Source: Tepidibacter aestuarii (GTDB taxonomy: Bacteria > Bacillota > Clostridia > Peptostreptococcales > Peptostreptococcaceae). Taken from it: a stretch of 64,000 nt of DNA. The notes beneath the pieces were generated by a model. It saw only the letters and a list, made by a program, of their open reading frames with translations. It was not told where the DNA came from and made no database searches. Shown one piece after another: positions 1 through 64,000 of the stretch (positions are counted from its first letter, which is position 1; each line of letters starts with the position of its first letter). The position numbers were made by a program, and so were the translations under genes. Where the stretch lies: NCBI RefSeq assembly GCF_934924865.1, contig NZ_OW235315.1, positions 434,001 to 498,000 on the forward strand. Reading direction: 5' to 3'.

Positions 1-1
1 A

Positions 2-505
2 CTTGGAACTTATATGCTTCCAGGTGCAGCAACATTTGTACCTAGTTATATAATTTTATCAAAGTTAAATCTTCTAAATTCATATACAGGATTAATAATA
101 TCAAATGCAGTCAATATATTTGGAATATTTTTGATAAGACAAGCATTTTTACAAGTAAATAAAAGCTTAGTAGAAGCAGCAAAAATAGATGGAGCAAATC
201 ACTGGCAAATACTTTGGAAAATATTATTCCCTTTAACGAAACCTTCATTTATAACTTTTGGGTTAATAAGCTTTGTTACTAATTATAATAACTATCTATG
301 GCCTTCATTAATAATTAAAAATCCAGAACTAAATCTTATTTCTATGGGACTTAGACAGTTCTTTATTCAAGAAGGAGCTTATGGAACTGAGTGGCCAGTA
401 GTTATGGCTGCAAGTACATTTACAGTACTTCCTTTATTAATATTGTTCTTAGTAGCTCAAAAATGGTTTATGAATGGATTTTCTGATACAGGTGTTAAAG
501 GATAA
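2..505 (+). CDS. Sugar/glycerol-3-phosphate ABC transporter permease, MalG/UgpE type (5' end outside window)
   Basis: C-terminal part of an inner-membrane permease of the carbohydrate-uptake ABC family. The frame is open from the window edge, so the start is missing. The cytoplasmic EAA loop that docks to the ATPase is visible (EAAKIDGANHWQILWKILFP), followed by hydrophobic segments and the usual short polar C-terminus. It lies 29 bp upstream of a lipoprotein substrate-binding gene, and the matching ATPase is at 5069, so this is one membrane subunit of that importer. The partner permease should lie upstream of the window. Substrate class (sugar, G3P or glycerophosphodiester) cannot be read from this fragment. 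Confidence 0.9.
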   Translation, partial: LGTYMLPGAATFVPSYIILSKLNLLNSYTGLIISNAVNIFGIFLIRQAFLQVNKSLVEAAKIDGANHWQILWKILFPLTKPSFITFGLISFVTNYNNYLWPSLIIKNPELNLISMGLRQFFIQEGAYGTEWPVVMAASTFTVLPLLILFLVAQKWFMNGFSDTGVKG

Positions 506-534
506 CCAATAATTAATATAAAGGAGAGAGTGGG

Positions 535-1848
535 ATGAAAAATTTATTTAAAAAAGTTATCTGCTTATCAGTAGTAGTAGCAATTTTATTAGGTGTACTA
601 AGTGGATGTTCAACTAAAGAGGAAGCTAAAACAATTGATGGAAAAATTGAAATTGAATACTGGTATGGATTAGGTGGAAAGCTTGGAGAAAATATGGCAG
701 CTGCAATTAATGAATTCAATAAATCACAAGATAAATATGTAATAAAAGGAATAGCTCAAGGAAGTTATTCAGAAACATATCAATCACTTCAAGCATCTAT
801 AGCATCAGGTAATGCTCCCGGTGTAGTTTTACTTGACAATGCTTATACTAATACTTTGGCAAATAAAGGTTTACTTGAAGATCTAAATGAATTTGTTAAA
901 AATGATGATAGTTTCAATGAAGATGATTTTGTAGAGGCTTTTATAAATCAGGGAAGATATAGTGATAAATTATATGCACTTCCAGCTTATGGAACTACTC
1001 AGGTATTATATTACAACAAAGAAGCTTTTGAAAAAGCTGGCATATCCGAAGATTCTTTAAATACATGGGAAGGTCTTGCTGATGCTGCAAGAAAGTTAAC
1101 TGTAAAAAAAGGAGATGAAGTAGTATTTTACGGTTGGGAACCTATGTGGGGAAGATTAAATATGATAGATTCAGCATTAAGCAATGGAGCAAAATTTTTA
1201 AGTGAAGATGGAACTAAAGTTATGATAAATTCATCTGAATGGATGCATGTTTTAGAGTCATTTAGAAAGTGGATGCATGATGATAAAATAATGAGAATAC
1301 ACTATGGTGGACAAGGATGGGAATATTGGTATTCAACAATTGATGATGTAATGCAAGATAGAGCAGCAGGATATACAGGTTCTTCTGGAGATCAAGGAGA
1401 TTTAGATTTTAATAAGCTTGCTGCACATGAACAACCAGCATGGAAAGGACATGAGGCAAGACCTATTGCTGAGGCTCAAAATTTAGCTATACCAATAGGA
1501 TTAAGTGAAGAAGAAAAGCAATGTGCATATGAATTTATGAAGTTCTTTACAGGAACAAAAAATACAGCTAAATGGTCTATGAATACTGGATATATAGCAG
1601 TTAGAAAATCAGCAACTGATGATGAAGATTTTAAAACTTATGCTCAGGAAAATCCACAAGCATTAGTCCCACTAAAACAAGCTACACATGCATCTAAACG
1701 TTGGATAGATCCAACTGGTGGTAAAATTTATGATGCTATTAGTATAGCTGTAGATAAAGTTCAAATTGAAAACATATCTGCTAAAGAGGCTTTAGATGAA
1801 GCACAAAAGACCGCTCAAAGAGAATTAGATAAGATCCTTAATAAATAG
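535..1848 (+). CDS. Extracellular substrate-binding lipoprotein, UgpB/MalE-like
   Basis: A 437-residue solute-binding protein of the carbohydrate ABC family. Residues 1-25 form a lipoprotein signal with lipobox LSGC, so the mature protein is anchored at Cys25 on the outer face of the membrane. The body has the family 1 binding-protein pattern (IEYWYGLGG near the N-terminus, ALPAYGTTQVLYYNKEAFEK mid-protein). The start ATG has the ribosome site AAGGAGAG. It sits between the permease and a PHP hydrolase. That context suggests a phosphorylated or glycerol-linked ligand, but this is inference from neighbours. Confidence 0.88.
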   Translation: MKNLFKKVICLSVVVAILLGVLSGCSTKEEAKTIDGKIEIEYWYGLGGKLGENMAAAINEFNKSQDKYVIKGIAQGSYSETYQSLQASIASGNAPGVVLLDNAYTNTLANKGLLEDLNEFVKNDDSFNEDDFVEAFINQGRYSDKLYALPAYGTTQVLYYNKEAFEKAGISEDSLNTWEGLADAARKLTVKKGDEVVFYGWEPMWGRLNMIDSALSNGAKFLSEDGTKVMINSSEWMHVLESFRKWMHDDKIMRIHYGGQGWEYWYSTIDDVMQDRAAGYTGSSGDQGDLDFNKLAAHEQPAWKGHEARPIAEAQNLAIPIGLSEEEKQCAYEFMKFFTGTKNTAKWSMNTGYIAVRKSATDDEDFKTYAQENPQALVPLKQATHASKRWIDPTGGKIYDAISIAVDKVQIENISAKEALDEAQKTAQRELDKILNK

Positions 1849-1871
1849 AGATATATCAAGGAGGGGAAATA

Positions 1872-3386
1872 ATGAATAAAAAAATAATAGGAAAAATAAA
1901 TATGACTAAGCCTGTTCCCTTTATACATAAGTTTAGTGTTGAGGGAGGGCTTAATGCCCTCCAATTTAATATAGATACTGAACATGAACTAATGTTTTTA
2001 GTTTGGGATTCAAGAGGAATATTAAGAGTTCAACATTTGAGTGGTGTTGCTAATAAAACAGTAGTTATTTCAGAGAAAATTGAAAACTCAAGCATAGGAA
2101 CATATCCAGGAAAAATAGTATCTGGAGAGTGGAAAATAGATGTTATTTATTATTCATCAAAAGAAATGAATGAAAATTCAGATGACGATTTATTTGGTGA
2201 ATATAGAATTACAATTTCGGATAATACCAATTTAGATAGTTCTAAAATTTTAAACCTTGGTGAAGATTTATGGGTTGATTATGAGCTTGAAGATAAAATA
2301 CTTACTTTAAATAAGTACGATTGGGATAAATTAATATCAGATCAAAAGAGATGGTACAAGGGAGATTTTCACACTCATACTAAACTTTCTGATGGAAGTA
2401 TGACAAATGAAATGGCAATGAATCAAGCAAAATTAATGAATCTAGATTTTTTAGTAACTACTGAACACAATATAGTATCAACAGGATGGAAAAAAGGAGA
2501 TACAGTTGTAATTCCAGGTATGGAGGTTACTACAACTAAAGGGCATTTTAATATACTTGGAATAAAAGAATATATAGATGTAAGAGATAAGTTTAAAGGT
2601 ACAGAAATATTTACTCAGGAAACAATTGATATGATAATGGAAAAATCAAGAGATATGAATTCTCTTTGTAGCGTTAATCACTGTATGATGAATCCATGGC
2701 ATTGGCAATTTAAAGATACAAAACTAGATAATATAAATACTATTGAAATATGTTGTGATCCTACTTATAATACAAGCTCTAAATCAAATGATATGGCTAT
2801 AAAACTATTTGATATTCTATGGAATGATGGGCATAAAATATGGGGAGTAGGTGGAAGTGATTCACACTTATTACCAGATGAAATATATGAAAATTCAAAA
2901 GATCCTTCTCTAATTGGAGATCCAGGGACATATGTATTTGCAGATGGGTTAAGTGCTAATTCAATATTAAATTCAGTTAAAAATGGAAGAGTTTATATTT
3001 CAAGAGGTATAAATTTGGATTTGAAAATAACTCAAGATGATAGTGTATATTATCCTGGTTCAAAAATAGATTGTCTCAATAAAGAATTGAATGATATTGA
3101 GATAAATTATGAAGTTGAAATAAATAATTTAAATGATAAACTAAATATTTTATTTATTGAAAATGGAAAAGTTGTAGATAAAAAAGAAGTAAACAAGCCT
3201 GGAAAAGTTTTATTTAAAAGGTTATGGGACAAAAGTAAATATAATTGGGCTAGAATTGAAATAAGAAATGATAAAGGTGAGTTTGTTTCCTTTGTTAATC
3301 CAATATACTTAAATGAAAAAGAATCTAAACTAAAAACATGGATAGACTTATTAAATACATTGGAGGAAGTAAACGATGAAAATTAA
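1872..3386 (+). CDS. PHP-domain metallohydrolase, CehA/McbA-like
   Basis: 504 residues. The first ~150 residues look like a beta-rich accessory domain, followed by a PHP metal-dependent phosphoesterase domain. The PHP metal ligands are clear: GDFHTHTKLSDGS (HxH), TTEHN, and GVGGSDSH toward the C-terminus of the domain. There is no signal peptide, so the enzyme is cytoplasmic. CehA/McbA-type PHP proteins hydrolyse phosphodiesters or carbamate esters. Encoded between a binding protein and a HAD phosphatase, it could cleave an imported glycerophosphodiester; that is inference. The end overlaps the next gene by 11 nt, indicating translational coupling. Confidence 0.8.
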   Translation: MNKKIIGKINMTKPVPFIHKFSVEGGLNALQFNIDTEHELMFLVWDSRGILRVQHLSGVANKTVVISEKIENSSIGTYPGKIVSGEWKIDVIYYSSKEMNENSDDDLFGEYRITISDNTNLDSSKILNLGEDLWVDYELEDKILTLNKYDWDKLISDQKRWYKGDFHTHTKLSDGSMTNEMAMNQAKLMNLDFLVTTEHNIVSTGWKKGDTVVIPGMEVTTTKGHFNILGIKEYIDVRDKFKGTEIFTQETIDMIMEKSRDMNSLCSVNHCMMNPWHWQFKDTKLDNINTIEICCDPTYNTSSKSNDMAIKLFDILWNDGHKIWGVGGSDSHLLPDEIYENSKDPSLIGDPGTYVFADGLSANSILNSVKNGRVYISRGINLDLKITQDDSVYYPGSKIDCLNKELNDIEINYEVEINNLNDKLNILFIENGKVVDKKEVNKPGKVLFKRLWDKSKYNWARIEIRNDKGEFVSFVNPIYLNEKESKLKTWIDLLNTLEEVNDEN

Positions 3387-4119
3387 AGGAATACTTTTTG
3401 ATAAAGATGGAACATTAATAGATTTTCACTCTGTATGGATTGAAATATCAAATAGAGTTGTTGAAAATTTATTAATAGATTTGAATATAGAAACTACGAC
3501 AGAACTAACTTATGAGCTTTTGAATTCAATAGGAATAGATAATGATAAAGTTGATCCTCATGGAATATTAGCATGTAATACATCTAGCTATTCAGGAGAA
3601 GCATTTGCAAAGATCTTATCTAAAAATGGGTATAGTATAGATTTTGATAAAGTAATAGAATTAACAGAATATTATTTTGACTATTATTCAACGCATAGCT
3701 CTATTGAATTTAAAGAATTAGCTGATTTAAAATCTCTTTTAAATAATTTAAAATCGAAGGGTTTATTAATTGGAACTGCAACTGCTGATACAAAAGTGGC
3801 AACTGAATTTTGTTTAAATAAACTTGGAATAATTGACTATTTTGATTTTATTGGAGCTGATGATGGATATATAAAGCCAAAGCCACATCCAGAGATTTTA
3901 GAAAAGTTTTGCAAAGAATACGATATTCAGAAAAATCAAATTGTAGTCGTAGGAGATACAAAAAATGATATGAAGTTTGCAAAAAATGCTGGAGCGGCCA
4001 TGGCAATAGGAGTATTATCTGGAGTTAGTGATGAAAAAGACTTAATAGATACATCGGATGTTATATTTAAATCAGTAGATGAGATTATAGTAGATGATCA
4101 ACTGTTATGGGAAAGGTAG
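3376..4119 (+). CDS. HAD-superfamily phosphatase (phosphoglycolate phosphatase-like)
   Basis: A 247-residue cytoplasmic HAD hydrolase. Motif I FDKDGTLIDFH holds the nucleophile and acid/base aspartates. The motif II threonine lies in LIGTATADTK, the motif III lysine in IKPKPHP, and motif IV is GDTKNDMKFAKNAGA. The helical cap inserted after motif I places it in subfamily IA, like Gph or PhnX. It overlaps the PHP gene by 11 nt and is overlapped by the next gene, so it belongs to the transporter operon. It likely dephosphorylates the product of the PHP enzyme. The exact substrate is not deducible. Confidence 0.82.
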   Translation: MKIKGILFDKDGTLIDFHSVWIEISNRVVENLLIDLNIETTTELTYELLNSIGIDNDKVDPHGILACNTSSYSGEAFAKILSKNGYSIDFDKVIELTEYYFDYYSTHSSIEFKELADLKSLLNNLKSKGLLIGTATADTKVATEFCLNKLGIIDYFDFIGADDGYIKPKPHPEILEKFCKEYDIQKNQIVVVGDTKNDMKFAKNAGAAMAIGVLSGVSDEKDLIDTSDVIFKSVDEIIVDDQLLWER

Positions 4120-4124
4120 AAAAA

Positions 4125-5057
4125 ATGAAAAACTCTATTTTATTATCTAAAATATCAATTATGTTTAGTGTAATAATCTGGGGGGTTGCAATTGTTAGTT
4201 TAAAAGTAATAGTAACTTATTTTCCACCAATGACAGCTAATTTTATTAGATTTTCACTAGCTTCAATAATTTTGATAATTTTACTAAGAGTTTTGGAACC
4301 AAAATCAAAAATAGATAAAAAAGATTTATTAATTATTTTAAAAACGGGAGCACTTGGAATATCAGTATACTATTACTTTGAAAGCTTGGGCCTTTTGTAT
4401 GTAGATGCTTCAACAGCGGGATTAATTTCAGGAACTATACCAATAATGACTTTATTTGTAGATTCTATAGTAAATAAAAAGAGGCTATCTACAATAGATA
4501 TATTTATATTTTCACTTTCTACAACTGGAATTTTTCTAATAGTGTATGGAAACTTAGAATTTAAATATGGAATAAGTCAGTTGTATGGATATATTTTTAT
4601 GGTTATAGGGTGCTTTTCATGGGTTATATATACTATATTTACAAAAAAATTAGAGAAGAAATATTCATCACTGAGTCTTATAACATATCAAAGTATAGCG
4701 GGAAGTATTTGTTTAGCTCCATCTTTGTTAATTGAGAAATTTAATTTGATTTCATGGATTAAAGAAGGAAATAACATACAATTAGTAATATTAAACTTAT
4801 TATTCTTGAGTATATTTGGATCTGCTATTGCTTATTATCTTTATTTATATGGCTTTAGAAAAATAGGAGCTAGTAGGTCTTCACTTTATATGAATCTAAT
4901 CCCAGTAGTATCCCTTTTAGCGGGTGTATTTATTTTAAATGAAAGTATTGGTTTAAATAAAATTTTAGGTGCAGTATTTATAATTACTTCGGTATTAATT
5001 TCTGACAATAAAAAACTAGAAAATTTAAAATATAGATTTATAGTCAAAAAAGTTTAG
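4125..5057 (+). CDS. EamA/DMT-family transporter
   Basis: About ten transmembrane segments arranged as two EamA repeats, the layout of drug/metabolite transporters. Typical landmarks are IIWGVAIVSLKVI in helix 1 and PVVSLLAGVFILNESIG in the second repeat. I place the start at the second in-frame ATG (4125) because GGAAAGG lies 8-9 nt before it; an ATG at 4107 overlaps the HAD gene but has no good ribosome site. It probably exports a metabolite of the pathway encoded around it, though DMT substrates cannot be told from sequence alone. Confidence 0.82.
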   Translation: MKNSILLSKISIMFSVIIWGVAIVSLKVIVTYFPPMTANFIRFSLASIILIILLRVLEPKSKIDKKDLLIILKTGALGISVYYYFESLGLLYVDASTAGLISGTIPIMTLFVDSIVNKKRLSTIDIFIFSLSTTGIFLIVYGNLEFKYGISQLYGYIFMVIGCFSWVIYTIFTKKLEKKYSSLSLITYQSIAGSICLAPSLLIEKFNLISWIKEGNNIQLVILNLLFLSIFGSAIAYYLYLYGFRKIGASRSSLYMNLIPVVSLLAGVFILNESIGLNKILGAVFIITSVLISDNKKLENLKYRFIVKKV

Positions 5058-5068
5058 GAGGTCTACAA

Positions 5069-6172
5069 ATGGCTGAATTAGTTTTAAAAAATATAAATAA
5101 ATACTATGAAGATGGATATCATGCAGTAAAGGATATAAATTTAGAAATACAAGATAAGGAATTTGTTGTTTTAGTAGGTCCATCTGGGTGTGGAAAGTCA
5201 ACTACTCTAAGAATGATTGCTGGACTTGAAGATATATCAGAAGGTGAATTATATATAGATAATAAGTTAGTAAATGATGTATCATCAAAAGATAGAGATA
5301 TAGCAATGGTATTTCAAAATTATGCACTTTACCCTCATATGAGTGTGGAAGAAAATATGGCATTTGGTTTAAAATTAAAAAAAGTTGATAAAAAAGAGAT
5401 TAATCAAAAAGTAAAAGAGGCTGCACAGATATTAGGAATAGAAAGTCTATTAAAAAGAAAACCAAAGCAACTTTCTGGAGGACAAAGACAGCGTGTAGCT
5501 TTAGGAAGGGCAATAGTTAGAAATCCAAAGGTTTTCTTAATGGATGAACCATTATCTAACTTAGATGCAAAGCTTAGAGTAACAATGAGATATGAAATAA
5601 GTAAGCTTTATAGAAAACTAAATACAACTTTTATATATGTAACTCATGATCAAACAGAAGCAATGACTATGGGTACAAAAATTGTTGTATTAAATCAAGG
5701 AATAGTTCAGCAAGTTGGATCCCCTATAGAAATATATGAAAAACCTAAAAATACATTTGTAGCAGGATTTATAGGAAGTCCGCAAATTAATTTAATAGAA
5801 GTTGATGTTATTGAAGAAGATGGGATATATATTTCATCTAAAGATTTTAAATTTAAACTTTCTAATAAAATGTCGGATTTATTAATAAAAAAAGGGTATG
5901 TAAATAAGAAAGCTATTTTAGGAATAAGACCAGAAGATATTTATGAAAAGGCTAATAATGACTTAAACTTAAGTGAAGAAATTAAGCTTAAAATTGATAA
6001 TATTGAAAACCTAGGTTCAGAGACATATTTATACTTAAAGTCAGATGAAAATAAATATACAGCTAAAGTATCATCTTCTATAAATAAAATAGGACAAGTA
6101 TCTAGTTTATACTTTAATTTAGATAAGATTCATTTATTTGAATTTGAAACTAAGGAAAGGATATTTCAATAG
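5069..6172 (+). CDS. ugpC: ABC transporter ATPase, UgpC/MsmX/MalK type
   Basis: A 367-residue ATPase of carbohydrate ABC importers. Walker A GPSGCGKST, Q-loop FQNYALYPHMSV, signature LSGGQRQRVALGRA and Walker B VFLMDEPLSNLD are intact, and the C-terminal ~130 residues form the TOBE/MalK regulatory domain. The ribosome site AGGAGGT precedes the ATG. It is the last clear gene of the operon and completes the transporter begun at the window edge. MalK-like ATPases often serve several permease pairs, so the gene symbol marks family rather than proven substrate. Confidence 0.85.
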   Translation: MAELVLKNINKYYEDGYHAVKDINLEIQDKEFVVLVGPSGCGKSTTLRMIAGLEDISEGELYIDNKLVNDVSSKDRDIAMVFQNYALYPHMSVEENMAFGLKLKKVDKKEINQKVKEAAQILGIESLLKRKPKQLSGGQRQRVALGRAIVRNPKVFLMDEPLSNLDAKLRVTMRYEISKLYRKLNTTFIYVTHDQTEAMTMGTKIVVLNQGIVQQVGSPIEIYEKPKNTFVAGFIGSPQINLIEVDVIEEDGIYISSKDFKFKLSNKMSDLLIKKGYVNKKAILGIRPEDIYEKANNDLNLSEEIKLKIDNIENLGSETYLYLKSDENKYTAKVSSSINKIGQVSSLYFNLDKIHLFEFETKERIFQ

Positions 6173-6342
6173 TTAAATATATTTCACACAGAATAGGGGT
6201 AATATATTTAGGTAATTTAGTAGAAATTGAAAGAAATTCAATTTCACTACATTATGATTATAAAAAAAGTGGAATAGATTATAGCTTGGGTGAATCTTAC
6301 CTTATGAGTGAAGGACATTATGTTTTAGCCACTGAAGAATAA
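6163..6342 (+). pseudogene. Open frame without a standard start after ugpC (possible gene remnant)
   Basis: A frame overlapping the end of ugpC stays open for about 60 codons with coding-like composition (...GVIYLGNLVEIERNS...LGESYLMSEGHY...) and ends at TAA 6340-6342. It has no ATG, GTG or TTG near its beginning; the only candidates are ATT at 6163 or an internal ATG that leaves 12 residues. AAGGAAAGG lies immediately upstream. It may be a decayed TOBE-like or otherwise deleted gene, or a peptide started at a non-standard codon. I do not recognise the family. Confidence 0.3.
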
Positions 6343-6394
6343 ATTCAAGCATGGACAAATGCATAATTTTATAAAGTTAAGGTTTAATAAATAT

Positions 6395-6424
6395 AAAATG
6401 ACGCTTGTTAACAAGCGTCATTTT
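6395..6424. terminator. Bidirectional rho-independent terminator
   Basis: A 15-bp perfect inverted repeat (core ATGACGCTTGTT) with A-tracts on the left and T-tracts on the right. It separates the rightward Ugp operon from the leftward selenium cluster and can serve both. Confidence 0.88.
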
Positions 6425-6434
6425 GATTTATTGA

Positions 6435-6671
6435 TTATTCTTCATAACGTAAAACATATTCTTTTTCGTTTATTTCATATATTTTTTCAATTTCATTAGA
6501 AATTAAATTATCAATTTTATCATTATAACAAAACTTAGAACATATGCCGCAGTTAGAGCTTAACTTTCTTGGGACAGGCATTAGTTCACTTTTAATATTA
6601 TTTTTCTTACAGAATCTATCGAATTTAATGGCTCCTGAATGGGTAAAAAATATTGCTATATATTCATTCAT
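6435..6671 (-). CDS. DUF3343 protein, putative Se/S carrier-like
   Basis: A 78-residue protein of the DUF3343 type. These small proteins recur beside selenium-dependent molybdenum hydroxylase maturation and cysteine desulfurase genes. The fold begins with YIAIFFTHSGAIKF and contains the cysteine motif NCGICSKFC, suited to holding a persulfide/selenide or a metal. It is the third gene of the leftward set yedE-tusA-DUF3343, 14 nt after the TusA-like gene and with ribosome site GAGGT. Role in selenium or sulfur transfer is inferred from family context. Confidence 0.7.
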   Translation of the reverse strand: MNEYIAIFFTHSGAIKFDRFCKKNNIKSELMPVPRKLSSNCGICSKFCYNDKIDNLISNEIEKIYEINEKEYVLRYEE

Positions 6672-6685
6672 TGTATTACCTCGCT

Positions 6686-6892
6686 CTATTTTTGGGCATT
6701 TATAATATAATCTTCTTCGATTTCTTTTACTTCATACTTATATCCTGAGCTTTTTAAGAACCTAGATATATTATTTACTGCAGTATTATCATCTGCAACG
6801 ATTTCAATTTCTTTTGGATTAGAACTTACAGCATTTTTTGTTATAAGAACAGGTTGAGGACAAGACATACCTCTTACATCAACTTTAACCAC
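6686..6892 (-). CDS. TusA/SirA-like sulfur (selenium) carrier; N-terminal half of YedF
   Basis: 68 residues covering one TusA fold with the signature RGMSCPQPVLITK, where the Cys is the persulfide/selenide acceptor. In many Clostridia this domain forms the N-terminal half of YedF, fused to a DsrE-like half. Here a stop follows directly, so the second half is absent. GTG is the start, 2 nt after the yedE stop, with AAAGGAG inside yedE, so translation is coupled. It probably relays sulfur or selenium delivered by YedE and a cysteine desulfurase. Confidence 0.78.
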   Translation of the reverse strand: MVKVDVRGMSCPQPVLITKNAVSSNPKEIEIVADDNTAVNNISRFLKSSGYKYEVKEIEEDYIINAQK

Positions 6893-6894
6893 TT

Positions 6895-7971
6895 TTAAGC
6901 AACTCCTTTACCTTTAGATTTTAGATTAACCATATCAGAATTTAAGTAAGATATTAGGCCAACAACTAAAAGACAAACTATAACAGCTATTTTGCCGTTA
7001 GGAGAAGGTCCTTTAGGGCTTGCAGCTAAAGCAAAGTTGTGACAAATGGCAGCACCTATAAGCAGTCCCATAACTGTAATTGCTGAATCTGTATTACCTT
7101 CACCAGATAAAATTAATTGTCTCATAGGGCATCCACCTAGTAATACACTAGACCATCCACATAAAACCATTCCTAAGAAGTTCCAAAGTCCATCGGAATG
7201 AGCAATAGGTTGAGCTTCAAACCCTATGTTAAAGTATCCTAAAGCAATATTTCCTATTAATGCAAATACAAGTATAGCTATAAATCCAGATATTAAATAT
7301 GTATCTTTAAATAATATTAAATCTCTTATTCCACCTACCATACAAAGTCTAGTTCTTTGAGATAAAATACCAACTATTAATCCACAAGCTAAAGCAATAA
7401 GAGCTGGTGCGTGCATAGCTCCAGGTCCTTCTTCACTAAAGAATATAAAGCTTGGAGCTGATATTAGTAAAATTACTAAGAATATATTCATTATAGGGAA
7501 TATATAACCTTCTGATTTAGGTAATTTATAATTTCTTTTAAGAGAAAATCCTTTGTTTAATGAAGCAATACCTAAAATAATACCAAAAGTAAAACCTATA
7601 ATTCCAACTATAGCATTTAAATCCCCTCCTGCAAGTCTTAAAACCATTCTAAGAGGACATCCTAAAAACATTAGAGCTCCTATCATTACAGTAACACCTA
7701 AGGTAAATCTAATAAATGGAGAAGATCCACCTTTAACATTGAATTCTTTTTTCAAACTAGCTACTGCGAAAGAACCTAAAACTAGTCCCATAACTTCAGG
7801 TCTTAAATACTGAACAACTGCAGCTCTATGAAAACCAAGTCCTCCTGAGATATCTCTTACAAAACATGCTATACAAAAACCCATGTTTTTTGGATTTCCA
7901 AGTTTAACTAGAAGTACAGCGATAATACCAACAATGGCACCTGTAAATATAATACCTTTTTTTGACTCCAT
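6895..7971 (-). CDS. yedE: YedE-type selenium/sulfur membrane transporter (YeeE/YedE family)
   Basis: 358 residues with about ten transmembrane helices. The family's conserved membrane cysteines are present in CIACFVRD, GCPLRM, RLCMVGG and GGCPMRQLI; the duplicated GCP(L/M)R motifs line the substrate path. YedE proteins of this length next to TusA and DUF3343 are associated with selenium utilisation, while shorter YeeE relatives move thiosulfate. GGAGG precedes the ATG. It is the first gene of the leftward operon and is divergent from the desulfurase at 8145, suggesting shared regulation from 7972-8144. Confidence 0.85.
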   Translation of the reverse strand: MESKKGIIFTGAIVGIIAVLLVKLGNPKNMGFCIACFVRDISGGLGFHRAAVVQYLRPEVMGLVLGSFAVASLKKEFNVKGGSSPFIRFTLGVTVMIGALMFLGCPLRMVLRLAGGDLNAIVGIIGFTFGIILGIASLNKGFSLKRNYKLPKSEGYIFPIMNIFLVILLISAPSFIFFSEEGPGAMHAPALIALACGLIVGILSQRTRLCMVGGIRDLILFKDTYLISGFIAILVFALIGNIALGYFNIGFEAQPIAHSDGLWNFLGMVLCGWSSVLLGGCPMRQLILSGEGNTDSAITVMGLLIGAAICHNFALAASPKGPSPNGKIAVIVCLLVVGLISYLNSDMVNLKSKGKGVA

Positions 7972-8144
7972 TCTACGAAACCTCCTTAAATGTAATATAT
8001 TGCAAACATGATTTTATCAGAATATTGAAATAAAGTTAAATAGAAAAAATGTATAATTTGTCATAAATATATAATAATTTTCTATTATTGTAAAAATAAG
8101 TAATGTTATAAAATAAAGGTATATTAAACATAGGAGGGATATAT

Positions 8145-9293
8145 ATGAAATCAGTATATTTAGACAATGCAGCAACTTCTTTTCCAAAAGCTATAGGTGT
8201 TTCAAAAAGTATTCTAAATTACTTAGATAATATAGGTTGTAATGTAAATAGAGGAGCTTATAGTTCTTCATTTGAAGCAGAAAATATAGTATTTGAAACT
8301 AGAGAATTAATTTGTAAGTTATTTAACTTTGATAAAGAAGAAAATGTAGTTTTTACAAAAAACGTAACAGAGAGTTTAAATGTATTAATAAAAGGATTAA
8401 TAAAAAAAGGAGATCATATAATAGTATCTTCTATGGAGCACAACGCTGTTATGAGACCTATTAATTCATTAACGAAACAAGGTGTAGAATTTTGTAGGGT
8501 ACAGTGTAGTGTATTTGGAGAATTAAATGCTAGTGATTTAATAAAAAATATAAAGCCCAATACAAAGGCCGTTATTATGACACATGCTTCTAATGTATGT
8601 GGAACAATATTAAATCTTGAAGAAATAGGTAAGATTTGCAGAGATAATAATATATTTTTCATTATAGATTCTGCTCAAACAGCTGGATTTTTAAATGTAG
8701 ATTATAAAAAGTTAAATGCTGATGCTATAGCTTTTACAGGACATAAATCACTTTTAGGACCACAGGGAATAGGAGGATTTGTTGTAAGTGATAAATTAGT
8801 AGATGAAATGAGTACTTTTATAGAAGGAGGAACAGGAAGCTTATCAGAACATGAAATTCAACCAGATTATATGCCGGATAAATTCGAGGCAGGTACTTTG
8901 AATATTCCTGGAATATATGGACTTAATGCTTCTTTGAAATATTTGTTTGAAGAAGGAATAGATTCAATAAGAGAAAAAGAATTAAATCTTTTAAATGTAT
9001 TTTTAGAAAAAGTTAATAATATAGAAAATATAAGGGTAATAGGGAAAAGCGGAATAGAGGGAAGAACAGCTTTAGTTTCTATAGATTTTAAAGAGTATGA
9101 TAATGCAGCTATATCATATAAGCTTTATGAAGATTTTGGTATTATGACAAGATGCGGACTTCATTGTGCTCCTTTTGCACATAAAACTTTAGGAACTTTT
9201 CCTGATGGCACAGTAAGATTCAGCTTTAGTCATTTTAATACTATTGATGAAGTTAATTACACTATTAATAGTATAGTTAAGTGCTTAAAATAG
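8145..9293 (+). CDS. Class V aminotransferase / cysteine desulfurase-like (EF2568 type)
   Basis: 382-residue PLP enzyme. The PLP lysine is Lys201 in TGHKSLLGPQG, preceded by DSAQTAG with the cofactor-binding Asp. The mobile loop TRCGLHCAP provides Cys337/Cys341 as candidate persulfide or selenide cysteines. This subfamily (modelled on Enterococcus faecalis EF2568) is linked to selenium-dependent molybdenum hydroxylases. Divergent placement from yedE fits release of sulfur/selenium from cysteine or selenocysteine. A closely similar paralogue lies at 61055. The start has AGGAGGG. Confidence 0.85.
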   Translation: MKSVYLDNAATSFPKAIGVSKSILNYLDNIGCNVNRGAYSSSFEAENIVFETRELICKLFNFDKEENVVFTKNVTESLNVLIKGLIKKGDHIIVSSMEHNAVMRPINSLTKQGVEFCRVQCSVFGELNASDLIKNIKPNTKAVIMTHASNVCGTILNLEEIGKICRDNNIFFIIDSAQTAGFLNVDYKKLNADAIAFTGHKSLLGPQGIGGFVVSDKLVDEMSTFIEGGTGSLSEHEIQPDYMPDKFEAGTLNIPGIYGLNASLKYLFEEGIDSIREKELNLLNVFLEKVNNIENIRVIGKSGIEGRTALVSIDFKEYDNAAISYKLYEDFGIMTRCGLHCAPFAHKTLGTFPDGTVRFSFSHFNTIDEVNYTINSIVKCLK

Positions 9294-9320
9294 ATGTAAA
9301 AAACTTATTTATAACAAATA

Positions 9321-9360
9321 AAAAAACTCTATCACGATGATTGATAGCATAGAGTTTTTT
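9321..9360 (+). terminator. Rho-independent terminator
   Basis: Twelve-base arms, left AAAAAACTCTAT and right ATAGAGTTTTTT, separated by 16 nt, downstream of the desulfurase gene; the arms contain a nested CTATCA/TGATAG pairing. Confidence 0.85.
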
Positions 9361-9471
9361 TATAACAAAAATATACAATTTGGTTATATAATAAGCATGA
9401 CGTTACTTTAGATGAAGTGAGTTGTACATAATATCGAGTTAGAAAGATAACTATTAAAGGGGGACAAGACT

Positions 9472-9921
9472 ATGAAAAAGAAAATTTTAGCATTGTTATT
9501 AATGATGATCCTTGCTGTATCTGTAGTAGGATGTGGATCAAATGAGGTACAAGAAAATACAGGAGAAGAAAAGACGTATCAGTACTATACCGCAGAACAG
9601 GTTAAAGAAGCAATTGAAAATGGTGATGATATAACACTTGTGGATATACAGGTTGAAGAAGAGTGGAATGCGCATCATATAAAAGGAGCTATATCTACAA
9701 AAGCCTATCCAGTTAAAACTGATGAAGAAAGAGCTAAGGTTGATGCTGTAATACCTAAACTTGAAGGAGATAATCCGATAATAGTAGTGTGTCCAGGAGG
9801 TAAAGGTGGAGCTCAAAGAACTATAGACCATCTTATTAAAAGTGGTGTAAAGGCTGAAAGACTTTTCATACTTGAAAATGGTCAAGGTGGATGGCCTTAT
9901 GATGAGCTTTTAGAAAAATAG
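9472..9921 (+). CDS. Rhodanese-domain lipoprotein
   Basis: 149 residues. A lipoprotein signal ends at Cys21 (SVVGC), so it is anchored outside the membrane. The rest is one rhodanese domain: an LVDIQVEEEW strand near residue 57, and the active loop CPGGKGGA with nucleophile Cys107, which can carry a persulfide or selenylsulfide. The GGQGGW near the end matches the usual G-G-W of the fold. The ribosome site is AAAGGGGG. It follows the selenium/sulfur cluster in the same orientation but behind a terminator. A role in extracellular sulfane-sulfur chemistry is likely; the acceptor is unknown. Confidence 0.85.
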   Translation: MKKKILALLLMMILAVSVVGCGSNEVQENTGEEKTYQYYTAEQVKEAIENGDDITLVDIQVEEEWNAHHIKGAISTKAYPVKTDEERAKVDAVIPKLEGDNPIIVVCPGGKGGAQRTIDHLIKSGVKAERLFILENGQGGWPYDELLEK

Positions 9922-9934
9922 AAAAGAAATGTAA

Positions 9935-9963
9935 TTGTAAAAAAATTCAAAATAATATATAAT
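9935..9963 (+). promoter_or_regulatory. Sigma-A-type promoter for the leader/MFS unit
   Basis: TTGTAA at 9935-9940, a 17-nt spacer and TATAAT at 9958-9963. Transcription would start around 9970, leaving a short 5' end before the leader peptide. Confidence 0.65.
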
Positions 9964-9995
9964 AAAGGAAATACTATTGTAAAGGAGGATTAAGA

Positions 9996-10091
9996 ATGAA
10001 GATTATGGCTTATAGTTGTTCAGTTTCAAAAAATGGCGTATCTCTTTTTTACGGGAGAAGTGCGTTCATTGTTAAGAAACTACGAGTATAA
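9996..10091 (+). CDS. 31-residue leader peptide upstream of MFS exporter
   Basis: ATG at 9996 follows AAAGGAGG at ideal spacing and encodes 31 residues ending GRSAFIVKKLRV before TAA 10089. It is too short for a functional enzyme and matches no family I know. Its end contains KLR, a positively charged residue-X-positive pattern of the kind that stalls ribosomes with bound macrolides in leader peptides such as ErmDL. Downstream the transcript can sequester the ribosome site of the exporter gene. Role as an inducible attenuator peptide is inference; the ORF and its strong ribosome site are directly visible. Confidence 0.7.
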   Translation: MKIMAYSCSVSKNGVSLFYGRSAFIVKKLRV

Positions 10092-10167
10092 GGTCGTAAT
10101 TTTTTAATCCTTATATAAAGACGCACACTCCTAATTATCGATGTTTAACAATACAAAATTAGGAGTG
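10060..10167 (+). promoter_or_regulatory. Leader RNA hairpins that sequester the MFS ribosome site
   Basis: Several pairings are visible. CACTCCTAATT (10126-10136) pairs with AATTAGGAGTG (10157-10167), burying the AGGAG of the next gene. ATTGTTAA (10068-10075, inside the leader ORF) pairs with TTAACAAT (10145-10152) in that hairpin's loop. GTGCGT (10060-10065) pairs with ACGCAC (10121-10126). TACGA/TCGTA at 10081-10098 followed by Ts may be a weak attenuator. Alternative folds depending on ribosome position on the leader are therefore plausible. Confidence 0.7.
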
Positions 10168-10174
10168 ATTTTTT

Positions 10175-11329
10175 ATGCAAAAAAATATTAAATTAAGTTA
10201 CGTATACAACTTTTTCTTTAGTTTTAATATAACATCAGCTATTTGGGTACTATACCTAAGCTTCAAAGGACTTACCTTGGTAGAAATAGGTTTATTAGAA
10301 TCTATATTTCATTTAACTAGCTTTTTATGTGAAATTCCAACTGGAGCTATTGCAGATATATATGGACGAAAAACAAGTATTATAATAAGTAGAATTTTTA
10401 GCTTTATATCAACAGTTCTTATGATTTGTTCAGATAGTTTTACTGGGTATGCTTTTAGTTTTGTATTTTCAGCTTTATCGTATAACCTACATTCTGGAGC
10501 AGCAGAATCTATAATATACGATAGCATGAAGCTTTTGAATAAAGAAGGTGAATACAAAAAGACGTACGGATCAATATCCTTTTACATGGAAATCGCAAGA
10601 GGATTGGCTATATTACTTGGAGGAATACTTTCTGACTTTAGATTTGTGTATGCGTATGGTTTAGCCTTGTTTATAGATATATTTGCATTAAGTAGTGCGA
10701 CATTTTATGTTGAACCTAATATAGAGCATAAGAGTCACAATGAAAATGTATTTATACATCAATTAAAAGAAAGCTTTAAGATATTAAAGGAAAGAAAAAT
10801 AGCTCTATATTTGATTTTATTTTACGCTTTTATATCTACGATAGATACTACAGTATACTTTTATTGTCAAAAGCACTTTGAGAATATGAGTATATCTAGA
10901 ACTTCAATAGCTATTATCTATGGAGTAACCAATGTATTAGGAGCTATAAGCTCTAAGTATGCTTATGTTGTAGAGAAAAGATTAAATAAGAAAACTATTA
11001 TTACAATGCTTTGTATTGCAAATATTTTTATACTAATTGGATTCTCAGTATTTAAAGGATATTTTTCTATTATAATCTTTTTATTATCTTGTATGATAAG
11101 TGGATTTACGATACCTATTTTTAGTGATTATATAAACTCTTTAATCCCATCACAATATAGAGCAACTATACTATCATTTGATTCTGTATGTTTTAGCATA
11201 TTTATGCTAGTATTATTCCCGATTGTTGGATTGATGGCTCAAAGTTTTGGAATAGCAACGGCATTTGGAATTATAGGGGGAGTACTTATACCTATAGTTG
11301 GGATTATAGTTTATAAGATGAAAGATTAA
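10175..11329 (+). CDS. MFS transporter, probable drug efflux pump
   Basis: 384 residues, about 12 transmembrane helices. The loop between helices 2 and 3 carries the MFS motif GAIADIYGRKTSIIISR, and the N-terminal half (IWVLYLSFKGLTLVEIGLLE) resembles small-molecule exporters. Its ribosome site AGGAGTG is locked in a hairpin (10126-10167) and a 31-codon leader lies upstream, the arrangement of antibiotic-inducible resistance genes. A macrolide-like or other ribosome-targeting substrate is therefore suggested. Substrate cannot be fixed from the protein sequence alone. A strong hairpin follows the gene. Confidence 0.85.
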   Translation: MQKNIKLSYVYNFFFSFNITSAIWVLYLSFKGLTLVEIGLLESIFHLTSFLCEIPTGAIADIYGRKTSIIISRIFSFISTVLMICSDSFTGYAFSFVFSALSYNLHSGAAESIIYDSMKLLNKEGEYKKTYGSISFYMEIARGLAILLGGILSDFRFVYAYGLALFIDIFALSSATFYVEPNIEHKSHNENVFIHQLKESFKILKERKIALYLILFYAFISTIDTTVYFYCQKHFENMSISRTSIAIIYGVTNVLGAISSKYAYVVEKRLNKKTIITMLCIANIFILIGFSVFKGYFSIIIFLLSCMISGFTIPIFSDYINSLIPSQYRATILSFDSVCFSIFMLVLFPIVGLMAQSFGIATAFGIIGGVLIPIVGIIVYKMKD

Positions 11330-11342
11330 AAGTTATTAATTA

Positions 11343-11378
11343 TATAGCGACGGAATTTTGATGAATTCCGCCGCTATA
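11343..11378. terminator. Hairpin terminator after the MFS gene
   Basis: 15-base arms with one mismatch and a 6-nt loop (left arm starts TATAGCGACGG, right arm ends CCGCTATA). There is no long T-tract, so termination efficiency is uncertain; the htpG promoter starts 4 nt downstream. Confidence 0.6.
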
Positions 11379-11381
11379 ATA

Positions 11382-11410
11382 TTGACATAAAAATTCAAAT
11401 ATGATATATA
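11382..11410 (+). promoter_or_regulatory. htpG promoter
   Basis: TTGACA 11382-11387, 17-nt spacer, TATATA 11405-11410, placed directly upstream of a CIRCE operator. Confidence 0.75.
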
Positions 11411-11421
11411 AAAGATAGGAG

Positions 11422-11448
11422 TTATCACTCGACAACTTAGAGTGCTAA
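11422..11448 (+). promoter_or_regulatory. CIRCE operator (HrcA site) upstream of htpG
   Basis: TTATCACTC, 9 nt, GAGTGCTAA. This is the CIRCE consensus TTAGCACTC-N9-GAGTGCTAA with a single substitution (G to T) in the left arm, located just downstream of a sigma-A promoter where HrcA would block transcription. Confidence 0.9.
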
Positions 11449-11488
11449 CAAAATGATTATATACATAAGGGTGAAAGGAGAGATAAAT

Positions 11489-13363
11489 TTGGAAACTAAA
11501 CAATTCAAAGCAGAATCTAAGAGATTACTAGATCTTATGATCAACTCAATTTATACTCACAGGGAGATTTTTTTAAGAGAGCTTATTTCGAATTCGAGTG
11601 ATGCTATAGATAAGATATACTACAAGGCATTGACTGATGATAATATAACATTTAATAAAGGCGACTACTATATAAGCATAGATGTTGACAAGGACAATAG
11701 AGTAGTTAAAATATCAGATACTGGTATTGGAATGGATAAAGATGAACTTGAAAATAATCTAGGGGTTATAGCTAAGAGTGGATCATTACAGTTCAAAAAG
11801 GATAATGAAATAAAAGATGGACATGATATAATAGGTCAATTTGGAGTAGGTTTTTACTCAGCATTTTTAGTAGCTGATAGTGTAACTGTTGTAAGTAAAT
11901 CTTTTGGGTCTGATGAAGCTTATAAGTGGGAGTCTAAAGGGGTGGAAGGTTACACTATAGAAGAATGTACTAAAGATAGTGTAGGAACAGAAATTACACT
12001 TAAGATAAAAGAAAATACAGAAGATGAAGATTTTGATAAGTATTTAGAAGAGTATACAATAAGATCTATAATCAAGAAATACTCTGATTTTATAAGATAC
12101 CCAATTAAGATGGATGTAACTACTAAAAAGCCTAAAGAAGGAACTGAAGGTGAATTCGAAGACGTTGTACAAGAAGAAACTATAAATAGCATGGTTCCTA
12201 TATGGAGAAAGAATAAGAATGAGCTTAAAGATGAAGACTATCAAAACTTTTATGCAGAAAAGCATTATGGATTTGATAAGCCTCTAAAGCATGTTCACCT
12301 TAGTGTTGATGGTATGATAAGATATAATGCTATCTTATATATTCCAGAGAAAACTCCATTTGATTTTTATACTAAAGAGTATGAAAAAGGTTTAGAGCTT
12401 TATTCGAGCGGAGTTATGATTATGGAAAAATGCTCTGATTTACTTCCAGATTATTTTGGATTTGTAAAAGGTATAGTAGACTCTGAAGATTTATCTTTAA
12501 ATATATCAAGAGAAATACTACAACATGATAGACAATTAAAGTCTATTGCTAAGAATATAAAGAATAAAATAAAGAATGAGTTAAAGAACTTATTAAAGAA
12601 TGAAAGAGAAAAGTATGAGAAGTTCTATGAATCATTTGGAAGACACTTAAAGTATGGGGTTTATAGTGATTTTGGAGCTAATAAAGAAGTACTTCAAGAT
12701 TTACTTATGTTCTATTCATCAAAAGAGAAGAAGATGGTTACTTTAGATGAATATGTATCTAGAATGCCTGAGGATCAAAAGTATATATACTATGCTGCTG
12801 GAGAGTCTATTGATAGAATTGATAAACTACCACAAACTGATCTTATAAAGGATAAAGGATATGAAATACTTTACTTTACAGATGATGTAGATGAATTTGC
12901 TATAAGAGTTCTTATGAATTATAAAGAAAAAGAGTTCAAGTCTGTATCTAGTAAAGATTTAGGAATAGAATCAGATGATAGTGAAACTTCAGTTGATGAG
13001 AATGAAAACAAAGATTTATTTAACTTTATGAAAGAATCTTTAGCTGATAAGGTTAAGTATGTTAAAGCATCTAAGAGACTTAAGAAGCATCCTGTATGCT
13101 TATCAAATGAAGGGGATCTTAGTATAGAAATGGAAAAAATACTAAATGCTATGCCTGAGAGCCAAGGTGTAAAAGCGGATAAGGTATTAGAGATAAATGT
13201 AAATCACGATATATTTAAATCTTTAAAAGATGCTTATGAAAATGACAAAGATAAGTTTAAGTTATATACAGGATTACTTTACAACCAAGCTCTTCTTATA
13301 GAAGGACTTCCTATAGAAGATCCTGTAGAGTTTACTAATAACATGTGTAAGATAATGAAATAG
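11489..13363 (+). CDS. htpG: Molecular chaperone HtpG (Hsp90)
   Basis: 624 residues from the TTG start. I prefer TTG 11489 because AAAGGAG lies 8 nt before it and the sequence then begins [17 protein letters not shown] as in other HtpGs; an in-frame ATG at 11453 has no ribosome site and lies too near the operator. The N-terminal ATPase domain shows [23 protein letters not shown] and [11 protein letters not shown]; the middle-domain arginine is in NISREILQ. Cytosolic ATP-dependent chaperone. Heat control by HrcA is indicated by the CIRCE element. A terminator follows. Confidence 0.95.
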
Positions 13364-13372
13364 ATATGATAA

Positions 13373-13413
13373 AATAATAAACTCCTTGAATTTTATTCAA
13401 GGAGTTTATTATT
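13373..13413. terminator. Terminator after htpG
   Basis: 18-base perfect arms (core AAACTCCTTGAA) around a 5-nt loop, A/T-rich on both outer sides. Confidence 0.85.
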
Positions 13414-13428
13414 TTATCCGAAAGTTAA

Positions 13429-13490
13429 TTGACATTATATATTTTTTTTAATACAATAATATCATAAAACGATATCGTAGTTCGATATCG
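13429..13490 (+). promoter_or_regulatory. Promoter and double CGATATCG operator of the padR-fetAB operon
   Basis: TTGACA (13429-13434), 17 nt, TACAAT (13452-13457). Two copies of the palindrome CGATATCG follow at 13470-13477 and 13483-13490, centres 13 bp apart, across the expected transcription start. It is a natural site for the PadR repressor encoded directly downstream. Confidence 0.75.
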
Positions 13491-13515
13491 AAATGAATTA
13501 TACAAGGAGAGAAAA

Positions 13516-13842
13516 ATGAAAGATAAGATATTAAGAAAATTGTTTTTAGGTTTTATGCAAATACATATACTTCATCATGCTAAAGAAAAGCCTATATACG
13601 GAACATGGATTATGGAAGAATTGCAAGAGCATGGATATAAGACTAGTCCAGGGACCTTATATCCTATGTTAAATAGAATGGAAAAAGAAGGTCTATTATT
13701 AAAAACAGAAGAAAATGTTGACGGGAGAATAATAAAGTTTTATACGACAACAAAACTAGGAGAAGAAATTTTAGATGAAGCAAAAGAGAAAGCAGGTGAA
13801 CTATTTGGGGAAATAGAAGAAAAGGGTGATGACGTTGATTAA
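13516..13842 (+). CDS. PadR-family transcriptional regulator
   Basis: 108 residues. It is a winged-helix repressor of the PadR type: PIYGTWIMEELQEHGYKTSPGTLYPMLNRMEKEGLL covers the recognition helix and wing (YG...SPGTLYP.L), then a short C-terminal dimerisation helix. It probably binds the double palindrome 26 bp upstream and controls itself and the following ABC exporter. Its 3' end overlaps the ATPase gene. The inducer is unknown; a metal or heme-related signal would fit the FetAB neighbours. Confidence 0.88.
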   Translation: MKDKILRKLFLGFMQIHILHHAKEKPIYGTWIMEELQEHGYKTSPGTLYPMLNRMEKEGLLLKTEENVDGRIIKFYTTTKLGEEILDEAKEKAGELFGEIEEKGDDVD

Positions 13843-14449
13843 ATTTAAAAATATAAATTTAAGATTTGATGATAAGGTTATATTTGAAAATTTTAATATG
13901 GATGTTATGGACGGGGAAAAAATACTTTTAAAATCTCCTTCAGGTAAAGGAAAATCAACATTACTTAAATTACTTTTGGGATTTCACAAGATAAACTCAG
14001 GAGAAATATTATTTGATTCTAGGAAATTAGAGAAGAATAATCTTGTGTATTTTAGAACTAACATAGCTTATTTAAGTCAAGATGTTGAATTAAGAAATCA
14101 AAATATTTGGGACTTAATTGTTGAGGTCTTTTCTTATAAACATAATAAGAATATAAAAATTACTAAAGAGAAGTTTTTAGATGTTGCAAATTATTTTGAT
14201 CTACCAAAAGATATCATAAAAAAGGAAGCAAGAGAGCTTTCAGGCGGAGAAAGACAAAGATTAGGTCTTGTTATATGTATATTATTAGATAGAAAAGTAT
14301 GGCTTTTAGATGAAGTAACTTCTGGACTTGATAAAGATATGAAGCAAAGAGTAGTAGACTATGTTTTAAAGCTGGATAAGACAGTTTTAATAGTTTCACA
14401 TGATAATATTTGGAGTGAAAATAATATCGTCAGAATAGAGGAGTGGTAA
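13829..14449 (+). CDS. fetA: ABC transporter ATPase, FetA/YbbL-like
   Basis: About 206 residues, a single nucleotide-binding domain. Walker A is SPSGKGKST, signature LSGGERQRLGLV, Walker B VWLLDEVTSGLD, H-loop IVSHDN. It overlaps padR by 14 nt; the start could be GTG 13826, ATG 13829 or TTG 13835, with AAAAGGG just before. Paired with the UPF0014-type permease immediately downstream it matches FetAB, an exporter associated with iron homeostasis and peroxide resistance in E. coli. Function here rests on that pairing. Confidence 0.8.
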   Translation: MTLIKFKNINLRFDDKVIFENFNMDVMDGEKILLKSPSGKGKSTLLKLLLGFHKINSGEILFDSRKLEKNNLVYFRTNIAYLSQDVELRNQNIWDLIVEVFSYKHNKNIKITKEKFLDVANYFDLPKDIIKKEARELSGGERQRLGLVICILLDRKVWLLDEVTSGLDKDMKQRVVDYVLKLDKTVLIVSHDNIWSENNIVRIEEW

Positions 14450-14452
14450 ATA

Positions 14453-15229
14453 ATGAATGTACATGAAATTTCTTATTTATCTATAGCCAGCTTAGTTTTT
14501 TTTATAATCCCAATTATTCTAATAAACAATAAGTTGGGTATTAATATAAATAAAAAAATGTTTTTTTCTATAGGCAGAATGGTAATACAGCTTACTTTAG
14601 TTGGGGTGTTTTTGCAATACCTTTTTGATATTAATAATCCTTATTTAAATTTTTCTTATTTAGTTTTTATGATATTTATTGCTAGTTTTTCAACAGTTAA
14701 ATCTTGTGGTTTGAATATAAAAAAGTTCATCATTCCATTATTTTCATCATTTATAATTCCAAATATAATTGTATTAATGTTTTTTAATGTTTTTGTTATA
14801 AGAACGGAGAATGTGTTTAATGCTCAATATATGATTACTATTGCAGGAATGTTATTAGGTAATAATTTAAGCGGTAATATTATATGTATAAACAATTTTC
14901 ACAATAGTATAAGAGAAAATAAAGAAGAGTATTATTATTTTTTAAGTATTAGTGGAAATAAGATAGAAGCTTTGAAACCATATTTTAAAAATGCTGTTTT
15001 ATCTTCTGTAAATCCTACAATAGCGTCTATAGAAACAATAGGATTGGTGTCTTTGCCAGGAATGATGACAGGACAGATTTTAGGTGGGGCAATACCATTA
15101 ACAGCAATAAAGTACCAGATAGCTATAATGATAGCTATTTTAATAGTAAGGTATTTTGGATCTATTTTAGCATTAATTCTTACTGGTTTAAAAATGTTTG
15201 ATGAATATGATATTTTAACAATTAGATAA
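14453..15229 (+). CDS. fetB: ABC exporter permease, FetB/YbbM (UPF0014) type
   Basis: 258 residues with about seven transmembrane helices. Family landmarks are the segment GRMVIQLTLVGVFLQYLF and the cytoplasmic GLVSLPGMMTGQILGGAIPLTAIKYQ region, which couples to the ATPase. It begins 3 nt after the ATPase stop. Acts in the cytoplasmic membrane, probably exporting iron or another metal. The three-gene unit padR-fetA-fetB is closed by a strong hairpin at 15235. Confidence 0.82.
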   Translation: MNVHEISYLSIASLVFFIIPIILINNKLGININKKMFFSIGRMVIQLTLVGVFLQYLFDINNPYLNFSYLVFMIFIASFSTVKSCGLNIKKFIIPLFSSFIIPNIIVLMFFNVFVIRTENVFNAQYMITIAGMLLGNNLSGNIICINNFHNSIRENKEEYYYFLSISGNKIEALKPYFKNAVLSSVNPTIASIETIGLVSLPGMMTGQILGGAIPLTAIKYQIAIMIAILIVRYFGSILALILTGLKMFDEYDILTIR

Positions 15230-15234
15230 AAGAA

Positions 15235-15277
15235 AAATATAAGTATAGAAATAGAAGCTATTTCTATACTTATATTT
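15235..15277. terminator. Bidirectional terminator between fetB and the LDH-like gene
   Basis: 20-base perfect arms with a 3-nt loop, A-rich left and T-rich right, positioned between convergent genes. Confidence 0.9.
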
Positions 15278-15279
15278 GA

Positions 15280-16224
15280 TTAATAATTTATACTATCTAA
15301 AATACCTCTTAACTTATCAGATGATTTTTTTAAGTTATTCATTTCTTCATCTTCTAGATTAAGATCTAATTTCTTACTAACTCCGTGTCTATTTACTATT
15401 GTAGGAATACTTAGTGCAACATCTGAAAGACTGTACTCTCCATTTAGAACACTTGAGACCGTTAAAACAGAGTTCTCATTTCTAAGTATAGCTTCTACAA
15501 TTCTTCTTGTTGCTAGTGATATTCCATATTGAGTAACACCTTTTCTTTTTAGAATTTCATATCCTGCATCTCTTACTTGTTCAAATATTTTTTGAGTATT
15601 AATATCACAGCTATTTATACAAAGAGGGCAGGATTTGTCAATTCTAGATCCAGCTACATTAGTAAGACTCCAAACTGCAACCTCACTATCACCGTGTTCT
15701 CCTATTATATAGCCATGTACATTTCTAGTATCTATGTTAAATTTATTGCTAAGTAAATATCTAAATCTTGAGCTGTCAAGCACAGTACCTGTACCAATTA
15801 CTTTGTTTTTGTCATAATTTACACTTTTTACTGCTACATAAGTTAGTACATCAACAGGGTTTGTTGCTATTATGATTAAGGCATCTTCTGTATATTTAAC
15901 TATTTCTTTCATTGTATTCTCTATGATTTTACTGTTTTTATTAGCAAGATCAAGCCTAGTTTCACCAGGTTGTATACTAGGACCCGCTGTAATTATTATA
16001 ATATCTGCATCTTTACAATCAGAGTAATCTCCAACTCTTATCTCCATCGGCTTTACAAAAGATACACCATGATTTAAATCCATGGCTTCTCCCTCTGCCT
16101 TTTCTTTATTTATATCAATAAGAACTATCTCAGATATTAAACTAGAGTGCATCAAAGTAAAAGCTGTAGTAGAACCTACAAATCCGGTACCTATAATAAT
16201 AACTTTATTAGTTTGTTTATTCAT
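15280..16224 (-). CDS. L-lactate dehydrogenase-like 2-hydroxyacid dehydrogenase
   Basis: 314-residue NAD-dependent LDH/MDH-family enzyme. The Rossmann motif is IIGTGFVGS, Arg90 (ETRLDL) and Arg153 (SSRFR) correspond to the substrate arginines, and His177 in GEHGDSE is the catalytic base. The specificity residue that is Gln in LDH (position 102) and Arg in MDH is here Ile84 in AGPSIQPGETR, so pyruvate may not be the best substrate; a branched 2-oxo acid is possible. Monocistronic, leftward. Confidence 0.85.
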   Translation of the reverse strand: MNKQTNKVIIIGTGFVGSTTAFTLMHSSLISEIVLIDINKEKAEGEAMDLNHGVSFVKPMEIRVGDYSDCKDADIIIITAGPSIQPGETRLDLANKNSKIIENTMKEIVKYTEDALIIIATNPVDVLTYVAVKSVNYDKNKVIGTGTVLDSSRFRYLLSNKFNIDTRNVHGYIIGEHGDSEVAVWSLTNVAGSRIDKSCPLCINSCDINTQKIFEQVRDAGYEILKRKGVTQYGISLATRRIVEAILRNENSVLTVSSVLNGEYSLSDVALSIPTIVNRHGVSKKLDLNLEDEEMNNLKKSSDKLRGILDSINY

Positions 16225-16313
16225 AAATATCTTCCCTTCTAAATTATACGTATGGTTTTAGTATATATTTTATTTGGAATTTTATTTATGAAGGTTAAAC
16301 TTTTTTGACTATT

Positions 16314-17426
<1,113 letters not shown>

Positions 17427-17591
17427 CTATTTATTAATAATGTTTCGTTTTACTTGTTATATACTAATATTCTTTGGAATTTTTATAGAATATAAACGGG
17501 TATTATGAAAAAATCAAAATTAAGAACTAATATTATGAAAGAGAATGTTTATTTTAAGAACTAATTATATAGAGCTAGAAATTTTTCATCA

Positions 17592-18179
17592 TTATTCATA
17601 GATTTCAACTGGAGTTTTTAATTTAGCATATTTCCAAAGTGTTTTAATATCTTTATCAGATAATGCTATACATCCCCAAGTCCAGTCTGAAGAACTTCCA
17701 CCACCGTGTATTCCAACTTCTCCTCCAAGCAGAGTTTTCCAAGGTGGTCGTACTTTGTTTATATTTGCTTCTTCGATTTTTTTAAATGTATCTTGGTCTA
17801 TAAGACCACTGTCTAATCCTCTTTTAGCATCCTCGATATTAGGATAACTTAGTCCTAAGAAAAGAGTAAATCTACTTTTATCATTTCTAGTACAAACATA
17901 ATATTTTCCAACAGGTGTTTTTCTATCTCCTTCTTTATTCTTATCACCTACAGGAGCAGAACCAAGACCTATATTAAATTTATCAACTAATTGACCATCA
18001 GCATATAATTCTAATACTCTTTCTTTTTTGAATATCTTTATTAAAGTATTTTGTGGATCAACTTCAATTTCTTCAAAAGTATCTCTAGAATTCGTTAATA
18101 AATATGCTGATAAAGCAGAAAAGATAAAACCAAATACTAATAACATTCCTGTAAATTTGTTCATTTTAAAAAATTTCAT
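17592..18179 (-). CDS. L,D-transpeptidase (YkuD), membrane-anchored
   Basis: 195 residues. An N-terminal hydrophobic segment (residues ~8-27) anchors it, and the rest is a YkuD domain. The catalytic motif is HGGGSSSDWTWGCIALSDKD, giving the His and nucleophilic Cys. It would form 3-3 cross-links in peptidoglycan or attach proteins to it, outside the membrane. TPVGKYYVCTRN is the usual substrate-side strand. A second, shorter paralogue is at 22750. Monocistronic. Confidence 0.88.
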   Translation of the reverse strand: MKFFKMNKFTGMLLVFGFIFSALSAYLLTNSRDTFEEIEVDPQNTLIKIFKKERVLELYADGQLVDKFNIGLGSAPVGDKNKEGDRKTPVGKYYVCTRNDKSRFTLFLGLSYPNIEDAKRGLDSGLIDQDTFKKIEEANINKVRPPWKTLLGGEVGIHGGGSSSDWTWGCIALSDKDIKTLWKYAKLKTPVEIYE

Positions 18180-18402
18180 AAATACTTTATCTCCTCCTAT
18201 TACAATTATTTACAAAAAAAAGATTGATTTAATGTTAAATTGTATTATACCACTTAGGAAAAAATTAAAAAAGGTTTCATTATTACCTTTTTATGGTTCT
18301 TTTTAATATTTTTTTTCAAGATATATGAATGTAAAATAATACTAAGCAATGATACATTTTGATTAAAAAATATATATAAAATAGAAAACGGAGGTAATAA
18401 TT

Positions 18403-19425
18403 ATGAAAAAAGGAATGAGTTTAGCTTTAGGACTTACTATGGCTTTGAGTTTATCAGTTAATGCATTTGCTGAATCATCTTACACAGTTAAGAGTGGAGA
18501 TGTACTATGGAAAATTGCAAATAAACATGATACAACATGGCAGGAGTTAGCAAAAATAAACAAACTTAAGAATCCAAATCTGATTTTCCCTGGTCAAATA
18601 ATAAAGATTAATACTAATGAAGAAGCAAAAACTGAGGTTAAAGAAGTTAAGAATAATAAAGAGATGAAAAATTCAGAAAAAGTAGTAGCAGTATTAAATA
18701 GTATTGAAACAGGTGATACATCAGCAATTGCATATATTAATCCAGAAAAGTATATTCAACATAATTTATCTGCTGGAGATGGATTAGCAGGTTTTGGAGA
18801 ATTACTTAGCAAGCTTCCTAAAGGAAGTGCATCAGTAGATGTAGTTAGAGTATTTGAAGATGGAGATTATGTTATAACTCAGACAGATTATAACTTCTTT
18901 GGACCAAAAGTTGGGTTTGATATATTTAGATTTGAAAATGGCTTAATAGTAGAGCATTGGGATAATTTAGCTGAAAAAAGTGTAAATCCTAATCCAAGTG
19001 GAAGAACACAACTTGATGGAGAAACTAAAGTTACTGATTTAGAGAATACAGATAAAAATAAAGCATTAGTTAAAGACTTTGTTAATAACGTATTAGTAGA
19101 AGGTAAATATGAAACAATGGGACAATATTTTGATGGAGATAACTATATCCAACATAATACTCAAATTACAGACGGGTTATCAGGTTTAGGCCAAGCTATA
19201 GAAGCCATGGCTAAGCAAGGAATTAATATGGTATATGAGAAAAATCATATGATACTAGGTCAAGGTAATTTTGTTTTATCAGTAAGTGAAGGAACTTTCG
19301 GAGGACAGAAGGTAGCATACTATGATTTATTTAGAGTTGAAAATGGAAAAATAGCAGAGCATTGGGATGTAATCGAAAATATTCCTAATAAAGAAGAGTG
19401 GAAAAATAATAGCGGTAAATTCTAG
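18403..19425 (+). CDS. Exported LysM protein with two SnoaL-like domains
   Basis: 340 residues. Signal peptide 1-23 (cleavage near AFA/ES), one LysM peptidoglycan-binding domain at ~26-70 (YTVKSGDVLWKIANKHDTTW), a charged linker, then two homologous NTF2/SnoaL-like domains at ~80-190 and ~205-335. The repeats share NYIQHN/KYIQHN, DGL(A/S)G, (I/L)FR(F/V)ENG and EHWD, all typical of SnoaL-like proteins. It probably sits in the cell wall and uses the SnoaL pockets to bind or convert a small molecule. This combination is unfamiliar to me. The ribosome site is GGAGG. Confidence 0.82.
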   Translation: MKKGMSLALGLTMALSLSVNAFAESSYTVKSGDVLWKIANKHDTTWQELAKINKLKNPNLIFPGQIIKINTNEEAKTEVKEVKNNKEMKNSEKVVAVLNSIETGDTSAIAYINPEKYIQHNLSAGDGLAGFGELLSKLPKGSASVDVVRVFEDGDYVITQTDYNFFGPKVGFDIFRFENGLIVEHWDNLAEKSVNPNPSGRTQLDGETKVTDLENTDKNKALVKDFVNNVLVEGKYETMGQYFDGDNYIQHNTQITDGLSGLGQAIEAMAKQGINMVYEKNHMILGQGNFVLSVSEGTFGGQKVAYYDLFRVENGKIAEHWDVIENIPNKEEWKNNSGKF

Positions 19426-19442
19426 TTTCAATAAAAATTTAA

Positions 19443-19498
19443 TCTAATATAAAAAAGCAAGTAGATTGTTAACAATCTACTTGCTTTTTTATATTAGA
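19443..19498. terminator. Long palindromic terminator
   Basis: A perfect 56-bp palindrome (28-base arms, core GCAAGTAGATTGTT) with T-tract after the core, following the LysM gene. Confidence 0.92.
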
Positions 19499-19588
19499 TA
19501 ATACCCCTTGATAATTAAATATTCAATTGATATTATTTAAATAGATGAGATAGATATCTAATAAAAAGACATAATTTGAGGAGTAGAT

Positions 19589-20464
19589 ATGGATACAATC
19601 AAGAGAATTGAATTTTATAAAAACAAAAATAAGAACTTTGATTTTGAGATTATACGATTAAAAGATTTTTTTGGAGATAAATACATAAAATATATTACTC
19701 ATATTCATAGACTTAATTTCTATAATATATTGTGTATAACTTCAGGGAAAAGTCAGCATGAAATTGACTTTAAACTATATCCTTATAAAGCAGGCGATAT
19801 TCTGCTGATATCTAAAAATCAAGTACAACGATTTTATCCAAAAGGAGATATTGATGGGTATTTAATATTATTTACAGATACTTTTTTATATCGTCATCTA
19901 CATTCAAATATATCTGAGTTTTTAGAGCCTTTTCAATCTACTTATCTTCATCCTATTGTAAAATTTGATAATAATAGTGATGGGTTTGAACGAATTCAAT
20001 TGGATACACTATATAAATACTATATTGATAAAAACAATGTGTTAAAGCCTGAAATTTTAAAATCTCATCTAAGAACATTGATGTTGTTGATTAAAAGAAA
20101 TAGTTTAGAAAATCAAAATAATATAGATGCTCACACTTACGAAAAGTTTATTACATTTATGAATTTAGTTGAAGATAATTTTAAACATAAAAAGACGGTT
20201 CAAGAATATGCAGATCTTATGTATGTTTCAAAGAAAACTGTGAACTCAATTACTAGAAAGGCAGTTGATTTATCTGCGAAACAATTTATAATTGATCGTG
20301 TTATTTTGGAGATTAAAAGATACCTTTCACAAGGAGATTTAACAGTTAATGAGATAGCTGAAATTACTGGGTTTGATGAACCTTCAAACTTAACAAAATT
20401 CTTTAAACGTTATGAAGGATTGACTCCATCTGAGTTTAGGAAAAAACAGCAAATATATATTTAA
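19589..20464 (+). CDS. AraC-family transcriptional regulator
   Basis: 291 residues: an N-terminal cupin-type sensing domain (SQHEIDFKLYPYKAGDILLI) and a C-terminal double helix-turn-helix (VQEYADLMYVSKKTVNSITR and LTVNEIAEITGFDEPSNLTK followed by FFKRYEGLTPSEFRK). The ribosome site is GAGGAG. It is followed by its own terminator and then by a Na+/H+ antiporter-type gene and a flavoprotein, which are the likely targets by proximity. Ligand unknown. Confidence 0.9.
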   Translation: MDTIKRIEFYKNKNKNFDFEIIRLKDFFGDKYIKYITHIHRLNFYNILCITSGKSQHEIDFKLYPYKAGDILLISKNQVQRFYPKGDIDGYLILFTDTFLYRHLHSNISEFLEPFQSTYLHPIVKFDNNSDGFERIQLDTLYKYYIDKNNVLKPEILKSHLRTLMLLIKRNSLENQNNIDAHTYEKFITFMNLVEDNFKHKKTVQEYADLMYVSKKTVNSITRKAVDLSAKQFIIDRVILEIKRYLSQGDLTVNEIAEITGFDEPSNLTKFFKRYEGLTPSEFRKKQQIYI

Positions 20465-20469
20465 CATTG

Positions 20470-20497
20470 AATGGCACCTTAATATTAAGGTGCCATT
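20470..20497. terminator. Terminator after araC-like gene
   Basis: A perfect 14-base-arm palindrome with core ATGGCACCTTAAT and a following T-tract. Confidence 0.88.
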
Positions 20498-20588
20498 TTT
20501 ACAGTTTTTGAATCCGAATTTACCTGTCGAATTATAGAAAATAAGAATACAATTAATTACACACGATGAATTGCTAAGGGGTGAGATT

Positions 20589-21980
20589 ATGGAACTTGGT
20601 TGGATAGTATTGATACCAGTAGTATTAGCTATTGTTTTAGCCTTTACTACTAAAAATGTTTTCGTTGCATTATTATCCGGTATCATTTCGGCAGGTATTA
20701 TTATTGATATTCAAGATAGTCAATTATTTTCTGGATTAAACAGCATATATAAGGTATTTCAAGATGAGTGGGCAGCAAAATCCATATTATTTTGTTTAAT
20801 GATTGGTGCATTTGTTTATGTTATTGAGGCATCTGGCGGTGTTCATGGCATGGTAATTTTACTAACAGAGCGTAAGAAAATGATTAAGTCAAAACTAGGA
20901 GCGGAATTAGTGGCTTATATAATAGGTTTATTGATGTTTATTGATGGAACAAGCTCTATTGTAATATCAGGAGTTGCTTCACGTCCTTTGTTTGACAGAT
21001 TTAATGTTTCAAGGGCAAAACTGGCTTATATTACCGATTCAACATCATCGCCGATAGCTTGGTTAGTTCCGTTTAATGGAGCGGGAGCATTTTTAATGGC
21101 GATGGTTAGCAGCCAAGTTTCTCTAGGTTTTATAGATGCAGATCCAATGAATTTAATAATAGCAGCAATGCCTTATCAATTTTATGGAATTGTATCAATA
21201 TTGATTGTTGGAATAACAATTTTATTAAAGAAAGATTTTAATGATATAGAAGCAGAACTGGGAATCGAAACATTTAAAATTAAAGAGAATGATATTACTG
21301 GGAGTTATGATAGTAAAAATATTAAGCCAAATGCGAGTAACATGTTAGTACCATTGATTATATTGGTTGGAAGTATATTTGGAATATTAATGATTACAGG
21401 TAATGGCAATTTACTAAAAGGTGATGGATCTTCAAGCATATACATTGGTGTACTTATTACATTAATTTCAACAGGAATTTACTATTTGATAAAGGGAGTA
21501 ACATCTATTGATAACTATGCTAAATGGGTAATGAATGGGATGGCTAGTTATCTTGAGATAACAGTTATTCTAACATTAGCATTTGCTTTAAGTAGCTTGG
21601 TTGGTCAATTAGGGACTGGAGCATATATAGCTGGCGTTAGTGATAGTGTTAGCAAATCGTTGATTCCATTCATTATATTTATTCTAGGGATGTTTATGTC
21701 ATTTGCAACAGGTACAAGTGGTGGAACTGTGTCAGTATTAATTCCAGTTGCAGTGCCATTAGCAGCAGCACTTGGGGTAAATATGCCATTGGTATTAGGT
21801 GCTATTATTTCTGGAGCGGTATTTGGAGATCATTGTTCACCAATATCAGATTCTACAATATTGGCATCAATGATTGCTGAAATAGATGTTATGTCTCATG
21901 TAAAAACACAAATGCCATATGCACTTATATCTGCTGTTATAGCGAGTATTGGATTTTTAACAATTGGAATAATTGGATAA
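20589..21980 (+). CDS. NhaC-family Na+/H+ antiporter-like transporter
   Basis: 463 residues from ATG 20589, chosen because AAGGGGTGA precedes it; a TTG at 20571 lacks a ribosome site. About 11-12 transmembrane segments with the NhaC/ArsB-superfamily signatures MFIDGTSSIVISG, FATGTSGGTVSVLIPVAVP and FGDHCSPISDSTILAS. Many relatives exchange Na+ for protons or for organic acids and amino acids. It is immediately upstream of a flavin/ferredoxin protein and downstream of an AraC regulator. A substrate-specific antiporter is as likely as a housekeeping NhaC. Confidence 0.82.
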   Translation: MELGWIVLIPVVLAIVLAFTTKNVFVALLSGIISAGIIIDIQDSQLFSGLNSIYKVFQDEWAAKSILFCLMIGAFVYVIEASGGVHGMVILLTERKKMIKSKLGAELVAYIIGLLMFIDGTSSIVISGVASRPLFDRFNVSRAKLAYITDSTSSPIAWLVPFNGAGAFLMAMVSSQVSLGFIDADPMNLIIAAMPYQFYGIVSILIVGITILLKKDFNDIEAELGIETFKIKENDITGSYDSKNIKPNASNMLVPLIILVGSIFGILMITGNGNLLKGDGSSSIYIGVLITLISTGIYYLIKGVTSIDNYAKWVMNGMASYLEITVILTLAFALSSLVGQLGTGAYIAGVSDSVSKSLIPFIIFILGMFMSFATGTSGGTVSVLIPVAVPLAAALGVNMPLVLGAIISGAVFGDHCSPISDSTILASMIAEIDVMSHVKTQMPYALISAVIASIGFLTIGIIG

Positions 21981-22005
21981 AATATATTATAAGGGGGGTT
22001 TAATA

Positions 22006-22680
22006 ATGAATATGAATGAAATATATGAGTATATTGATAAAATAGGATGCGTTTCTTTTTCAACAATAGATAATGGATATGTACAATCTAGGATTGCACA
22101 TTTTTTCGCATTTGATGATGAGGGGTTATACTTTAGAACAATGACTATTAAACCATTTTATCATCAACTAAAGACAAGTAAAAATGTAACTGTTTCTGGT
22201 ATGTATCCATCAACACAGCTATTAGGTCATAATGATAAGGGAGTACCTGATTTTGTAGCTGGATATACTTTGAGGATTACGGGAGATATTAAAGAATTAA
22301 CTATGGAAGAAGTAACATTAAAAGCCGAAACCAATCCAGATTTTAAAACGGCAGTATATGATATTAATAAATACCCTGCAACAAGATGCTTTTGCATATA
22401 CAAAGGAAAGGGAGAAGTTTTTGACTATGATTTTAAGTCAGAAAAACGTGATCATAAGCTGTTAAGAACAAGATTTTCCTTTGGTGGAATGACTTATAAT
22501 AATGCAGGATGCTCTATTAATGATAAGTGTGTAGAGTGCGGAAAATGTTATGAAGTATGTACATTTAAAGCAGTAGAAAAGGGATCACCATATAAAATTA
22601 AAGGAGAGCGCTGTGATGAATGTGGTTCATGTTATGTAGCCTGTCCAGTGGGAGCTATCGAAAAGCCATTAACTTTTTAA
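22006..22680 (+). CDS. PNPOx-like flavoprotein fused to a 2[4Fe-4S] ferredoxin
   Basis: 224 residues. Residues 1-~150 are a pyridoxamine-phosphate-oxidase-like split-barrel that normally binds FMN or F420. The C-terminus has two [4Fe-4S] motifs, CSINDKCVECGKCYEVC and CDECGSCYVACP. I choose ATG 22006 because AAGGGGGG precedes it; an earlier in-frame start overlaps the antiporter. Cytoplasmic and probably passes electrons between flavin and clusters. Genes of this kind often reduce a small organic substrate; here that substrate may be what the NhaC-like protein transports. Confidence 0.85.
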   Translation: MNMNEIYEYIDKIGCVSFSTIDNGYVQSRIAHFFAFDDEGLYFRTMTIKPFYHQLKTSKNVTVSGMYPSTQLLGHNDKGVPDFVAGYTLRITGDIKELTMEEVTLKAETNPDFKTAVYDINKYPATRCFCIYKGKGEVFDYDFKSEKRDHKLLRTRFSFGGMTYNNAGCSINDKCVECGKCYEVCTFKAVEKGSPYKIKGERCDECGSCYVACPVGAIEKPLTF

Positions 22681-22703
22681 AATAAATAAAGTAGATTGAT
22701 TTC

Positions 22704-22740
22704 AAAGAGAAGAGTAATGATATTATTATTCTTCTCTTTT
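22704..22740. terminator. Terminator between convergent genes
   Basis: AAAGAGAAGA (22704-22713) pairs with TCTTCTCTTT (22730-22739) and runs into Ts. Confidence 0.75.
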
Positions 22741-22749
22741 TTGTATATA

Positions 22750-23106
22750 TTATATGATTTCTACAACTGTTCCAATTGGAACTAAATTAGAAAGTTCAAG
22801 AACATCTTTATTATACATTCTTATACAACCATTAGATACAGCCTTTCCTATAGAAGAAGGATTGTTTGTGCCGTGAATACCGTAATGTGGTTTACTGAGA
22901 CCAAGCCATCTTACACCAAAAGGGCCGCCAGGGTTGATTGCTTTATTTACAATTGTAAATGTTCCTTTTGGGGTAGGGGTCGAAGGTTTTCCTACAGCTA
23001 TAAGGTATGATTTGAACCATTTACCATCTTGATATAAAGTAAGTCTTCGTTGAGCTGTGTTGACATTTATTTTATAATTTGGAGCTCTAAATGAAAAGAA
23101 AAACAT
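22750..23106 (-). CDS. L,D-transpeptidase (YkuD), short form
   Basis: 118 residues, essentially a single YkuD domain. The catalytic motif is textbook: [20 protein letters not shown]. It begins with a short hydrophobic stretch (MFFFSF) but no convincing signal peptide or LysM domain, unlike most relatives. ATG 23106 follows TAAGGTGG at good spacing; GTG 23118 is an alternative. How it reaches peptidoglycan is unclear. It converges on the ferredoxin gene and shares the terminator at 22704. Confidence 0.85.
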
Positions 23107-23127
23107 TATTGCCACCACCTTATTTTA

Positions 23128-23207
23128 TATACTAAAGGATTATAAAATTTTTATTCTGTGTATAACATTGATGGAAGAGCTAAACTTGCAACTAGACGAA
23201 TTTTTTA
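23128..23207. repeat. Interspersed repeat, short copy
   Basis: 80 bp starting TATACTAAAGGATTATAAAA and ending GACGAATTTTTTA. It matches the element at 43189-43327 along its whole length except for a ~59-bp internal segment present only there. Both ends are partly complementary. It lies just upstream of the short L,D-transpeptidase gene. Confidence 0.75.
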
Positions 23208-23262
23208 CATTTAATTTATTATATGGGTTTTTTAGATAATTAGCTAATTAATAAAAACTTAT

Positions 23263-23300
23263 TTGACAGAGATACAACTTTGATGATAATATGAAGTTGT
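23263..23300 (+). promoter_or_regulatory. ablBA promoter with ACAACTT-N13-AAGTTGT operator
   Basis: TTGACA (23263-23268), 18 nt, TAATAT (23287-23292). The -10 lies inside the inverted repeat ACAACTT (23274-23280) / AAGTTGT (23294-23300). The same repeat with identical 13-nt spacing overlaps the promoter upstream of the glycine betaine transporter at 25675. Confidence 0.75.
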
Positions 23301-23339
23301 TTGTTATTGAGATATAAAAAATAAAATGGGGTGGTAATA

Positions 23340-24206
23340 GTGGGTGATAAAATCTTAAAAATAGGAGAATCTATTGTTCAACATGGAAAAGAAAATGATC
23401 GCATTTATTTAATGAAACTTCATAAAAGTGATTTACCAAATATTATTTCTAAATTAGATGAGATGTCAAAAAAATTTTTTTATACTAAAATCTTTGCTAA
23501 AGTACCTTCTTATGCAACAAAGTTTTTTTTAAACAAGAACTATATAATAGAGGCACATATTCCTAAATTTTATAAAGGAAAAGAAGATGCATTTTTTATG
23601 GCAAAATATTTTTGTAAGGATAGAGAAGCAAAAAAAAATAAAGGAAAGATTAATAAAATATTAAAAACAGCAATACAAAAAGATGATTATAAAAAATTTT
23701 CTGGTTTGAATAAAGAATTTAATTATAGAAAATGTAGATTAGAAGATGCAGCTGATATGGCTAGATTATATGATAAAGTTTTTGAAACTTATCCATTCCC
23801 AATTAAAGATCCAAACTACATTAAAGAAACTATGAATGAAAATGTTGAATATTTTGGAATATGGCATAAAGGGAATATTATTGCCTTAGCATCTTGTGAA
23901 ATGGATCTAAAAAATCTAAATGTAGAAATGACAGATTTTGCAACCTTACCAGAATATAGAGGTAATAAATTTGCTTTATTTCTTTTAAATAAAATGGAGC
24001 AGTCTATGAGAAAAAGAGGTATAAAAACAGCTTATACAATAGCTCGTTCTATTTCTTATGCAATGAATATTACATTTTCAAAATTAGGATATATTTATAC
24101 AGGTACATTAACAAAAAATACTAATATATCAGGAGATTTAGAAACAATGAATGTTTGGTATAAATCTCTTAATCAAGAAGAAAATGATATGGAATGTGTA
24201 ATATAA
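23340..24206 (+). CDS. ablB: Beta-lysine N-acetyltransferase
   Basis: 288 residues from GTG 23340, which has GGGGTGG 5-6 nt upstream; another GTG at 23331 overlaps that site. The C-terminal half is a GNAT acetyltransferase (YRKCRLEDAADMARLYDKVF; FATLPEYRGNKFALFLLNKM with the acetyl-CoA loop). With the lysine 2,3-aminomutase 31 bp downstream it makes N-epsilon-acetyl-beta-lysine, a compatible solute of methanogens and some bacteria. The gene order is ablB-ablA. Osmotic control is suggested by the shared operator described at 23263. Confidence 0.88.
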   Translation: MGDKILKIGESIVQHGKENDRIYLMKLHKSDLPNIISKLDEMSKKFFYTKIFAKVPSYATKFFLNKNYIIEAHIPKFYKGKEDAFFMAKYFCKDREAKKNKGKINKILKTAIQKDDYKKFSGLNKEFNYRKCRLEDAADMARLYDKVFETYPFPIKDPNYIKETMNENVEYFGIWHKGNIIALASCEMDLKNLNVEMTDFATLPEYRGNKFALFLLNKMEQSMRKRGIKTAYTIARSISYAMNITFSKLGYIYTGTLTKNTNISGDLETMNVWYKSLNQEENDMECVI

Positions 24207-24237
24207 GTTTTTATTAATTTATTTTAGGGGGGATTAG

Positions 24238-25494
24238 ATGGTTATAAACGAAAAATTAGAATTATTTAAAAATGTTACAGATAAAGAATGGAATGACTGG
24301 AAATGGCAAGTTAAAAACAGAATTGAAAGTGTAGATGAATTGAAAAAATATATTAACTTAACATCAGAGGAAGAAAAGGGAGCTAGACAGTGTTTAAAAA
24401 GCTTGAGGATGTCTATAACTCCTTATTATTTATCACAAATTAATTTAAATGATAAAGATGATCCAATAAGAAAGCAAGCAATTCCTACTTCTTTAGAATT
24501 ACAAAAGTCAAAATCAGATCTTTTAGATCCACTCCACGAAGATGAAGATTCACCTATTCCAGGACTTACTCACCGATATCCAGATAGAGCACTTTTATTA
24601 GTTACAGATCAATGCTCAATGTACTGTAGACACTGCACTAGAAGAAGATTTGCAGGACAAAAGGATTCCGCTCTTCCTATGAATCAAATAGACAATGCAA
24701 TAGATTATATTAAAAATACTTCACAAATTAGAGATGTGCTTATATCAGGAGGAGACCCACTATTACTATCTGATGAAAAATTAGAATATATAATTAAAAG
24801 GTTAAGAGAAATACCGCATGTTCAAATTATAAGAATAGGAAGTAGAGTACCTGTAGTTATGCCTCAGAGGATAACTAAGGACTTTGTAGATATGCTTAAA
24901 AAATACCATCCTATCTGGCTAAATACTCACTTCAATCATCCTAATGAAATAACACCAGACTCCAAAAAGGCATGTGAAATGCTTTCAAATGCAGGTATTC
25001 CTGTTGGAAACCAATCTGTTCTTTTAAAAGGAGTAAATGACTGTGTTCATGTAATGAAAAAACTTGTAAATGAACTAGTAAATATAAGGGTTAGACCTTA
25101 TTATATATATCAGTGTGATCTTTCAATGGGACTTAAGCACTTTAGAACAACTGTATCTAAAGGAATTGAAATAATTGAAGGATTAAGAGGACATACATCA
25201 GGATACTGCGTTCCTACATTTGTAGTTGATGCTCCAGGAGGGGGAGGCAAGATTCCTGTAATGCCAAACTATGTAGTTTCTCAAAGTCATAATAAAGTTA
25301 TACTAAGAAATTTTGAAGGAGTAATCACAACATACAAAGAGCCCGATAATTATAATCCTCAGTGCAGCTGTGAAATTTGTAAAGGTGAAAAAGAAGAATC
25401 GCTTTTAGGTGTTTCAGGGTTACTTAATAATCAAAAAATGACAATAGAACCAAAAGACTTAGAAAGAAAAATAAGAGCAAAAAAGCCTGTTTAA
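24238..25494 (+). CDS. ablA: Lysine 2,3-aminomutase
   Basis: 418-residue radical SAM enzyme using PLP to convert L-lysine to L-beta-lysine. The cluster cysteines are Cys126, Cys130 and Cys133 (CSMYCRHCTRRRFAG), followed by SGGDPLLL for SAM binding. The PLP lysine is in DAPGGGGKIPVMP. The C-terminal CSCEIC provides zinc ligands. It is cytoplasmic and oxygen-sensitive, consistent with an anaerobe. The ribosome site is AGGGGGG. Because ablB is directly upstream, osmolyte synthesis is more likely than lysine fermentation. Confidence 0.93.
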   Translation: MVINEKLELFKNVTDKEWNDWKWQVKNRIESVDELKKYINLTSEEEKGARQCLKSLRMSITPYYLSQINLNDKDDPIRKQAIPTSLELQKSKSDLLDPLHEDEDSPIPGLTHRYPDRALLLVTDQCSMYCRHCTRRRFAGQKDSALPMNQIDNAIDYIKNTSQIRDVLISGGDPLLLSDEKLEYIIKRLREIPHVQIIRIGSRVPVVMPQRITKDFVDMLKKYHPIWLNTHFNHPNEITPDSKKACEMLSNAGIPVGNQSVLLKGVNDCVHVMKKLVNELVNIRVRPYYIYQCDLSMGLKHFRTTVSKGIEIIEGLRGHTSGYCVPTFVVDAPGGGGKIPVMPNYVVSQSHNKVILRNFEGVITTYKEPDNYNPQCSCEICKGEKEESLLGVSGLLNNQKMTIEPKDLERKIRAKKPV

Positions 25495-25504
25495 ATATAT
25501 AAAA

Positions 25505-25549
25505 AAAGAAACCCTCTATAGTAAGCTACTAAAAAAAGAGGGTTTCTTT
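25505..25549. terminator. Terminator of the abl operon
   Basis: AAAGAAACCCTCT (25505-25517) pairs with AGAGGGTTTCTTT (25537-25549). Confidence 0.88.
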
Positions 25550-25930
25550 GATGAAGTTAAAATTAAGTATTGCTTTAGAATTTTTTTGGATTTGTTCTAT
25601 GCAGCTCTATAGAATAATCTAAAATTATATTGAAAATATTATAATAAGAAATATAAAAATAATATAAAAGAAATTTTACAACAAACAACTTGTATGATAT
25701 AATAAAGTTGTTAGAATTGATGTGTTGTTATTTCTGGAAGTTTTCACAATGCTTATATAGACTTGAATAATATTTTCATATATAGTTTTATGAATTTTGA
25801 AAGTTAATATTCTTAAAGCCTATATTGTTCATTATGAGCAATATTTTATAGTGTATAGAAAAATATTTGTTTGCGCAGATATATATTTATTTTGCGCTTT
25901 TTATTATGTTAAAAAAAGGAGGTACAAATA
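25550..25930 (+). promoter_or_regulatory. Intergenic region with promoter, operator and long 5' leader of the OpuC-like operon
   Basis: No gene is visible. TTTACA (25675-25680), 17 nt, TATAAT (25698-25703) is a good promoter. AACAACTT (25684-25691) and AAGTTGTT (25705-25712) flank the -10 and match the abl operator, with a 13-nt spacer within ACAACTT/AAGTTGT. The transcript would carry a ~220-nt 5' leader containing hairpins, one formed by ATATTGTTCAT/ATGAGCAATAT near 25828-25850 and one by GCGCA/TGCGC near 25875-25900. I recognise no known riboswitch in it. Confidence 0.6.
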
Positions 25931-27043
25931 TTGATTAAATTTGAAAATGTAAAAAAAGCTTTTGAAAAAAATGTAGTAATTGAAAATTTAAATTTAGAAA
26001 TAAAAGAAGGCGAATTTGTTGTATTAATTGGAGAAAGTGGATGCGGTAAAACTACAACAATGAAAATGATTAACAAGCTTATAGAGTCTACTGACGGAAA
26101 GATATATATAAATGGCAAAGATATATCTAAGGTTAATCCTATCGAACTTCGTAAAAATATTGGATATGTAATACAAAAGGTTGGTCTATTCCCTCACATG
26201 ACTGTAGGTGAAAATATAGAATTAGTTCCTTTACTAAAACATTGGGATATTGAGAGAAGAAATAAAAGATCAAAAGAACTTTTAGATTTAGTGGGACTTC
26301 CATCTAATGAATATTACGATAGATATCCTCACGAACTAAGTGGAGGACAGCAGCAAAGAATAGGTATTGCTAGAGCACTTGCTGTTAATCCTGATATTAT
26401 ATTAATGGACGAGCCATTTTCAGCACTTGATCCAATTACAAGAGAACAGTTACAAGATGAAATGACTAGATTACAAGAAGAGTTAGGTAAAACAATTGTA
26501 CTAGTATCTCATGATATGGATGAAGCTATAAAACTTGCAGACAAAATAGCAGTAATGGATAATGGTAAAGTAATTCAATTCGATTCTCCAGAAGAAATTT
26601 TAATTAATCCAGTTAATGAATTTGTAGAAAATTTCGTTGGAAAAGATCGTCTATGGAGACAACCAGAATTATTACTAGCTAAAGATATAATGATAAAAGA
26701 TTATCCAAAAGTTTTACTGAGCAGAACTCCAGCCCAAGCTATAGAAAAAATGAAAGAAAAGAAGTTAGAGTTTTTAACTGTTGTAAATAAACAAGGTAAT
26801 TATGAAGGGTATGTTACGATAAAAGAATTAAAAGATAAAGCATCTAAAGTAAAAATGAAAGATATAAAAAATACAAGTATTGAACCTGTTCATGAAGATT
26901 TAAATATGGTTGAAGTTATTAATATTATGAAGAACAAGCATGTTAAATTTCTTCCTGTAGTAAATAGTGAAAACATAGTTAAAGGAGTAATTACAAAGAG
27001 CAGTTTATTAAATGTTATATCAGATTTAATTATTACAGATTAA
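25931..27043 (+). CDS. opuCA: Glycine betaine/carnitine/choline ABC transporter ATPase with CBS domains
   Basis: 370 residues. Walker A GESGCGKTT, signature [14 protein letters not shown] and Walker B IILMDEPFSALD belong to the OpuCA/ProV group, and two CBS domains occupy ~250-365 (AKDIMIKDYPKVLLSRTPAQ; VEVINIMKNKHVKFLPVV). In OpuA/OpuC systems such domains sense ionic strength. The TTG start has AAAGGAGG at proper distance. It forms a two-gene operon with a permease-binding protein fusion. Import of a compatible solute complements the adjacent abl synthesis genes. Confidence 0.9.
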   Translation: MIKFENVKKAFEKNVVIENLNLEIKEGEFVVLIGESGCGKTTTMKMINKLIESTDGKIYINGKDISKVNPIELRKNIGYVIQKVGLFPHMTVGENIELVPLLKHWDIERRNKRSKELLDLVGLPSNEYYDRYPHELSGGQQQRIGIARALAVNPDIILMDEPFSALDPITREQLQDEMTRLQEELGKTIVLVSHDMDEAIKLADKIAVMDNGKVIQFDSPEEILINPVNEFVENFVGKDRLWRQPELLLAKDIMIKDYPKVLLSRTPAQAIEKMKEKKLEFLTVVNKQGNYEGYVTIKELKDKASKVKMKDIKNTSIEPVHEDLNMVEVINIMKNKHVKFLPVVNSENIVKGVITKSSLLNVISDLIITD

Positions 27044-27061
27044 CAAAGGAGTTGATATTAA

Positions 27062-28615
27062 TTGATTTTAGATTATATGTTAAATAATATGGGATTAGTT
27101 ATACAAAAATTAATAGAACATATGCAAATTACTTTGATTGCGGTACTATTTGCTGTTGTTGTAGGAGTACCTTTAGGTATTATTGTATCGAGGAGTAAAA
27201 AATTAGGAAAATTAATATTGGGAGTAGCTAATGTATTTCAGACAATTCCTAGTTTAGCTTTGTTTGGATTCATTATACCATTACCTATAATAGGAGGAAT
27301 AGGTTATAAGCCTGCAGTAATCGTGTTATTTTTATATGCACTTCTTCCTATAATAAAAAACACATATATAGGAATTAACAGTATAGATAATGCAGTTATT
27401 GAATCTGCTAGAGGTATGGGAATGACTTCTAGACAAATTTTACTTATGGTAACACTTCCTTTGGCGTTTCCTATAATTATGGGAGGTATTAGGGTTGCTA
27501 CTGTTATCAATATAGGAACAGCAACTATAGCTTCATTAATAGGTGCTGGAGGACTAGGAGATTTTATTTTTAGAGGAATATCTATGAGTGATACAGGGAT
27601 AATTTTAGCAGGAGCTGTTCCTACTACAGTTTTAGCTTTATCTGTAGATTTTATATTGGGATTAGTAGAAAATAAATTACCAGTTAGTACTATAGGACAT
27701 GTAATAACAAATAAAAAAATAATGAAAAGAGCTTTAGTTGCTACTCTTATACCTATAATTGCTATAGGAAGTATATCTTACATCAAATCAATGGAATCAG
27801 ATGAAGTCATTAGGATTGGAACTAAAAATTATACGGAATCTCGTTTAATGGGAGAGTTGCTATCTGTATATATTGAAAATAATACAGATTTGAAAACTGA
27901 AATATCTGAATTAGGTGGGACACTACCTACTTTTAAAGCCATTCAATCAAAAAATATTGATATGTATGTAGAATATACAGGAACAGCATATACTACAATA
28001 CTTAAAAAGACAGGTGATATACCTTCATCTCAAGAAGTATACGATACTGTAAAGAAAGAATATAATGAACAATTTGGATTGACTTGGTTAAATCCTTTAG
28101 GATTTAATAACACTTATACTTTATCAGTAAAAAAAGAAATTTCTCAAAAATACAATTTAAAAACTTTTTCTGATTTGACAAATTACTCTGATAAGTTCAT
28201 TTTAGGTGCAACAGCAGAGATTTTAGAACGTCCAGATGGTTTTCCTGGTTTAAAAGAATTATATAATTTTAATTTTAAGGACATAAAAGCATTAGATCCA
28301 GGACTTCGTTATAATGCTATTGAAGATAATTCGGTTCAAGTCATAGATGCTTTTTCTACAGATGGTAAATTGCAAGAATTAGGTCTTGTGGTATTAAAAG
28401 ATGATAAAGATTATTTTCCACCATATTATGCTGTACCTTTAGTTAATAATAAAACTTTAGAAGAAAATAGTGAAATTAGACCACTTTTAGAAAAGTTGGA
28501 AAATATTTTAAATGATGAAGAAATGCAAAAATTAAATTATAGAGCAGATGTTAAAAAAGAAGATTTAAATTCAATAGCTACAGATTTCTTAAAAAGTAAA
28601 AATTTAATTAAATAA
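27062..28615 (+). CDS. Glycine betaine-type ABC permease fused to substrate-binding domain (OpuCB-OpuCC)
   Basis: 517 residues. Residues ~15-210 are a ProW/OpuCB permease (IESARGMGMTSRQILLMVTL is its EAA loop). After a further transmembrane segment (~220-240) comes an OpuCC/ProX binding domain (VIRIGTKNYTESRLMGELLS, ELGGTLPTFKAIQ, MYVEYTGTAY) held on the outer face. Permease-receptor fusion is known for this family. TTG start with AGGAG. With the CBS-domain ATPase it makes a complete importer for quaternary ammonium osmolytes. Confidence 0.9.
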   Translation: MILDYMLNNMGLVIQKLIEHMQITLIAVLFAVVVGVPLGIIVSRSKKLGKLILGVANVFQTIPSLALFGFIIPLPIIGGIGYKPAVIVLFLYALLPIIKNTYIGINSIDNAVIESARGMGMTSRQILLMVTLPLAFPIIMGGIRVATVINIGTATIASLIGAGGLGDFIFRGISMSDTGIILAGAVPTTVLALSVDFILGLVENKLPVSTIGHVITNKKIMKRALVATLIPIIAIGSISYIKSMESDEVIRIGTKNYTESRLMGELLSVYIENNTDLKTEISELGGTLPTFKAIQSKNIDMYVEYTGTAYTTILKKTGDIPSSQEVYDTVKKEYNEQFGLTWLNPLGFNNTYTLSVKKEISQKYNLKTFSDLTNYSDKFILGATAEILERPDGFPGLKELYNFNFKDIKALDPGLRYNAIEDNSVQVIDAFSTDGKLQELGLVVLKDDKDYFPPYYAVPLVNNKTLEENSEIRPLLEKLENILNDEEMQKLNYRADVKKEDLNSIATDFLKSKNLIK

Positions 28616-28629
28616 TTCAATATAACTTT

Positions 28630-28666
28630 AAAAAAGTCCTTACCAGTAAATGGAAAGGACTTTTTT
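28630..28666. terminator. Terminator of the OpuC-like operon
   Basis: AAAAAAGTCCTT pairs with AAGGACTTTTTT across a 13-nt loop. Confidence 0.88.
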
Positions 28667-28838
28667 ATATATAAGAAATTTGGGCATTGGATTGCAAATT
28701 TAGAATATTTTGTTAGCTGTAAGGTTAACATTTATATGAATAGGAATATTATTTTATGATTGAACTGTATATATTTAAACAATAACCATCGTGGAAAATA
28801 TTTACAAATATAAATAATAGGGAAGGAATGTATGAGGC

Positions 28839-30200
28839 ATGATGAGAGGTATAAGGGTTTTTAGTGACGATATCAAAAAGGAGCTTCGTAATTCTTTATC
28901 AAATATATTTGCATTTAATAAACATAAATATCTTAATGAACGTGATATTATTAAATATTGGAATGAAAAAGATGAAATTGAATCTCAAAATCCTTATTTA
29001 TTTTGGGACGAAGCTCATAAGTGCATAGTTGCAGTTATTTATTCCTATGAAAACAAAGAACAACTATTAGGTGGGGTTTTGCTAGATGTTATTCAAAGAC
29101 CTGAGCAGCTAGATATAGATTTCGGAAATTGTTTTTGTAGGGTTTTTAATGAGGATATACGAACAATTTCAAATACACATACACATTCTGACCTTTGGTT
29201 TGCACTTAGGCCAACACAGTTTCAAAGAGCAATTGCTAAATTTTCCACATTCATAACTACACCTATGGTAAAGTGGATGCAAATAGTTGAAAGTAGTACA
29301 GCTCTTAGTTATGAAGGAAATCCATTTACGTATTGTTTATTTATGATTAATGAAGAAAAATGGATAGAAAAAGCTTTGAGGGATAGATTTGTAAAATTTG
29401 CAGAATCTATTAAGTTAGAAAAAGGACTACTATCAGAAAAATGGGTAAGGTCTGCTGTAGATGTGAATAGGGTTGGTTTGGTTGGTTTAGGCCATGAAGG
29501 AGATTTGATTGGAATATTTAATATACCATCAGAAACTGAAGATAGAGACAGTTTGAGTTTTGCACCACATGAAAGCATGAGAGCAATACGTCACTTTTTA
29601 GTACCTGGTACTGCACTGTTTATTACTACAGCTAATGGAGATATATATATAATGCTTCCAAATGGTGCTATTTTTCATAAAACACAGGGTAGGTGGCATT
29701 ATTTAAATTATATACATGTGCATAATATATTATCAACACTATTTGATGAAGAGTTTGCATATTCATTACTTAGATTATCTCTTGATTTGAGTTTTGAGAG
29801 GCATGGTGCATTAATTATTATACCTGATAAAAATCAATTTATAGAAAAAATGGTTCCTGATCATGTTAAGAAAGAAAAAGTTAATAAAGATGTACGTAAT
29901 TCAGTTAAAGGATTAAATGTAAATATATTAATGCATAGGCAAATAATAATGGCTGCAGCGAAAATTGATGGAGCACTTGTTCTTTCAAAAGAAGGAATAG
30001 TTTTAGATGTAGCATGCATGGTTGCCGAACCTAGAAAAGAGGATATGAGTTTATTTGGTATAAATAATTTAAGGCGTTTTTCTGGGGCTAGAAGTACGGC
30101 AGCATGGAATTCAAGTATATATGGAACTTCAATTAAAATCTCAGAAGATGGGCCTATAACCATATATAATAAAGGAAAATTATTGGTTAAAATCGGTTAA
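28839..30200 (+). CDS. Protein with degenerate C-terminal diadenylate-cyclase (DAC)-like domain
   Basis: 453 residues, no signal peptide or transmembrane segment. The C-terminal ~90 residues follow the DisA/CdaA DAC pattern: KIDGALVLSKEG (DGA at 377-379) and, about 38 residues later, GARSTAAW (416-423) where active cyclases have GTRHRAA, then ISEDGPITIYNKGKL. The catalytic His-Arg pair is Ser419-Thr420, so synthesis of c-di-AMP is doubtful and a nucleotide-sensing role, as proposed for inactive DAC relatives, is more likely. I do not recognise residues 1-~330. Ribosome site weak (GAGG). Monocistronic; an alaX remnant abuts its 3' end. Confidence 0.6.
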   Translation: MMRGIRVFSDDIKKELRNSLSNIFAFNKHKYLNERDIIKYWNEKDEIESQNPYLFWDEAHKCIVAVIYSYENKEQLLGGVLLDVIQRPEQLDIDFGNCFCRVFNEDIRTISNTHTHSDLWFALRPTQFQRAIAKFSTFITTPMVKWMQIVESSTALSYEGNPFTYCLFMINEEKWIEKALRDRFVKFAESIKLEKGLLSEKWVRSAVDVNRVGLVGLGHEGDLIGIFNIPSETEDRDSLSFAPHESMRAIRHFLVPGTALFITTANGDIYIMLPNGAIFHKTQGRWHYLNYIHVHNILSTLFDEEFAYSLLRLSLDLSFERHGALIIIPDKNQFIEKMVPDHVKKEKVNKDVRNSVKGLNVNILMHRQIIMAAAKIDGALVLSKEGIVLDVACMVAEPRKEDMSLFGINNLRRFSGARSTAAWNSSIYGTSIKISEDGPITIYNKGKLLVKIG

Positions 30201-30209
30201 ATAATGTAA

Positions 30210-30398
30210 CTAATATTTTTAAATCATCTTCCACAAGGAATTAGTGAAGTTAGAATTATTGAAATTGAAGGATTAGACCTTAAAGTAGATGGAGGAACTC
30301 ATATGAAGAATACTATTGAGGTTGGAAAAATAAGAGTTGTAGATTATAAAAGTAAATGTAAAATTAATAAAAGAATATATATTGAGTTAGAAGATTAA
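30210..30398 (+). pseudogene. 3' remnant of an alanyl-tRNA editing gene (AlaX-like)
   Basis: An open stretch of 62 codons with no start codon reads LPQGISEVRIIEIEGLDLK, VDGGTHMKNTIEVGKI, then NKRIYIELED and stop. This is the C-terminal end of AlaX-type Ser/Gly-tRNA(Ala) deacylases (DGGTH is its zinc-site region). The 5' two-thirds, including the HxxxH part of the active site, are missing. It starts 9 nt after the DAC-like gene, so a deletion or insertion placed that gene against the fragment. Confidence 0.7.
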
Positions 30399-30422
30399 TT
30401 TATAGGTGGTAGAAAACTATAT

Positions 30423-30450
30423 AAATAGAGGCTAAATAATGCCTCTATTT
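30423..30450. terminator. Terminator after alaX remnant
   Basis: AAATAGAGGC pairs with GCCTCTATTT, followed by a run of Ts; probably the original alaX terminator. Confidence 0.85.
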
Positions 30451-30617
30451 TTTTTATGCATATACAGAAGATGCATGTAAAAAAACTACAATAATAGTAC
30501 AGTATAAAATAAATTGTATACAAAAAATAATTAATATTTAAAATGAGTAATATTATACTATCTTGATTTATATAATATTTAAATATTAAGATTTTATCAA
30601 AATGAAAAGGGGGGATA

Positions 30618-31631
30618 ATGATGAATATTACTAAGTTAGTTGATGTATATCGTGGTAGGAAAGTAGAGAGTTCTCATTTTGGACACGTAGTAGTTGTAAA
30701 TTCAAATGGAAAACTATTGTATTCTGCTGGTGATCCTAATCGAATAACATATGCACGTTCTTCAATAAAGCCAATCCAAGTAATTCCTGTAATAGAAACT
30801 GGCACAGCAAATAAATATAGATTAAGTAATGATGAATTAGCATTAATGTGTGCATCACATAGTGGCGAACCTCAGCATACTAATAAGGTTTTAGAAATAT
30901 TGGACAGAAATGGAATGGAAGAAAATATGTTAAAATGTGGAACTCATATCCCGCGAGGTAAGAATGTATATGAAAATTTAATTGTTAAAGGGAAAAAACT
31001 TACTCCTGTGTATAGTAATTGTTCAGGTAAACATACAGGAATGCTTTTAACAGCTAAACATATGGGAGAAACAATAGAAAATTATTATGAAATAAATCAT
31101 CCTGTACAACAAAGAATCTTAAATGTCATTTCTCAAATGACTAGTTGTAGAATTGAAGATATTGAAATAGGTATAGATGGTTGTGGAGTACCAGTACATT
31201 CACTACCTCTTTATAATTTGGCTTATGCATTTGCTAGATTAGCATGTCCTGAAAATTTTGGATTAAAAAGAGCTAAAGCGTGTAAAAGAATTACTACAGC
31301 TATGACTGAGTATCCTGAAATGGTTGGTGGAACAGGACGATTCTGTACTGACTTTATGAAGGCCACTAATGGAAGATTCGTTGGAAAAGCAGGAGCTGAA
31401 GCAGTTTATGCAATTGGAGATAAAGATACAGGCATAGGAATTGCAATTAAAATTGAAGATGGAAATTTTAGAGCAGTATATCCTACTGCAGTTGAAGTAT
31501 TAAAACAATTAAATATGATTAAAAAAGAAGAACTAGAAAAATTAAAAGATCATTATACACCAAAAATATATAACAACCGTAAAGAAGAAGTAGGAAAAAT
31601 CATTACATCTTTTAATCTGCAAAAGCACTAG
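30618..31631 (+). CDS. L-asparaginase II (Rhizobium-type)
   Basis: 337 residues of the asparaginase family found in Rhizobium etli (distinct from E. coli AnsA/B). Landmarks are ARSSIKPIQVIP, CASHSGEPQHT, CGTHIPRG, SNCSGKHTGML (nucleophilic Ser with Lys) and GCGVPVHSLPLYN. Cytoplasmic. It opens an operon-like run with a peptide transporter, a gamma-glutamyl hydrolase and a P1 peptidase, so its substrate may be a beta-aspartyl or amide product of imported peptides. The palindrome TTGTATACAA at 30514-30523 lies in the upstream region and may be an operator. Ribosome site AAGGGGGG. Confidence 0.88.
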   Translation: MMNITKLVDVYRGRKVESSHFGHVVVVNSNGKLLYSAGDPNRITYARSSIKPIQVIPVIETGTANKYRLSNDELALMCASHSGEPQHTNKVLEILDRNGMEENMLKCGTHIPRGKNVYENLIVKGKKLTPVYSNCSGKHTGMLLTAKHMGETIENYYEINHPVQQRILNVISQMTSCRIEDIEIGIDGCGVPVHSLPLYNLAYAFARLACPENFGLKRAKACKRITTAMTEYPEMVGGTGRFCTDFMKATNGRFVGKAGAEAVYAIGDKDTGIGIAIKIEDGNFRAVYPTAVEVLKQLNMIKKEELEKLKDHYTPKIYNNRKEEVGKIITSFNLQKH

Positions 31632-31672
31632 GTGCTTTGTATAAAATTACATAATATCAAGGGGGACTTTAA

Positions 31673-33253
31673 ATGCTAAAGAGATTGCTTGTTTTATTAA
31701 CTATCCTAGCTTTAATTGTAGGTAGTTTAGTTGGTTGTGGTCAAACAAATCAAGAACAACAACAAACTGGTGAAGAGGCTAAAAAAGAGGATAAAAATCT
31801 AGTAATAGCAGTTGCGGATACATTTGTTAGTATGGATCCACATGATACTAATGATACATTGTCTTATTCTGCTCAAAAGACAATGATGCAGGGGTTAGTA
31901 GGTTTTGATAAAGACATGAATGTTGTTCCAGTACTAGCAGAAGAATATGAGAGTAATGAAGAGGCAACAGAGTTCACATTTAAATTACATAAGGGAGTTA
32001 AGTTCCATGATGGAACAGACTTTAACGCAGAAGCTGTCAAAGTTAATATTGACCGTTTGGCAAATCCAGAAAACAAATTAAAAAGACATAGTTTATTTGC
32101 ATTAGTAGATAGAACAGAGGTAGTTAATGATTATACAGTTAAGGTGGTTCTAAAAGAGCCTTTTGGTGCTATGATAAATAACTTTGCACATCCAGCTGCT
32201 ATGATGCACAGCCCAAAAGCATTAGAAGAATATGGAAAAGAAGTATCTCGTAATCCTGTTGGTACAGGACCATTTGTATTTAGTGAGTGGGTTCCAGGGA
32301 ATCATATAAAAGTAGTTAAAAATGAAAACTATTGGAAAGCTGATTATCCAAAGGTTGATTCTGTTACATTTAAACCAGTAAAAGAAAATGGAAGTAGAAT
32401 TGCAATGTTACAAACTAAAGAAGCAGATTTTATTTATCCAGTGCCAGCAGAGCAAATTAAAGCAATTGATGGTAAAGATGGTGTTGTCATAGAAACTAAA
32501 CCATCAATTATAGCTAGATATTTATCAATGAATACTATGAAAAAGCCTTTTAATGATGCTAGAGTGAGAAAAGCTATAAACTATGCAATTAATAAAGAAG
32601 CATATTCAAAGGTAGTTTATGATGGATATACTGAAAAAATAGATTCTATTTTAGCTCCAAATACACAATATTATTCAAAACAAGATGAAACATATGATTT
32701 TAATTTAGAAAAAGCTAAACAGCTTATGAAAGAAGCAGGTTATGAAAATGGATTTGAAACTGAAATCTGGGGAAATAACAACAATACTACTGTAAAAGGT
32801 ATGGAGTTTTTACAACAACAACTTTCTCAAATAGGAATAAAAGCAAAAGTAGTTCCTATGGAATCAGGTACAAGAGCTGAAAAAATATGGAGTGTACAAA
32901 ATCCAGAAGATGCAGAGCTTCAAATGTATTACGGGGGCTGGTCTCCATCTACTGGCGATGCTGACTGGGGAATAAGACCGTTACTTGCAAGTGATTCATT
33001 CCCTCCATATTCATATAACACAGCATATTACAGCAATCCAGAAGCTGATAAGTGGATAAAAGAGGGTATAGCTACAGCAGATCCTGAAAATAGAAAAGAG
33101 GCTTATGCTAAAGCTCAAGAAATCTTGTGGGAAGATGCTCCATGGGCATTCTTATGTGTTAACTTAACTATGTCTGGTAAACAAGATTACTTGGAAGGAG
33201 TATATTTATTACCAGATGGAGCTCTTAGCGTAGAAGAAGCAGAAATTAAATAA
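31673..33253 (+). CDS. Peptide/glutathione-type ABC transporter substrate-binding lipoprotein
   Basis: 526 residues, family 5 binding protein (OppA/DppA/GsiB). The lipoprotein signal ends with VGC. The body shows VSMDPHDTNDTLS near the start, FKLHKGVKFHDG, GTGPFVFSEWVPGNHI and RKAINYAINKEA, all standard for the family. Anchored outside the membrane. It is followed by the other four transporter genes. A hairpin at 33262 separates it from them, a common way to give more binding protein than permease. Peptide identity unresolved. Confidence 0.92.
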   Translation: MLKRLLVLLTILALIVGSLVGCGQTNQEQQQTGEEAKKEDKNLVIAVADTFVSMDPHDTNDTLSYSAQKTMMQGLVGFDKDMNVVPVLAEEYESNEEATEFTFKLHKGVKFHDGTDFNAEAVKVNIDRLANPENKLKRHSLFALVDRTEVVNDYTVKVVLKEPFGAMINNFAHPAAMMHSPKALEEYGKEVSRNPVGTGPFVFSEWVPGNHIKVVKNENYWKADYPKVDSVTFKPVKENGSRIAMLQTKEADFIYPVPAEQIKAIDGKDGVVIETKPSIIARYLSMNTMKKPFNDARVRKAINYAINKEAYSKVVYDGYTEKIDSILAPNTQYYSKQDETYDFNLEKAKQLMKEAGYENGFETEIWGNNNNTTVKGMEFLQQQLSQIGIKAKVVPMESGTRAEKIWSVQNPEDAELQMYYGGWSPSTGDADWGIRPLLASDSFPPYSYNTAYYSNPEADKWIKEGIATADPENRKEAYAKAQEILWEDAPWAFLCVNLTMSGKQDYLEGVYLLPDGALSVEEAEIK

Positions 33254-33261
33254 TACTTTTA

Positions 33262-33291
33262 TAAGATAAGCACTGTAAGGTGCTTATCTTA
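33262..33291 (+). promoter_or_regulatory. Intra-operon hairpin after binding-protein gene
   Basis: TAAGATAAGCAC pairs with GTGCTTATCTTA over a 6-nt loop with no T-tract, so it is more likely an mRNA-stabilising or partial-attenuation structure than a full terminator. Confidence 0.7.
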
Positions 33292-33318
33292 TATTCTTGA
33301 AAAAGGAGGGGAGATTAA

Positions 33319-34239
33319 GTGGCAAATTATTTTATAAGAAGAATACTTGGTGTTATACCCACTCTTATATTGATATCTATTTTTGTGTTTTTATTTATAC
33401 ATATGATCCCTGGTGATCCGGCTAGACTTGTTGCTGGTGAAGATGCGACTGCTGCTGATGTTGAACTTATTAGAGAAGAATTAGGGTTAAATGAACCGTT
33501 ATACGTTCAGTACTTTGACTATATGAAAGGCATAATGCATGGAGATTTAGGAGTATCTTTAAAAACTAAAAAACCTGCACTTGAAGAAATATCAAATAGA
33601 TTCGTTCCAACAATGACTCTAGCTATTGCAAGTATATTTTGGGCAGGTATTTTTGGGCTAATGATAGGCGTTGCTTCATCGGTAAATAGAGGTAAATGGC
33701 AAGATTACATAGGGATGTTTTCTGCTGTCTCAGGTATTTCTCTTCCTTCATTTTGGCTTGGACTTATGCTGATACAGATTTTTGCTGTTAAGTTAGGGTG
33801 GCTTCCTACTGGTGGATATGGGACTTTAAAACATTATATTTTACCATCTATAACATTGGGGGCTGGTGTTGCAGCGGTTATGGCTAGGTTTTCTAGATCA
33901 TCAATTATGGATATTTTAAAAGAAGACTATGTAAGAACTGCTAGAGCAAAGGGATTAAGAGAAAAAATTGTTGTATGGAAACATGTATTAAGAAATGCTC
34001 TTATTCCTGTAGTTACTATAGTTGGATTACAATTTGGTTTTTTATTAGGAGGATCTGTAGTTGTAGAAACAGTTTTTAGTTGGCCGGGTATGGGAAGTTT
34101 ATTAATAGATTCTGTTGCATTTCGAGATTATCCAATAATACAGTCAGAGATACTTATTTTTTCATTCCAGTTTATAATTATCAATTTAATAATAGATCTA
34201 TTGTATGCAGTACTGAATCCTGAAATAAGTTATAAGTAG
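33319..34239 (+). CDS. Peptide ABC transporter permease, DppB/GsiC type
   Basis: 306 residues with six transmembrane helices. N-terminal [20 protein letters not shown] and the periplasmic-side [20 protein letters not shown] segment are standard for DppB. The EAA-like loop is [23 protein letters not shown] start with AAAGGAGGGG. Forms the channel with the next gene. Confidence 0.92.
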
Positions 34240-34255
34240 TAGGGGAGGGATTAGA

Positions 34256-35155
34256 TTGACTGAGTATGTAGAAGAAAAAACAAATTATGAAGAAAAAGAA
34301 GAGATGGAAGATATAAGATCTCCTTTTTCTGAATTTTGGAGAAAGTTCAAAAAACAGAAGACAGCTATTGCTGCAGGGATATTTATATGCTTATTCATTA
34401 TAACTGCTATAATTGGTCCCCAAGTAGTACCTTATGATCCAGTTCAACCAGATTATGATCATATATTAGAAGGTCCATCTGGCTTACATTGGTTTGGAAC
34501 AGATGCTTATGGTAGAGATATATTCAGTAGAGTAATAGTTGGAGCAAGAATATCTTTAGCTGTTGGATTAAGTTCAGTTACGTTTGGTGCTATATTAGGT
34601 ACTATTTTAGGACTTATAAGTGGATATTACGGAGGATGGATTGATAGTGTAATTATGAGAATAGCTGATGTTTTATTTGCTTTTCCAGGAATTATACTAG
34701 CTATAGGAATTATAGCAATACTAGGACCTGGGCTTTATAACGTTGTACTTGCAGTAGCAGTATTTAGTACACCTATGTTTGCAAGGATAGTTAGAAGTAG
34801 TACCCTTTCAATGAAAGAAACAGTATATGTTGAAGCAGCTAAGAGCATAGGTACTAAGAATAAGAGAATAATGTTCAAACATATATTACCTGGTACTTTT
34901 TCAAGCATAATAGTGTATTTCACTATGAGAATAGGAACTTCTATATTGACAGCATCAAGCTTAAGCTTTTTGGGAATGGGAGCCCAACCTCCGACTCCAG
35001 AATGGGGAGCTATGCTAAGTTCAGGAAGAGACTATTTGGGGGTTGCTTCACATATAACATTTTTCCCAGGGCTTGCAATATTTATTACTGTTCTAGCATT
35101 TAATTTATTAGGTGATGGACTGAGGGATGCATTAGATCCTAAAATAGATAACTAG
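34256..35155 (+). CDS. Peptide ABC transporter permease, DppC/GsiD type
   Basis: 299 residues. A cytoplasmic acidic N-terminus ([19 protein letters not shown]) precedes six transmembrane helices. [20 protein letters not shown] is the diagnostic DppC motif, and [20 protein letters not shown] the ATPase-docking loop. TTG start with GGGGAGGG, 16 nt after the preceding stop. Second half of the peptide channel. Confidence 0.92.
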
Positions 35156-35174
35156 TTATAGAAGGGAGGTAATT

Positions 35175-36164
35175 GTGTTGCCTAAAAAAATAATAGAAAT
35201 AAATAATCTAAAGACATATTTTTTTAGTGACAATGGAGCTGTAAAAGCGGTAGACGGTGTAGATATTTATGTTAATGAGGGAGAAACATTAGGAATAGTA
35301 GGAGAATCGGGAAGTGGGAAAAGTGTAACATCTCTTTCGGTTATGGGTCTACTTCAAGATACATCAGGAAAAGTAGTAGATGGAACAATTAGATTTGAAG
35401 ATAAGAATTTACTAGATATAACAGAAGATGATATGAGAGACATAAGAGGAAATGATATAGCTATGATCTTTCAAGAGCCAATGACCTCTCTAAATCCAGT
35501 ATTAAAAATAGGGGAACAAATTCAAGAAGCTATTGAGCTTCATTTAAAATATGATAAACAAAAAGCTAAAGAACATACAATAAACATGTTAAAGCTAGTT
35601 GGAATTCCTCGTGCTGAAAGTATTTACTTTGAATATCCATTTCAGCTATCGGGTGGTATGAGACAGAGGGTAATGATTGCCATGGCCATGTCATGCAATC
35701 CCAAACTATTAATAGCAGATGAACCTACAACAGCATTAGATGTTACAATACAAGCTCAAATACTGGATCTAATGAGAAAACTAAAAAAAGAAGTAGGAAC
35801 TGCAATAATGTTTGTAACTCATGACTTAGGAGTAGTTGCAGAAATGTGTGATAGAGTTGCTGTTATGTATGCAGGAAGAGTAGTGGAAAAAGGAGATGTA
35901 TTTCAAATTTTTGAGAACCCAAAGCATCCATACACAAAAGGTCTTTTAAAGTCAATTCCTGTACTTCGTAAAAAAGTTGATCGTTTAGATTCTATACCAG
36001 GGAATGTGCCAAGCCCTAAAAATATGCCTAAAGGATGCAAATTTGCACCTAGATGCGGTGAAGTTATGGATAAATGTTGGAAAGAAGAGCCTTCGTTTTA
36101 TAGCATAGAAGAAAATCACATGAGCAAATGCTGGCTATGTGAAAATCTGCACGAGGGGGTATAG
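35175..36164 (+). CDS. Peptide ABC transporter ATPase, DppD type
   Basis: 329 residues. Walker A GESGSGKSV, Q-loop FQEPMTSLNPV, signature LSGGMRQRVMIAMAM, Walker B LLIADEPTTALD. The C-terminal oligopeptide-binding-associated region carries four Cys (CKFAPRCGEVMDKCWKEEP... CW), which in DppD proteins can hold an Fe-S cluster. GTG start with GGGAGG. Stop is 3 nt before the next ATPase. Confidence 0.92.
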   Translation: MLPKKIIEINNLKTYFFSDNGAVKAVDGVDIYVNEGETLGIVGESGSGKSVTSLSVMGLLQDTSGKVVDGTIRFEDKNLLDITEDDMRDIRGNDIAMIFQEPMTSLNPVLKIGEQIQEAIELHLKYDKQKAKEHTINMLKLVGIPRAESIYFEYPFQLSGGMRQRVMIAMAMSCNPKLLIADEPTTALDVTIQAQILDLMRKLKKEVGTAIMFVTHDLGVVAEMCDRVAVMYAGRVVEKGDVFQIFENPKHPYTKGLLKSIPVLRKKVDRLDSIPGNVPSPKNMPKGCKFAPRCGEVMDKCWKEEPSFYSIEENHMSKCWLCENLHEGV

Positions 36165-36167
36165 TCT

Positions 36168-37136
36168 ATGGAAAAGCCTCTATTAAAAGTTGATAATCTA
36201 AAAAAGCATTTTCCAGTAAAAAAAGGGTTTTTTAAAAAGACAACAAAATATGTCAAGGCAGTGGATGGAGTATCATTTCAAATAAATGAAGGAGAAACAT
36301 TAGGGCTTGTTGGCGAAAGTGGATGTGGGAAATCAACAACAGGAAGAATGTTATTGAAATTAATAGAATCTAGTAATGGAGAAATACTATTTAAAGGAAA
36401 AGATATAACAAAAATGACAGAAGATGAAGTTAGACCACTTAGAAAAGATATTCAAATGATATTTCAAGATCCTTATGCATCACTAAATCCTAGAATGACA
36501 GTTGGTGAAATAATTGCTGAACCGCTTATAGTACATGGGATGTACAAAGATAAAGAATCTATGAAAAAACGAATACATACACTTCTTAATATGGTAGGTC
36601 TTAGCTCGTATCATTCTATAAGATATCCTCATGAATTTAGTGGAGGGCAAAGACAAAGAATTGGTATTGCAAGAGCATTAGCTGTTGAGCCTAAACTTAT
36701 AATTGCTGATGAACCAGTATCGGCATTAGATGTATCGATTCAATCTCAGGTCTTGAATCTAATGCAAGACTTACAAAATGAACTAGGTCTTACATATTTA
36801 TTTATAGCTCATGATTTGAGCGTTGTTGAACATATTAGTGATAGGGTTGGAGTTATGTATTTAGGAAGATTAGTTGAAATTGCAGATAAAGATATATTAT
36901 ACGAAAAGCCGCTGCATCCGTATACACAGGCATTGCTATCAGCAGTACCAATCCCAAATCCTAGAATGAAAAAGGAGAGAATAATATTAGAAGGAAGTAT
37001 ACCGAGTCCACTGAATCCTCCTAGTGGATGTACTTTCCACACTCGTTGTAGATATTGTAAGGATATATGTAAACAAATAAGCCCAACATCAAAGGAAGTA
37101 TCACCTGGTCATAGTGTTGCTTGTCATCTATACTAA
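36168..37136 (+). CDS. Peptide ABC transporter ATPase, DppF type
   Basis: 322 residues. Walker [14 protein letters not shown]-loop [14 protein letters not shown], signature [14 protein letters not shown], Walker [13 protein letters not shown]. The C-terminal [14 protein letters not shown] motif matches DppF relatives. It pairs with the preceding ATPase to drive peptide uptake. Nine nt after it an open frame leads into the gamma-glutamyl hydrolase gene, so the operon continues. Confidence 0.92.
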
Positions 37137-37163
37137 AAATAATAAATGAGAGGAAGATGTAAT

Positions 37164-37880
37164 ATGAAACCGATTATTGGCATAACAACATTTTGGGAAG
37201 AAAAGGCTAAAAAATCATATGACTCAGTTAGTCATAATTATATAAAATCCGTTTATTCAGCTGGAGGGATCCCCGTTTTGATTCCACTAGTTGAAGATGA
37301 AAAAGTAGTAAACAACTATTTAAAATCAGTAAATGGAATCATACTTTCAGGGGGAGAAGATGTATCGCCATTAATTTATGGAGAAAATCCTATGGAAAAA
37401 GTCCAATTAATATGTGAGCAAAGAGATATATTTGAAAAAGAACTTTTTTTAGAAGCTCTTAGATTGAACATACCAGTATTAGGAATTTGCAGAGGACTAC
37501 AAGTAATGAATGTTGCATTAGGAGGAACATTATATCAAGATATAAATACACAAATAGAAAATTCTTTAGGGCATTATCAAAAGGATACACCAGTAAATAA
37601 CCTTTATCATCAAGTGAAAATAGATAACGAAAGTATACTTTTTGATATATTTGATGAAGAAAAGATAAGTGTAAATTCATTTCATCATCAGTCTATTAAA
37701 AAGATTGGAAATAATCTCAAGGAAACTGCTTGGTCAGTAGATGGAGTTGTTGAAGGAATAGAGCATATAAGTAAAGATTTTGCAGTAGGTGTTCAATGGC
37801 ATCCAGAGGATTTGGCAACTAAATATCCAGATTTTTTAAAGTTATTTAAGGCTTTGGTTCAAGCGTGTACACAGTATTAA
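37164..37880 (+). CDS. Gamma-glutamyl-gamma-aminobutyrate hydrolase family (class I glutamine amidotransferase-like)
   Basis: 238 residues of the PuuD/peptidase C26 type. The nucleophile elbow is PVLGICRGLQVMNVALGG (Cys), and the catalytic His-Glu are in GVQWHPED. Cytoplasmic. It hydrolyses gamma-glutamyl amide bonds. I prefer ATG 37164, preceded by GAGGAAG, over the upstream ATG 37146. Position directly after a peptide transporter suggests it cleaves an imported gamma-glutamyl compound. Confidence 0.88.
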   Translation: MKPIIGITTFWEEKAKKSYDSVSHNYIKSVYSAGGIPVLIPLVEDEKVVNNYLKSVNGIILSGGEDVSPLIYGENPMEKVQLICEQRDIFEKELFLEALRLNIPVLGICRGLQVMNVALGGTLYQDINTQIENSLGHYQKDTPVNNLYHQVKIDNESILFDIFDEEKISVNSFHHQSIKKIGNNLKETAWSVDGVVEGIEHISKDFAVGVQWHPEDLATKYPDFLKLFKALVQACTQY

Positions 37881-37988
37881 GCAAATATATATAGGTTATT
37901 TATTGACTAAAATAGTAACATACAGAATAAAACAAAAATATACTATACAATATTTAAAAAAATATATTGAAAAAGGGGAATTGAGTTA

Positions 37989-38237
37989 ATGTATATGATG
38001 GAAAGAAAGAATCTTGAAAAAGCTATAAAGAATCTAAGTGAAAAAACAATGAAGAATAATTTAAGTAGATTTTTTGTTGAAGATGGTTTACTTTATCATA
38101 AAACTCTAGTATGGAAAACAAGAGAAATATGTTCTATAGATGAAATTAAAAGCTTTAAGACAATGGATAATAATATAGTTATTCAAATTTATAATAACAA
38201 GAATATTGAACTATCACTTAAAGGTGTCATTCAATAA
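37989..38237 (+). CDS. Small hypothetical protein
   Basis: 82 residues, charged, without signal or membrane segment. The C-terminal half (LYHKTLVWKTREICSIDEIKS then short beta-strands ending NIELSLKGV) looks like a small beta-rich, PH-like fold, but I cannot assign a family. It has AAAGGGG upstream and is 27 nt from the P1 peptidase gene, so it is probably co-transcribed with it. Confidence 0.55.
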   Translation: MYMMERKNLEKAIKNLSEKTMKNNLSRFFVEDGLLYHKTLVWKTREICSIDEIKSFKTMDNNIVIQIYNNKNIELSLKGVIQ

Positions 38238-38264
38238 ACTAATAAATAGAAAAGAGACGATTCA

Positions 38265-39332
38265 ATGAAAAATCAAAAAAGAATTAGAGATTATGGAATT
38301 ACTATAGGAAATATGGATACTGGGGAAAAAAATTCTATTACGGATATTGAAGGTGTAAAAGTAGGACATTTTACAATTAATAAAGATAGTGTTAAAACAG
38401 GAATAACAGCAATTTTACCTCATAGCGGAAATTTATTTAAGGAAAAAGTATTTGCATCTTCACATGTTATCAATGGCTTTGGAAAAACAATGGGTACTAT
38501 TCAGATAGAAGAATTAGGAACGATTGAGACTCCAATTATATTAACAAATACTCTAAGTATAGGTGCAGCTAGTGATGCGTTAATTAAATATATGCTAAAT
38601 AATAATGAGGATATTGGGTTAACTACAGGAACAGTTAATCCAATAGTATGTGAATGTAATGATGCATACTTAAATGATATAAGAGGAAGCCATATAAAAA
38701 AAGAGCACATATTTAAAGCTATAGAAAGTGCAGATGATGAATTTGAAGAAGGATCAGTAGGAGCAGGAATGGGCATGTCGTGCTATAAGCTAAAAGGTGG
38801 GATAGGTACAGCATCAAGAGTACTTAAATTTGATAATAAAGAATACAAAATTGGGTCATTAGCCTTAACCAATATGGGGAAGAAAGAAGATTTAATAATT
38901 AATGGAACTCCTGCTGGAAAAATAATATCTGAAAAAGATGGTCTAAATGATGAAGAAAGCGACAAAGGATCAATAATCATTATTCTATCTACTGATATAC
39001 CAATGACAGAAAGACAGCTGAAAAGAATTTCAAAAAGGTCAGTAGTAGGACTTGGTAGGACAGGATCATATATAGGTAATGGAAGTGGTGAAATAGTTAT
39101 TGCATTTTCTACTGCTAATAGAGTTTCACATTATGAAAAAGAAGAAATAATAGATATAAAAATGTTAAATGAAAATTATATGGACTTAGCTTTTAGAGCT
39201 GTTGCTGAGTGTACAGAAGAAGCTGTTTTAAATTCTATGATTACTGCAAATACAACAGTAGGTAGAGGTAAAAATGTTAGATATTCATTAAAGGACTACC
39301 TTGATATAATTATTAAAAAGTCAAAATCATAA
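38265..39332 (+). CDS. P1-family (S58) aminopeptidase, DmpA/BapA-like
   Basis: 355 residues of the self-cleaving Ntn-type aminopeptidase family. GSVGAGMGMSCYKLKGGIGT is the conserved substrate-pocket motif. Autoprocessing is expected between Gly235 and Ser236 (DKG/SIIIILSTD), freeing Ser236 as N-terminal nucleophile; RTGSYIGNGSGEIVIAFST follows. Members release N-terminal residues from peptides, including beta-peptides and D-amino acid amides. As the last gene of the peptide-uptake run it would degrade the imported peptides in the cytoplasm. Confidence 0.88.
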   Translation: MKNQKRIRDYGITIGNMDTGEKNSITDIEGVKVGHFTINKDSVKTGITAILPHSGNLFKEKVFASSHVINGFGKTMGTIQIEELGTIETPIILTNTLSIGAASDALIKYMLNNNEDIGLTTGTVNPIVCECNDAYLNDIRGSHIKKEHIFKAIESADDEFEEGSVGAGMGMSCYKLKGGIGTASRVLKFDNKEYKIGSLALTNMGKKEDLIINGTPAGKIISEKDGLNDEESDKGSIIIILSTDIPMTERQLKRISKRSVVGLGRTGSYIGNGSGEIVIAFSTANRVSHYEKEEIIDIKMLNENYMDLAFRAVAECTEEAVLNSMITANTTVGRGKNVRYSLKDYLDIIIKKSKS

Positions 39333-39342
39333 CATACACAAG

Positions 39343-39358
39343 GTGTAGTATTTAACAC
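39343..39358 (+). promoter_or_regulatory. Candidate activator site (UAS A)
   Basis: GTGT-AGTATTTA-ACAC, an inverted repeat with 8-nt centre, ~165 bp upstream of the sigma-54 promoter at 39510. Related sites occur at 47714 and 51163 upstream of two other sigma-54 promoters. Confidence 0.6.
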
Positions 39359-39447
39359 ACTAAAATTATGATATATATAATATTAAAGTATTTAACTATA
39401 ATATATATGATTTTTATATTGGAAGAAAACATAATAATATCAATAAT

Positions 39448-39488
39448 AGCAGAAGCTATAACCATTAAAAAGTGTTATAGCTTCTGCT
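39448..39488 (+). terminator. Terminator of the peptide operon
   Basis: 15-base arms (AGCAGAAGCTATAAC and its complement) plus T-tract. A 60-codon open frame spanning this hairpin is therefore unlikely to be a gene. Confidence 0.88.
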
Positions 39489-39509
39489 TTTTTATTTATA
39501 AGTATAAAA

Positions 39510-39525
39510 TGGCATGGTTATTGCT
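39510..39525 (+). promoter_or_regulatory. Sigma-54 promoter 1
   Basis: TGGCATGGTTATTGCT: -24 GG at 39511-39512 and -12 GC at 39523-39524, exactly 12 bp apart, upstream of the LDCC protein/CopZ operon. Confidence 0.85.
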
Positions 39526-39562
39526 TTATATTATTATAGATTATAAATAGGAAGTGATAAAT

Positions 39563-39691
39563 ATGAAAAAATTATTTGAGAAATTTTTAAAAAAACTAGA
39601 AAAAGCTAACAAAGAGAATTTTGGTAATGGAAAATTAGACTGTTGTGAATTAAATAAAAAAGGTAAGAATAGTCATAACAAAAAACAATAG
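39563..39691 (+). CDS. Small LDCC-motif putative metal-binding protein
   Basis: A 42-residue lysine-rich peptide with the sequence GKLDCCELN around residues 24-31. The adjacent cysteines in an LDCC motif characterise a family of tiny putative metal-binding proteins in Clostridia. AGGAAG precedes the ATG by a normal distance, and the gene is the first after sigma-54 promoter 1, with copZ two genes downstream. A copper or other soft-metal role is inferred from this context. Confidence 0.72.
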   Translation: MKKLFEKFLKKLEKANKENFGNGKLDCCELNKKGKNSHNKKQ

Positions 39692-39703
39692 GAGAACTTA
39701 TTT

Positions 39704-39991
39704 ATGAATTGTTCAAATAATAATGATAAAAATAGTAAAGGTCTGTTAAAGTATGGAGCTTTGATGATGCTATGCTGTATGCTGCCTATATTGATAATTT
39801 TAGGATTACCTTTGTTTGGAATAAATGGAGGTGTTTTTTCATCATTCGCATTTCTTTTATGTCCTTTAATGCATATTGGAATGATATTTATGATGAAAAA
39901 ATCTCATAATAATAAAGATTGCTATGAGAAAGAAAATAAAGAATACCTAGAATTAGAAGGGAAAGATTATAAAGTAATAGAAAATAAATAA
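39704..39991 (+). CDS. Small membrane protein, DUF2933-like
   Basis: 95 residues with two transmembrane segments (LMMLCCMLPILIILGLPLFG and FSSFAFLLCPLMHIGMIFMM). The second contains CPLMHxxMxFMM, a Cys/Met/His pattern seen in small DUF2933-type proteins of copper operons, and the tail is charged and cytoplasmic. 12 nt after the LDCC gene and 40 nt before copZ. Probable accessory factor for metal handling in the membrane. Confidence 0.65.
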   Translation: MNCSNNNDKNSKGLLKYGALMMLCCMLPILIILGLPLFGINGGVFSSFAFLLCPLMHIGMIFMMKKSHNNKDCYEKENKEYLELEGKDYKVIENK

Positions 39992-40031
39992 TAATATAAA
40001 AAAACTAGTAATTAATAAGGAGGTTATTTAA

Positions 40032-40241
40032 ATGAAAAAAATTATTAATATTGAAGGAATGAGCTGTGGACATTGTGCAGGTAGAGTAAAAAAAGAGTTA
40101 GAGAGTATAGGTGAAGTTAAAAGTGCTGAGGTAAGTGCTGAAGAAAAAAAAGCAGTAGTAGAATTAGCAAATGAAGTAGATAATGAGAAGTTAAAAGAAG
40201 CAGTTGTTGAAGCTGGTTATAAAGTAGTAGGAATAGAATAA
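40032..40241 (+). CDS. copZ: Copper chaperone CopZ (HMA domain)
   Basis: 69 residues, one heavy-metal-associated ferredoxin-like domain with GMSCGHCAGRV (Cys12, Cys15) binding Cu(I). Cytoplasmic shuttle that would hand copper to the ATPase encoded at 53532. Ribosome site AAGGAGG. It ends the operon driven by sigma-54 promoter 1 and is followed by a strong terminator. Confidence 0.92.
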   Translation: MKKIINIEGMSCGHCAGRVKKELESIGEVKSAEVSAEEKKAVVELANEVDNEKLKEAVVEAGYKVVGIE

Positions 40242-40253
40242 AAAACAGAATTA

Positions 40254-40297
40254 AAAAGATGGAATTAATTTATATTGTTAAATTAATTCCATCTTTT
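40254..40297. terminator. Bidirectional terminator between copZ and rseC-like gene
   Basis: 18-base perfect arms (core AGATGGAATTAATTT) between convergent genes. Confidence 0.9.
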
Positions 40298-40312
40298 ATT
40301 TATATAACAAAT

Positions 40313-40738
40313 CTATAATTTTTTTATCATTTTATATTGAAGTGTTCCTTTAGATTGATATATTAAGTCTACAATTCTAATTATTATATAGGATATGCCC
40401 ATAAAAAGTAACCCAACTAGGAAACTAAATATTTCTGATGAAAATGTGATATTAAATTGTTTATAGATAAAAGAACTAGAAAAAATACCTAATATAAGCA
40501 TAAATAAAGGAAACAGGTAAACTATAAATGCTACCTTCATAATAGATTTTGTTTCTGTTTCGACTTTCACAAAGTCACCAGGTTTAGCATTTATAGGATT
40601 TTTTACATTTATATATATTCCAGTAGTACTGCATCCACCTTTACAGCTAGAACATTTTTCACCACATGCACTTGCCCTTCTTACTTCTAATTTTGCAAAA
40701 TCATCTTTCGTCTCCACAACTCTTCCTATGTTTTCCAT
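40313..40738 (-). CDS. RseC/MucC-family (SoxR-reducing system) protein
   Basis: 141 residues. N-terminal soluble part with four clustered Cys (ACGEKCSSCKGGC), then two transmembrane helices (~65-110), the RseC layout. In other bacteria RseC acts with Rnf-type electron transfer to reduce SoxR or related sites. Here it lies alone, leftward, within a copper island. The Cys cluster could also bind copper. Function is inferred from family only. Confidence 0.82.
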   Translation of the reverse strand: MENIGRVVETKDDFAKLEVRRASACGEKCSSCKGGCSTTGIYINVKNPINAKPGDFVKVETETKSIMKVAFIVYLFPLFMLILGIFSSSFIYKQFNITFSSEIFSFLVGLLFMGISYIIIRIVDLIYQSKGTLQYKMIKKL

Positions 40739-41143
40739 AAAAACACTCCTTTCTATATAAGTTTATATGCAAAAATTATGCCAAGTCAATAAAATACAAA
40801 TAGAATGTGCGCTATTAAAAGTGAAGCCTATAAAAATAAAGATACTTAAATAATAAGAAGAATTAAAATAAAAATAATTACTAAGTATTTTTTACAAAGA
40901 AATAAAGAATATGCCACAAGAACTGTGTCAAAACCTACAATCAGTAAAAATAATCGTGAGCACTCCTTTAATAACTGAAATATATCTAATAATGAAGCGA
41001 AACTTAATTCAGATGGAGTTTTAGAACTTTTAGCTTTAGGATAAATTACATTTATTGCTTTTTACTGATTATATCAAGACAAGTAACAAGAGTAAAATAA
41101 AATTTTTAATTGTTGCCTGGTAATTTAAACATACTATAATATT
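40739..41143. other. Intergenic region upstream of sigma-54 promoter 2
   Basis: About 400 bp without a convincing gene. It contains a 19-codon tail (NISNNEAKLNSDGVLELLAL, stop at ~41042) that reads like the end of a lost gene. The motif TGTGCGCTATTAAAAG near 40806 only loosely resembles the UAS motif found at the other sites. Confidence 0.4.
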
Positions 41144-41159
41144 TGGCATTATTATTGCT
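41144..41159 (+). promoter_or_regulatory. Sigma-54 promoter 2
   Basis: TGGCATTATTATTGCT with GG at 41145-41146 and GC at 41157-41158, 12 bp apart, 37 bp before the SHOCT gene start. Confidence 0.85.
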
Positions 41160-41195
41160 ATATATAAATAAAAACTAATATAAGGAGGAGTAGAT

Positions 41196-41426
41196 ATGTT
41201 TGATTGTGGATTTGGATATACATTAGGAGGGCCATGGAGCTTTTTATATATCGGACTAAGGTTTTTATTTATTATAGGAGTTGTTTGGTTTATTGCAAAT
41301 ATGATTAAAAAAGATTATAAAAAAAGTAATGCTGGTATAGAAATATTAAGTCAAAGATATGCAAATGGTGAAATAGATGAAGATGAATATAAGACGAAAA
41401 GAGAAATTCTTAGTCAAAAAAGCTAA
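41196..41426 (+). CDS. Small membrane protein with C-terminal SHOCT domain
   Basis: 76 residues: one transmembrane helix (~14-37) and a C-terminal SHOCT motif (EILSQRYANGEIDEDEYKTK). AAGGAGG precedes the ATG and a sigma-54 promoter lies directly upstream. Such SHOCT membrane proteins are frequent in copper operons of Firmicutes. A similar protein ends the copA operon at 56032. Molecular role unknown. Confidence 0.82.
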   Translation: MFDCGFGYTLGGPWSFLYIGLRFLFIIGVVWFIANMIKKDYKKSNAGIEILSQRYANGEIDEDEYKTKREILSQKS

Positions 41427-41541
41427 AGGTTATAATTATGGGAAATGATTACAATAACATATAATTGACTAAAATAAACAAATATGATAATCTTTTTATC
41501 AAAATGATAAAAAGACAAAAGCTAAATTAAGAGGTGTTAAA

Positions 41542-42300
41542 ATGTTACATGAATTTTCTAGAACAGAAATGTTAATTGGGACAGAAGAATTAGATAAATT
41601 AAAGAAGAGCACTGTAGCTATATTTGGAGTAGGTGGAGTAGGAACTTTTGCAATAGAAGGATTAGTTAGAAGTGGTGTTGAACGATTTATATTAGTAGAT
41701 GATGATGATGTTTGTCTTACAAATATTAATAGACAGATTCATGCTACGAGAAAGACTGTTGGCAAATCAAAAGTAGAAGTGATGAAAGAAAGAATGTTAG
41801 AAATTAATCCTAAAGTAGAAGTGAGAATATTTAAAGAACTATATAATAAAGACAGCGCTGAAAGGTTACTTTCTAATGAATATGATTATGTTATAGATGC
41901 TATAGACATGGTTTCTGCAAAACTAGATCTAATAGAAAGATGTACTAACAAAAATATACCGATTATAAGCTGTATGGGGGCAGGAAATAAGTTAAGTCCG
42001 ACTAGACTTGAAGTTACAGATATATATAAAACATCAATGTGCCCACTAGCAAAAGTAATGAGAAGTGAGCTAAGAAAAAGAGGGATAAAGAAATTAAAGG
42101 TTATATATTCTAAGGAAAAGCCTATAACACCAAAAGTAGTAGGTGGAGATTGTAAAACAAACTGTATTTGCCCAAATAAAGATAGAACATGCGTAGAAAG
42201 AAGACAAATTCCAGGAAGCGTATCTTTTGTTCCATCTGTTGCAGGGCTTATTATTGCATCAGAAGTTGTAAAAGACATAATAGGATATACAGAAAATTAA
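41542..42300 (+). CDS. tcdA: tRNA threonylcarbamoyladenosine dehydratase TcdA (ThiF/E1-like)
   Basis: 252 residues. N-terminal SRTEMLIGTEELDKLKKSTV and the ATP-binding GVGGVGTFAIEGLVRSGV mark the ThiF/CsdL family, with DAIDMVSAKLDLI following. TcdA cyclises t6A37 in tRNA using ATP. CPNKDRTC and related cysteines may bind zinc. It is 14 nt before larE, likely one operon. There is no link to copper; these two genes interrupt the metal island. Confidence 0.85.
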   Translation: MLHEFSRTEMLIGTEELDKLKKSTVAIFGVGGVGTFAIEGLVRSGVERFILVDDDDVCLTNINRQIHATRKTVGKSKVEVMKERMLEINPKVEVRIFKELYNKDSAERLLSNEYDYVIDAIDMVSAKLDLIERCTNKNIPIISCMGAGNKLSPTRLEVTDIYKTSMCPLAKVMRSELRKRGIKKLKVIYSKEKPITPKVVGGDCKTNCICPNKDRTCVERRQIPGSVSFVPSVAGLIIASEVVKDIIGYTEN

Positions 42301-42314
42301 AGGTGGGGTAGACA

Positions 42315-43136
42315 TTGAATCTAGAACAGAAATATATAAGACTTAAAGATATTATTAAAAATTTAGAAAGTGTAGCAATAGCTTTTTCTGGAGGAGTAGA
42401 TAGTACTTTTTTATCTAAAGTATGTAAAGATGTACTAGGAGACAAAGCGATAGCTGTAACAGCAAAGTCATCGACTTATCCAGAAAGAGAATTCAAAGAA
42501 TCACAAAAACTAGCACATGAAATAGGTATAAAGCAGATTGTAATTGTATCAGAAGAGACTGAAATAGACGGATTTAGAAAAAATCCTCCAAATAGATGTT
42601 ATTATTGCAAACATGAACTTTTTTCTAAAGTAGGAGAAGTAGCTCAAAAACATGGAGTAAAATATGTCTTGGATGGATCTAACTTTGATGATTTAGGAGA
42701 TTATAGACCAGGTATGAAGGCCGCAAAAGAGTTACAAGTAATAAGTCCTCTTAAAGAAGCCAGTTTAACTAAAGACGATATAAGAAATTTATCTAAGAAA
42801 TTAAATTTAGCAACATGGGATAAACCAGCTTTTGCTTGTTTATCTTCTAGATTTCCATATGGGCAAGAAATTACTTTAGAAAAACTTTCAATGGTAGATA
42901 AAGCTGAGAATTACTTAAGGGACATTGGATTTAAGCAATTTAGAGTAAGACATCACGGAGATATTGCGAGAATAGAGATATCATCAGATGAAAGAACAAA
43001 GATTTTTGATTTGAAAATAATGGATGAAATAGGTAATAAATTTAAAAATATAGGTTTTAATTATGTGACCTTAGATTTACTTGGTTATAGAAGTGGTAGC
43101 ATGAATGAAGTTTTAAAAGAAGAAGATAAAATATAA
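42315..43136 (+). CDS. larE: ATP-dependent sulfur transferase LarE
   Basis: 273 residues. PP-loop FSGGVDSTF adenylates the substrate; NRCYYCKHELF gives Cys95 and Cys98, and PAFACLSSRFPYG gives Cys175. Three cysteines at these places match LarE proteins that carry an Fe-S cluster rather than the single sacrificial Cys type. LarE makes the nickel-pincer cofactor of lactate racemase, but no larB or larC is in the window. TTG start with GGTGGGG. Confidence 0.85.
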   Translation: MNLEQKYIRLKDIIKNLESVAIAFSGGVDSTFLSKVCKDVLGDKAIAVTAKSSTYPEREFKESQKLAHEIGIKQIVIVSEETEIDGFRKNPPNRCYYCKHELFSKVGEVAQKHGVKYVLDGSNFDDLGDYRPGMKAAKELQVISPLKEASLTKDDIRNLSKKLNLATWDKPAFACLSSRFPYGQEITLEKLSMVDKAENYLRDIGFKQFRVRHHGDIARIEISSDERTKIFDLKIMDEIGNKFKNIGFNYVTLDLLGYRSGSMNEVLKEEDKI

Positions 43137-43148
43137 TATGAATTTTGT

Positions 43149-43188
43149 AAAAAAGTCGTTAGTTATATAAAGCTAGCGACTTTTTTTT
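43149..43188. terminator. Terminator after larE
   Basis: AAAAAGTCGTTAG pairs with CTAGCGACTTTTT (one G-U), followed by more Ts. Confidence 0.85.
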
Positions 43189-43327
43189 TATACTAAGGGA
43201 TTATAAAATTTTCGTTCTATGGATGACATTGATGGAAGGACTACACTTGCAACTATTTTAAGCAACGGAGCCCGTTAAGGATTGTTGGCGATATGAGTCA
43301 GCGCGTAGCAATTAGACGAATTTTTTA
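43189..43327. repeat. Interspersed repeat, long copy
   Basis: 139 bp starting TATACTAAGGGATTATAAAA and ending GACGAATTTTTTA, matching the 80-bp element at 23128. An extra ~59-bp, more GC-rich internal segment contains the hairpin AACGG-AGC-CCGTT. The ends are partly complementary (TATAAAATTTTCGTTCTA with TTAGACGAATTTTTTATA). It could be a MITE-like element or a structured RNA. Confidence 0.75.
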
Positions 43328-43342
43328 TAGAAAATACAAAAA

Positions 43343-43358
43343 TGGCATATATATTGCT
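43343..43358 (+). promoter_or_regulatory. Sigma-54 promoter 3
   Basis: TGGCATATATATTGCT, GG at 43344-43345 and GC at 43356-43357, 12 bp apart, 45 bp before the next gene. Confidence 0.85.
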
Positions 43359-43402
43359 TAATATAAAAATGTATAAAAAATAATAAAAAGGAGTGGAGAA
43401 TT

Positions 43403-43813
43403 ATGAAAAAAAGAGGGATCGTATTTGTATTATCAGGAATTCTAATGGTTGGAGGTATAACAGGTTTTTCATATGCTAATTCAAAAACTAATATTGTTAA
43501 AGAAGAAAACAAATCAAGAATCGAAGAAAAATTAGATGAAAAAGAAATGATCAAAATTATGAAGAAAAATGATTTTAAAGATGCAGCAAAAGCTTTAGAA
43601 AAGAAAGATTATGAAGCGATGGATGAATTTATGAATAACATGACAAACGATGATTATCAAAAAATGATTGAAATCATGAGAAACGGTGGATATGAGTCTA
43701 TGGCAAACATGATGGAATCTGTTAGCAGAGAAGATATGATAGAAATGCATAACGCTATGGGTGGATCAGAATCATGCCATGGATACAATAATAATATGAT
43801 GGGAGGTTTTTAA
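43403..43813 (+). CDS. Exported Met/His-rich small protein
   Basis: 136 residues. Signal peptide ~1-26 (GGITGFSYA/N), an acidic helical body rich in Met (EFMNNMTND, MANMMESVS), and a C-terminus HNAMGGSESCHGYNNNMMGG with Met, His and Cys suited to Cu(I)/Ag(I). It sits behind sigma-54 promoter 3 with AAAAGGAGTGG as ribosome site. Probably an extracytoplasmic copper buffer. I do not recognise a named family. Confidence 0.75.
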   Translation: MKKRGIVFVLSGILMVGGITGFSYANSKTNIVKEENKSRIEEKLDEKEMIKIMKKNDFKDAAKALEKKDYEAMDEFMNNMTNDDYQKMIEIMRNGGYESMANMMESVSREDMIEMHNAMGGSESCHGYNNNMMGGF

Positions 43814-43870
43814 TTTGAAAAATTAAATAAATTATGATATTACACTAGTAGAGTTCATATTATTTATAGG

Positions 43871-43895
43871 CCCAGTATATTTTTAATATGCTGGG
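43871..43895. terminator. Probable terminator
   Basis: CCCAGTATAT pairs imperfectly with ATATGCTGGG, followed by TTTAATATTTTT. Confidence 0.6.
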
Positions 43896-43991
43896 TTTAA
43901 TATTTTTATGGATAATTAAGTAGTACTGATTTATATACTACAATCTTTAGTGGATTTAACACAATAGATTTAAAAACAGGGAGGTATTGTA

Positions 43992-44099
43992 ATGGAGTAT
44001 CAAAAAGAAAGTAATTATAATAAGATCATAAATTTTTTTAAATTTACATTATTAGCTATGGGCGTAATGATAATTTCTATCTTTTATTTTATGAGATAA
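43992..44099 (+). CDS. 35-residue single-pass membrane peptide
   Basis: ATG 43992 follows GGGAGG at 7-8 nt. The peptide is a short polar N-terminus (MEYQKESNYNKIIN) and one hydrophobic helix (LLAMGVMIISIFYF). No family is recognised; it lies between two exported/membrane proteins of the metal island and may be an accessory small protein. Confidence 0.55.
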   Translation: MEYQKESNYNKIINFFKFTLLAMGVMIISIFYFMR

Positions 44100-44215
44100 A
44101 AAATATATAGTCAAAATAAGATGAATTTTTATATGTTATGTAGGATATAGATCAATTAATGTTGGAAAACTTACAAATATAATATATTTGATATAATAAA
44201 AAGGAGTTATACAGA

Positions 44216-44569
44216 ATGAAAAGAGGAGATATAATTATTATTTTATTAGTAGTAATTATTAGTATTGGAGGAATGATATTTGTTAACAAAGTAAGTGTGG
44301 GTATGGATAGAAAGTATGCAGTAATAAAAGTCGAAAATAAAACAGTACAAAGGATTTTAGTTGATAATAAAACAGAAGGAATATATAAATTTAAGTTTAA
44401 TAATGAGGATGGATATGTTGAAGTGAAAAATGGAAGGGCAAGAATGCTTGAGATGGATAAAAGAATATGTCCGCGAAAAATTTGTTCTGAAATTGGATGG
44501 ATAGATAAGAAATACCAAAGTATTGTTTGTTTACCAAATAAAATTTTAGTAAAGATTGAGAGTACATAA
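44216..44569 (+). CDS. NusG domain II-containing exported protein
   Basis: 117 residues: N-terminal transmembrane helix (~6-25), then a NusG domain II beta fold (VENKTVQRILVDNKTEGIYK; VEVKNGRARMLEMDKRICP; CLPNKILVKIE). Family members are anchored outside the membrane and often lie near Rnf/ApbE or FMN-related genes in Clostridia; none is adjacent here. Ribosome site AAAGGAG. Confidence 0.82.
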   Translation: MKRGDIIIILLVVIISIGGMIFVNKVSVGMDRKYAVIKVENKTVQRILVDNKTEGIYKFKFNNEDGYVEVKNGRARMLEMDKRICPRKICSEIGWIDKKYQSIVCLPNKILVKIEST

Positions 44570-44594
44570 GAATGCTTTATAAATAGGCATTCTT
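44568..44594. terminator. Terminator after NusG-II gene
   Basis: AAGAATGC pairs with GCATTCTT over an 11-nt loop, then a T-rich run; it overlaps the stop codon. Confidence 0.8.
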
Positions 44595-44683
44595 ATTTTT
44601 TTGTATTATATTCAAAATGAAGTTAGTATAATAATTGCTTAAATTTATATATTGGAATTACAAATGGAGATGAGGAAGAAAAA

Positions 44684-44734
44684 ATGAATATTAGTAGTAA
44701 TAGAAATTATTCTAAACTAAGAATTTTCAAATGA
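44684..44734 (+). CDS. Possible 16-residue peptide
   Basis: ATG 44684 preceded by GATGAGGAAG encodes 16 mostly polar/basic residues and is followed by a terminator at 44762. It may be a truncated gene or a leader. Low support. Confidence 0.25.
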   Translation: MNISSNRNYSKLRIFK

Positions 44735-44761
44735 CATAAAAAATAGAAGTAGACCTAGTAT

Positions 44762-44803
44762 AAAGAAAAACAGTCCATCGTATATGCTGGGCTGTTTTTC
44801 TTT
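44762..44803. terminator. Bidirectional terminator
   Basis: AAAGAAAAACAG (44762-44773) pairs with CTGTTTTTCTTT (44792-44803), with a further weak pairing inside; it also ends the leftward DUF1657 gene. Confidence 0.88.
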
Positions 44804-44807
44804 ATAA

Positions 44808-45011
44808 CTATTCTCTATATTGGGGTTCTTCAGATTTTACAAAATCAAGTCTGCTTTGAAGTGATTGAGCTGTATTTTGAGTAGTTTGTGCTAACTGGTT
44901 AAAAAGTTGTTTAGCTTGCTGGTCATTTGTATCCATAGAAAATGTTTTAAGCTGTGATGATAATCCTTGAGCACTTGCTAAAGCTTGTTCTAGTTTATTA
45001 ACTGTAGCCAT
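44808..45011 (-). CDS. DUF1657 protein
   Basis: 67 residues, amphipathic helical with Gln-rich heptads (KLEQALASAQGLSSQLKTF; QLFNQLAQTTQNTAQSLQSR), typical of DUF1657. These proteins occur with DUF421 and SpoVA genes in spore-forming Firmicutes. The divergent DUF421 and CotF-like genes on its right support a spore role. AGGAGG precedes the ATG, and a forespore-type promoter is visible at 45043-45073. Confidence 0.85.
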   Translation of the reverse strand: MATVNKLEQALASAQGLSSQLKTFSMDTNDQQAKQLFNQLAQTTQNTAQSLQSRLDFVKSEEPQYRE

Positions 45012-45042
45012 ATAAATTCCTCCTATATAATATTTATGATTA

Positions 45043-45073
45043 TTATATGCAAATATAATTATTTAATTATTCA
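45043..45073 (-). promoter_or_regulatory. Possible sigma-G/sigma-F forespore promoter
   Basis: On the minus strand TGAATAA, 17 nt, CATATAA, close to forespore sigma consensus, 32 bp before the DUF1657 start codon. Confidence 0.55.
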
Positions 45074-45181
45074 AAATGAGATGAAATTTATCCCATGATC
45101 AACAGTTTTCCTACTATTAAATTTGGCTTTATATGAATAATATGTTTATTTTTGATAAAAATATAATAAGGAGGTGTAATT

Positions 45182-45634
45182 ATGCAAATACAACTTAGTC
45201 AAAAAGAAAGAATGTACTTAGAAGATGGAAAAGTTCAAGAGGGACTTTGTGTTCAAAAATATCAAAAATATGCTCAACAAGCTCAGGGACAGCAATTAAA
45301 ACAGCTTTTCAATAAAATTGCTACAGAGGAGCAGCATCATCTTGACATGATTAATCAGTTACTTCAAGGTCAGCAGCCAAATATGGCACATCCTCAACAG
45401 CAACAAAATCAAACTGCTTCTCAAGATACTATGAATAATGAAAATGATAAAAATCTTTGTGGAGATTTACTATCTACAGAAAAATATGTTTCAAGTACTT
45501 ATGATACAGCTGTTTTTGAATCTGCTAATCCAGCAGTTAGACAAGCTTTTCAACATATTCAACAAGATGAACAAAGACATGGAGAAGAACTTTTCAATTA
45601 TATGAATAGTCATGGAATGTATAGTGTTAAATAA
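45182..45634 (+). CDS. CotF-like spore coat protein (ferritin-like fold)
   Basis: 150 residues in two helical halves joined by a Gln/Asn-rich linker (HPQQQQNQTASQD). EEQHHLDMINQLL in the first and QQDEQRHGEELFNYM in the second are ferritin-like helix patterns, as in CotF-type proteins. Cytoplasmic in the mother cell or forespore, then part of the coat. Strong AAGGAGG site. Confidence 0.82.
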   Translation: MQIQLSQKERMYLEDGKVQEGLCVQKYQKYAQQAQGQQLKQLFNKIATEEQHHLDMINQLLQGQQPNMAHPQQQQNQTASQDTMNNENDKNLCGDLLSTEKYVSSTYDTAVFESANPAVRQAFQHIQQDEQRHGEELFNYMNSHGMYSVK

Positions 45635-45710
45635 ATTTTAATGTTTGAAGATAAGCTTAATATTTTTATTAAGCTTATTTTTAAATAAATTTTATACAAA
45701 AGGTGATTTT

Positions 45711-46409
45711 ATGGATATACATACTATTTTCTTTGAAGGAGAAAAATTTGGTATATTAGAGTTATTTATTAGAACATCTATTTTATATTTTATGTTGTTT
45801 GGATCGGCTAAAGTGATGGGGTTCCGTCAGCCGGGAATAGTAACTTCATATAATTTTTTAATGGCAGCAGGAATTAGTCATATTGCAGCTGCTCGTATGG
45901 TAAATCCAAAAGCAAGGTTAGTAGATGCAATGTCTATAATTGTTGTATATACTTTGATTAATTTATTTATATCATATTTATATTTTAAAGCTCCATCTAT
46001 TGTTTCTCAAAAACCAATTATATTAATAAAAAATGGAAAAATAGTAAAGAATAATCTTTCAAAAGCAAAGTTAACAATTGATAATCTATTTTCTATATTA
46101 AGACAAAAAGATGCTTCTAATATTGAAAAAGTAGAATATTTAATATTTGAATCAACGGGTGATTTCAGTTTAGCATTAAATAACAATACTCTTCCTGTAA
46201 TAAAAAAAGATATGGGAATAGAACCGTCGCAAGATATTTTATCTCAAATTTTGATTTATAAGGGAAAAATAGATAGAAAAATTCTTAGCAATAACAATCT
46301 AAATTATGATTGGATTATTAACGAGCTTAAATTGAATAATATAAACAACATAGAAAATGTTTATTTAGGAATTTTAACTCCAAATAAAAAGTTATATATA
46401 AATATGTAG
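45711..46409 (+). CDS. DUF421 (YetF-like) membrane protein 1
   Basis: About 232 residues: three N-terminal transmembrane helices and a cytosolic C-terminal domain with PIILIKNGKIVKNNLSKAKL, the DUF421 signature. I start at ATG 45711, preceded by AAAGGTGATTT; an ATG at 45645 lies too close to the upstream gene. DUF421 proteins accumulate in spore membranes and affect germination. It is the first of two tandem copies. Confidence 0.85.
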   Translation: MDIHTIFFEGEKFGILELFIRTSILYFMLFGSAKVMGFRQPGIVTSYNFLMAAGISHIAAARMVNPKARLVDAMSIIVVYTLINLFISYLYFKAPSIVSQKPIILIKNGKIVKNNLSKAKLTIDNLFSILRQKDASNIEKVEYLIFESTGDFSLALNNNTLPVIKKDMGIEPSQDILSQILIYKGKIDRKILSNNNLNYDWIINELKLNNINNIENVYLGILTPNKKLYINM

Positions 46410-46420
46410 GAGGGAATTTA

Positions 46421-47128
46421 ATGCCACAGATTTTTGGGGTTATAAAAGAAATAACACTATTTGGATTTGTTATAAGAGCTTTTATAGTAGGTGGTATAGT
46501 TTTTTTAGTAGGAAGATATATACCAAAACGAACTATAAATCAACTAACTGCATATGATTTTGTACTTGCATGGATATTGGGTGCTCTTACAGTTGCACCA
46601 TTACTAGATGGAGAAATTTCATTTACATATATAATTGTCCCATTATTAACTTTATTTTTATGGCACTCTATATTTAATTATATATCTTTAAAAAATAGAA
46701 AAATAGCTTCACTTTTCAATGGAAAACCTATAATTATGGTTGATAATGGAAAAATAATAAGAAAAAATATGAAAAAGCACTTTATAAATATTGATTTGCT
46801 TTTGAGTGAATTAAGAATTAAAAATATTTTTGATATTTCAGAAGTTAAGTATGCAATTTTAGAGCCAAATGGTCATTTTAGTATTATAAAAAAAGAATCA
46901 CATAGGCCAGTTACTCCTGTAGATGTTAATTTATTTGCTAAGCCTTCAGATTTACCTTTAGTTATTATAAATGATGGCAAATTATTTGAAGAAAATTTAG
47001 TTAAATCAGGAGTAGATAGAACGTGGCTTATGAATAATCTTGCTATGTATAATATAGATGATATAAAAAATATTTATCTTTGTACTATAGATAGTTTTAA
47101 GAAAATATATGTTGCTAAAAAATATTAA
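46421..47128 (+). CDS. DUF421 (YetF-like) membrane protein 2
   Basis: 235 residues with the same layout as its neighbour: three helices, then PIIMVDNGKIIRKNMKKHFI and LLSELRIKNIFDISEVKYAI. It begins 11 nt after the first copy with AGGAGGG. Tandem but divergent DUF421 pairs probably form heteromers in the spore inner membrane. A small hairpin follows. Confidence 0.85.
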   Translation: MPQIFGVIKEITLFGFVIRAFIVGGIVFLVGRYIPKRTINQLTAYDFVLAWILGALTVAPLLDGEISFTYIIVPLLTLFLWHSIFNYISLKNRKIASLFNGKPIIMVDNGKIIRKNMKKHFINIDLLLSELRIKNIFDISEVKYAILEPNGHFSIIKKESHRPVTPVDVNLFAKPSDLPLVIINDGKLFEENLVKSGVDRTWLMNNLAMYNIDDIKNIYLCTIDSFKKIYVAKKY

Positions 47129-47143
47129 TAAAAAAAATAAAGG

Positions 47144-47168
47144 AAAACAAATAAAATTAATTTGTTTT
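47144..47168. terminator. Terminator after DUF421 pair
   Basis: AAAACAAAT pairs with ATTTGTTTT followed by Ts; short and AT-only, so moderate support. Confidence 0.6.
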
Positions 47169-47299
47169 TTATATAATATATATTTTTATTAAAAATTATT
47201 TATATAAGAATTTTAATAATTTCTTAATAAATTGTATCTAGAAGGAAATAATAAGTTTTAGGTAAGCAATAAATATGGATAATATGGAGGTACAAAATT

Positions 47300-47647
47300 A
47301 TGGGTTTAGTTGGTACTGTAGGAAATGAAAATATGCAAAAATGCATAGATGAATGTATGAAATGTTTGCAAGCATGTGAAGAATGTCTTACTTTATGTTT
47401 AAAAGAAGCAGATGTGGCAAATAGAATTAATTGTATACAAATTCTTCAAGATTGTATTGATATTTGTGTGTTATCAATAAAATATATGTCAAGAGGAAGT
47501 CAACATGCAATGAATATTTGCAAAGAATGTGCAGCAATATGTGAAGCTTGTGCTAAAGAATGTGAAATGTTTACACAAGAACATTGTAAAAAGTGCGCAC
47601 AAATCTGTCGTACATGTGCAGATGAGTGTAAGAAAATGGCTGGATAA
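47300..47647 (+). CDS. Csp-type four-helix-bundle copper storage protein
   Basis: 115 residues with 19 cysteines spaced CxxxC or CxxC along four helices (KCIDECMKCLQACEECLTLC is the first). This is the DUF326/Csp pattern, in which Cys lining a helical bundle bind many Cu(I) ions. There is no signal peptide, so it is a cytosolic Csp3-like form. AGGAGGT-like site (ATGGAGG) precedes the ATG. A terminator follows. It fits the copper island; no sigma-54 site is visible directly upstream. Confidence 0.9.
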   Translation: MGLVGTVGNENMQKCIDECMKCLQACEECLTLCLKEADVANRINCIQILQDCIDICVLSIKYMSRGSQHAMNICKECAAICEACAKECEMFTQEHCKKCAQICRTCADECKKMAG

Positions 47648-47651
47648 ATAT

Positions 47652-47689
47652 ATTAAAAAGAACAGGATTAAAATCCTGTTCTTTTTAAT
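47652..47689. terminator. Terminator after csp
   Basis: 18-base arms (core AAAGAACAGGATT) with a 2-nt loop and T-tract. Confidence 0.88.
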
Positions 47690-47713
47690 ATAACGAAATT
47701 ATGAAATTTTTAA

Positions 47714-47731
47714 GATGTAGCATTTAACACA
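47714..47731 (+). promoter_or_regulatory. Candidate activator site (UAS B)
   Basis: GATGT-AGCATTTA-ACACA, a slightly imperfect version of the palindrome at 51163, ~155 bp upstream of sigma-54 promoter 4. The flanking 40 bp also resemble those of UAS A. Confidence 0.55.
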
Positions 47732-47873
47732 CCTAAATCACGATATATTACAATATTTAATTTCAAATAATTTTAATACTAACGAAAACATAATAAAGTA
47801 AAAATAAATAATATTAGAAGTTACAATAATTATAAGGTTTTAAGATTTTATTTTTAGCTGATAATTATAAAAA

Positions 47874-47889
47874 TGGCACAATAATTGCT
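47874..47889 (+). promoter_or_regulatory. Sigma-54 promoter 4
   Basis: TGGCACAATAATTGCT, GG 47875-47876 and GC 47887-47888, 12 bp apart; very close to consensus TGGCACG-N4-TTGCT. Confidence 0.9.
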
Positions 47890-47928
47890 TTACATATATT
47901 ATATATTCTAGACTAGGAAGGGATGGCT

Positions 47929-48213
47929 ATGAAGAAAAAAACATTTGTAATGGCAATAACTGTATGTATTATTTTATTATTTATATCATTGTATTATAAT
48001 CAAAATTATTTTTTATATAGTAACGGTATGTGTGGTAGTGGTATGCATGGATTAAAGTATATGGGATTATATTATTTGGCTGTAATAGCGATTATAGCGC
48101 TAGTCTTTATAATGTATTTTAAGAAAGAAGAAAAAAAATGCTCTTTTTGTAAATCAAATGTTCATGAAACATGGAATGTATGTCCTTATTGTGAAAATAA
48201 ATTAGACAAATAG
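47929..48213 (+). CDS. Two-helix membrane protein with C-terminal zinc ribbon
   Basis: About 94 residues: helix ~4-22, an extracytoplasmic loop with GMCGSGMHGL (Cys/Met/His), helix ~44-62, and a cytoplasmic CSFC...CPYC zinc ribbon. AGGAAGGG lies before ATG 47929; ATG 47923 is too close to it. Directly behind sigma-54 promoter 4. The loop and ribbon suggest metal binding or sensing; no named family recognised. Confidence 0.72.
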   Translation: MKKKTFVMAITVCIILLFISLYYNQNYFLYSNGMCGSGMHGLKYMGLYYLAVIAIIALVFIMYFKKEEKKCSFCKSNVHETWNVCPYCENKLDK

Positions 48214-48218
48214 ATATG

Positions 48219-48245
48219 CTCTGGTAACAAAACTATTTACCAGAG
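48219..48245. terminator. Terminator
   Basis: CTCTGGTAA pairs with TTACCAGAG, then TTTTT. Confidence 0.85.
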
Positions 48246-48248
48246 TTT

Positions 48249-48277
48249 TTGACATTAAAAAAAATAGTTATATCAAT
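48249..48277 (+). promoter_or_regulatory. Promoter of the kinase-regulator pair
   Basis: TTGACA 48249-48254, 16 nt, TATCAA at 48271-48276. It is a sigma-A type, so the regulators are not themselves dependent on sigma-54 here. Confidence 0.5.
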
Positions 48278-48328
48278 AATTTAAGTGATAAAATAGAAAC
48301 ATAATAACAAATTACAAGGAGACATAAT

Positions 48329-49786
48329 ATGGTAAATGAAAATAACAAAAAAGATTTAATTTTTATTGGCCTAAATATAGTCATTATAACATTACTTCAT
48401 TATTTTACTACAGCTACAAAATGGGATATCCATGATTTTTATAGAAGACTATATTATATCCCAATAATTGTATCTGCTTATAAATTTAGGTTAAGAGGGG
48501 GTATATTTGCTTCATTAATTGTTTTCTTATTTTATGCTCCTCATATGCTAATTTATTTTAGAGAGATTAATATGGCCAGTTTAAATCAGGTTTTGGAAAT
48601 AGTAATGTTTGTTGTTATAGGTAGCATAACAGGGTTTTTAGCAGAATCAGATTTCAAAAAGAAATTAATGCTACGAATCCAAATAAAAAAAATAACAGAT
48701 CTTGAAAATTATACACAAAACATATTAAATAGTATAACGAATGGACTTATTTCGGTAGATAGAGAGTTAAAAGTAAAGTCTATAAATAAGGAAGGCAAAG
48801 AATTATTTAATTTAGATGAACATTATTTAGGAAAAAAATTAGATAAGTTATTTGTTGATTGTAAAAAAGTTGAGAAAGATCTAACAGATGTACTTGAAGA
48901 AAATAAAAAAATGTTAAATATTGAAACTAAATGTAAGGGTAAAAATGGAAATATTTTAGATGTGAAATTGCTTGTATATCCTCTTAAAAATACTACAGAA
49001 AAAATAGAGGGGCTAGTACTTGTAATAGAAGATATATCAGAAATTAAAAAACTTGAAAATCAAGTAAGAAGAGCAGATAAACTTTCTGCCGTAGGAGAGT
49101 TAGCATCAGGAGTAGCACATGAAATTAGAAATCCATTAGGCATAATAAAAACTATATCTCAAACAATTAATGAAGATATTAAAGATGATAATATAGAAGA
49201 GGAAGAAATAAAAGAAGGTATTGGTATTATTATTCATGAGATTGATAGAGCCAATTCTGTAATTAAAGGTTTACTAGATTTTGCAAAACCAAGTGTATGT
49301 CAGATAAAAGTTCAAAGCATTGATAAACTATTAAAAGATATAGTACTAATTACTAATAAGTATGCAAAGCAGCAAAATGTGAAAATAAACTACATTTGCA
49401 AAGAAGACAAAAATATATTAATAGATGGAGAAAAATTAAAACAAGCTTTTGTAAATATAATATTTAATTCTGTACATGCTATGCAAAGTGGAGGAAATCT
49501 AAATATAAGCTTATGTATACAAAAAGATTGGGTTAACATATCTTTTGAAGACGAGGGAACTGGTATACCTAAGGATAAATTAGAAAAAATATTTGAACCT
49601 TTCTACACTACAAAAGATATAGGAACAGGGCTTGGATTATCTATTACTCATAGAATTATAGAAGAACATAAGGGATATATAAATATAGAAAGTGAAATTG
49701 GTAAAGGAACAAAACTTGATATTTATATTCCATCTAAGAATGAGAAAGGAGATAAAAAAATTGAAAAAGATATTAATTGCAGATGA
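48329..49786 (+). CDS. Sensor histidine kinase (ZraS/AtoS-like)
   Basis: 485 residues: four N-terminal transmembrane helices (~10-105) with short loops, a PAS domain (~125-235), a HisKA dimerisation helix with His264 in GVAHEIRNPLG, and an HATPase domain (DEGTGIPKDKLEKIFEPFYT, GTGLGLSITHRIIEEHKG). No large extracytoplasmic sensor is present, so the signal is probably sensed in the membrane. It overlaps the response regulator gene by 26 nt. Surrounding sigma-54 promoters and copper genes suggest it senses metal or envelope stress. Confidence 0.9.
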   Translation: MVNENNKKDLIFIGLNIVIITLLHYFTTATKWDIHDFYRRLYYIPIIVSAYKFRLRGGIFASLIVFLFYAPHMLIYFREINMASLNQVLEIVMFVVIGSITGFLAESDFKKKLMLRIQIKKITDLENYTQNILNSITNGLISVDRELKVKSINKEGKELFNLDEHYLGKKLDKLFVDCKKVEKDLTDVLEENKKMLNIETKCKGKNGNILDVKLLVYPLKNTTEKIEGLVLVIEDISEIKKLENQVRRADKLSAVGELASGVAHEIRNPLGIIKTISQTINEDIKDDNIEEEEIKEGIGIIIHEIDRANSVIKGLLDFAKPSVCQIKVQSIDKLLKDIVLITNKYAKQQNVKINYICKEDKNILIDGEKLKQAFVNIIFNSVHAMQSGGNLNISLCIQKDWVNISFEDEGTGIPKDKLEKIFEPFYTTKDIGTGLGLSITHRIIEEHKGYINIESEIGKGTKLDIYIPSKNEKGDKKIEKDINCR

Positions 49787-51107
49787 TGAGCAAAATATGC
49801 TTTGGGCTATAAAAAGGGCATTAAAAGGTAAAGAATATAAAATTATTACAGCGCCAGATGGATTAGAAGCACTAGAAAAGTTTAAGGTACATGAACCTGA
49901 TCTTGTACTTTTAGATTTTAAAATGCCCAAAATGGATGGTATGAACGTTTTAAAAGAAATAAAAAATATAAGCTCAAAAATACCTGTTATTATGATAACA
50001 GCCCATGGCACAATGGAATCTGCTATTGAGGCTATGAAAATTGGAGCTCTAGATTATATTTCAAAGCCATTTGATATAGATGAGTTAAAAATTCAAATAA
50101 AAAAAGCGCTTGAAATTGGAGATATGAAGGAACAAATAGATTTTTTTAAAGAAGAAATAAGAAATATTACAGGAAAACCAATAATAGGTGATAGTCCTCA
50201 TATGAAAAGAGTAATGGAAATAGTAGAACGTGTTTCAAAAACTAATGCAACGGTATTAATAACAGGAGAAAGTGGAACGGGAAAAGAATTAATAGCAAGT
50301 GCTGTTCATTATAGCAGTGATAGAAGTGATAAACCCTATATAACAGTAAATTGCGGAGCTCTTCCTGAAACCTTACTTGAAAGTGAGTTATTTGGACATG
50401 ATAAAGGATCCTTTACTGGAGCTGTAAGTAAAAAGTTAGGAAGATTTGAAAGAGCAAATAAAGGAACTATTTTCTTAGATGAAATAGGAGAATTAAGTCT
50501 ATCTGTTCAAGTAAAACTCTTAAGAGTATTGCAGGAAAAACAGATAGAAAGAGTAGGTGGAACTGAGACGATTGATGTAGATGTTAGAATTATTGCCGCA
50601 ACAAATAAGGACTTAAAAAAAATGGTTGAAGAAGGTACATTTAGAGAGGACTTGTATTATAGATTAAATGTTATACCTATACGACTACCTGCACTAAGAG
50701 AAAGAAAGGAAGACATTAAATTATTAGTCGAGTATTTTTTAGAAAAATACAGTAGAGAAATGGGAAGAGATAGTATGACGATTAGTACAGAGGCAATAAA
50801 TACTTTAACTAATTATAGCTTCAAAGGAAACATAAGAGAACTTGAAAATATAATTGAGAGATTGGTTATATTGAGCGAAGGTAAATTGATTGATAAAAAT
50901 GATTTACCTAGAGAAATACTATATGAAAGCAGTAGAGAGTTTCAGTTTAAATTACCTCCGAGCGGAATAAATTTAGAAGAAATAGAAAAAAGCTTTATAC
51001 TACAAGCTTTAAAAATATGCGATTATAATCAAACAAAAGCAGCTAAACTTTTAGGTGTGACAAGACATACTCTTATATATAGAATGGAAAAATACAATAT
51101 AACCTAA
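49761..51107 (+). CDS. Sigma-54-dependent response regulator (NtrC/ZraR family)
   Basis: 448 residues from TTG 49761, which has AAAGGAG 9 nt upstream and gives the standard MKKILIADDEQNM receiver start. Phosphoacceptor Asp52 is in LVLLDFKMPK. The AAA+ domain has Walker A GESGTGKE, the sigma-54 contact loop GSFTGA, and LDEIGEL. The C-terminus is a Fis helix-turn-helix (YNQTKAAKLLGVTRHTLIYR). It needs RpoN and should activate the five sigma-54 promoters in the window by binding upstream palindromes. Confidence 0.93.
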   Translation: MKKILIADDEQNMLWAIKRALKGKEYKIITAPDGLEALEKFKVHEPDLVLLDFKMPKMDGMNVLKEIKNISSKIPVIMITAHGTMESAIEAMKIGALDYISKPFDIDELKIQIKKALEIGDMKEQIDFFKEEIRNITGKPIIGDSPHMKRVMEIVERVSKTNATVLITGESGTGKELIASAVHYSSDRSDKPYITVNCGALPETLLESELFGHDKGSFTGAVSKKLGRFERANKGTIFLDEIGELSLSVQVKLLRVLQEKQIERVGGTETIDVDVRIIAATNKDLKKMVEEGTFREDLYYRLNVIPIRLPALRERKEDIKLLVEYFLEKYSREMGRDSMTISTEAINTLTNYSFKGNIRELENIIERLVILSEGKLIDKNDLPREILYESSREFQFKLPPSGINLEEIEKSFILQALKICDYNQTKAAKLLGVTRHTLIYRMEKYNIT

Positions 51108-51139
51108 AATGAGAATCCTAATATTAGGATTCTCATTTT
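51106..51139. terminator. Terminator of the kinase-regulator operon
   Basis: A perfect 17-base-arm palindrome (core GAGAATCCTAAT) followed by Ts; overlaps the last codon. Confidence 0.9.
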
Positions 51140-51162
51140 TAATTGTGTTAGAAAACACATCC

Positions 51163-51180
51163 TGTGTAGCATATCACACA
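51163..51180 (+). promoter_or_regulatory. Candidate activator site (UAS C)
   Basis: TGTGT-AGCATATC-ACACA, the most symmetric copy, ~95 bp upstream of sigma-54 promoter 5. A second, shorter-spaced TGTGT/ACACA repeat lies at 51144-51159. Confidence 0.65.
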
Positions 51181-51273
51181 TATAAAATCGTATTTATAAA
51201 AATTTAATTAGAATATTATCTAAAAATTAAGCATTACAAATATTTGGAACTATTTAAATAAAAAATTAAAGAT

Positions 51274-51289
51274 TGGCACAGAAATTGCT
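51274..51289 (+). promoter_or_regulatory. Sigma-54 promoter 5
   Basis: TGGCACAGAAATTGCT, GG 51275-51276 and GC 51287-51288, 12 bp apart, near-consensus; upstream of the HMA-TauE-cupredoxin gene. Confidence 0.9.
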
Positions 51290-51378
51290 GTAAATATATT
51301 TCAGACATTAATTGCTAATAACATAATATTAAATACATAACAAACAGAAAGGATATTAAAAAATGAAGGAGAGATGTT

Positions 51379-53130
51379 ATGAAAGTAATTAAGTTATATG
51401 TGGATGGAATGGTTTGTAATAGCTGTGAAAATATTATAGAAAATGTTTTGTTAGAAGTTGATGGAGTTATCAAAGTTAATGTAGTATTTAAAAATTCTAA
51501 TGTTGAGATAACTTATGATGAAAACAAAGTAAATGAGAAAACCTTAAAGAAAACTATTAAAAATGAAGGATATGAAGTTATTGAAAAACCGAATGATTCA
51601 AAAAAATCTACTTTTGGGTTGTTAATATTAATTTTTAGTATATTTTATATTGTAAAAAATACAGTAGGATTCAACTACATTCCAGAAGTAAATGAAGAAA
51701 TGGGATATGGATTGATTTTTATAGTTGGACTTTTAACTTCTATTCACTGCATTGCCATGTGTGGAGGAATTGCTCTATCTCAAAGTGTAAATAGTAATTC
51801 AAATAATAAAGTAAGAAGTTCTATACTTTATAATATAGGAAGAGTAATTTCATATACTTTAATTGGAGGTATAGTTGGTGGGTTAGGACAAATAATAACA
51901 CCTTCAGGTCAATTTAAGGGTATCGTTGCTGTTTTTGCAGGAATATTTATGATTTTATTAGGTTTAAAAATGCTAAATATAATTTATATTCCTAGGTTTT
52001 TTAAATTTAAAGTAGTAATGCCAAAGTTTATAACTAATAATATAAATAAAAATAATACTCTCACACCTTTTTTTATAGGTATTGCTAATGGATTTATGCC
52101 ATGTGGACCTCTTCAAACGATGCAATTATATGCGTTAGGAACAGGAAGTTTTGTAAAAGGAGCTTTATCAATGTTTTTATTTAGTTCAGGTACAGTTCCT
52201 CTTATGCTTGGTTTTGGAGCGATAACTTCAATCATAGATTCTAGATCTAATAAAAGAATATTAAAAATTAGTTCTATATTAGTTATAGTATTGGGTATAA
52301 TAATGGCAAATAGAGGGCTAGCGTTATCAGGATTAGCATTAGATATGCCAGGATTTGAAAACTCAAAAAAAGATATGCAACTAGCAAAAATAGAGAATGG
52401 AAAACAAGTAGTTAATTTAACGGTTAAGAGTAGTCAATATATACCAGACTCTAAAGTAGTTAAAGTAGGAGAACCGGTAAAAATAAATTTAGATATAGAA
52501 AGCTTAAATGGATGTAACAATCCAATTGTAATTTCAAAATATGGAATAGAAAAAGATTTAACCAAAGATAATAGTATTGAATTTATACCTGATACAGAAG
52601 GCCCTATAACTATAAGCTGTTGGATGGGAATGATTACAACAAAATTGTATGCAGTTAATGATTTAAGTGATGTTAATAATAATGAATTTGATTCAAAAGA
52701 AAACTATAATGAAGGATTTAGTGGTTCAGGTCTTTGCAGCGTTCAATCAGAAAATAAAGCTGTAATTGCAGATATAAAGGACAATAATCAAGTTATTGAG
52801 ATGAATGTAAATTCTAGTGGGTATAGTCCTAATATTTTAGTTGTACAAAAGGACATACCTGTTACTTGGGTTATAAATGGAGAGGAAGTTACCTATTGCA
52901 ATAACTCAATTATAATTAAAGGAACTGATTCAAAAATAGAGGTTAAAGAAGGAAAAAGTGGATTGAAATTCACACCAAATGAAACTGGTGAAATTGAATT
53001 TACATGCTGGATGGGTATGCTAGGCGGTAAAATAGTTGTAGTAGATGATATAAATAATGTAGATTTAAAATCATTAGAGGAAACAGCAAATCAAAATATT
53101 CAAAATGGTGGAGGCTGCTGTGGAAATTAA
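51379..53130 (+). CDS. HMA - TauE/SafE-like membrane - double cupredoxin-like fusion
   Basis: 583 residues. Residues ~1-70 are an HMA copper domain (GMVCNSCENI). Residues ~75-330 are a TauE/SafE-type membrane domain with TSIHCIAMCGGIALSQ and NGFMPCGPLQTMQLYALG, whose Cys are typical of its copper-associated branch. Two homologous extracytoplasmic beta domains follow (~345-435 and ~470-560), each ending CWMGM, a Cys/Met pair like the copper loop of cupredoxins. The tail GGGCCGN adds cysteines. It probably moves or stores copper at the membrane. Driven by sigma-54 promoter 5. Confidence 0.82.
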   Translation: MKVIKLYVDGMVCNSCENIIENVLLEVDGVIKVNVVFKNSNVEITYDENKVNEKTLKKTIKNEGYEVIEKPNDSKKSTFGLLILIFSIFYIVKNTVGFNYIPEVNEEMGYGLIFIVGLLTSIHCIAMCGGIALSQSVNSNSNNKVRSSILYNIGRVISYTLIGGIVGGLGQIITPSGQFKGIVAVFAGIFMILLGLKMLNIIYIPRFFKFKVVMPKFITNNINKNNTLTPFFIGIANGFMPCGPLQTMQLYALGTGSFVKGALSMFLFSSGTVPLMLGFGAITSIIDSRSNKRILKISSILVIVLGIIMANRGLALSGLALDMPGFENSKKDMQLAKIENGKQVVNLTVKSSQYIPDSKVVKVGEPVKINLDIESLNGCNNPIVISKYGIEKDLTKDNSIEFIPDTEGPITISCWMGMITTKLYAVNDLSDVNNNEFDSKENYNEGFSGSGLCSVQSENKAVIADIKDNNQVIEMNVNSSGYSPNILVVQKDIPVTWVINGEEVTYCNNSIIIKGTDSKIEVKEGKSGLKFTPNETGEIEFTCWMGMLGGKIVVVDDINNVDLKSLEETANQNIQNGGGCCGN

Positions 53131-53146
53131 TTTTTATTTAATGGTA

Positions 53147-53206
53147 TTGACAAGAATATCTGCATATGTTTAAATGGAATTACAACCACCCCTCATAGGG
53201 GGGTGG
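53147..53206 (+). promoter_or_regulatory. Promoter and CsoR-type operator of csoR-copA
   Basis: TTGACA (53147-53152), 17 nt, TTAAAT (53170-53175), then CCACCCC (53186-53192) and GGGGTGG (53200-53206). The G/C-tract pseudo-palindrome in an AT-rich genome matches the form of CsoR operators and lies at the expected transcription start. Confidence 0.8.
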
Positions 53207-53224
53207 GGTATGGAGGTGTTGCTT

Positions 53225-53488
53225 TTGGATAAGAACCAAGAAGTTGCTGTACATAATTTAAAGACGGCTAGAGGTCAAATCGATGGAATTCTAAAAATGA
53301 TAGAGGATGAAAGATATTGTATAGATATATCAAATCAGATAATATCAGCTCAATCTTTATTAAAAAAGGCAAATTTGACTATATTAAAAAATCATTTAAA
53401 TAGTTGTATAAAAAACTCTTTTAAAGATGACGAATATGAAAAAATAGAAGAAGTATCTAAAATAATAGAGCGAATTATAGGAAAGTAG
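53225..53488 (+). CDS. csoR: Copper-sensing repressor CsoR
   Basis: 87 residues from TTG 53225; GGAGGTG precedes it by ~8 nt and the start then aligns with other CsoR proteins. An upstream ATG at 53174 would translate through the operator. All-helical, with Cu(I) ligands Cys32, His57 and Cys61 (YCIDIS, KNHLNSC) conserved. Cu(I) binding releases DNA, so the operon including copA is induced by copper. It gives a control layer separate from the sigma-54 system. Confidence 0.92.
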   Translation: MDKNQEVAVHNLKTARGQIDGILKMIEDERYCIDISNQIISAQSLLKKANLTILKNHLNSCIKNSFKDDEYEKIEEVSKIIERIIGK

Positions 53489-53531
53489 TTTTGGGCATAA
53501 TGAAATTTAATTAAAAGGAGTGAGATTAGCT

Positions 53532-55976
53532 ATGAATAAAAGTTTTAATATAGAGGGTCTACATTGTGCTTCTTGTGTAAATGCTCTAGAAAAAGCAATG
53601 CATAAATTGGAAGGAGTACAAGAAGCTAGCGTTAACTTAGCAACAAATAAAATGGAAATAAAATATAAAGAAGATGTTATTTCTGAACAAGAAATCGTAG
53701 AGGCTGTAAGTAAGGCTGGATTTAAAGCAATTACTAATGAAAATATAAGAGAAATTGTTATTCCAGTACAAGGAATGACTTGAGCATCTTGCGTAAGTGC
53801 TGTTGATAGGGCTATCAACAAATTAGACGGAATAAAATCTGTAGATGTAAACATCGCTACTAATAAAGCAAAAGTGATTTATGATGCAGATAAGGTAAGA
53901 ATTTCAGAAATAAAAAATGCAATCGAAAAAGCTGGATATACACCTTTAGATATAGAAGCTGAGGAAATACAAGATCAAGATAAAGAAAAAAAAGAAAAAG
54001 AAATAAAAACATTGTTTAAAAAGTTTATCTTATCTGCTATATTTACAACACCTCTTTTTTATATTGCGATGGGCCATATGATTGGGTTACCGCTACCTAA
54101 TATTATTGATCCTATGCATAACCCACTAAATTTTGCATTAGTTCAAATACTTTTAACTATACCTGTAGTAATAGCAGGGTATAAGTTTTATACTGTAGGG
54201 TTTAGGTCGCTATTTAGAGGAAGCCCAAATATGGATTCGCTAATAGCTGTAGGAACAAGTTCAGCTATCGTATATGGTTTATATGCTATATATCAAATTA
54301 TTAATGGAAATGTAGAGTATGCAAAGGATTTGTACTTTGAAACAGCAGGAGTTATTATAACTCTAATACTTCTTGGAAAATACTTAGAATCAGTTTCAAA
54401 AGGAAAGACTTCAGAGGCTATAAAAAAGCTTGTAGGTATGCAGCCTAAAACTGCAATAGTTATTCAAGATGGGGAGGAAATAACTATTGCTATTGAAGAA
54501 GTTGAAGAAGGAGATATAGTACTAGTAAAACCTGGAGAAAAGATTCCTGTTGATGGAGTTGTTATAGAAGGTCATACTTCTGTTGATGAATCTATGCTTA
54601 CAGGAGAAAGTATTCCAGTTGAGAAAAAATCAGGAGATAAGGTAGTAGGAGCGAGTATTAATAAAAATGGTGTAATTAAATTTAAGGCAACTAAAGTAGG
54701 AAAAGATACAGCTCTTTCTCAAATTATTAAGTTAGTAGAAGAGGCACAAGGAAGTAAAGCACCTATTGCAAAGCTTGCAGACGTAATAGCAGGTTATTTT
54801 GTTCCTATAGTTATGGGAATTGCTTTAATATCAGGAGTTGCTTGGTATATTTCGGGTGAGTCTTTAATATTCTCTTTAACTATATTCATATCTGTTCTAG
54901 TTGTAGCTTGCCCATGTGCGTTAGGACTTGCAACTCCAACAGCTATAATGGTTGGAACAGGAAAAGGAGCAGAAAATGGAGTTTTAATTAAAAGTGGAGT
55001 AGCACTTGAATCAGCTCACAAAATAGAAACAATTGTATTTGATAAAACGGGAACTATAACAGAAGGAAAGCCAGAAGTTACAGATATAATCACTTTAGAT
55101 AATTACGCACAAGAAGAACTACTTCAAATTGCAGCCTCTGCTGAAAAAGGATCAGAACATCCATTAGGGGAAGCTATTGTAAGAGGAGCAGAAGAAAAAA
55201 ATATTTCTTTATTAAATTTGGATAAGTTCTATGCTATACCTGGTCATGGAATAGAAGTTGAAATAAAAAGCAAACAAATATATTTAGGTAATGAAAAATT
55301 AATGAGAGACAAGAATATAGACATAAGCTTGAAAGAAGAATCTGATAAGCTTGCAGGTGAAGGAAAAACACCGATGTATATGGCTGTTGACGATAAACTA
55401 GAAGGGATTATCGCTGTTGCAGATGTAGTAAAAGAAAGTAGTAAAAAAGCTATAGATATGCTTCATGATATGGGAATAGAAGTTGCTATGATTACAGGTG
55501 ATAATAAGAAAACTGCTAGTGCTATTGCAAAGCAAGTTGGAATAGATGTAGTTTTAGCAGAAGTACTTCCTGAAGATAAATCAAATGAAGTTAAAAAGCT
55601 TCAAGGAAAAAATAAAGTTGTAGCCATGGTTGGAGATGGTATAAATGATGCTCCAGCTTTAGCTCAAGCAGATATAGGTATTGCTATTGGTTCTGGTACA
55701 GATGTAGCAATGGAATCAGCAGATATAGTTCTTATGAAAAGTGATTTAGTAGATGTTGTTACAGCTATAAAATTAAGCAAAAGTACTATAAGAAATATTA
55801 AGCAAAATTTATTCTGGGCATTTGCATATAACACTGCAGGAATACCTCTTGCAGCAGGAGTGTTTTATGCACTAGGTGGACCGAAGCTTAATCCGATGTT
55901 TGCAGCAGGGGCCATGGCTTTAAGTTCTGTATCTGTAGTAACTAATGCTTTAAGACTGAGAAAATTTAAAGCATAA
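53532..55976 (+). CDS. copA: Copper-exporting P1B-ATPase CopA with in-frame UGA at metal-site Cys (candidate selenoprotein)
   Basis: One frame of 814 codons if UGA 53781-53783 is read through. HMA1 (~3-68) has GLHCASC; HMA2 (~77-142) has GMT-UGA-ASC, so codon 84 replaces the first Cys of GMTCASC. The rest is intact: TGES, the CPC motif in [12 protein letters not shown], phosphorylation site DKTGT, SEHPLG, and [11 protein letters not shown] hairpin at 53801-53820 suits selenocysteine insertion. ATG 53532 follows AAAAGGAG; GTG 53520 overlaps it. Exports Cu(I) across the cytoplasmic membrane; co-transcribed with csoR. Alternatives: a nonsense mutation or sequencing error. Confidence 0.85.
53801..53820 (+). 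promoter_or_regulatory. Candidate bacterial SECIS hairpin in copA
   Basis: TGTTGATA (53801-53808) pairs perfectly with TATCAACA (53813-53820) around loop GGGC (53809-53812). The loop starts 25 nt after the UGA and its first two bases are G. This matches the general bacterial SECIS rules: stem-loop close behind the UGA, small apical loop with G in the first two positions. Confidence 0.7.
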
Positions 55977-56031
55977 TATGAAAATTTAGATAGTTATATC
56001 TAAAAATATAGCTAAAAGATAGGTGAATTAT

Positions 56032-56214
56032 ATGATGGTATTTTTATTATTTATTGTAGTATTAATTATATACTTACTAAATAACAATAGTTTATCATAC
56101 AATAAAAGATATAATGAAAGCGATAAAGCTATAGAAATTCTAAAAGAAAAATATGCAAAAGGTGAAATTACAGAAGAAGAATATAAGCATAAACTTAAAA
56201 TATTAAATTCATAG
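56032..56214 (+). CDS. Small membrane protein with SHOCT domain 2
   Basis: About 60 residues: one N-terminal transmembrane helix (VFLLFIVVLIIYLL) and a C-terminal SHOCT motif (KAIEILKEKYAKGEITEEEY). ATG 56032 has ATAGGTGA before it. It ends the csoR-copA operon and resembles the SHOCT protein at 41196 (sigma-54 controlled), so both copper regulons encode a version. Confidence 0.78.
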   Translation: MMVFLLFIVVLIIYLLNNNSLSYNKRYNESDKAIEILKEKYAKGEITEEEYKHKLKILNS

Positions 56215-56243
56215 ATTGAAAATTGTATAATTGCTTTACCTAT

Positions 56244-56282
56244 AACAAATAGTCCAGTATAAAAAGTACTGGGCTATTTGTT
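56244..56282. terminator. Terminator of the csoR-copA operon
   Basis: AACAAATAG-CCAGTA pairs with TACTGG-CTATTTGTT (one mismatch), continuing to an A/T-rich tail. Confidence 0.85.
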
Positions 56283-56312
56283 AATAAAAAACTGTATATT
56301 TTAAAAATAATA

Positions 56313-56373
56313 TTGACACATTAAAGAACATACGCATATACTGTATATAGATATATTTAAATGTATCTATATA
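56313..56373 (+). promoter_or_regulatory. acr3 promoter and ArsR-type operator
   Basis: TTGACA (56313-56318), 18 nt, TATACT (56337-56342). Directly downstream TATATAGATA (56344-56353) and TATCTATATA (56364-56373) form a perfect 10-bp inverted repeat around TATTTAAATG. The arsR promoter at 59728 has the same layout and a related repeat. Confidence 0.8.
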
Positions 56374-56440
56374 AAAAGGATATAAATTAGAACACAAAAT
56401 AAATTTTATAAATGAAACACAAGAAGGAGGTATTTCTATA

Positions 56441-57490
56441 ATGAAAGAAAAAAACAAAAAAAATGTAGGGTTAGACTTTTTTGGTAGGTATCTTACAATA
56501 TGGGTGACTATATGCATAATAGTAGGAGTATCTATAGGTCAAATTTTTCCTGCTTTTCCTAGGGCATTAAGCAAATTTGAATATGCAAAAGTATCAATTC
56601 CAGTAGCTATACTTATATGGATTATGATTTATCCTATGATGCTTAAAATTGATTTTTCAAGCATTGTAAATGCTACGAAAAAACCAAAAGGACTTACAGT
56701 AACTTGCGTTACAAACTGGCTAATAAAACCATTTACTATGTATTTAATCGCAGGATTTTTCTTGAAAATAGTTTTTAAGAACTTAATTCCAGCAAATCTA
56801 GCATCTGATTATCTAGCGGGAGCATTACTTTTAGGAGCAGCACCTTGTACAGCTATGGTATTTGTTTGGAGCCATTTAACAGAGGGGGATCCTGCTTATA
56901 CAGTAGTTCAAGTTGCTATAAACGATTTAATTTTACTATTTGCATTTACACCTATAGTTGCATTTTTACTTGGAGTAAGTGATGTAGTAGTACCGTATGA
57001 TACATTATTTTTATCAGTTGCTTTATTTGTAGTTATTCCTTTGGTTGGAGGGTATTTATCTAGAAAATATATTATAAAAAACAAAGGAATAGAGTATTTT
57101 GAAAATATATTTCTTAAAAAATTTGACAATATAACAATAATAGGGTTGTTGCTTACTTTAATTATAATATTTTCTTTCCAAGGAGAGGTAATACTTAACA
57201 ATCCAATGCATATTGCATTAATAGCTGTACCGCTTATAATTCAAACAGTTTTTATATTTTTTATTGCATATTTTTGGGCAAAAGAGTGGAAACTACCTCA
57301 TAATATAGCGGCACCTGGAGCAATGATTGGAGCAAGTAACTTTTTTGAATTAGCAGTAGCTGTTGCAATATCTTTATTTGGTTTACAATCTGGAGCAGCT
57401 CTTGCAACTGTCGTTGGAGTATTAGTTGAGGTTCCTTTAATGCTTGCTCTTGTTAAAATAGCAAATAAAACTAAACATTGGTTTAAGTAA
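56441..57490 (+). CDS. acr3: Arsenite efflux permease Acr3
   Basis: 349 residues, ten transmembrane helices, bile-acid/arsenite symporter family. The essential Cys136 is in LGAAPCTAMVFVWS, with FFELAVAVAISLFG in the late helix carrying the conserved Glu. Exports As(III) from the cytoplasm by proton exchange. Strong AAGGAGG site. First gene of acr3-arsD-arsA; ArsA with Acr3 is a combination known from several arsenic operons. Confidence 0.93.
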   Translation: MKEKNKKNVGLDFFGRYLTIWVTICIIVGVSIGQIFPAFPRALSKFEYAKVSIPVAILIWIMIYPMMLKIDFSSIVNATKKPKGLTVTCVTNWLIKPFTMYLIAGFFLKIVFKNLIPANLASDYLAGALLLGAAPCTAMVFVWSHLTEGDPAYTVVQVAINDLILLFAFTPIVAFLLGVSDVVVPYDTLFLSVALFVVIPLVGGYLSRKYIIKNKGIEYFENIFLKKFDNITIIGLLLTLIIIFSFQGEVILNNPMHIALIAVPLIIQTVFIFFIAYFWAKEWKLPHNIAAPGAMIGASNFFELAVAVAISLFGLQSGAALATVVGVLVEVPLMLALVKIANKTKHWFK

Positions 57491-57519
57491 AAAATAATTA
57501 ATAAAAAGGAGTAGTTTTT

Positions 57520-57882
57520 ATGAAAAAAATGATTATATTTGACCCAGCAATGTGTTGTTCAACAGGAGTTTGTGGACCTTCAGTAGATCCAGAATTACTG
57601 AGAGTATCAACGATTATTAATAATTTGAAAAATAATGGAGTAATGGTTGAAAGATATAATTTATCAAGTGAACCACAGGCATTTGTAGATAATAAAATGA
57701 TAAATGAATTATTAAATAGTGAAGGCGTAGGTATTTTACCCGTGACAATTATAGATGATAAGGTAGTTAAGACTAAGGAATATCTTAAAACTGAGGAATT
57801 TTATAAATTATTAGATTTAGCAAATGATGTATCTAAAGCTTCGAAACCTAATGGATGCAATTGTAAAGATGGATGTTGCTAA
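57520..57882 (+). CDS. arsD: Arsenic metallochaperone ArsD
   Basis: 120 residues, thioredoxin-like. As(III) ligands are the N-terminal MCCSTGVC (Cys12, Cys13, Cys18), and vicinal pairs at the C-terminus (CNCKDGCC) are as in longer ArsD proteins. Hands arsenite to ArsA encoded 20 nt downstream. Ribosome site AAAAGGAG. Confidence 0.93.
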   Translation: MKKMIIFDPAMCCSTGVCGPSVDPELLRVSTIINNLKNNGVMVERYNLSSEPQAFVDNKMINELLNSEGVGILPVTIIDDKVVKTKEYLKTEEFYKLLDLANDVSKASKPNGCNCKDGCC

Positions 57883-57901
57883 TTATAAAGGAGCGATATA
57901 G

Positions 57902-59644
57902 ATGACTAGCTTTAATCCTAATAAAATAGATTTAACTAAATACTTATTTTTTACAGGAAAAGGTGGGGTTGGGAAAACATCAACAGCTTGTGCTACTGCC
58001 ATAACTTTAGCGGATCAAGGTAAAAAGGTTATGCTTATAAGTACAGATCCAGCTTCAAACTTACAGGATGTATTCAATACTGATTTAAATAATAAAGGTG
58101 TTCAGATAAAAGAAGTTCCAAATCTAGTAGTAGCTAATTTTGATCCAGAGGAGGCTGCAAAAGAATATAAAGAAAGTGTTGTAGGCCCTTATAGAGGAAA
58201 GCTACCTGATGTAGTAATAAAAAATATGGAAGAACAACTTTCTGGTTCATGCACAGTTGAAATAGCAGCATTCAATGAATTTTCAAATTTCATAACGGAT
58301 AAAAAAGCAAAAGAAGAATTTAACCATATTATATTTGATACTGCACCAACAGGTCATACTCTTAGAATGCTGCAACTTCCATCGGCTTGGAGTAATTTTA
58401 TTAGTGACAATAAGCATGGTGCATCATGCTTAGGTCAATTAGCAGGACTTGAGAGTAAAAGAGAGGTTTATAAAAATGCAGTAGATATCTTAGCAAATAA
58501 AAACTTAACAACTCTGATATTAGTTTCTCGTCCAGAAGAATCTCCTTTAAAGGAAGCGGAAAGAGCATCAAAGGAGCTTTTAGATTTAGAAATAAACAAT
58601 CAAATCCTTATAATAAATGGATTACTTAAAGATTCTGATGATGACTTATCTACAAATATTTTTAAGAAACAGCAAGAGGCGTTACAAAATATATCAAGAC
58701 ATTTAAGTGAATTACAAATATTTGAAATTCCACTTAGGCCATATAATGTTACTGGTATAGAAAATATAAGAGCATTTTTAAAAGAAGATAATGTTAAGTA
58801 TAGTAATGAGACTCTAAACATAGAGGTTATACCTAAGTTAAAGGATATTGTTGAAAATCTATATAGTTCTAATAAAAAGGTTATTTTTACAATGGGAAAA
58901 GGTGGCGTTGGTAAAACAACTATAGCTGCTACCATTGCACTTGGCCTTGCTAAAAAAGGTAAAAAAGTTCATCTAACAACTACTGACCCAGCAGCTCATT
59001 TAAAATTTATACTTGATGAAAGCTATGGAATTACATTAAGCCATATTGATGAGAAAAAAGAACTTGAAAAGTATAAAAAGGAAGTATTGAGCAAAGCAAG
59101 AGAAACTATAGGAGAAGAAGATCTTGCTTATATAGAAGAAGATTTAAGGTCTCCTTGTACTCAAGAGATAGCTGTATTCAGAGCTTTTGCACAGATAGTT
59201 GAAAGATGCGAAAATGAAGTTGTCGTAATAGATACAGCACCAACTGGACATACGCTTCTACTTTTAGATTCAACTCAAAGCTATCATAAAGAAATTGAGC
59301 GTTCACAGGGCAATATTCCTAAATCAGTAAAAAAACTTTTACCAAGATTGAGAAATGAAGAAGAAACAGAAGTTATAATAGTAACTTTAGCTGAAGCAAC
59401 GCCAGTATATGAAGCTATGAGGTTGCAAGATGATTTAAATCGTGCAGGAATAAATAGCAAGTGGTGGATAATTAATTCAAGTTTATTCGCTACAGATACA
59501 ACTAATAAAATTCTTAAAGCAAAAGCAAGTAATGAAATAGTTTGGATAAATAAAGTTAATGAAATTTCAAAAGGTAGTCTTGCAGTTATTAAATGGAATA
59601 ACGAAGAGATTAAAGGTGAAAAGTTATTAGATTTACTAATGTAA
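57902..59644 (+). CDS. arsA: Arsenical pump ATPase ArsA
   Basis: 580 residues, two homologous halves each with a P-loop: GKGGVGKTSTA (~20) and GKGGVGKTTIA (~335). Signal-transduction DTAPTGHTLR and DTAPTGHTLL motifs follow in each. Cytosolic ATPase that energises arsenite export by the membrane partner, here Acr3 rather than ArsB. AAGGAGCG ribosome site. Ends the operon; terminator follows. Confidence 0.94.
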   Translation: MTSFNPNKIDLTKYLFFTGKGGVGKTSTACATAITLADQGKKVMLISTDPASNLQDVFNTDLNNKGVQIKEVPNLVVANFDPEEAAKEYKESVVGPYRGKLPDVVIKNMEEQLSGSCTVEIAAFNEFSNFITDKKAKEEFNHIIFDTAPTGHTLRMLQLPSAWSNFISDNKHGASCLGQLAGLESKREVYKNAVDILANKNLTTLILVSRPEESPLKEAERASKELLDLEINNQILIINGLLKDSDDDLSTNIFKKQQEALQNISRHLSELQIFEIPLRPYNVTGIENIRAFLKEDNVKYSNETLNIEVIPKLKDIVENLYSSNKKVIFTMGKGGVGKTTIAATIALGLAKKGKKVHLTTTDPAAHLKFILDESYGITLSHIDEKKELEKYKKEVLSKARETIGEEDLAYIEEDLRSPCTQEIAVFRAFAQIVERCENEVVVIDTAPTGHTLLLLDSTQSYHKEIERSQGNIPKSVKKLLPRLRNEEETEVIIVTLAEATPVYEAMRLQDDLNRAGINSKWWIINSSLFATDTTNKILKAKASNEIVWINKVNEISKGSLAVIKWNNEEIKGEKLLDLLM

Positions 59645-59651
59645 ACAAAAC

Positions 59652-59697
59652 ATCCACTATAAGTAAAATAATATTTTTCTAATAGTGGATTTTTTTA
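59652..59697. terminator. Terminator after arsA
   Basis: ATCCACTAT pairs with ATAGTGGAT over a 21-nt loop, then seven Ts. Confidence 0.82.
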
Positions 59698-59727
59698 TTG
59701 AACTATTATATATATAGGAAAATTATG

Positions 59728-59782
59728 TTGACATACTAAATTTTATATGGATATACTTCATATATAGATTTAAATACATATA
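59728..59782 (+). promoter_or_regulatory. arsR promoter and operator
   Basis: TTGACA (59728-59733), 18 nt, TATACT (59752-59757), then an imperfect palindrome centred on ATTTAAAT (59761-59782) beginning TATATAGATTTAAAT. It resembles the acr3 operator, so ArsR likely represses both. Confidence 0.75.
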
Positions 59783-59799
59783 TGGAGGTTAAACAAAAT

Positions 59800-60111
59800 A
59801 TGGACAAAATGGTTGAAATATTTAAAGCTTTATCTGATAAAAATAGACTCCTTATTTTAGATATGCTTTCATGTGGAGAATTATGTGCCTGCGATATTAT
59901 AGAAGGATTAAACTTAACTCAACCGACTATTTCTCATCATATGAAGATTTTACAAAAGGCAAATTTAGTAAATGTAAAAAAAGAAGGAAAGTGGATGAGA
60001 TATTCTTTAAATTTAGAAGTTATAAAAAAATCAATAGATTATATAAACATACTTTCATCACCTAAAGAAGATTGTATTTGTAAAGGAATAAAAAAAGATT
60101 GTAATGACTAA
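59800..60111 (+). CDS. arsR: Arsenic-responsive repressor ArsR
   Basis: 103 residues, winged helix. The metal site is ELCACD at the start of the recognition region (Cys pair), followed by LTQPTISHHMKIL. As(III) binding releases DNA. ATG 59800 has ATGGAGG 11 nt upstream; an ATG at 59782 lies inside that site. Unusually, it is transcribed from its own promoter downstream of acr3-arsD-arsA, and it leads a second short operon with the phosphoesterase at 60127. Confidence 0.92.
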   Translation: MDKMVEIFKALSDKNRLLILDMLSCGELCACDIIEGLNLTQPTISHHMKILQKANLVNVKKEGKWMRYSLNLEVIKKSIDYINILSSPKEDCICKGIKKDCND

Positions 60112-60126
60112 ATGGAGGGAATTAAT

Positions 60127-60840
60127 ATGAAAATAGCAATAATAGCAGACGTTCATAGTAATATTTATGCATTAGAGGCAGTAGTAAATGATATAAAAGA
60201 AAAAAACTTAGATTTAGCAGTTTGTGTTGGGGATTTGGTAGGGTATGCTACATTTCCAAATGAAGTTATAAATTTAATCAGAAATGAAAACATACTAACT
60301 GTGATGGGAAACTATGATGATGCAGTAGGAAACATAAGATTTATATGTGGATGTGATTATCCAGATCCTAAGGATGCTGAAAATGCAACAAAATCTCTTA
60401 TGTGGAGTATTGAAAATACAAGTGAAGAAAATAAAGCATTTTTAGCAAATCTTCCAAAAGAGATGACTTTGACATTTGAAGGAAAGACTATTACATTTGT
60501 TCATGGAAGCCCAAGAATGTTAAATGAATACTTAAAAGAGGATTCTAGAGAAGCTAAAGAAGTTATGGAAGAATTCACAGGAGATATTTTAGTATGCGGA
60601 CATACTCATAAACCGTATTACAAAATGTATGAAGATAAAATGCTTGTAAACAGTGGAAGCGTAGGTAAATCTAAAACAGGAAGCCCAGACGCAAACTATG
60701 TAATAATAGATATTAAAGAAGATGATGTAAAGATAGATATAGTGGAAGTTGCTTATGATTTTGAAAAAACAGCAAAGGCTATAGAAGAAAGTGTATTACC
60801 TAATGAATTTGCAGAAATTATAAGAACGGGTAGAGCATAA
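60127..60840 (+). CDS. Calcineurin-like metallophosphoesterase (YfcE/MJ0936-like)
   Basis: 237 residues. Dimetal motifs: IADVHSN (D-x-H), GDLVGY, GNYDD, and VHGSP then GHTHKP. Cytoplasmic phosphodiesterase/phosphatase. ATG 60127 follows TGGAGGG. It is 15 nt after arsR, so it is co-transcribed and possibly arsenic-responsive, which is not a usual ars function. Substrate unknown. Confidence 0.85.
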   Translation: MKIAIIADVHSNIYALEAVVNDIKEKNLDLAVCVGDLVGYATFPNEVINLIRNENILTVMGNYDDAVGNIRFICGCDYPDPKDAENATKSLMWSIENTSEENKAFLANLPKEMTLTFEGKTITFVHGSPRMLNEYLKEDSREAKEVMEEFTGDILVCGHTHKPYYKMYEDKMLVNSGSVGKSKTGSPDANYVIIDIKEDDVKIDIVEVAYDFEKTAKAIEESVLPNEFAEIIRTGRA

Positions 60841-60893
60841 GATTATTTGCAAAAGATAAGGTGAAAATCAACTTAATATTATATTAAATGAAA

Positions 60894-60921
60894 ATGGTAG
60901 AGATTTAGTTTTCTCTACCAT
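60894..60921. terminator. Terminator after the phosphoesterase
   Basis: ATGGTAGAGA pairs with TCTCTACCAT over an 8-nt loop. Confidence 0.8.
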
Positions 60922-61054
60922 ATTTAGTATCCTTCAATTGGAAAATCATAGTAACAATAGAATTAAATAGGTATAATAAAAGTAGGAAAGAAATGTAATA
61001 AAAAAATAAATAGTATATGAATTTTATAGAATAAATGGCAAAGGGGGATAATAT

Positions 61055-62203
61055 ATGGGAATATATTTAGATAACGCAGCAACTTCTTTTCCAAAGCCAA
61101 TACAGGTAGCAGATGCAGTATATAATTTTATGGTTAATATTGGAGCAACATCTGGAAGAGGGGCTTATGAAAGTGCTATGGAATCAGACAGGTTAGTTTA
61201 CGAAACAAGAAAACATATTGCATCTTTGTTTAAACAAGATGATATTAAAAAAGTTATTTTCACATTAAATGTAACAGAATCATTAAATCTAGCTATAAAA
61301 GGAATCTTGAAAAAGGGAGACCATGTAATTACAAGTTCTCTTGAACATAATGCAGTATGGAGATCTCTTAAAACTTTAGAAAGAGATATTGGAATAAGTA
61401 TTTCTACAGTACCATGTACAAAAGAAGGATATACAAATCCAAGCGATATTGAAAAATACATAAAAGAAAATACAGCACTTATTATTTTTACACATGCTTC
61501 TAATGTACTTGGAACAATACAGCCAATAAGAGAAATAGGAGCTATTGCTAGAAAATATAAAATTCCTTTTTTAGTGGATGCAGCTCAAACAGCAGGAGTA
61601 TACCCTATAGATGTAAAAAAAGATAATATTGATTTATTAGCTTTTACAGGGCATAAAAGTTTACTTGGGCCTATGGGGACTGGAGGGCTTATTGTAAATT
61701 GGGACAAGGATATAAATCCTTTAAAATCTGGAGGAACAGGTGGAGATTCATCTTATGAATATCAGCCAAATTATTTTCCAAATAGATTAGAAACTGGAAC
61801 ACCTAATGTTGGTGGAATAGTGGGCCTTTTAGAAGCTATAAAATTTATACAAGCCGAAGGGATAGATACTATTTTAAATAAAGAAAAAGAAGTATTATCA
61901 TATGCATTTAAAAGATTAGAAGAAGTGGAAGATATATCTATTTATGGACCAAAGAATATTGAAAAAATAGTAAGTGTAATTACATTTAATTTAAAAGATA
62001 AATCTGCAGAAGAGGTAGCTTATGAACTTGATCAAAATCATGGGATAATGATAAGAGCAGGTCTTCACTGTGCTCCAAGTGCTCATAATGTAATAGGAAC
62101 AAAAAAAATAGGAACAGCGAGAATTGGAATAGGGTATTTTAATGAAAAAGAAGATATTGATTTATTTGTAGATGCACTTAAAAAAATAAACAATCAAAAT
62201 TAG
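61055..62203 (+). CDS. Class V aminotransferase / cysteine desulfurase-like, paralogue 2
   Basis: 382 residues, same family and length as the enzyme at 8145. PLP lysine Lys201 in TGHKSLLGPMG, DAAQTAG upstream, and loop IRAGLHCAPSAH with Cys339; the extra Cys present in the first paralogue (TRCGLHC) is Ala here. AAAGGGGG precedes the ATG. It is 12 nt before an Fe-S protein gene, so it may supply sulfur for that cluster rather than selenium. Specific role uncertain. Confidence 0.83.
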   Translation: MGIYLDNAATSFPKPIQVADAVYNFMVNIGATSGRGAYESAMESDRLVYETRKHIASLFKQDDIKKVIFTLNVTESLNLAIKGILKKGDHVITSSLEHNAVWRSLKTLERDIGISISTVPCTKEGYTNPSDIEKYIKENTALIIFTHASNVLGTIQPIREIGAIARKYKIPFLVDAAQTAGVYPIDVKKDNIDLLAFTGHKSLLGPMGTGGLIVNWDKDINPLKSGGTGGDSSYEYQPNYFPNRLETGTPNVGGIVGLLEAIKFIQAEGIDTILNKEKEVLSYAFKRLEEVEDISIYGPKNIEKIVSVITFNLKDKSAEEVAYELDQNHGIMIRAGLHCAPSAHNVIGTKKIGTARIGIGYFNEKEDIDLFVDALKKINNQN

Positions 62204-62215
62204 GGAGGAGATTTT

Positions 62216-62746
62216 TTGTACTTAGAAGAAGTTAAAATGAATTTTATACAACCTTGTACAGCTGATGCTGCAAGAATAAGATTTAAGGCTAAATTTTCAA
62301 CCGATATTTCAGAAATATTACCGTATATAAATGCTGTTGTGAAAGATGCTATATATAATAAGAAGGTTCAGAGTTTAACAATAAGAAAAGAATTTAGAAT
62401 TATTACGATTTATGGAACTAATTTAGCTGTATCTAAAGCGATTAATGAATCAGAAGCTTATGAAATAATGGATTTAGTAAAAGATTTAGTGAATAAGACC
62501 TATGAAAGAAAAGACGAAATAGAGCCTTTATATGAAATGAGAGAAAAACCAGATATTTTACAGGTATACAAATATTTACCAAAATTAAACTGTAAAAAAT
62601 GTGGAGAATCAACATGTCTTGCATTTGCATCAAAACTTCTATCGGGTATACAAAAAATAAAAAAATGTGGACATATTTATGAAGAAGCTAATAGGGAAAA
62701 CTTAGATAAGGTAGAGAATATGTTGCAGATTATGGGGTATGAATAA
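62216..62746 (+). CDS. Fe-S domain protein with ACS/CODH-gamma-like four-Cys motif
   Basis: 176 residues. An unrecognised N-terminal domain (~1-105; YLEEVKMNFIQPC...) is followed by a C-terminal Fe-S motif, LPKLNCKKCGESTCLAFASK...KKC, as in the Fe-S domains of corrinoid Fe-S proteins and related redox proteins. TTG start with GGGAGGAG; an in-frame ATG at 62237 has no ribosome site. Probably co-expressed with the desulfurase-like gene before it. Electron carrier or scaffold role inferred. Confidence 0.75.
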   Translation: MYLEEVKMNFIQPCTADAARIRFKAKFSTDISEILPYINAVVKDAIYNKKVQSLTIRKEFRIITIYGTNLAVSKAINESEAYEIMDLVKDLVNKTYERKDEIEPLYEMREKPDILQVYKYLPKLNCKKCGESTCLAFASKLLSGIQKIKKCGHIYEEANRENLDKVENMLQIMGYE

Positions 62747-62788
62747 AAATGGTATAATTAATTAAATTTAGTTTTAGGAGGAGTATAT

Positions 62789-63349
62789 ATGCATAAGTTT
62801 CAGGCAAAGAATAGAAAAAAACTTGATAATGAGTGGAGAAGAAATATAATGCCACCTAAAGAAACTCTTGAGAAACTAGGATTAACTAAAAATGATATTG
62901 TTGCTGATATTGGATGTGGAATAGGATATTTTACAATACCAGCGTCTGAGATTAGTGATACGGTTTATGCAATGGATATTTCTAATGAGATGTTAGAGGA
63001 TGTCAAAGAAAAATCTAGCGAGTTAAATATAGATAATGTACAAATAGTGAAAACTGATGAATACGATTTAAAGATAGAGAATGAATCTGTAAGCTTTAGT
63101 ATTTTAGTGAATGTTTTACATGAGATTGAAGATAAAAAAAGATTATTGAAAGAAATAATTAGAATATCAAAAAAAGGTTCTAAAATAGCTATAATTGAAT
63201 GGGATAAAAAAGTAACTGAGATGGGCCCTCCTGTTGATCACAGACTTTCTAAAGAAGAGATAGAAAATTTATTTGGTTATTTGAAATTAGAGGTAAAGAA
63301 AGAACTTGAATTTGAAGATTGTTTTTATGGAATTGTAGGAATTGTATAG
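62789..63349 (+). CDS. Class I SAM-dependent methyltransferase
   Basis: 186 residues. Motif I VADIGCGIGYFTIP binds SAM, with AMDISNEMLE and ILVNVLHEIEDKKRLLKE following the Methyltransf_11 pattern. It begins HKFQAKNRKKLDNEWRR..MPPKETLEKLG. It lacks the Cys triad of ArsM arsenite methyltransferases, so arsenic methylation is not supported despite the nearby ars genes. AGGAGG ribosome site. Substrate unknown. Confidence 0.82.
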   Translation: MHKFQAKNRKKLDNEWRRNIMPPKETLEKLGLTKNDIVADIGCGIGYFTIPASEISDTVYAMDISNEMLEDVKEKSSELNIDNVQIVKTDEYDLKIENESVSFSILVNVLHEIEDKKRLLKEIIRISKKGSKIAIIEWDKKVTEMGPPVDHRLSKEEIENLFGYLKLEVKKELEFEDCFYGIVGIV

Positions 63350-63376
63350 ATTTAAATAAACTAATTATTATAAAAG

Positions 63377-63418
63377 CATACCAAAAATCCTTCGAGTTGT
63401 TTAAGGAATCTTGGTATG
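63377..63418. terminator. Bidirectional terminator
   Basis: CATACCAA pairs with TTGGTATG, with inner TCCTT/AAGGA, between convergent genes. Confidence 0.82.
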
Positions 63419-63422
63419 TTTT

Positions 63423-63791
63423 TTATTTTGTCATAGCAAAAATTGCACCTGATATAAATGGAATCAACCAAATAGACCATACTACAATACTAAATTTATG
63501 AAATTTGATTTTCATTTCTTCATTATTTTTTATTAAAACAATTGTTGCCCAAAGTGCGTGTAAAAGCATTAATAGTATTGCCAATAAACCTGTTATGCCA
63601 TGAAAATTCAATTTAAAACCTCCACTAGCTATCTTACCCATAACTATCGTTCCAAGCGTATCAAACACAAGTCCTGTATAAAATACTATTAGATGCCATC
63701 TTTTTAGTTCGCCTTGTTTTTTTTCACTCCAAACCCCTATTGTATAAAATAAAAGAGCCAAATTCATACAAATGATTGCATACATTAACAT
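63423..63791 (-). CDS. HsmA-family membrane protein (TIGR03987-like)
   Basis: 122 residues with four transmembrane helices and conserved His in GITGLLAILLMLLHALWA and KFHKFSIVVWSIWLIPF. The length and pattern match the small family that includes HsmA, a heme-binding membrane protein induced by heme in Clostridioides difficile. In that organism it is paired with regulator HsmR; the divergent gene starting at 63952 could be a regulator but only 16 codons are visible. AGGAGGT ribosome site. Confidence 0.7.
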   Translation of the reverse strand: MLMYAIICMNLALLFYTIGVWSEKKQGELKRWHLIVFYTGLVFDTLGTIVMGKIASGGFKLNFHGITGLLAILLMLLHALWATIVLIKNNEEMKIKFHKFSIVVWSIWLIPFISGAIFAMTK

Positions 63792-63951
63792 GTCATTAAT
63801 ACCTCCTAGATAAATTATTAAAATTCAAATATATAAGTTATATTTTTCCCTAGAACTGATATATTAAACAGTTTATTTTATTTTTGAAATATTTTCAAAC
63901 TATATAAATATAATTTATAGAAACAGGTTGAAATTTAGAAAGGTGATATTC

Positions 63952-64000
63952 ATGAACGAAAATGTAGAAGATGCAAATATAGATAAAAACTATTTATTAG
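63952..64000 (+). CDS. Start of a gene cut by the window end
   Basis: ATG 63952 preceded by AGAAAGGTGAT opens a frame reading MNENVEDANIDKNYLL up to the edge. Divergent from the HsmA-like gene with a 160-bp shared upstream region. Too little remains to assign a family. Confidence 0.6.
   Translation, partial: MNENVEDANIDKNYLL

Follow-up and report, generated by a model that had tools for sequence, protein, structure and literature searches.

A copper-transporting ATPase of Tepidibacter aestuarii with a predicted selenocysteine in its second metal-binding domain

The copA gene of Tepidibacter aestuarii, located in the 64,000-nucleotide stretch of DNA that we analysed (the window), contains a single in-frame UGA that is almost certainly read as selenocysteine (Sec) by SelB and tRNA-Sec, helped by a hairpin just downstream. 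The predicted product is an 814-residue copper-export ATPase with Sec-x-x-Cys in the second of its two HMA domains (HMA2). An earlier reading of this DNA from its letters alone (the sequence-only reading) had proposed that the UGA encodes Sec at a copper site; the Sec is supported by exchange of UGA with Cys in relatives, by the hairpin and by the sel genes of the genome, while copper binding by that Sec is what we infer. The features of the gene are listed below in window coordinates.

53516 to 53520, + strand: likely ribosome-binding site AGGAG, 11 nt 5' of the copA ATG, read by eye
53532 to 55976, + strand: copA, encoding a P1B ATPase of Cu(I) type with two HMA domains; one UGA among its 814 codons
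53565 to 53576, + strand: HMA1 metal motif C-A-S-C, both Cys encoded by TGT
53781 to 53783, + strand: in-frame TGA, codon 84, first Cys of the HMA2 CxxC (GMT-C-ASC; GMT-stop-ASC in the sequence), predicted to be read as Sec
53790 to 53792, + strand: second Cys of the HMA2 motif, codon 87, TGC
53801 to 53820, + strand: SECIS-like hairpin TGTTGATA-GGGC-TATCAACA, 8 bp, loop at 53809 to 53812

The copA frame runs from the ATG at 53532 to the TAA at 55974-55976, and its sole internal stop is the TGA of codon 84. The two same-frame halves that the sequence-only reading had seen, split only by this TGA and intact after it, are one 814-codon frame with all 730 codons 3' of the TGA open. The window holds 16 TGA-split frames with at least 25 codons before the TGA and at least 60 after it, copA among them. 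The copA frame traverses a known protein; the other 15 (14 on the - strand), assessed by eye rather than by family scan, look like chance, and no second convincing Sec gene was seen among them.

CopA is a predicted Cu(I) transporter by family, domains and nearest solved structures. Pfam identified two HMA domains, E1-E2_ATPase and Hydrolase, and the NCBIfam search placed the protein in the copper-translocating family TIGR01511 (645 bits, cut-off 397) and in TIGR01525 (674.2 bits, cut-off 346.25). It fell below the cut-off of the CopA equivalog PRK10671 (715.9 bits against 1316); since PRK10671 models one CopA type, the broader copper family was used to class the protein. The transmembrane CPC motif, which marks Cu(I) pumps, is present in the translation. 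Of the best nine sequence matches in the PDB, eight bear the names of copper or Cu(+) pumps and the ninth that of a zinc pump. HMA domains in the CopA and CopZ structures 2rml, 1p6t and 1k0v align to HMA1 and HMA2; we take these three to be Bacillus proteins with Cys-x-x-Cys in each domain.

The genome (3.67 Mb), in which the window occupies C1:434001-498000, encodes the machinery that Sec insertion would need. The sequence-only reading had set the presence of sel genes as a test, and selA, selB, selC and selD, the genes by which a Sec-decoding organism is recognized, were all found. SelB scored over its cut-off, SelA reached 624.7 bits and tRNA-Sec (selC) 72.2 bits against a cut-off of 47. 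The selD gene (C1:2281298-2282218, outside the window) itself has one in-frame TGA, and SelD is listed among widespread selenoprotein families in the available text of PMC9312934; this TGA serves as an internal positive control for Sec decoding. All four genes are located within about 8 kb (C1:2274525-2282218), with three other frames between the tRNA-Sec gene and selB. Across the order, selB was detected in 208 of 297 genomes and, compared by eye among the matches listed, in 31/31 genomes with a TGA-bearing CopA gene, an outcome with a chance of 8e-6 if kinship is ignored.

Relatives were surveyed in three steps: 61 were searched, then 297 genomes of the order, and codon-level checks followed. 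The first codon-level check covered 30 loci, of which 10 had TGA (seven in HMA2, three in HMA1). Among the matches listed in the order-wide search, the TGA stood at the first Cys of an HMA CxxC in all 32 TGA-bearing CopA genes, from 31 genomes, with 24 in HMA2 and eight in HMA1. The order search together with a pattern scan gave a wider set, among the matches listed, of 52 distinct Sec genes, with the Sec in HMA2 in 30, in HMA1 in 21 and in both domains in one, and in these 52 we did not find a stop at any other aligned residue; the set includes L051, a distant ATPase (35%), and L088, aligned from residue 71 only. The pattern scan covered GMT-U-A-[S/A]-C only and returned at least 117 stretches; its first 80 loci held 81 matches, many of them chance occurrences outside genes.

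Within the genus the TGA is present in three of four genomes, and the fourth, G001, has TGC at this position despite possessing selB, its codons around the motif agreeing with the Tepidibacter mesophilus protein, the closest named database protein of CopA (93% identical). Since this close relative with selB uses Cys, Sec would be useful but exchangeable, and inessential for the pump. Codon 84 thus aligns with Cys in relatives, as the sequence-only reading had expected for the GMT-C-ASC motif, and aligned close homologues display the UGA/Cys exchange that it had suggested looking for. By the Sec/Cys pair criterion CopA counts as a predicted selenoprotein, its TGA being aligned with a conserved Cys and kept in several species. 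Named carriers of the predicted Sec-CopA include Maledivibacter halophilus, Acidaminobacter sp. JC074, Romboutsia lituseburensis, Clostridium sp. CX1, Oceanirhabdus sp. and Tepidibacter formicigenes. In one locus of a Tissierellia MAG, L074 (positions 7000-8000), both HMA domains carry GMT-U-ASC, and the hairpins that follow them are nearly the same.

These data bear on whether copA has simply been disrupted by a nonsense mutation, as a pseudogene or through a sequencing error. The stop codon does break the frame, and broken or misread copies do occur, as shown by an unrelated TAA at residue 68 of the CopA relative L204. Among the matches listed, one further stop of another type was seen, a TAG in G236, just 5' of the aligned part of L205. 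Against disruption, TGA recurs at this codon in three of the four genomes of the genus and across many further genera; it falls on a ligand Cys and is accompanied by a hairpin and by sel genes. The 730 codons that follow it are open, and the protein is 96% identical to the CopA of G003. We regard disruption as extremely improbable and rejected it on the shared position of the TGA.

A quickly built tree from 80 ATPase cores (34 Cys, 29 HMA2-Sec and 17 HMA1-Sec) required 18 state changes, against a mean of 36 with shuffled labels, in a set that was chosen, is rich in TGA forms and has long branches. The tree drops 13 rows identical to others as well as L204 with its TAA; L205 counts as Cys by default, its match beginning downstream of the HMA domains, and L087, which has three HMA domains with a TGA in the first, is entered as Cys all the same. 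On this tree gain, loss and transfer of Sec in CopA are all possible. At the level of sequence, the predicted Sec occupies HMA1 in some genes and HMA2 in others, and it has repeatedly traded places with Cys.

Several further loci were noted in these searches. L051 (in G038), the more distant ATPase, has GVD-U-PSC, and at G111:C13:25721-25903 a weak HMA match falls in a frame of 714 residues that has one TGA; these two cases raise the possibility of Sec in further P-type metal ATPases. Short HMA-like frames with GMT-U-ASC were seen at L070:6345-6365, at L117:4836-4856 and in L090 (match on the minus strand), which come from MAGs, two of Poribacteria and one of Betaproteobacteria, and these frames are possible small Sec metal-binding proteins. 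The CopA of L131, a record named 'Lutibacter sp. B2', is identical to the G094 CopA from the order of the window, and its organism label looks wrong.

The 8-bp stem with loop GGGC was found where the sequence-only reading had placed it, with 17 nt from the UGA to the stem and 25 nt to the loop. The bacterial SECIS model, in the part of PMC13188914 available to us, has an apical loop of 3-9 nt, an upper stem of 4-16 bp, a G at loop position 1 or 2, a UGA-loop spacing of 16-37 nt and a minimum free energy of -7.5 kcal/mol or below. The copA hairpin satisfies the rules for loop (4 nt), stem (8 bp), loop G and spacing (25 nt). Folded alone it reaches -6.5 kcal/mol, weaker than -7.5 if that limit concerns the hairpin alone; a 60-nt piece reached -11.4 and a 56-nt piece -14.2 kcal/mol, both with extra helices. 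Compared with 200 synonymous recodings using the gene's own codons, the hairpin gave p = 0.005, the minimum attainable. The whole 56-nt fold was less striking (z -1.81), being equalled by 11 of 200 shuffles. An Rfam search of the whole window gave no match at gathering score, from a database that may or may not hold a bacterial SECIS family.

We compared Sec and Cys codons by taking, at each of 171 distinct sites, the best unbulged hairpin obeying the SECIS rules for loop, stem, G and spacing. Hairpins of -5 kcal/mol or below, a limit picked after the values had been seen, followed 38/53 TGA sites and 11/118 Cys sites (Fisher p 3e-16, from related sequences that are not independent samples). 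By class, this limit was reached at 19/31 HMA2 Sec, 19/22 HMA1 Sec, 4/57 HMA2 Cys and 7/61 HMA1 Cys sites. Of the 118 Cys sites, 49 lie in Sec genes, in whichever HMA domain does not carry the Sec; 7/49 of these reached -5 kcal/mol, as did 4/69 in purely Cys genes. Synonymous recoding, with 200 recodings for each of these related sequences, gave p <= 0.05 at 32/53 Sec and 3/118 Cys sites (HMA2 Sec 22/31, HMA1 Sec 10/22, HMA2 Cys 0/57, HMA1 Cys 3/61). At -7.5 kcal/mol or below there were few sites, 9/53 Sec and 5/118 Cys (HMA2 Sec 3/31, HMA1 Sec 6/22, HMA2 Cys 1/57, HMA1 Cys 4/61), and the energy rule is therefore often unmet by the hairpin alone. No hairpin was found at 3/53 Sec sites (L122, L029 and L103) under this simple unbulged model.

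Of 31 distinct TGA codons in HMA2, 17 are followed by a stem of the form GTTGA...TCAAC; none of the 57 Cys codons in HMA2 is. The sequence-only reading had named unrelated stops without a conserved hairpin in homologues as a sign against Sec, and the TGA codons at the HMA CxxC, with this stem in 17 of the 31 HMA2 cases, go the other way. Among 13 distinct variants of the stem (17 loci of the 31 HMA2-Sec), a set chosen for having the stem so that its pairing is partly by choice, 2/8 pairs changed on both sides with pairing kept, a count matched in 25/500 shuffles. The innermost pair was unpaired in 5/13 variants and the outermost in 8/13. In other lineages, stems of quite another sequence occupy this position, GGTAGAGGGTGCTCTATC and CTCGACAGTTAGTCGAG among them. 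The Cys gene L019 of the same genus is without the 8-bp hairpin, having a 4-bp stem of -3.1 kcal/mol (p 0.149). Residue 92 is Asp in 17/31 HMA2-Sec genes and in 2/58 HMA2-Cys genes, and the copA stem uses codons that are rare in copA (ATC for 8/90 Ile, AAC for 5/34 Asn). This bias and these rare codons suggest that the coding sequence bends to the stem.

Databases present the gene in another way. The proteins P0002 (from the copA gene here) and P0009 (from T. formicigenes) have 700 residues and no HMA match, as expected if the UGA were a true stop, with a small HMA1 protein followed by an internally started ATPase of that length without a full HMA domain. Both proteins begin inside HMA2 (at GTG 53874 in the window), the Cys form P0001 of T. 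mesophilus is a single 814-residue protein, and a true stop leaves the TGA/Cys exchange and the hairpin unexplained. A true stop is therefore very improbable, and these database copies lack their metal-binding domains because the UGA was read as a stop.

A further possibility is that copA has two outputs, with Sec insertion giving the pump and termination at the UGA giving an 83-residue, CopZ-like HMA1 chaperone. HMA1 is complete inside the 83-residue piece, and the arrangement recalls E. coli copA, where, in the text available of PMC5009743 and PMC10187127, frameshifting yields a 70-residue putative chaperone and the recoding likewise occurs within copA after the first HMA domain. The two differ in that the E. 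coli event is a frameshift, while copA here would have Sec insertion in a genome with a separate CopZ-like gene:

40032 to 40241, + strand: free-standing 69-residue HMA protein, CopZ-like, match at C1:474044-474223

Such a free-standing small HMA frame was present in 10/13 genomes with HMA2-Sec CopA, T. aestuarii included, and in 7/8 with HMA1-Sec CopA, one of which (G160) also has an HMA2-Sec gene. The loss of CopZ was considered as a sign of dual output and is unsupported by these counts, which concern frames of 69-100 residues, with open-frame lengths judged by eye and CopA N-terminal pieces left out; no such frame was found in G002, G130, G060 and G034. In HMA1-Sec genes, termination would give a mere stub before the domain. 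Dual output is compatible with Sec decoding at codon 84 but not needed by it, and we consider it unlikely. It is likewise rather improbable that the UGA acts as a selenium- and copper-responsive switch, in which low charged tRNA-Sec would stop translation at codon 84 and leave an HMA1-only copper chaperone, and high selenium would give a selenolate pump; the HMA1-Sec genes would then be forms without the codon-84 switch.

Under the preferred reading, SelB and tRNA-Sec would decode the UGA at 53781-53783 as Sec with the hairpin at 53801-53820, and the full 814-residue pump would be made, with Sec-x-x-Cys replacing Cys-x-x-Cys in the second N-terminal metal-binding domain. HMA2 would bind copper, since it is homologous to solved HMA domains, and would carry a soft selenolate-thiolate metal site, in which the selenolate would act as a soft ligand to Cu(I), or to Ag or Hg. 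Sec might confer tighter binding or easier recovery from oxidation, and HMA2 would then feed or gate the membrane pump.

The genes immediately upstream of copA are relevant to this function.

51379 to 53130, + strand: HMA - DsbD_2 - cupredoxin fusion (permease), HMA motif C-N-S-C with two Cys
53174 to 53488, + strand: CsoR-type metal-sensing repressor (PF02583), directly upstream of copA, true start maybe further in

The fusion protein likely belongs to the same copper cluster as copA. A Cys-His-Cys pattern, which we take to be the ligand motif of a CsoR-type repressor, is visible in the repressor translation. It is conceivable, though we doubt it, that the Sec is present but gives the CxxC pair redox protection or a means of regulation, as a selenenylsulfide, instead of binding metal. 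The DsbD_2 domain of the adjoining permease fits such a role, and UxxC recurs among the selenoproteins listed in the accessible survey tables, many of which are thiol oxidoreductases. By contrast, family and nearest solved structures both mark the domain itself as a copper-binding HMA, and its neighbours are the repressor and the HMA/cupredoxin permease, all of which argue for metal binding. On the other side of copA, the genes acr3, arsD and arsA and an arsR-type regulator were observed 3' at window positions 56441-60111.

The sequence-only reading had also placed selenium-handling genes at 6435-9293.

6895 to 7971, - strand: YedE family putative selenium transporter (TIGR04112, 529.8 bits, cut-off 200)

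This gene bears out part of that claim. At 8145-9293 the frame encodes a cysteine desulfurase family protein (TIGR01977), which missed the selenocysteine lyase cut-off (404 against 525). Positions 6435-7971 also hold two small frames on the same strand as the YedE gene, of which one looks SirA-like by eye and the other contains CGIC, and this region is likely a selenium or sulfur handling cluster.

A Sec copper pump has already been predicted as a family, and the copA gene here is a further member. Rows for a cation-transporting ATPase E1-E2 (UxxC), a predicted selenoprotein family, appear in the available tables of PMC2398784 (2008), PMC5029168 (2016), PMC9312934 (2022) and PMC13188914 (2026); one of these texts shows no motif. 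The row in PMC5029168 carries the numbers 25 and 32, and ABB15669.1 is given as an example of the family; from the OS_ names beside the rows, we infer that their cited source is the 2007 Olavius algarvensis symbiont paper. CopA resembles this family, as it stands in those rows, in having Sec first in UxxC (UASC) and in being a TIGR01525 ATPase. These rows name no domain, and they mention neither a Sec that alternates between HMA1 and HMA2 nor a double-Sec form. No paper on this alternation or on a double-Sec CopA was found in our searches of the openly licensed literature, and the portions available of PMC2147054, PMC3519856, PMC1088965 and PMC12013277 yielded nothing on Sec-CopA.

Two selenoprotein models come close to parts of the locus. 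The CopA HMA domains match NF041115, a UxxU metal-binding (seleno)protein, with 108.8 bits over two stretches (cut-off 95), whereas CopA here is UxxC. NF045683, a MerT/CopZ fusion selenoprotein, matched only the neighbouring permease (25.9 bits, cut-off 375). By their names, these two models describe metal-binding and MerT-type proteins and not ATPases.

To a family seen as a table row only, in the sources available, the present analysis adds the position of the predicted Sec, the hairpin, the decoding machinery and a Cys form from the same genus. According to the available text of PMC13188914, what exactly such selenoproteins do in detoxifying heavy metals needs more study. The alternation of Sec and Cys in CopA provides ready-made pairs for testing what selenium would do at a copper site.
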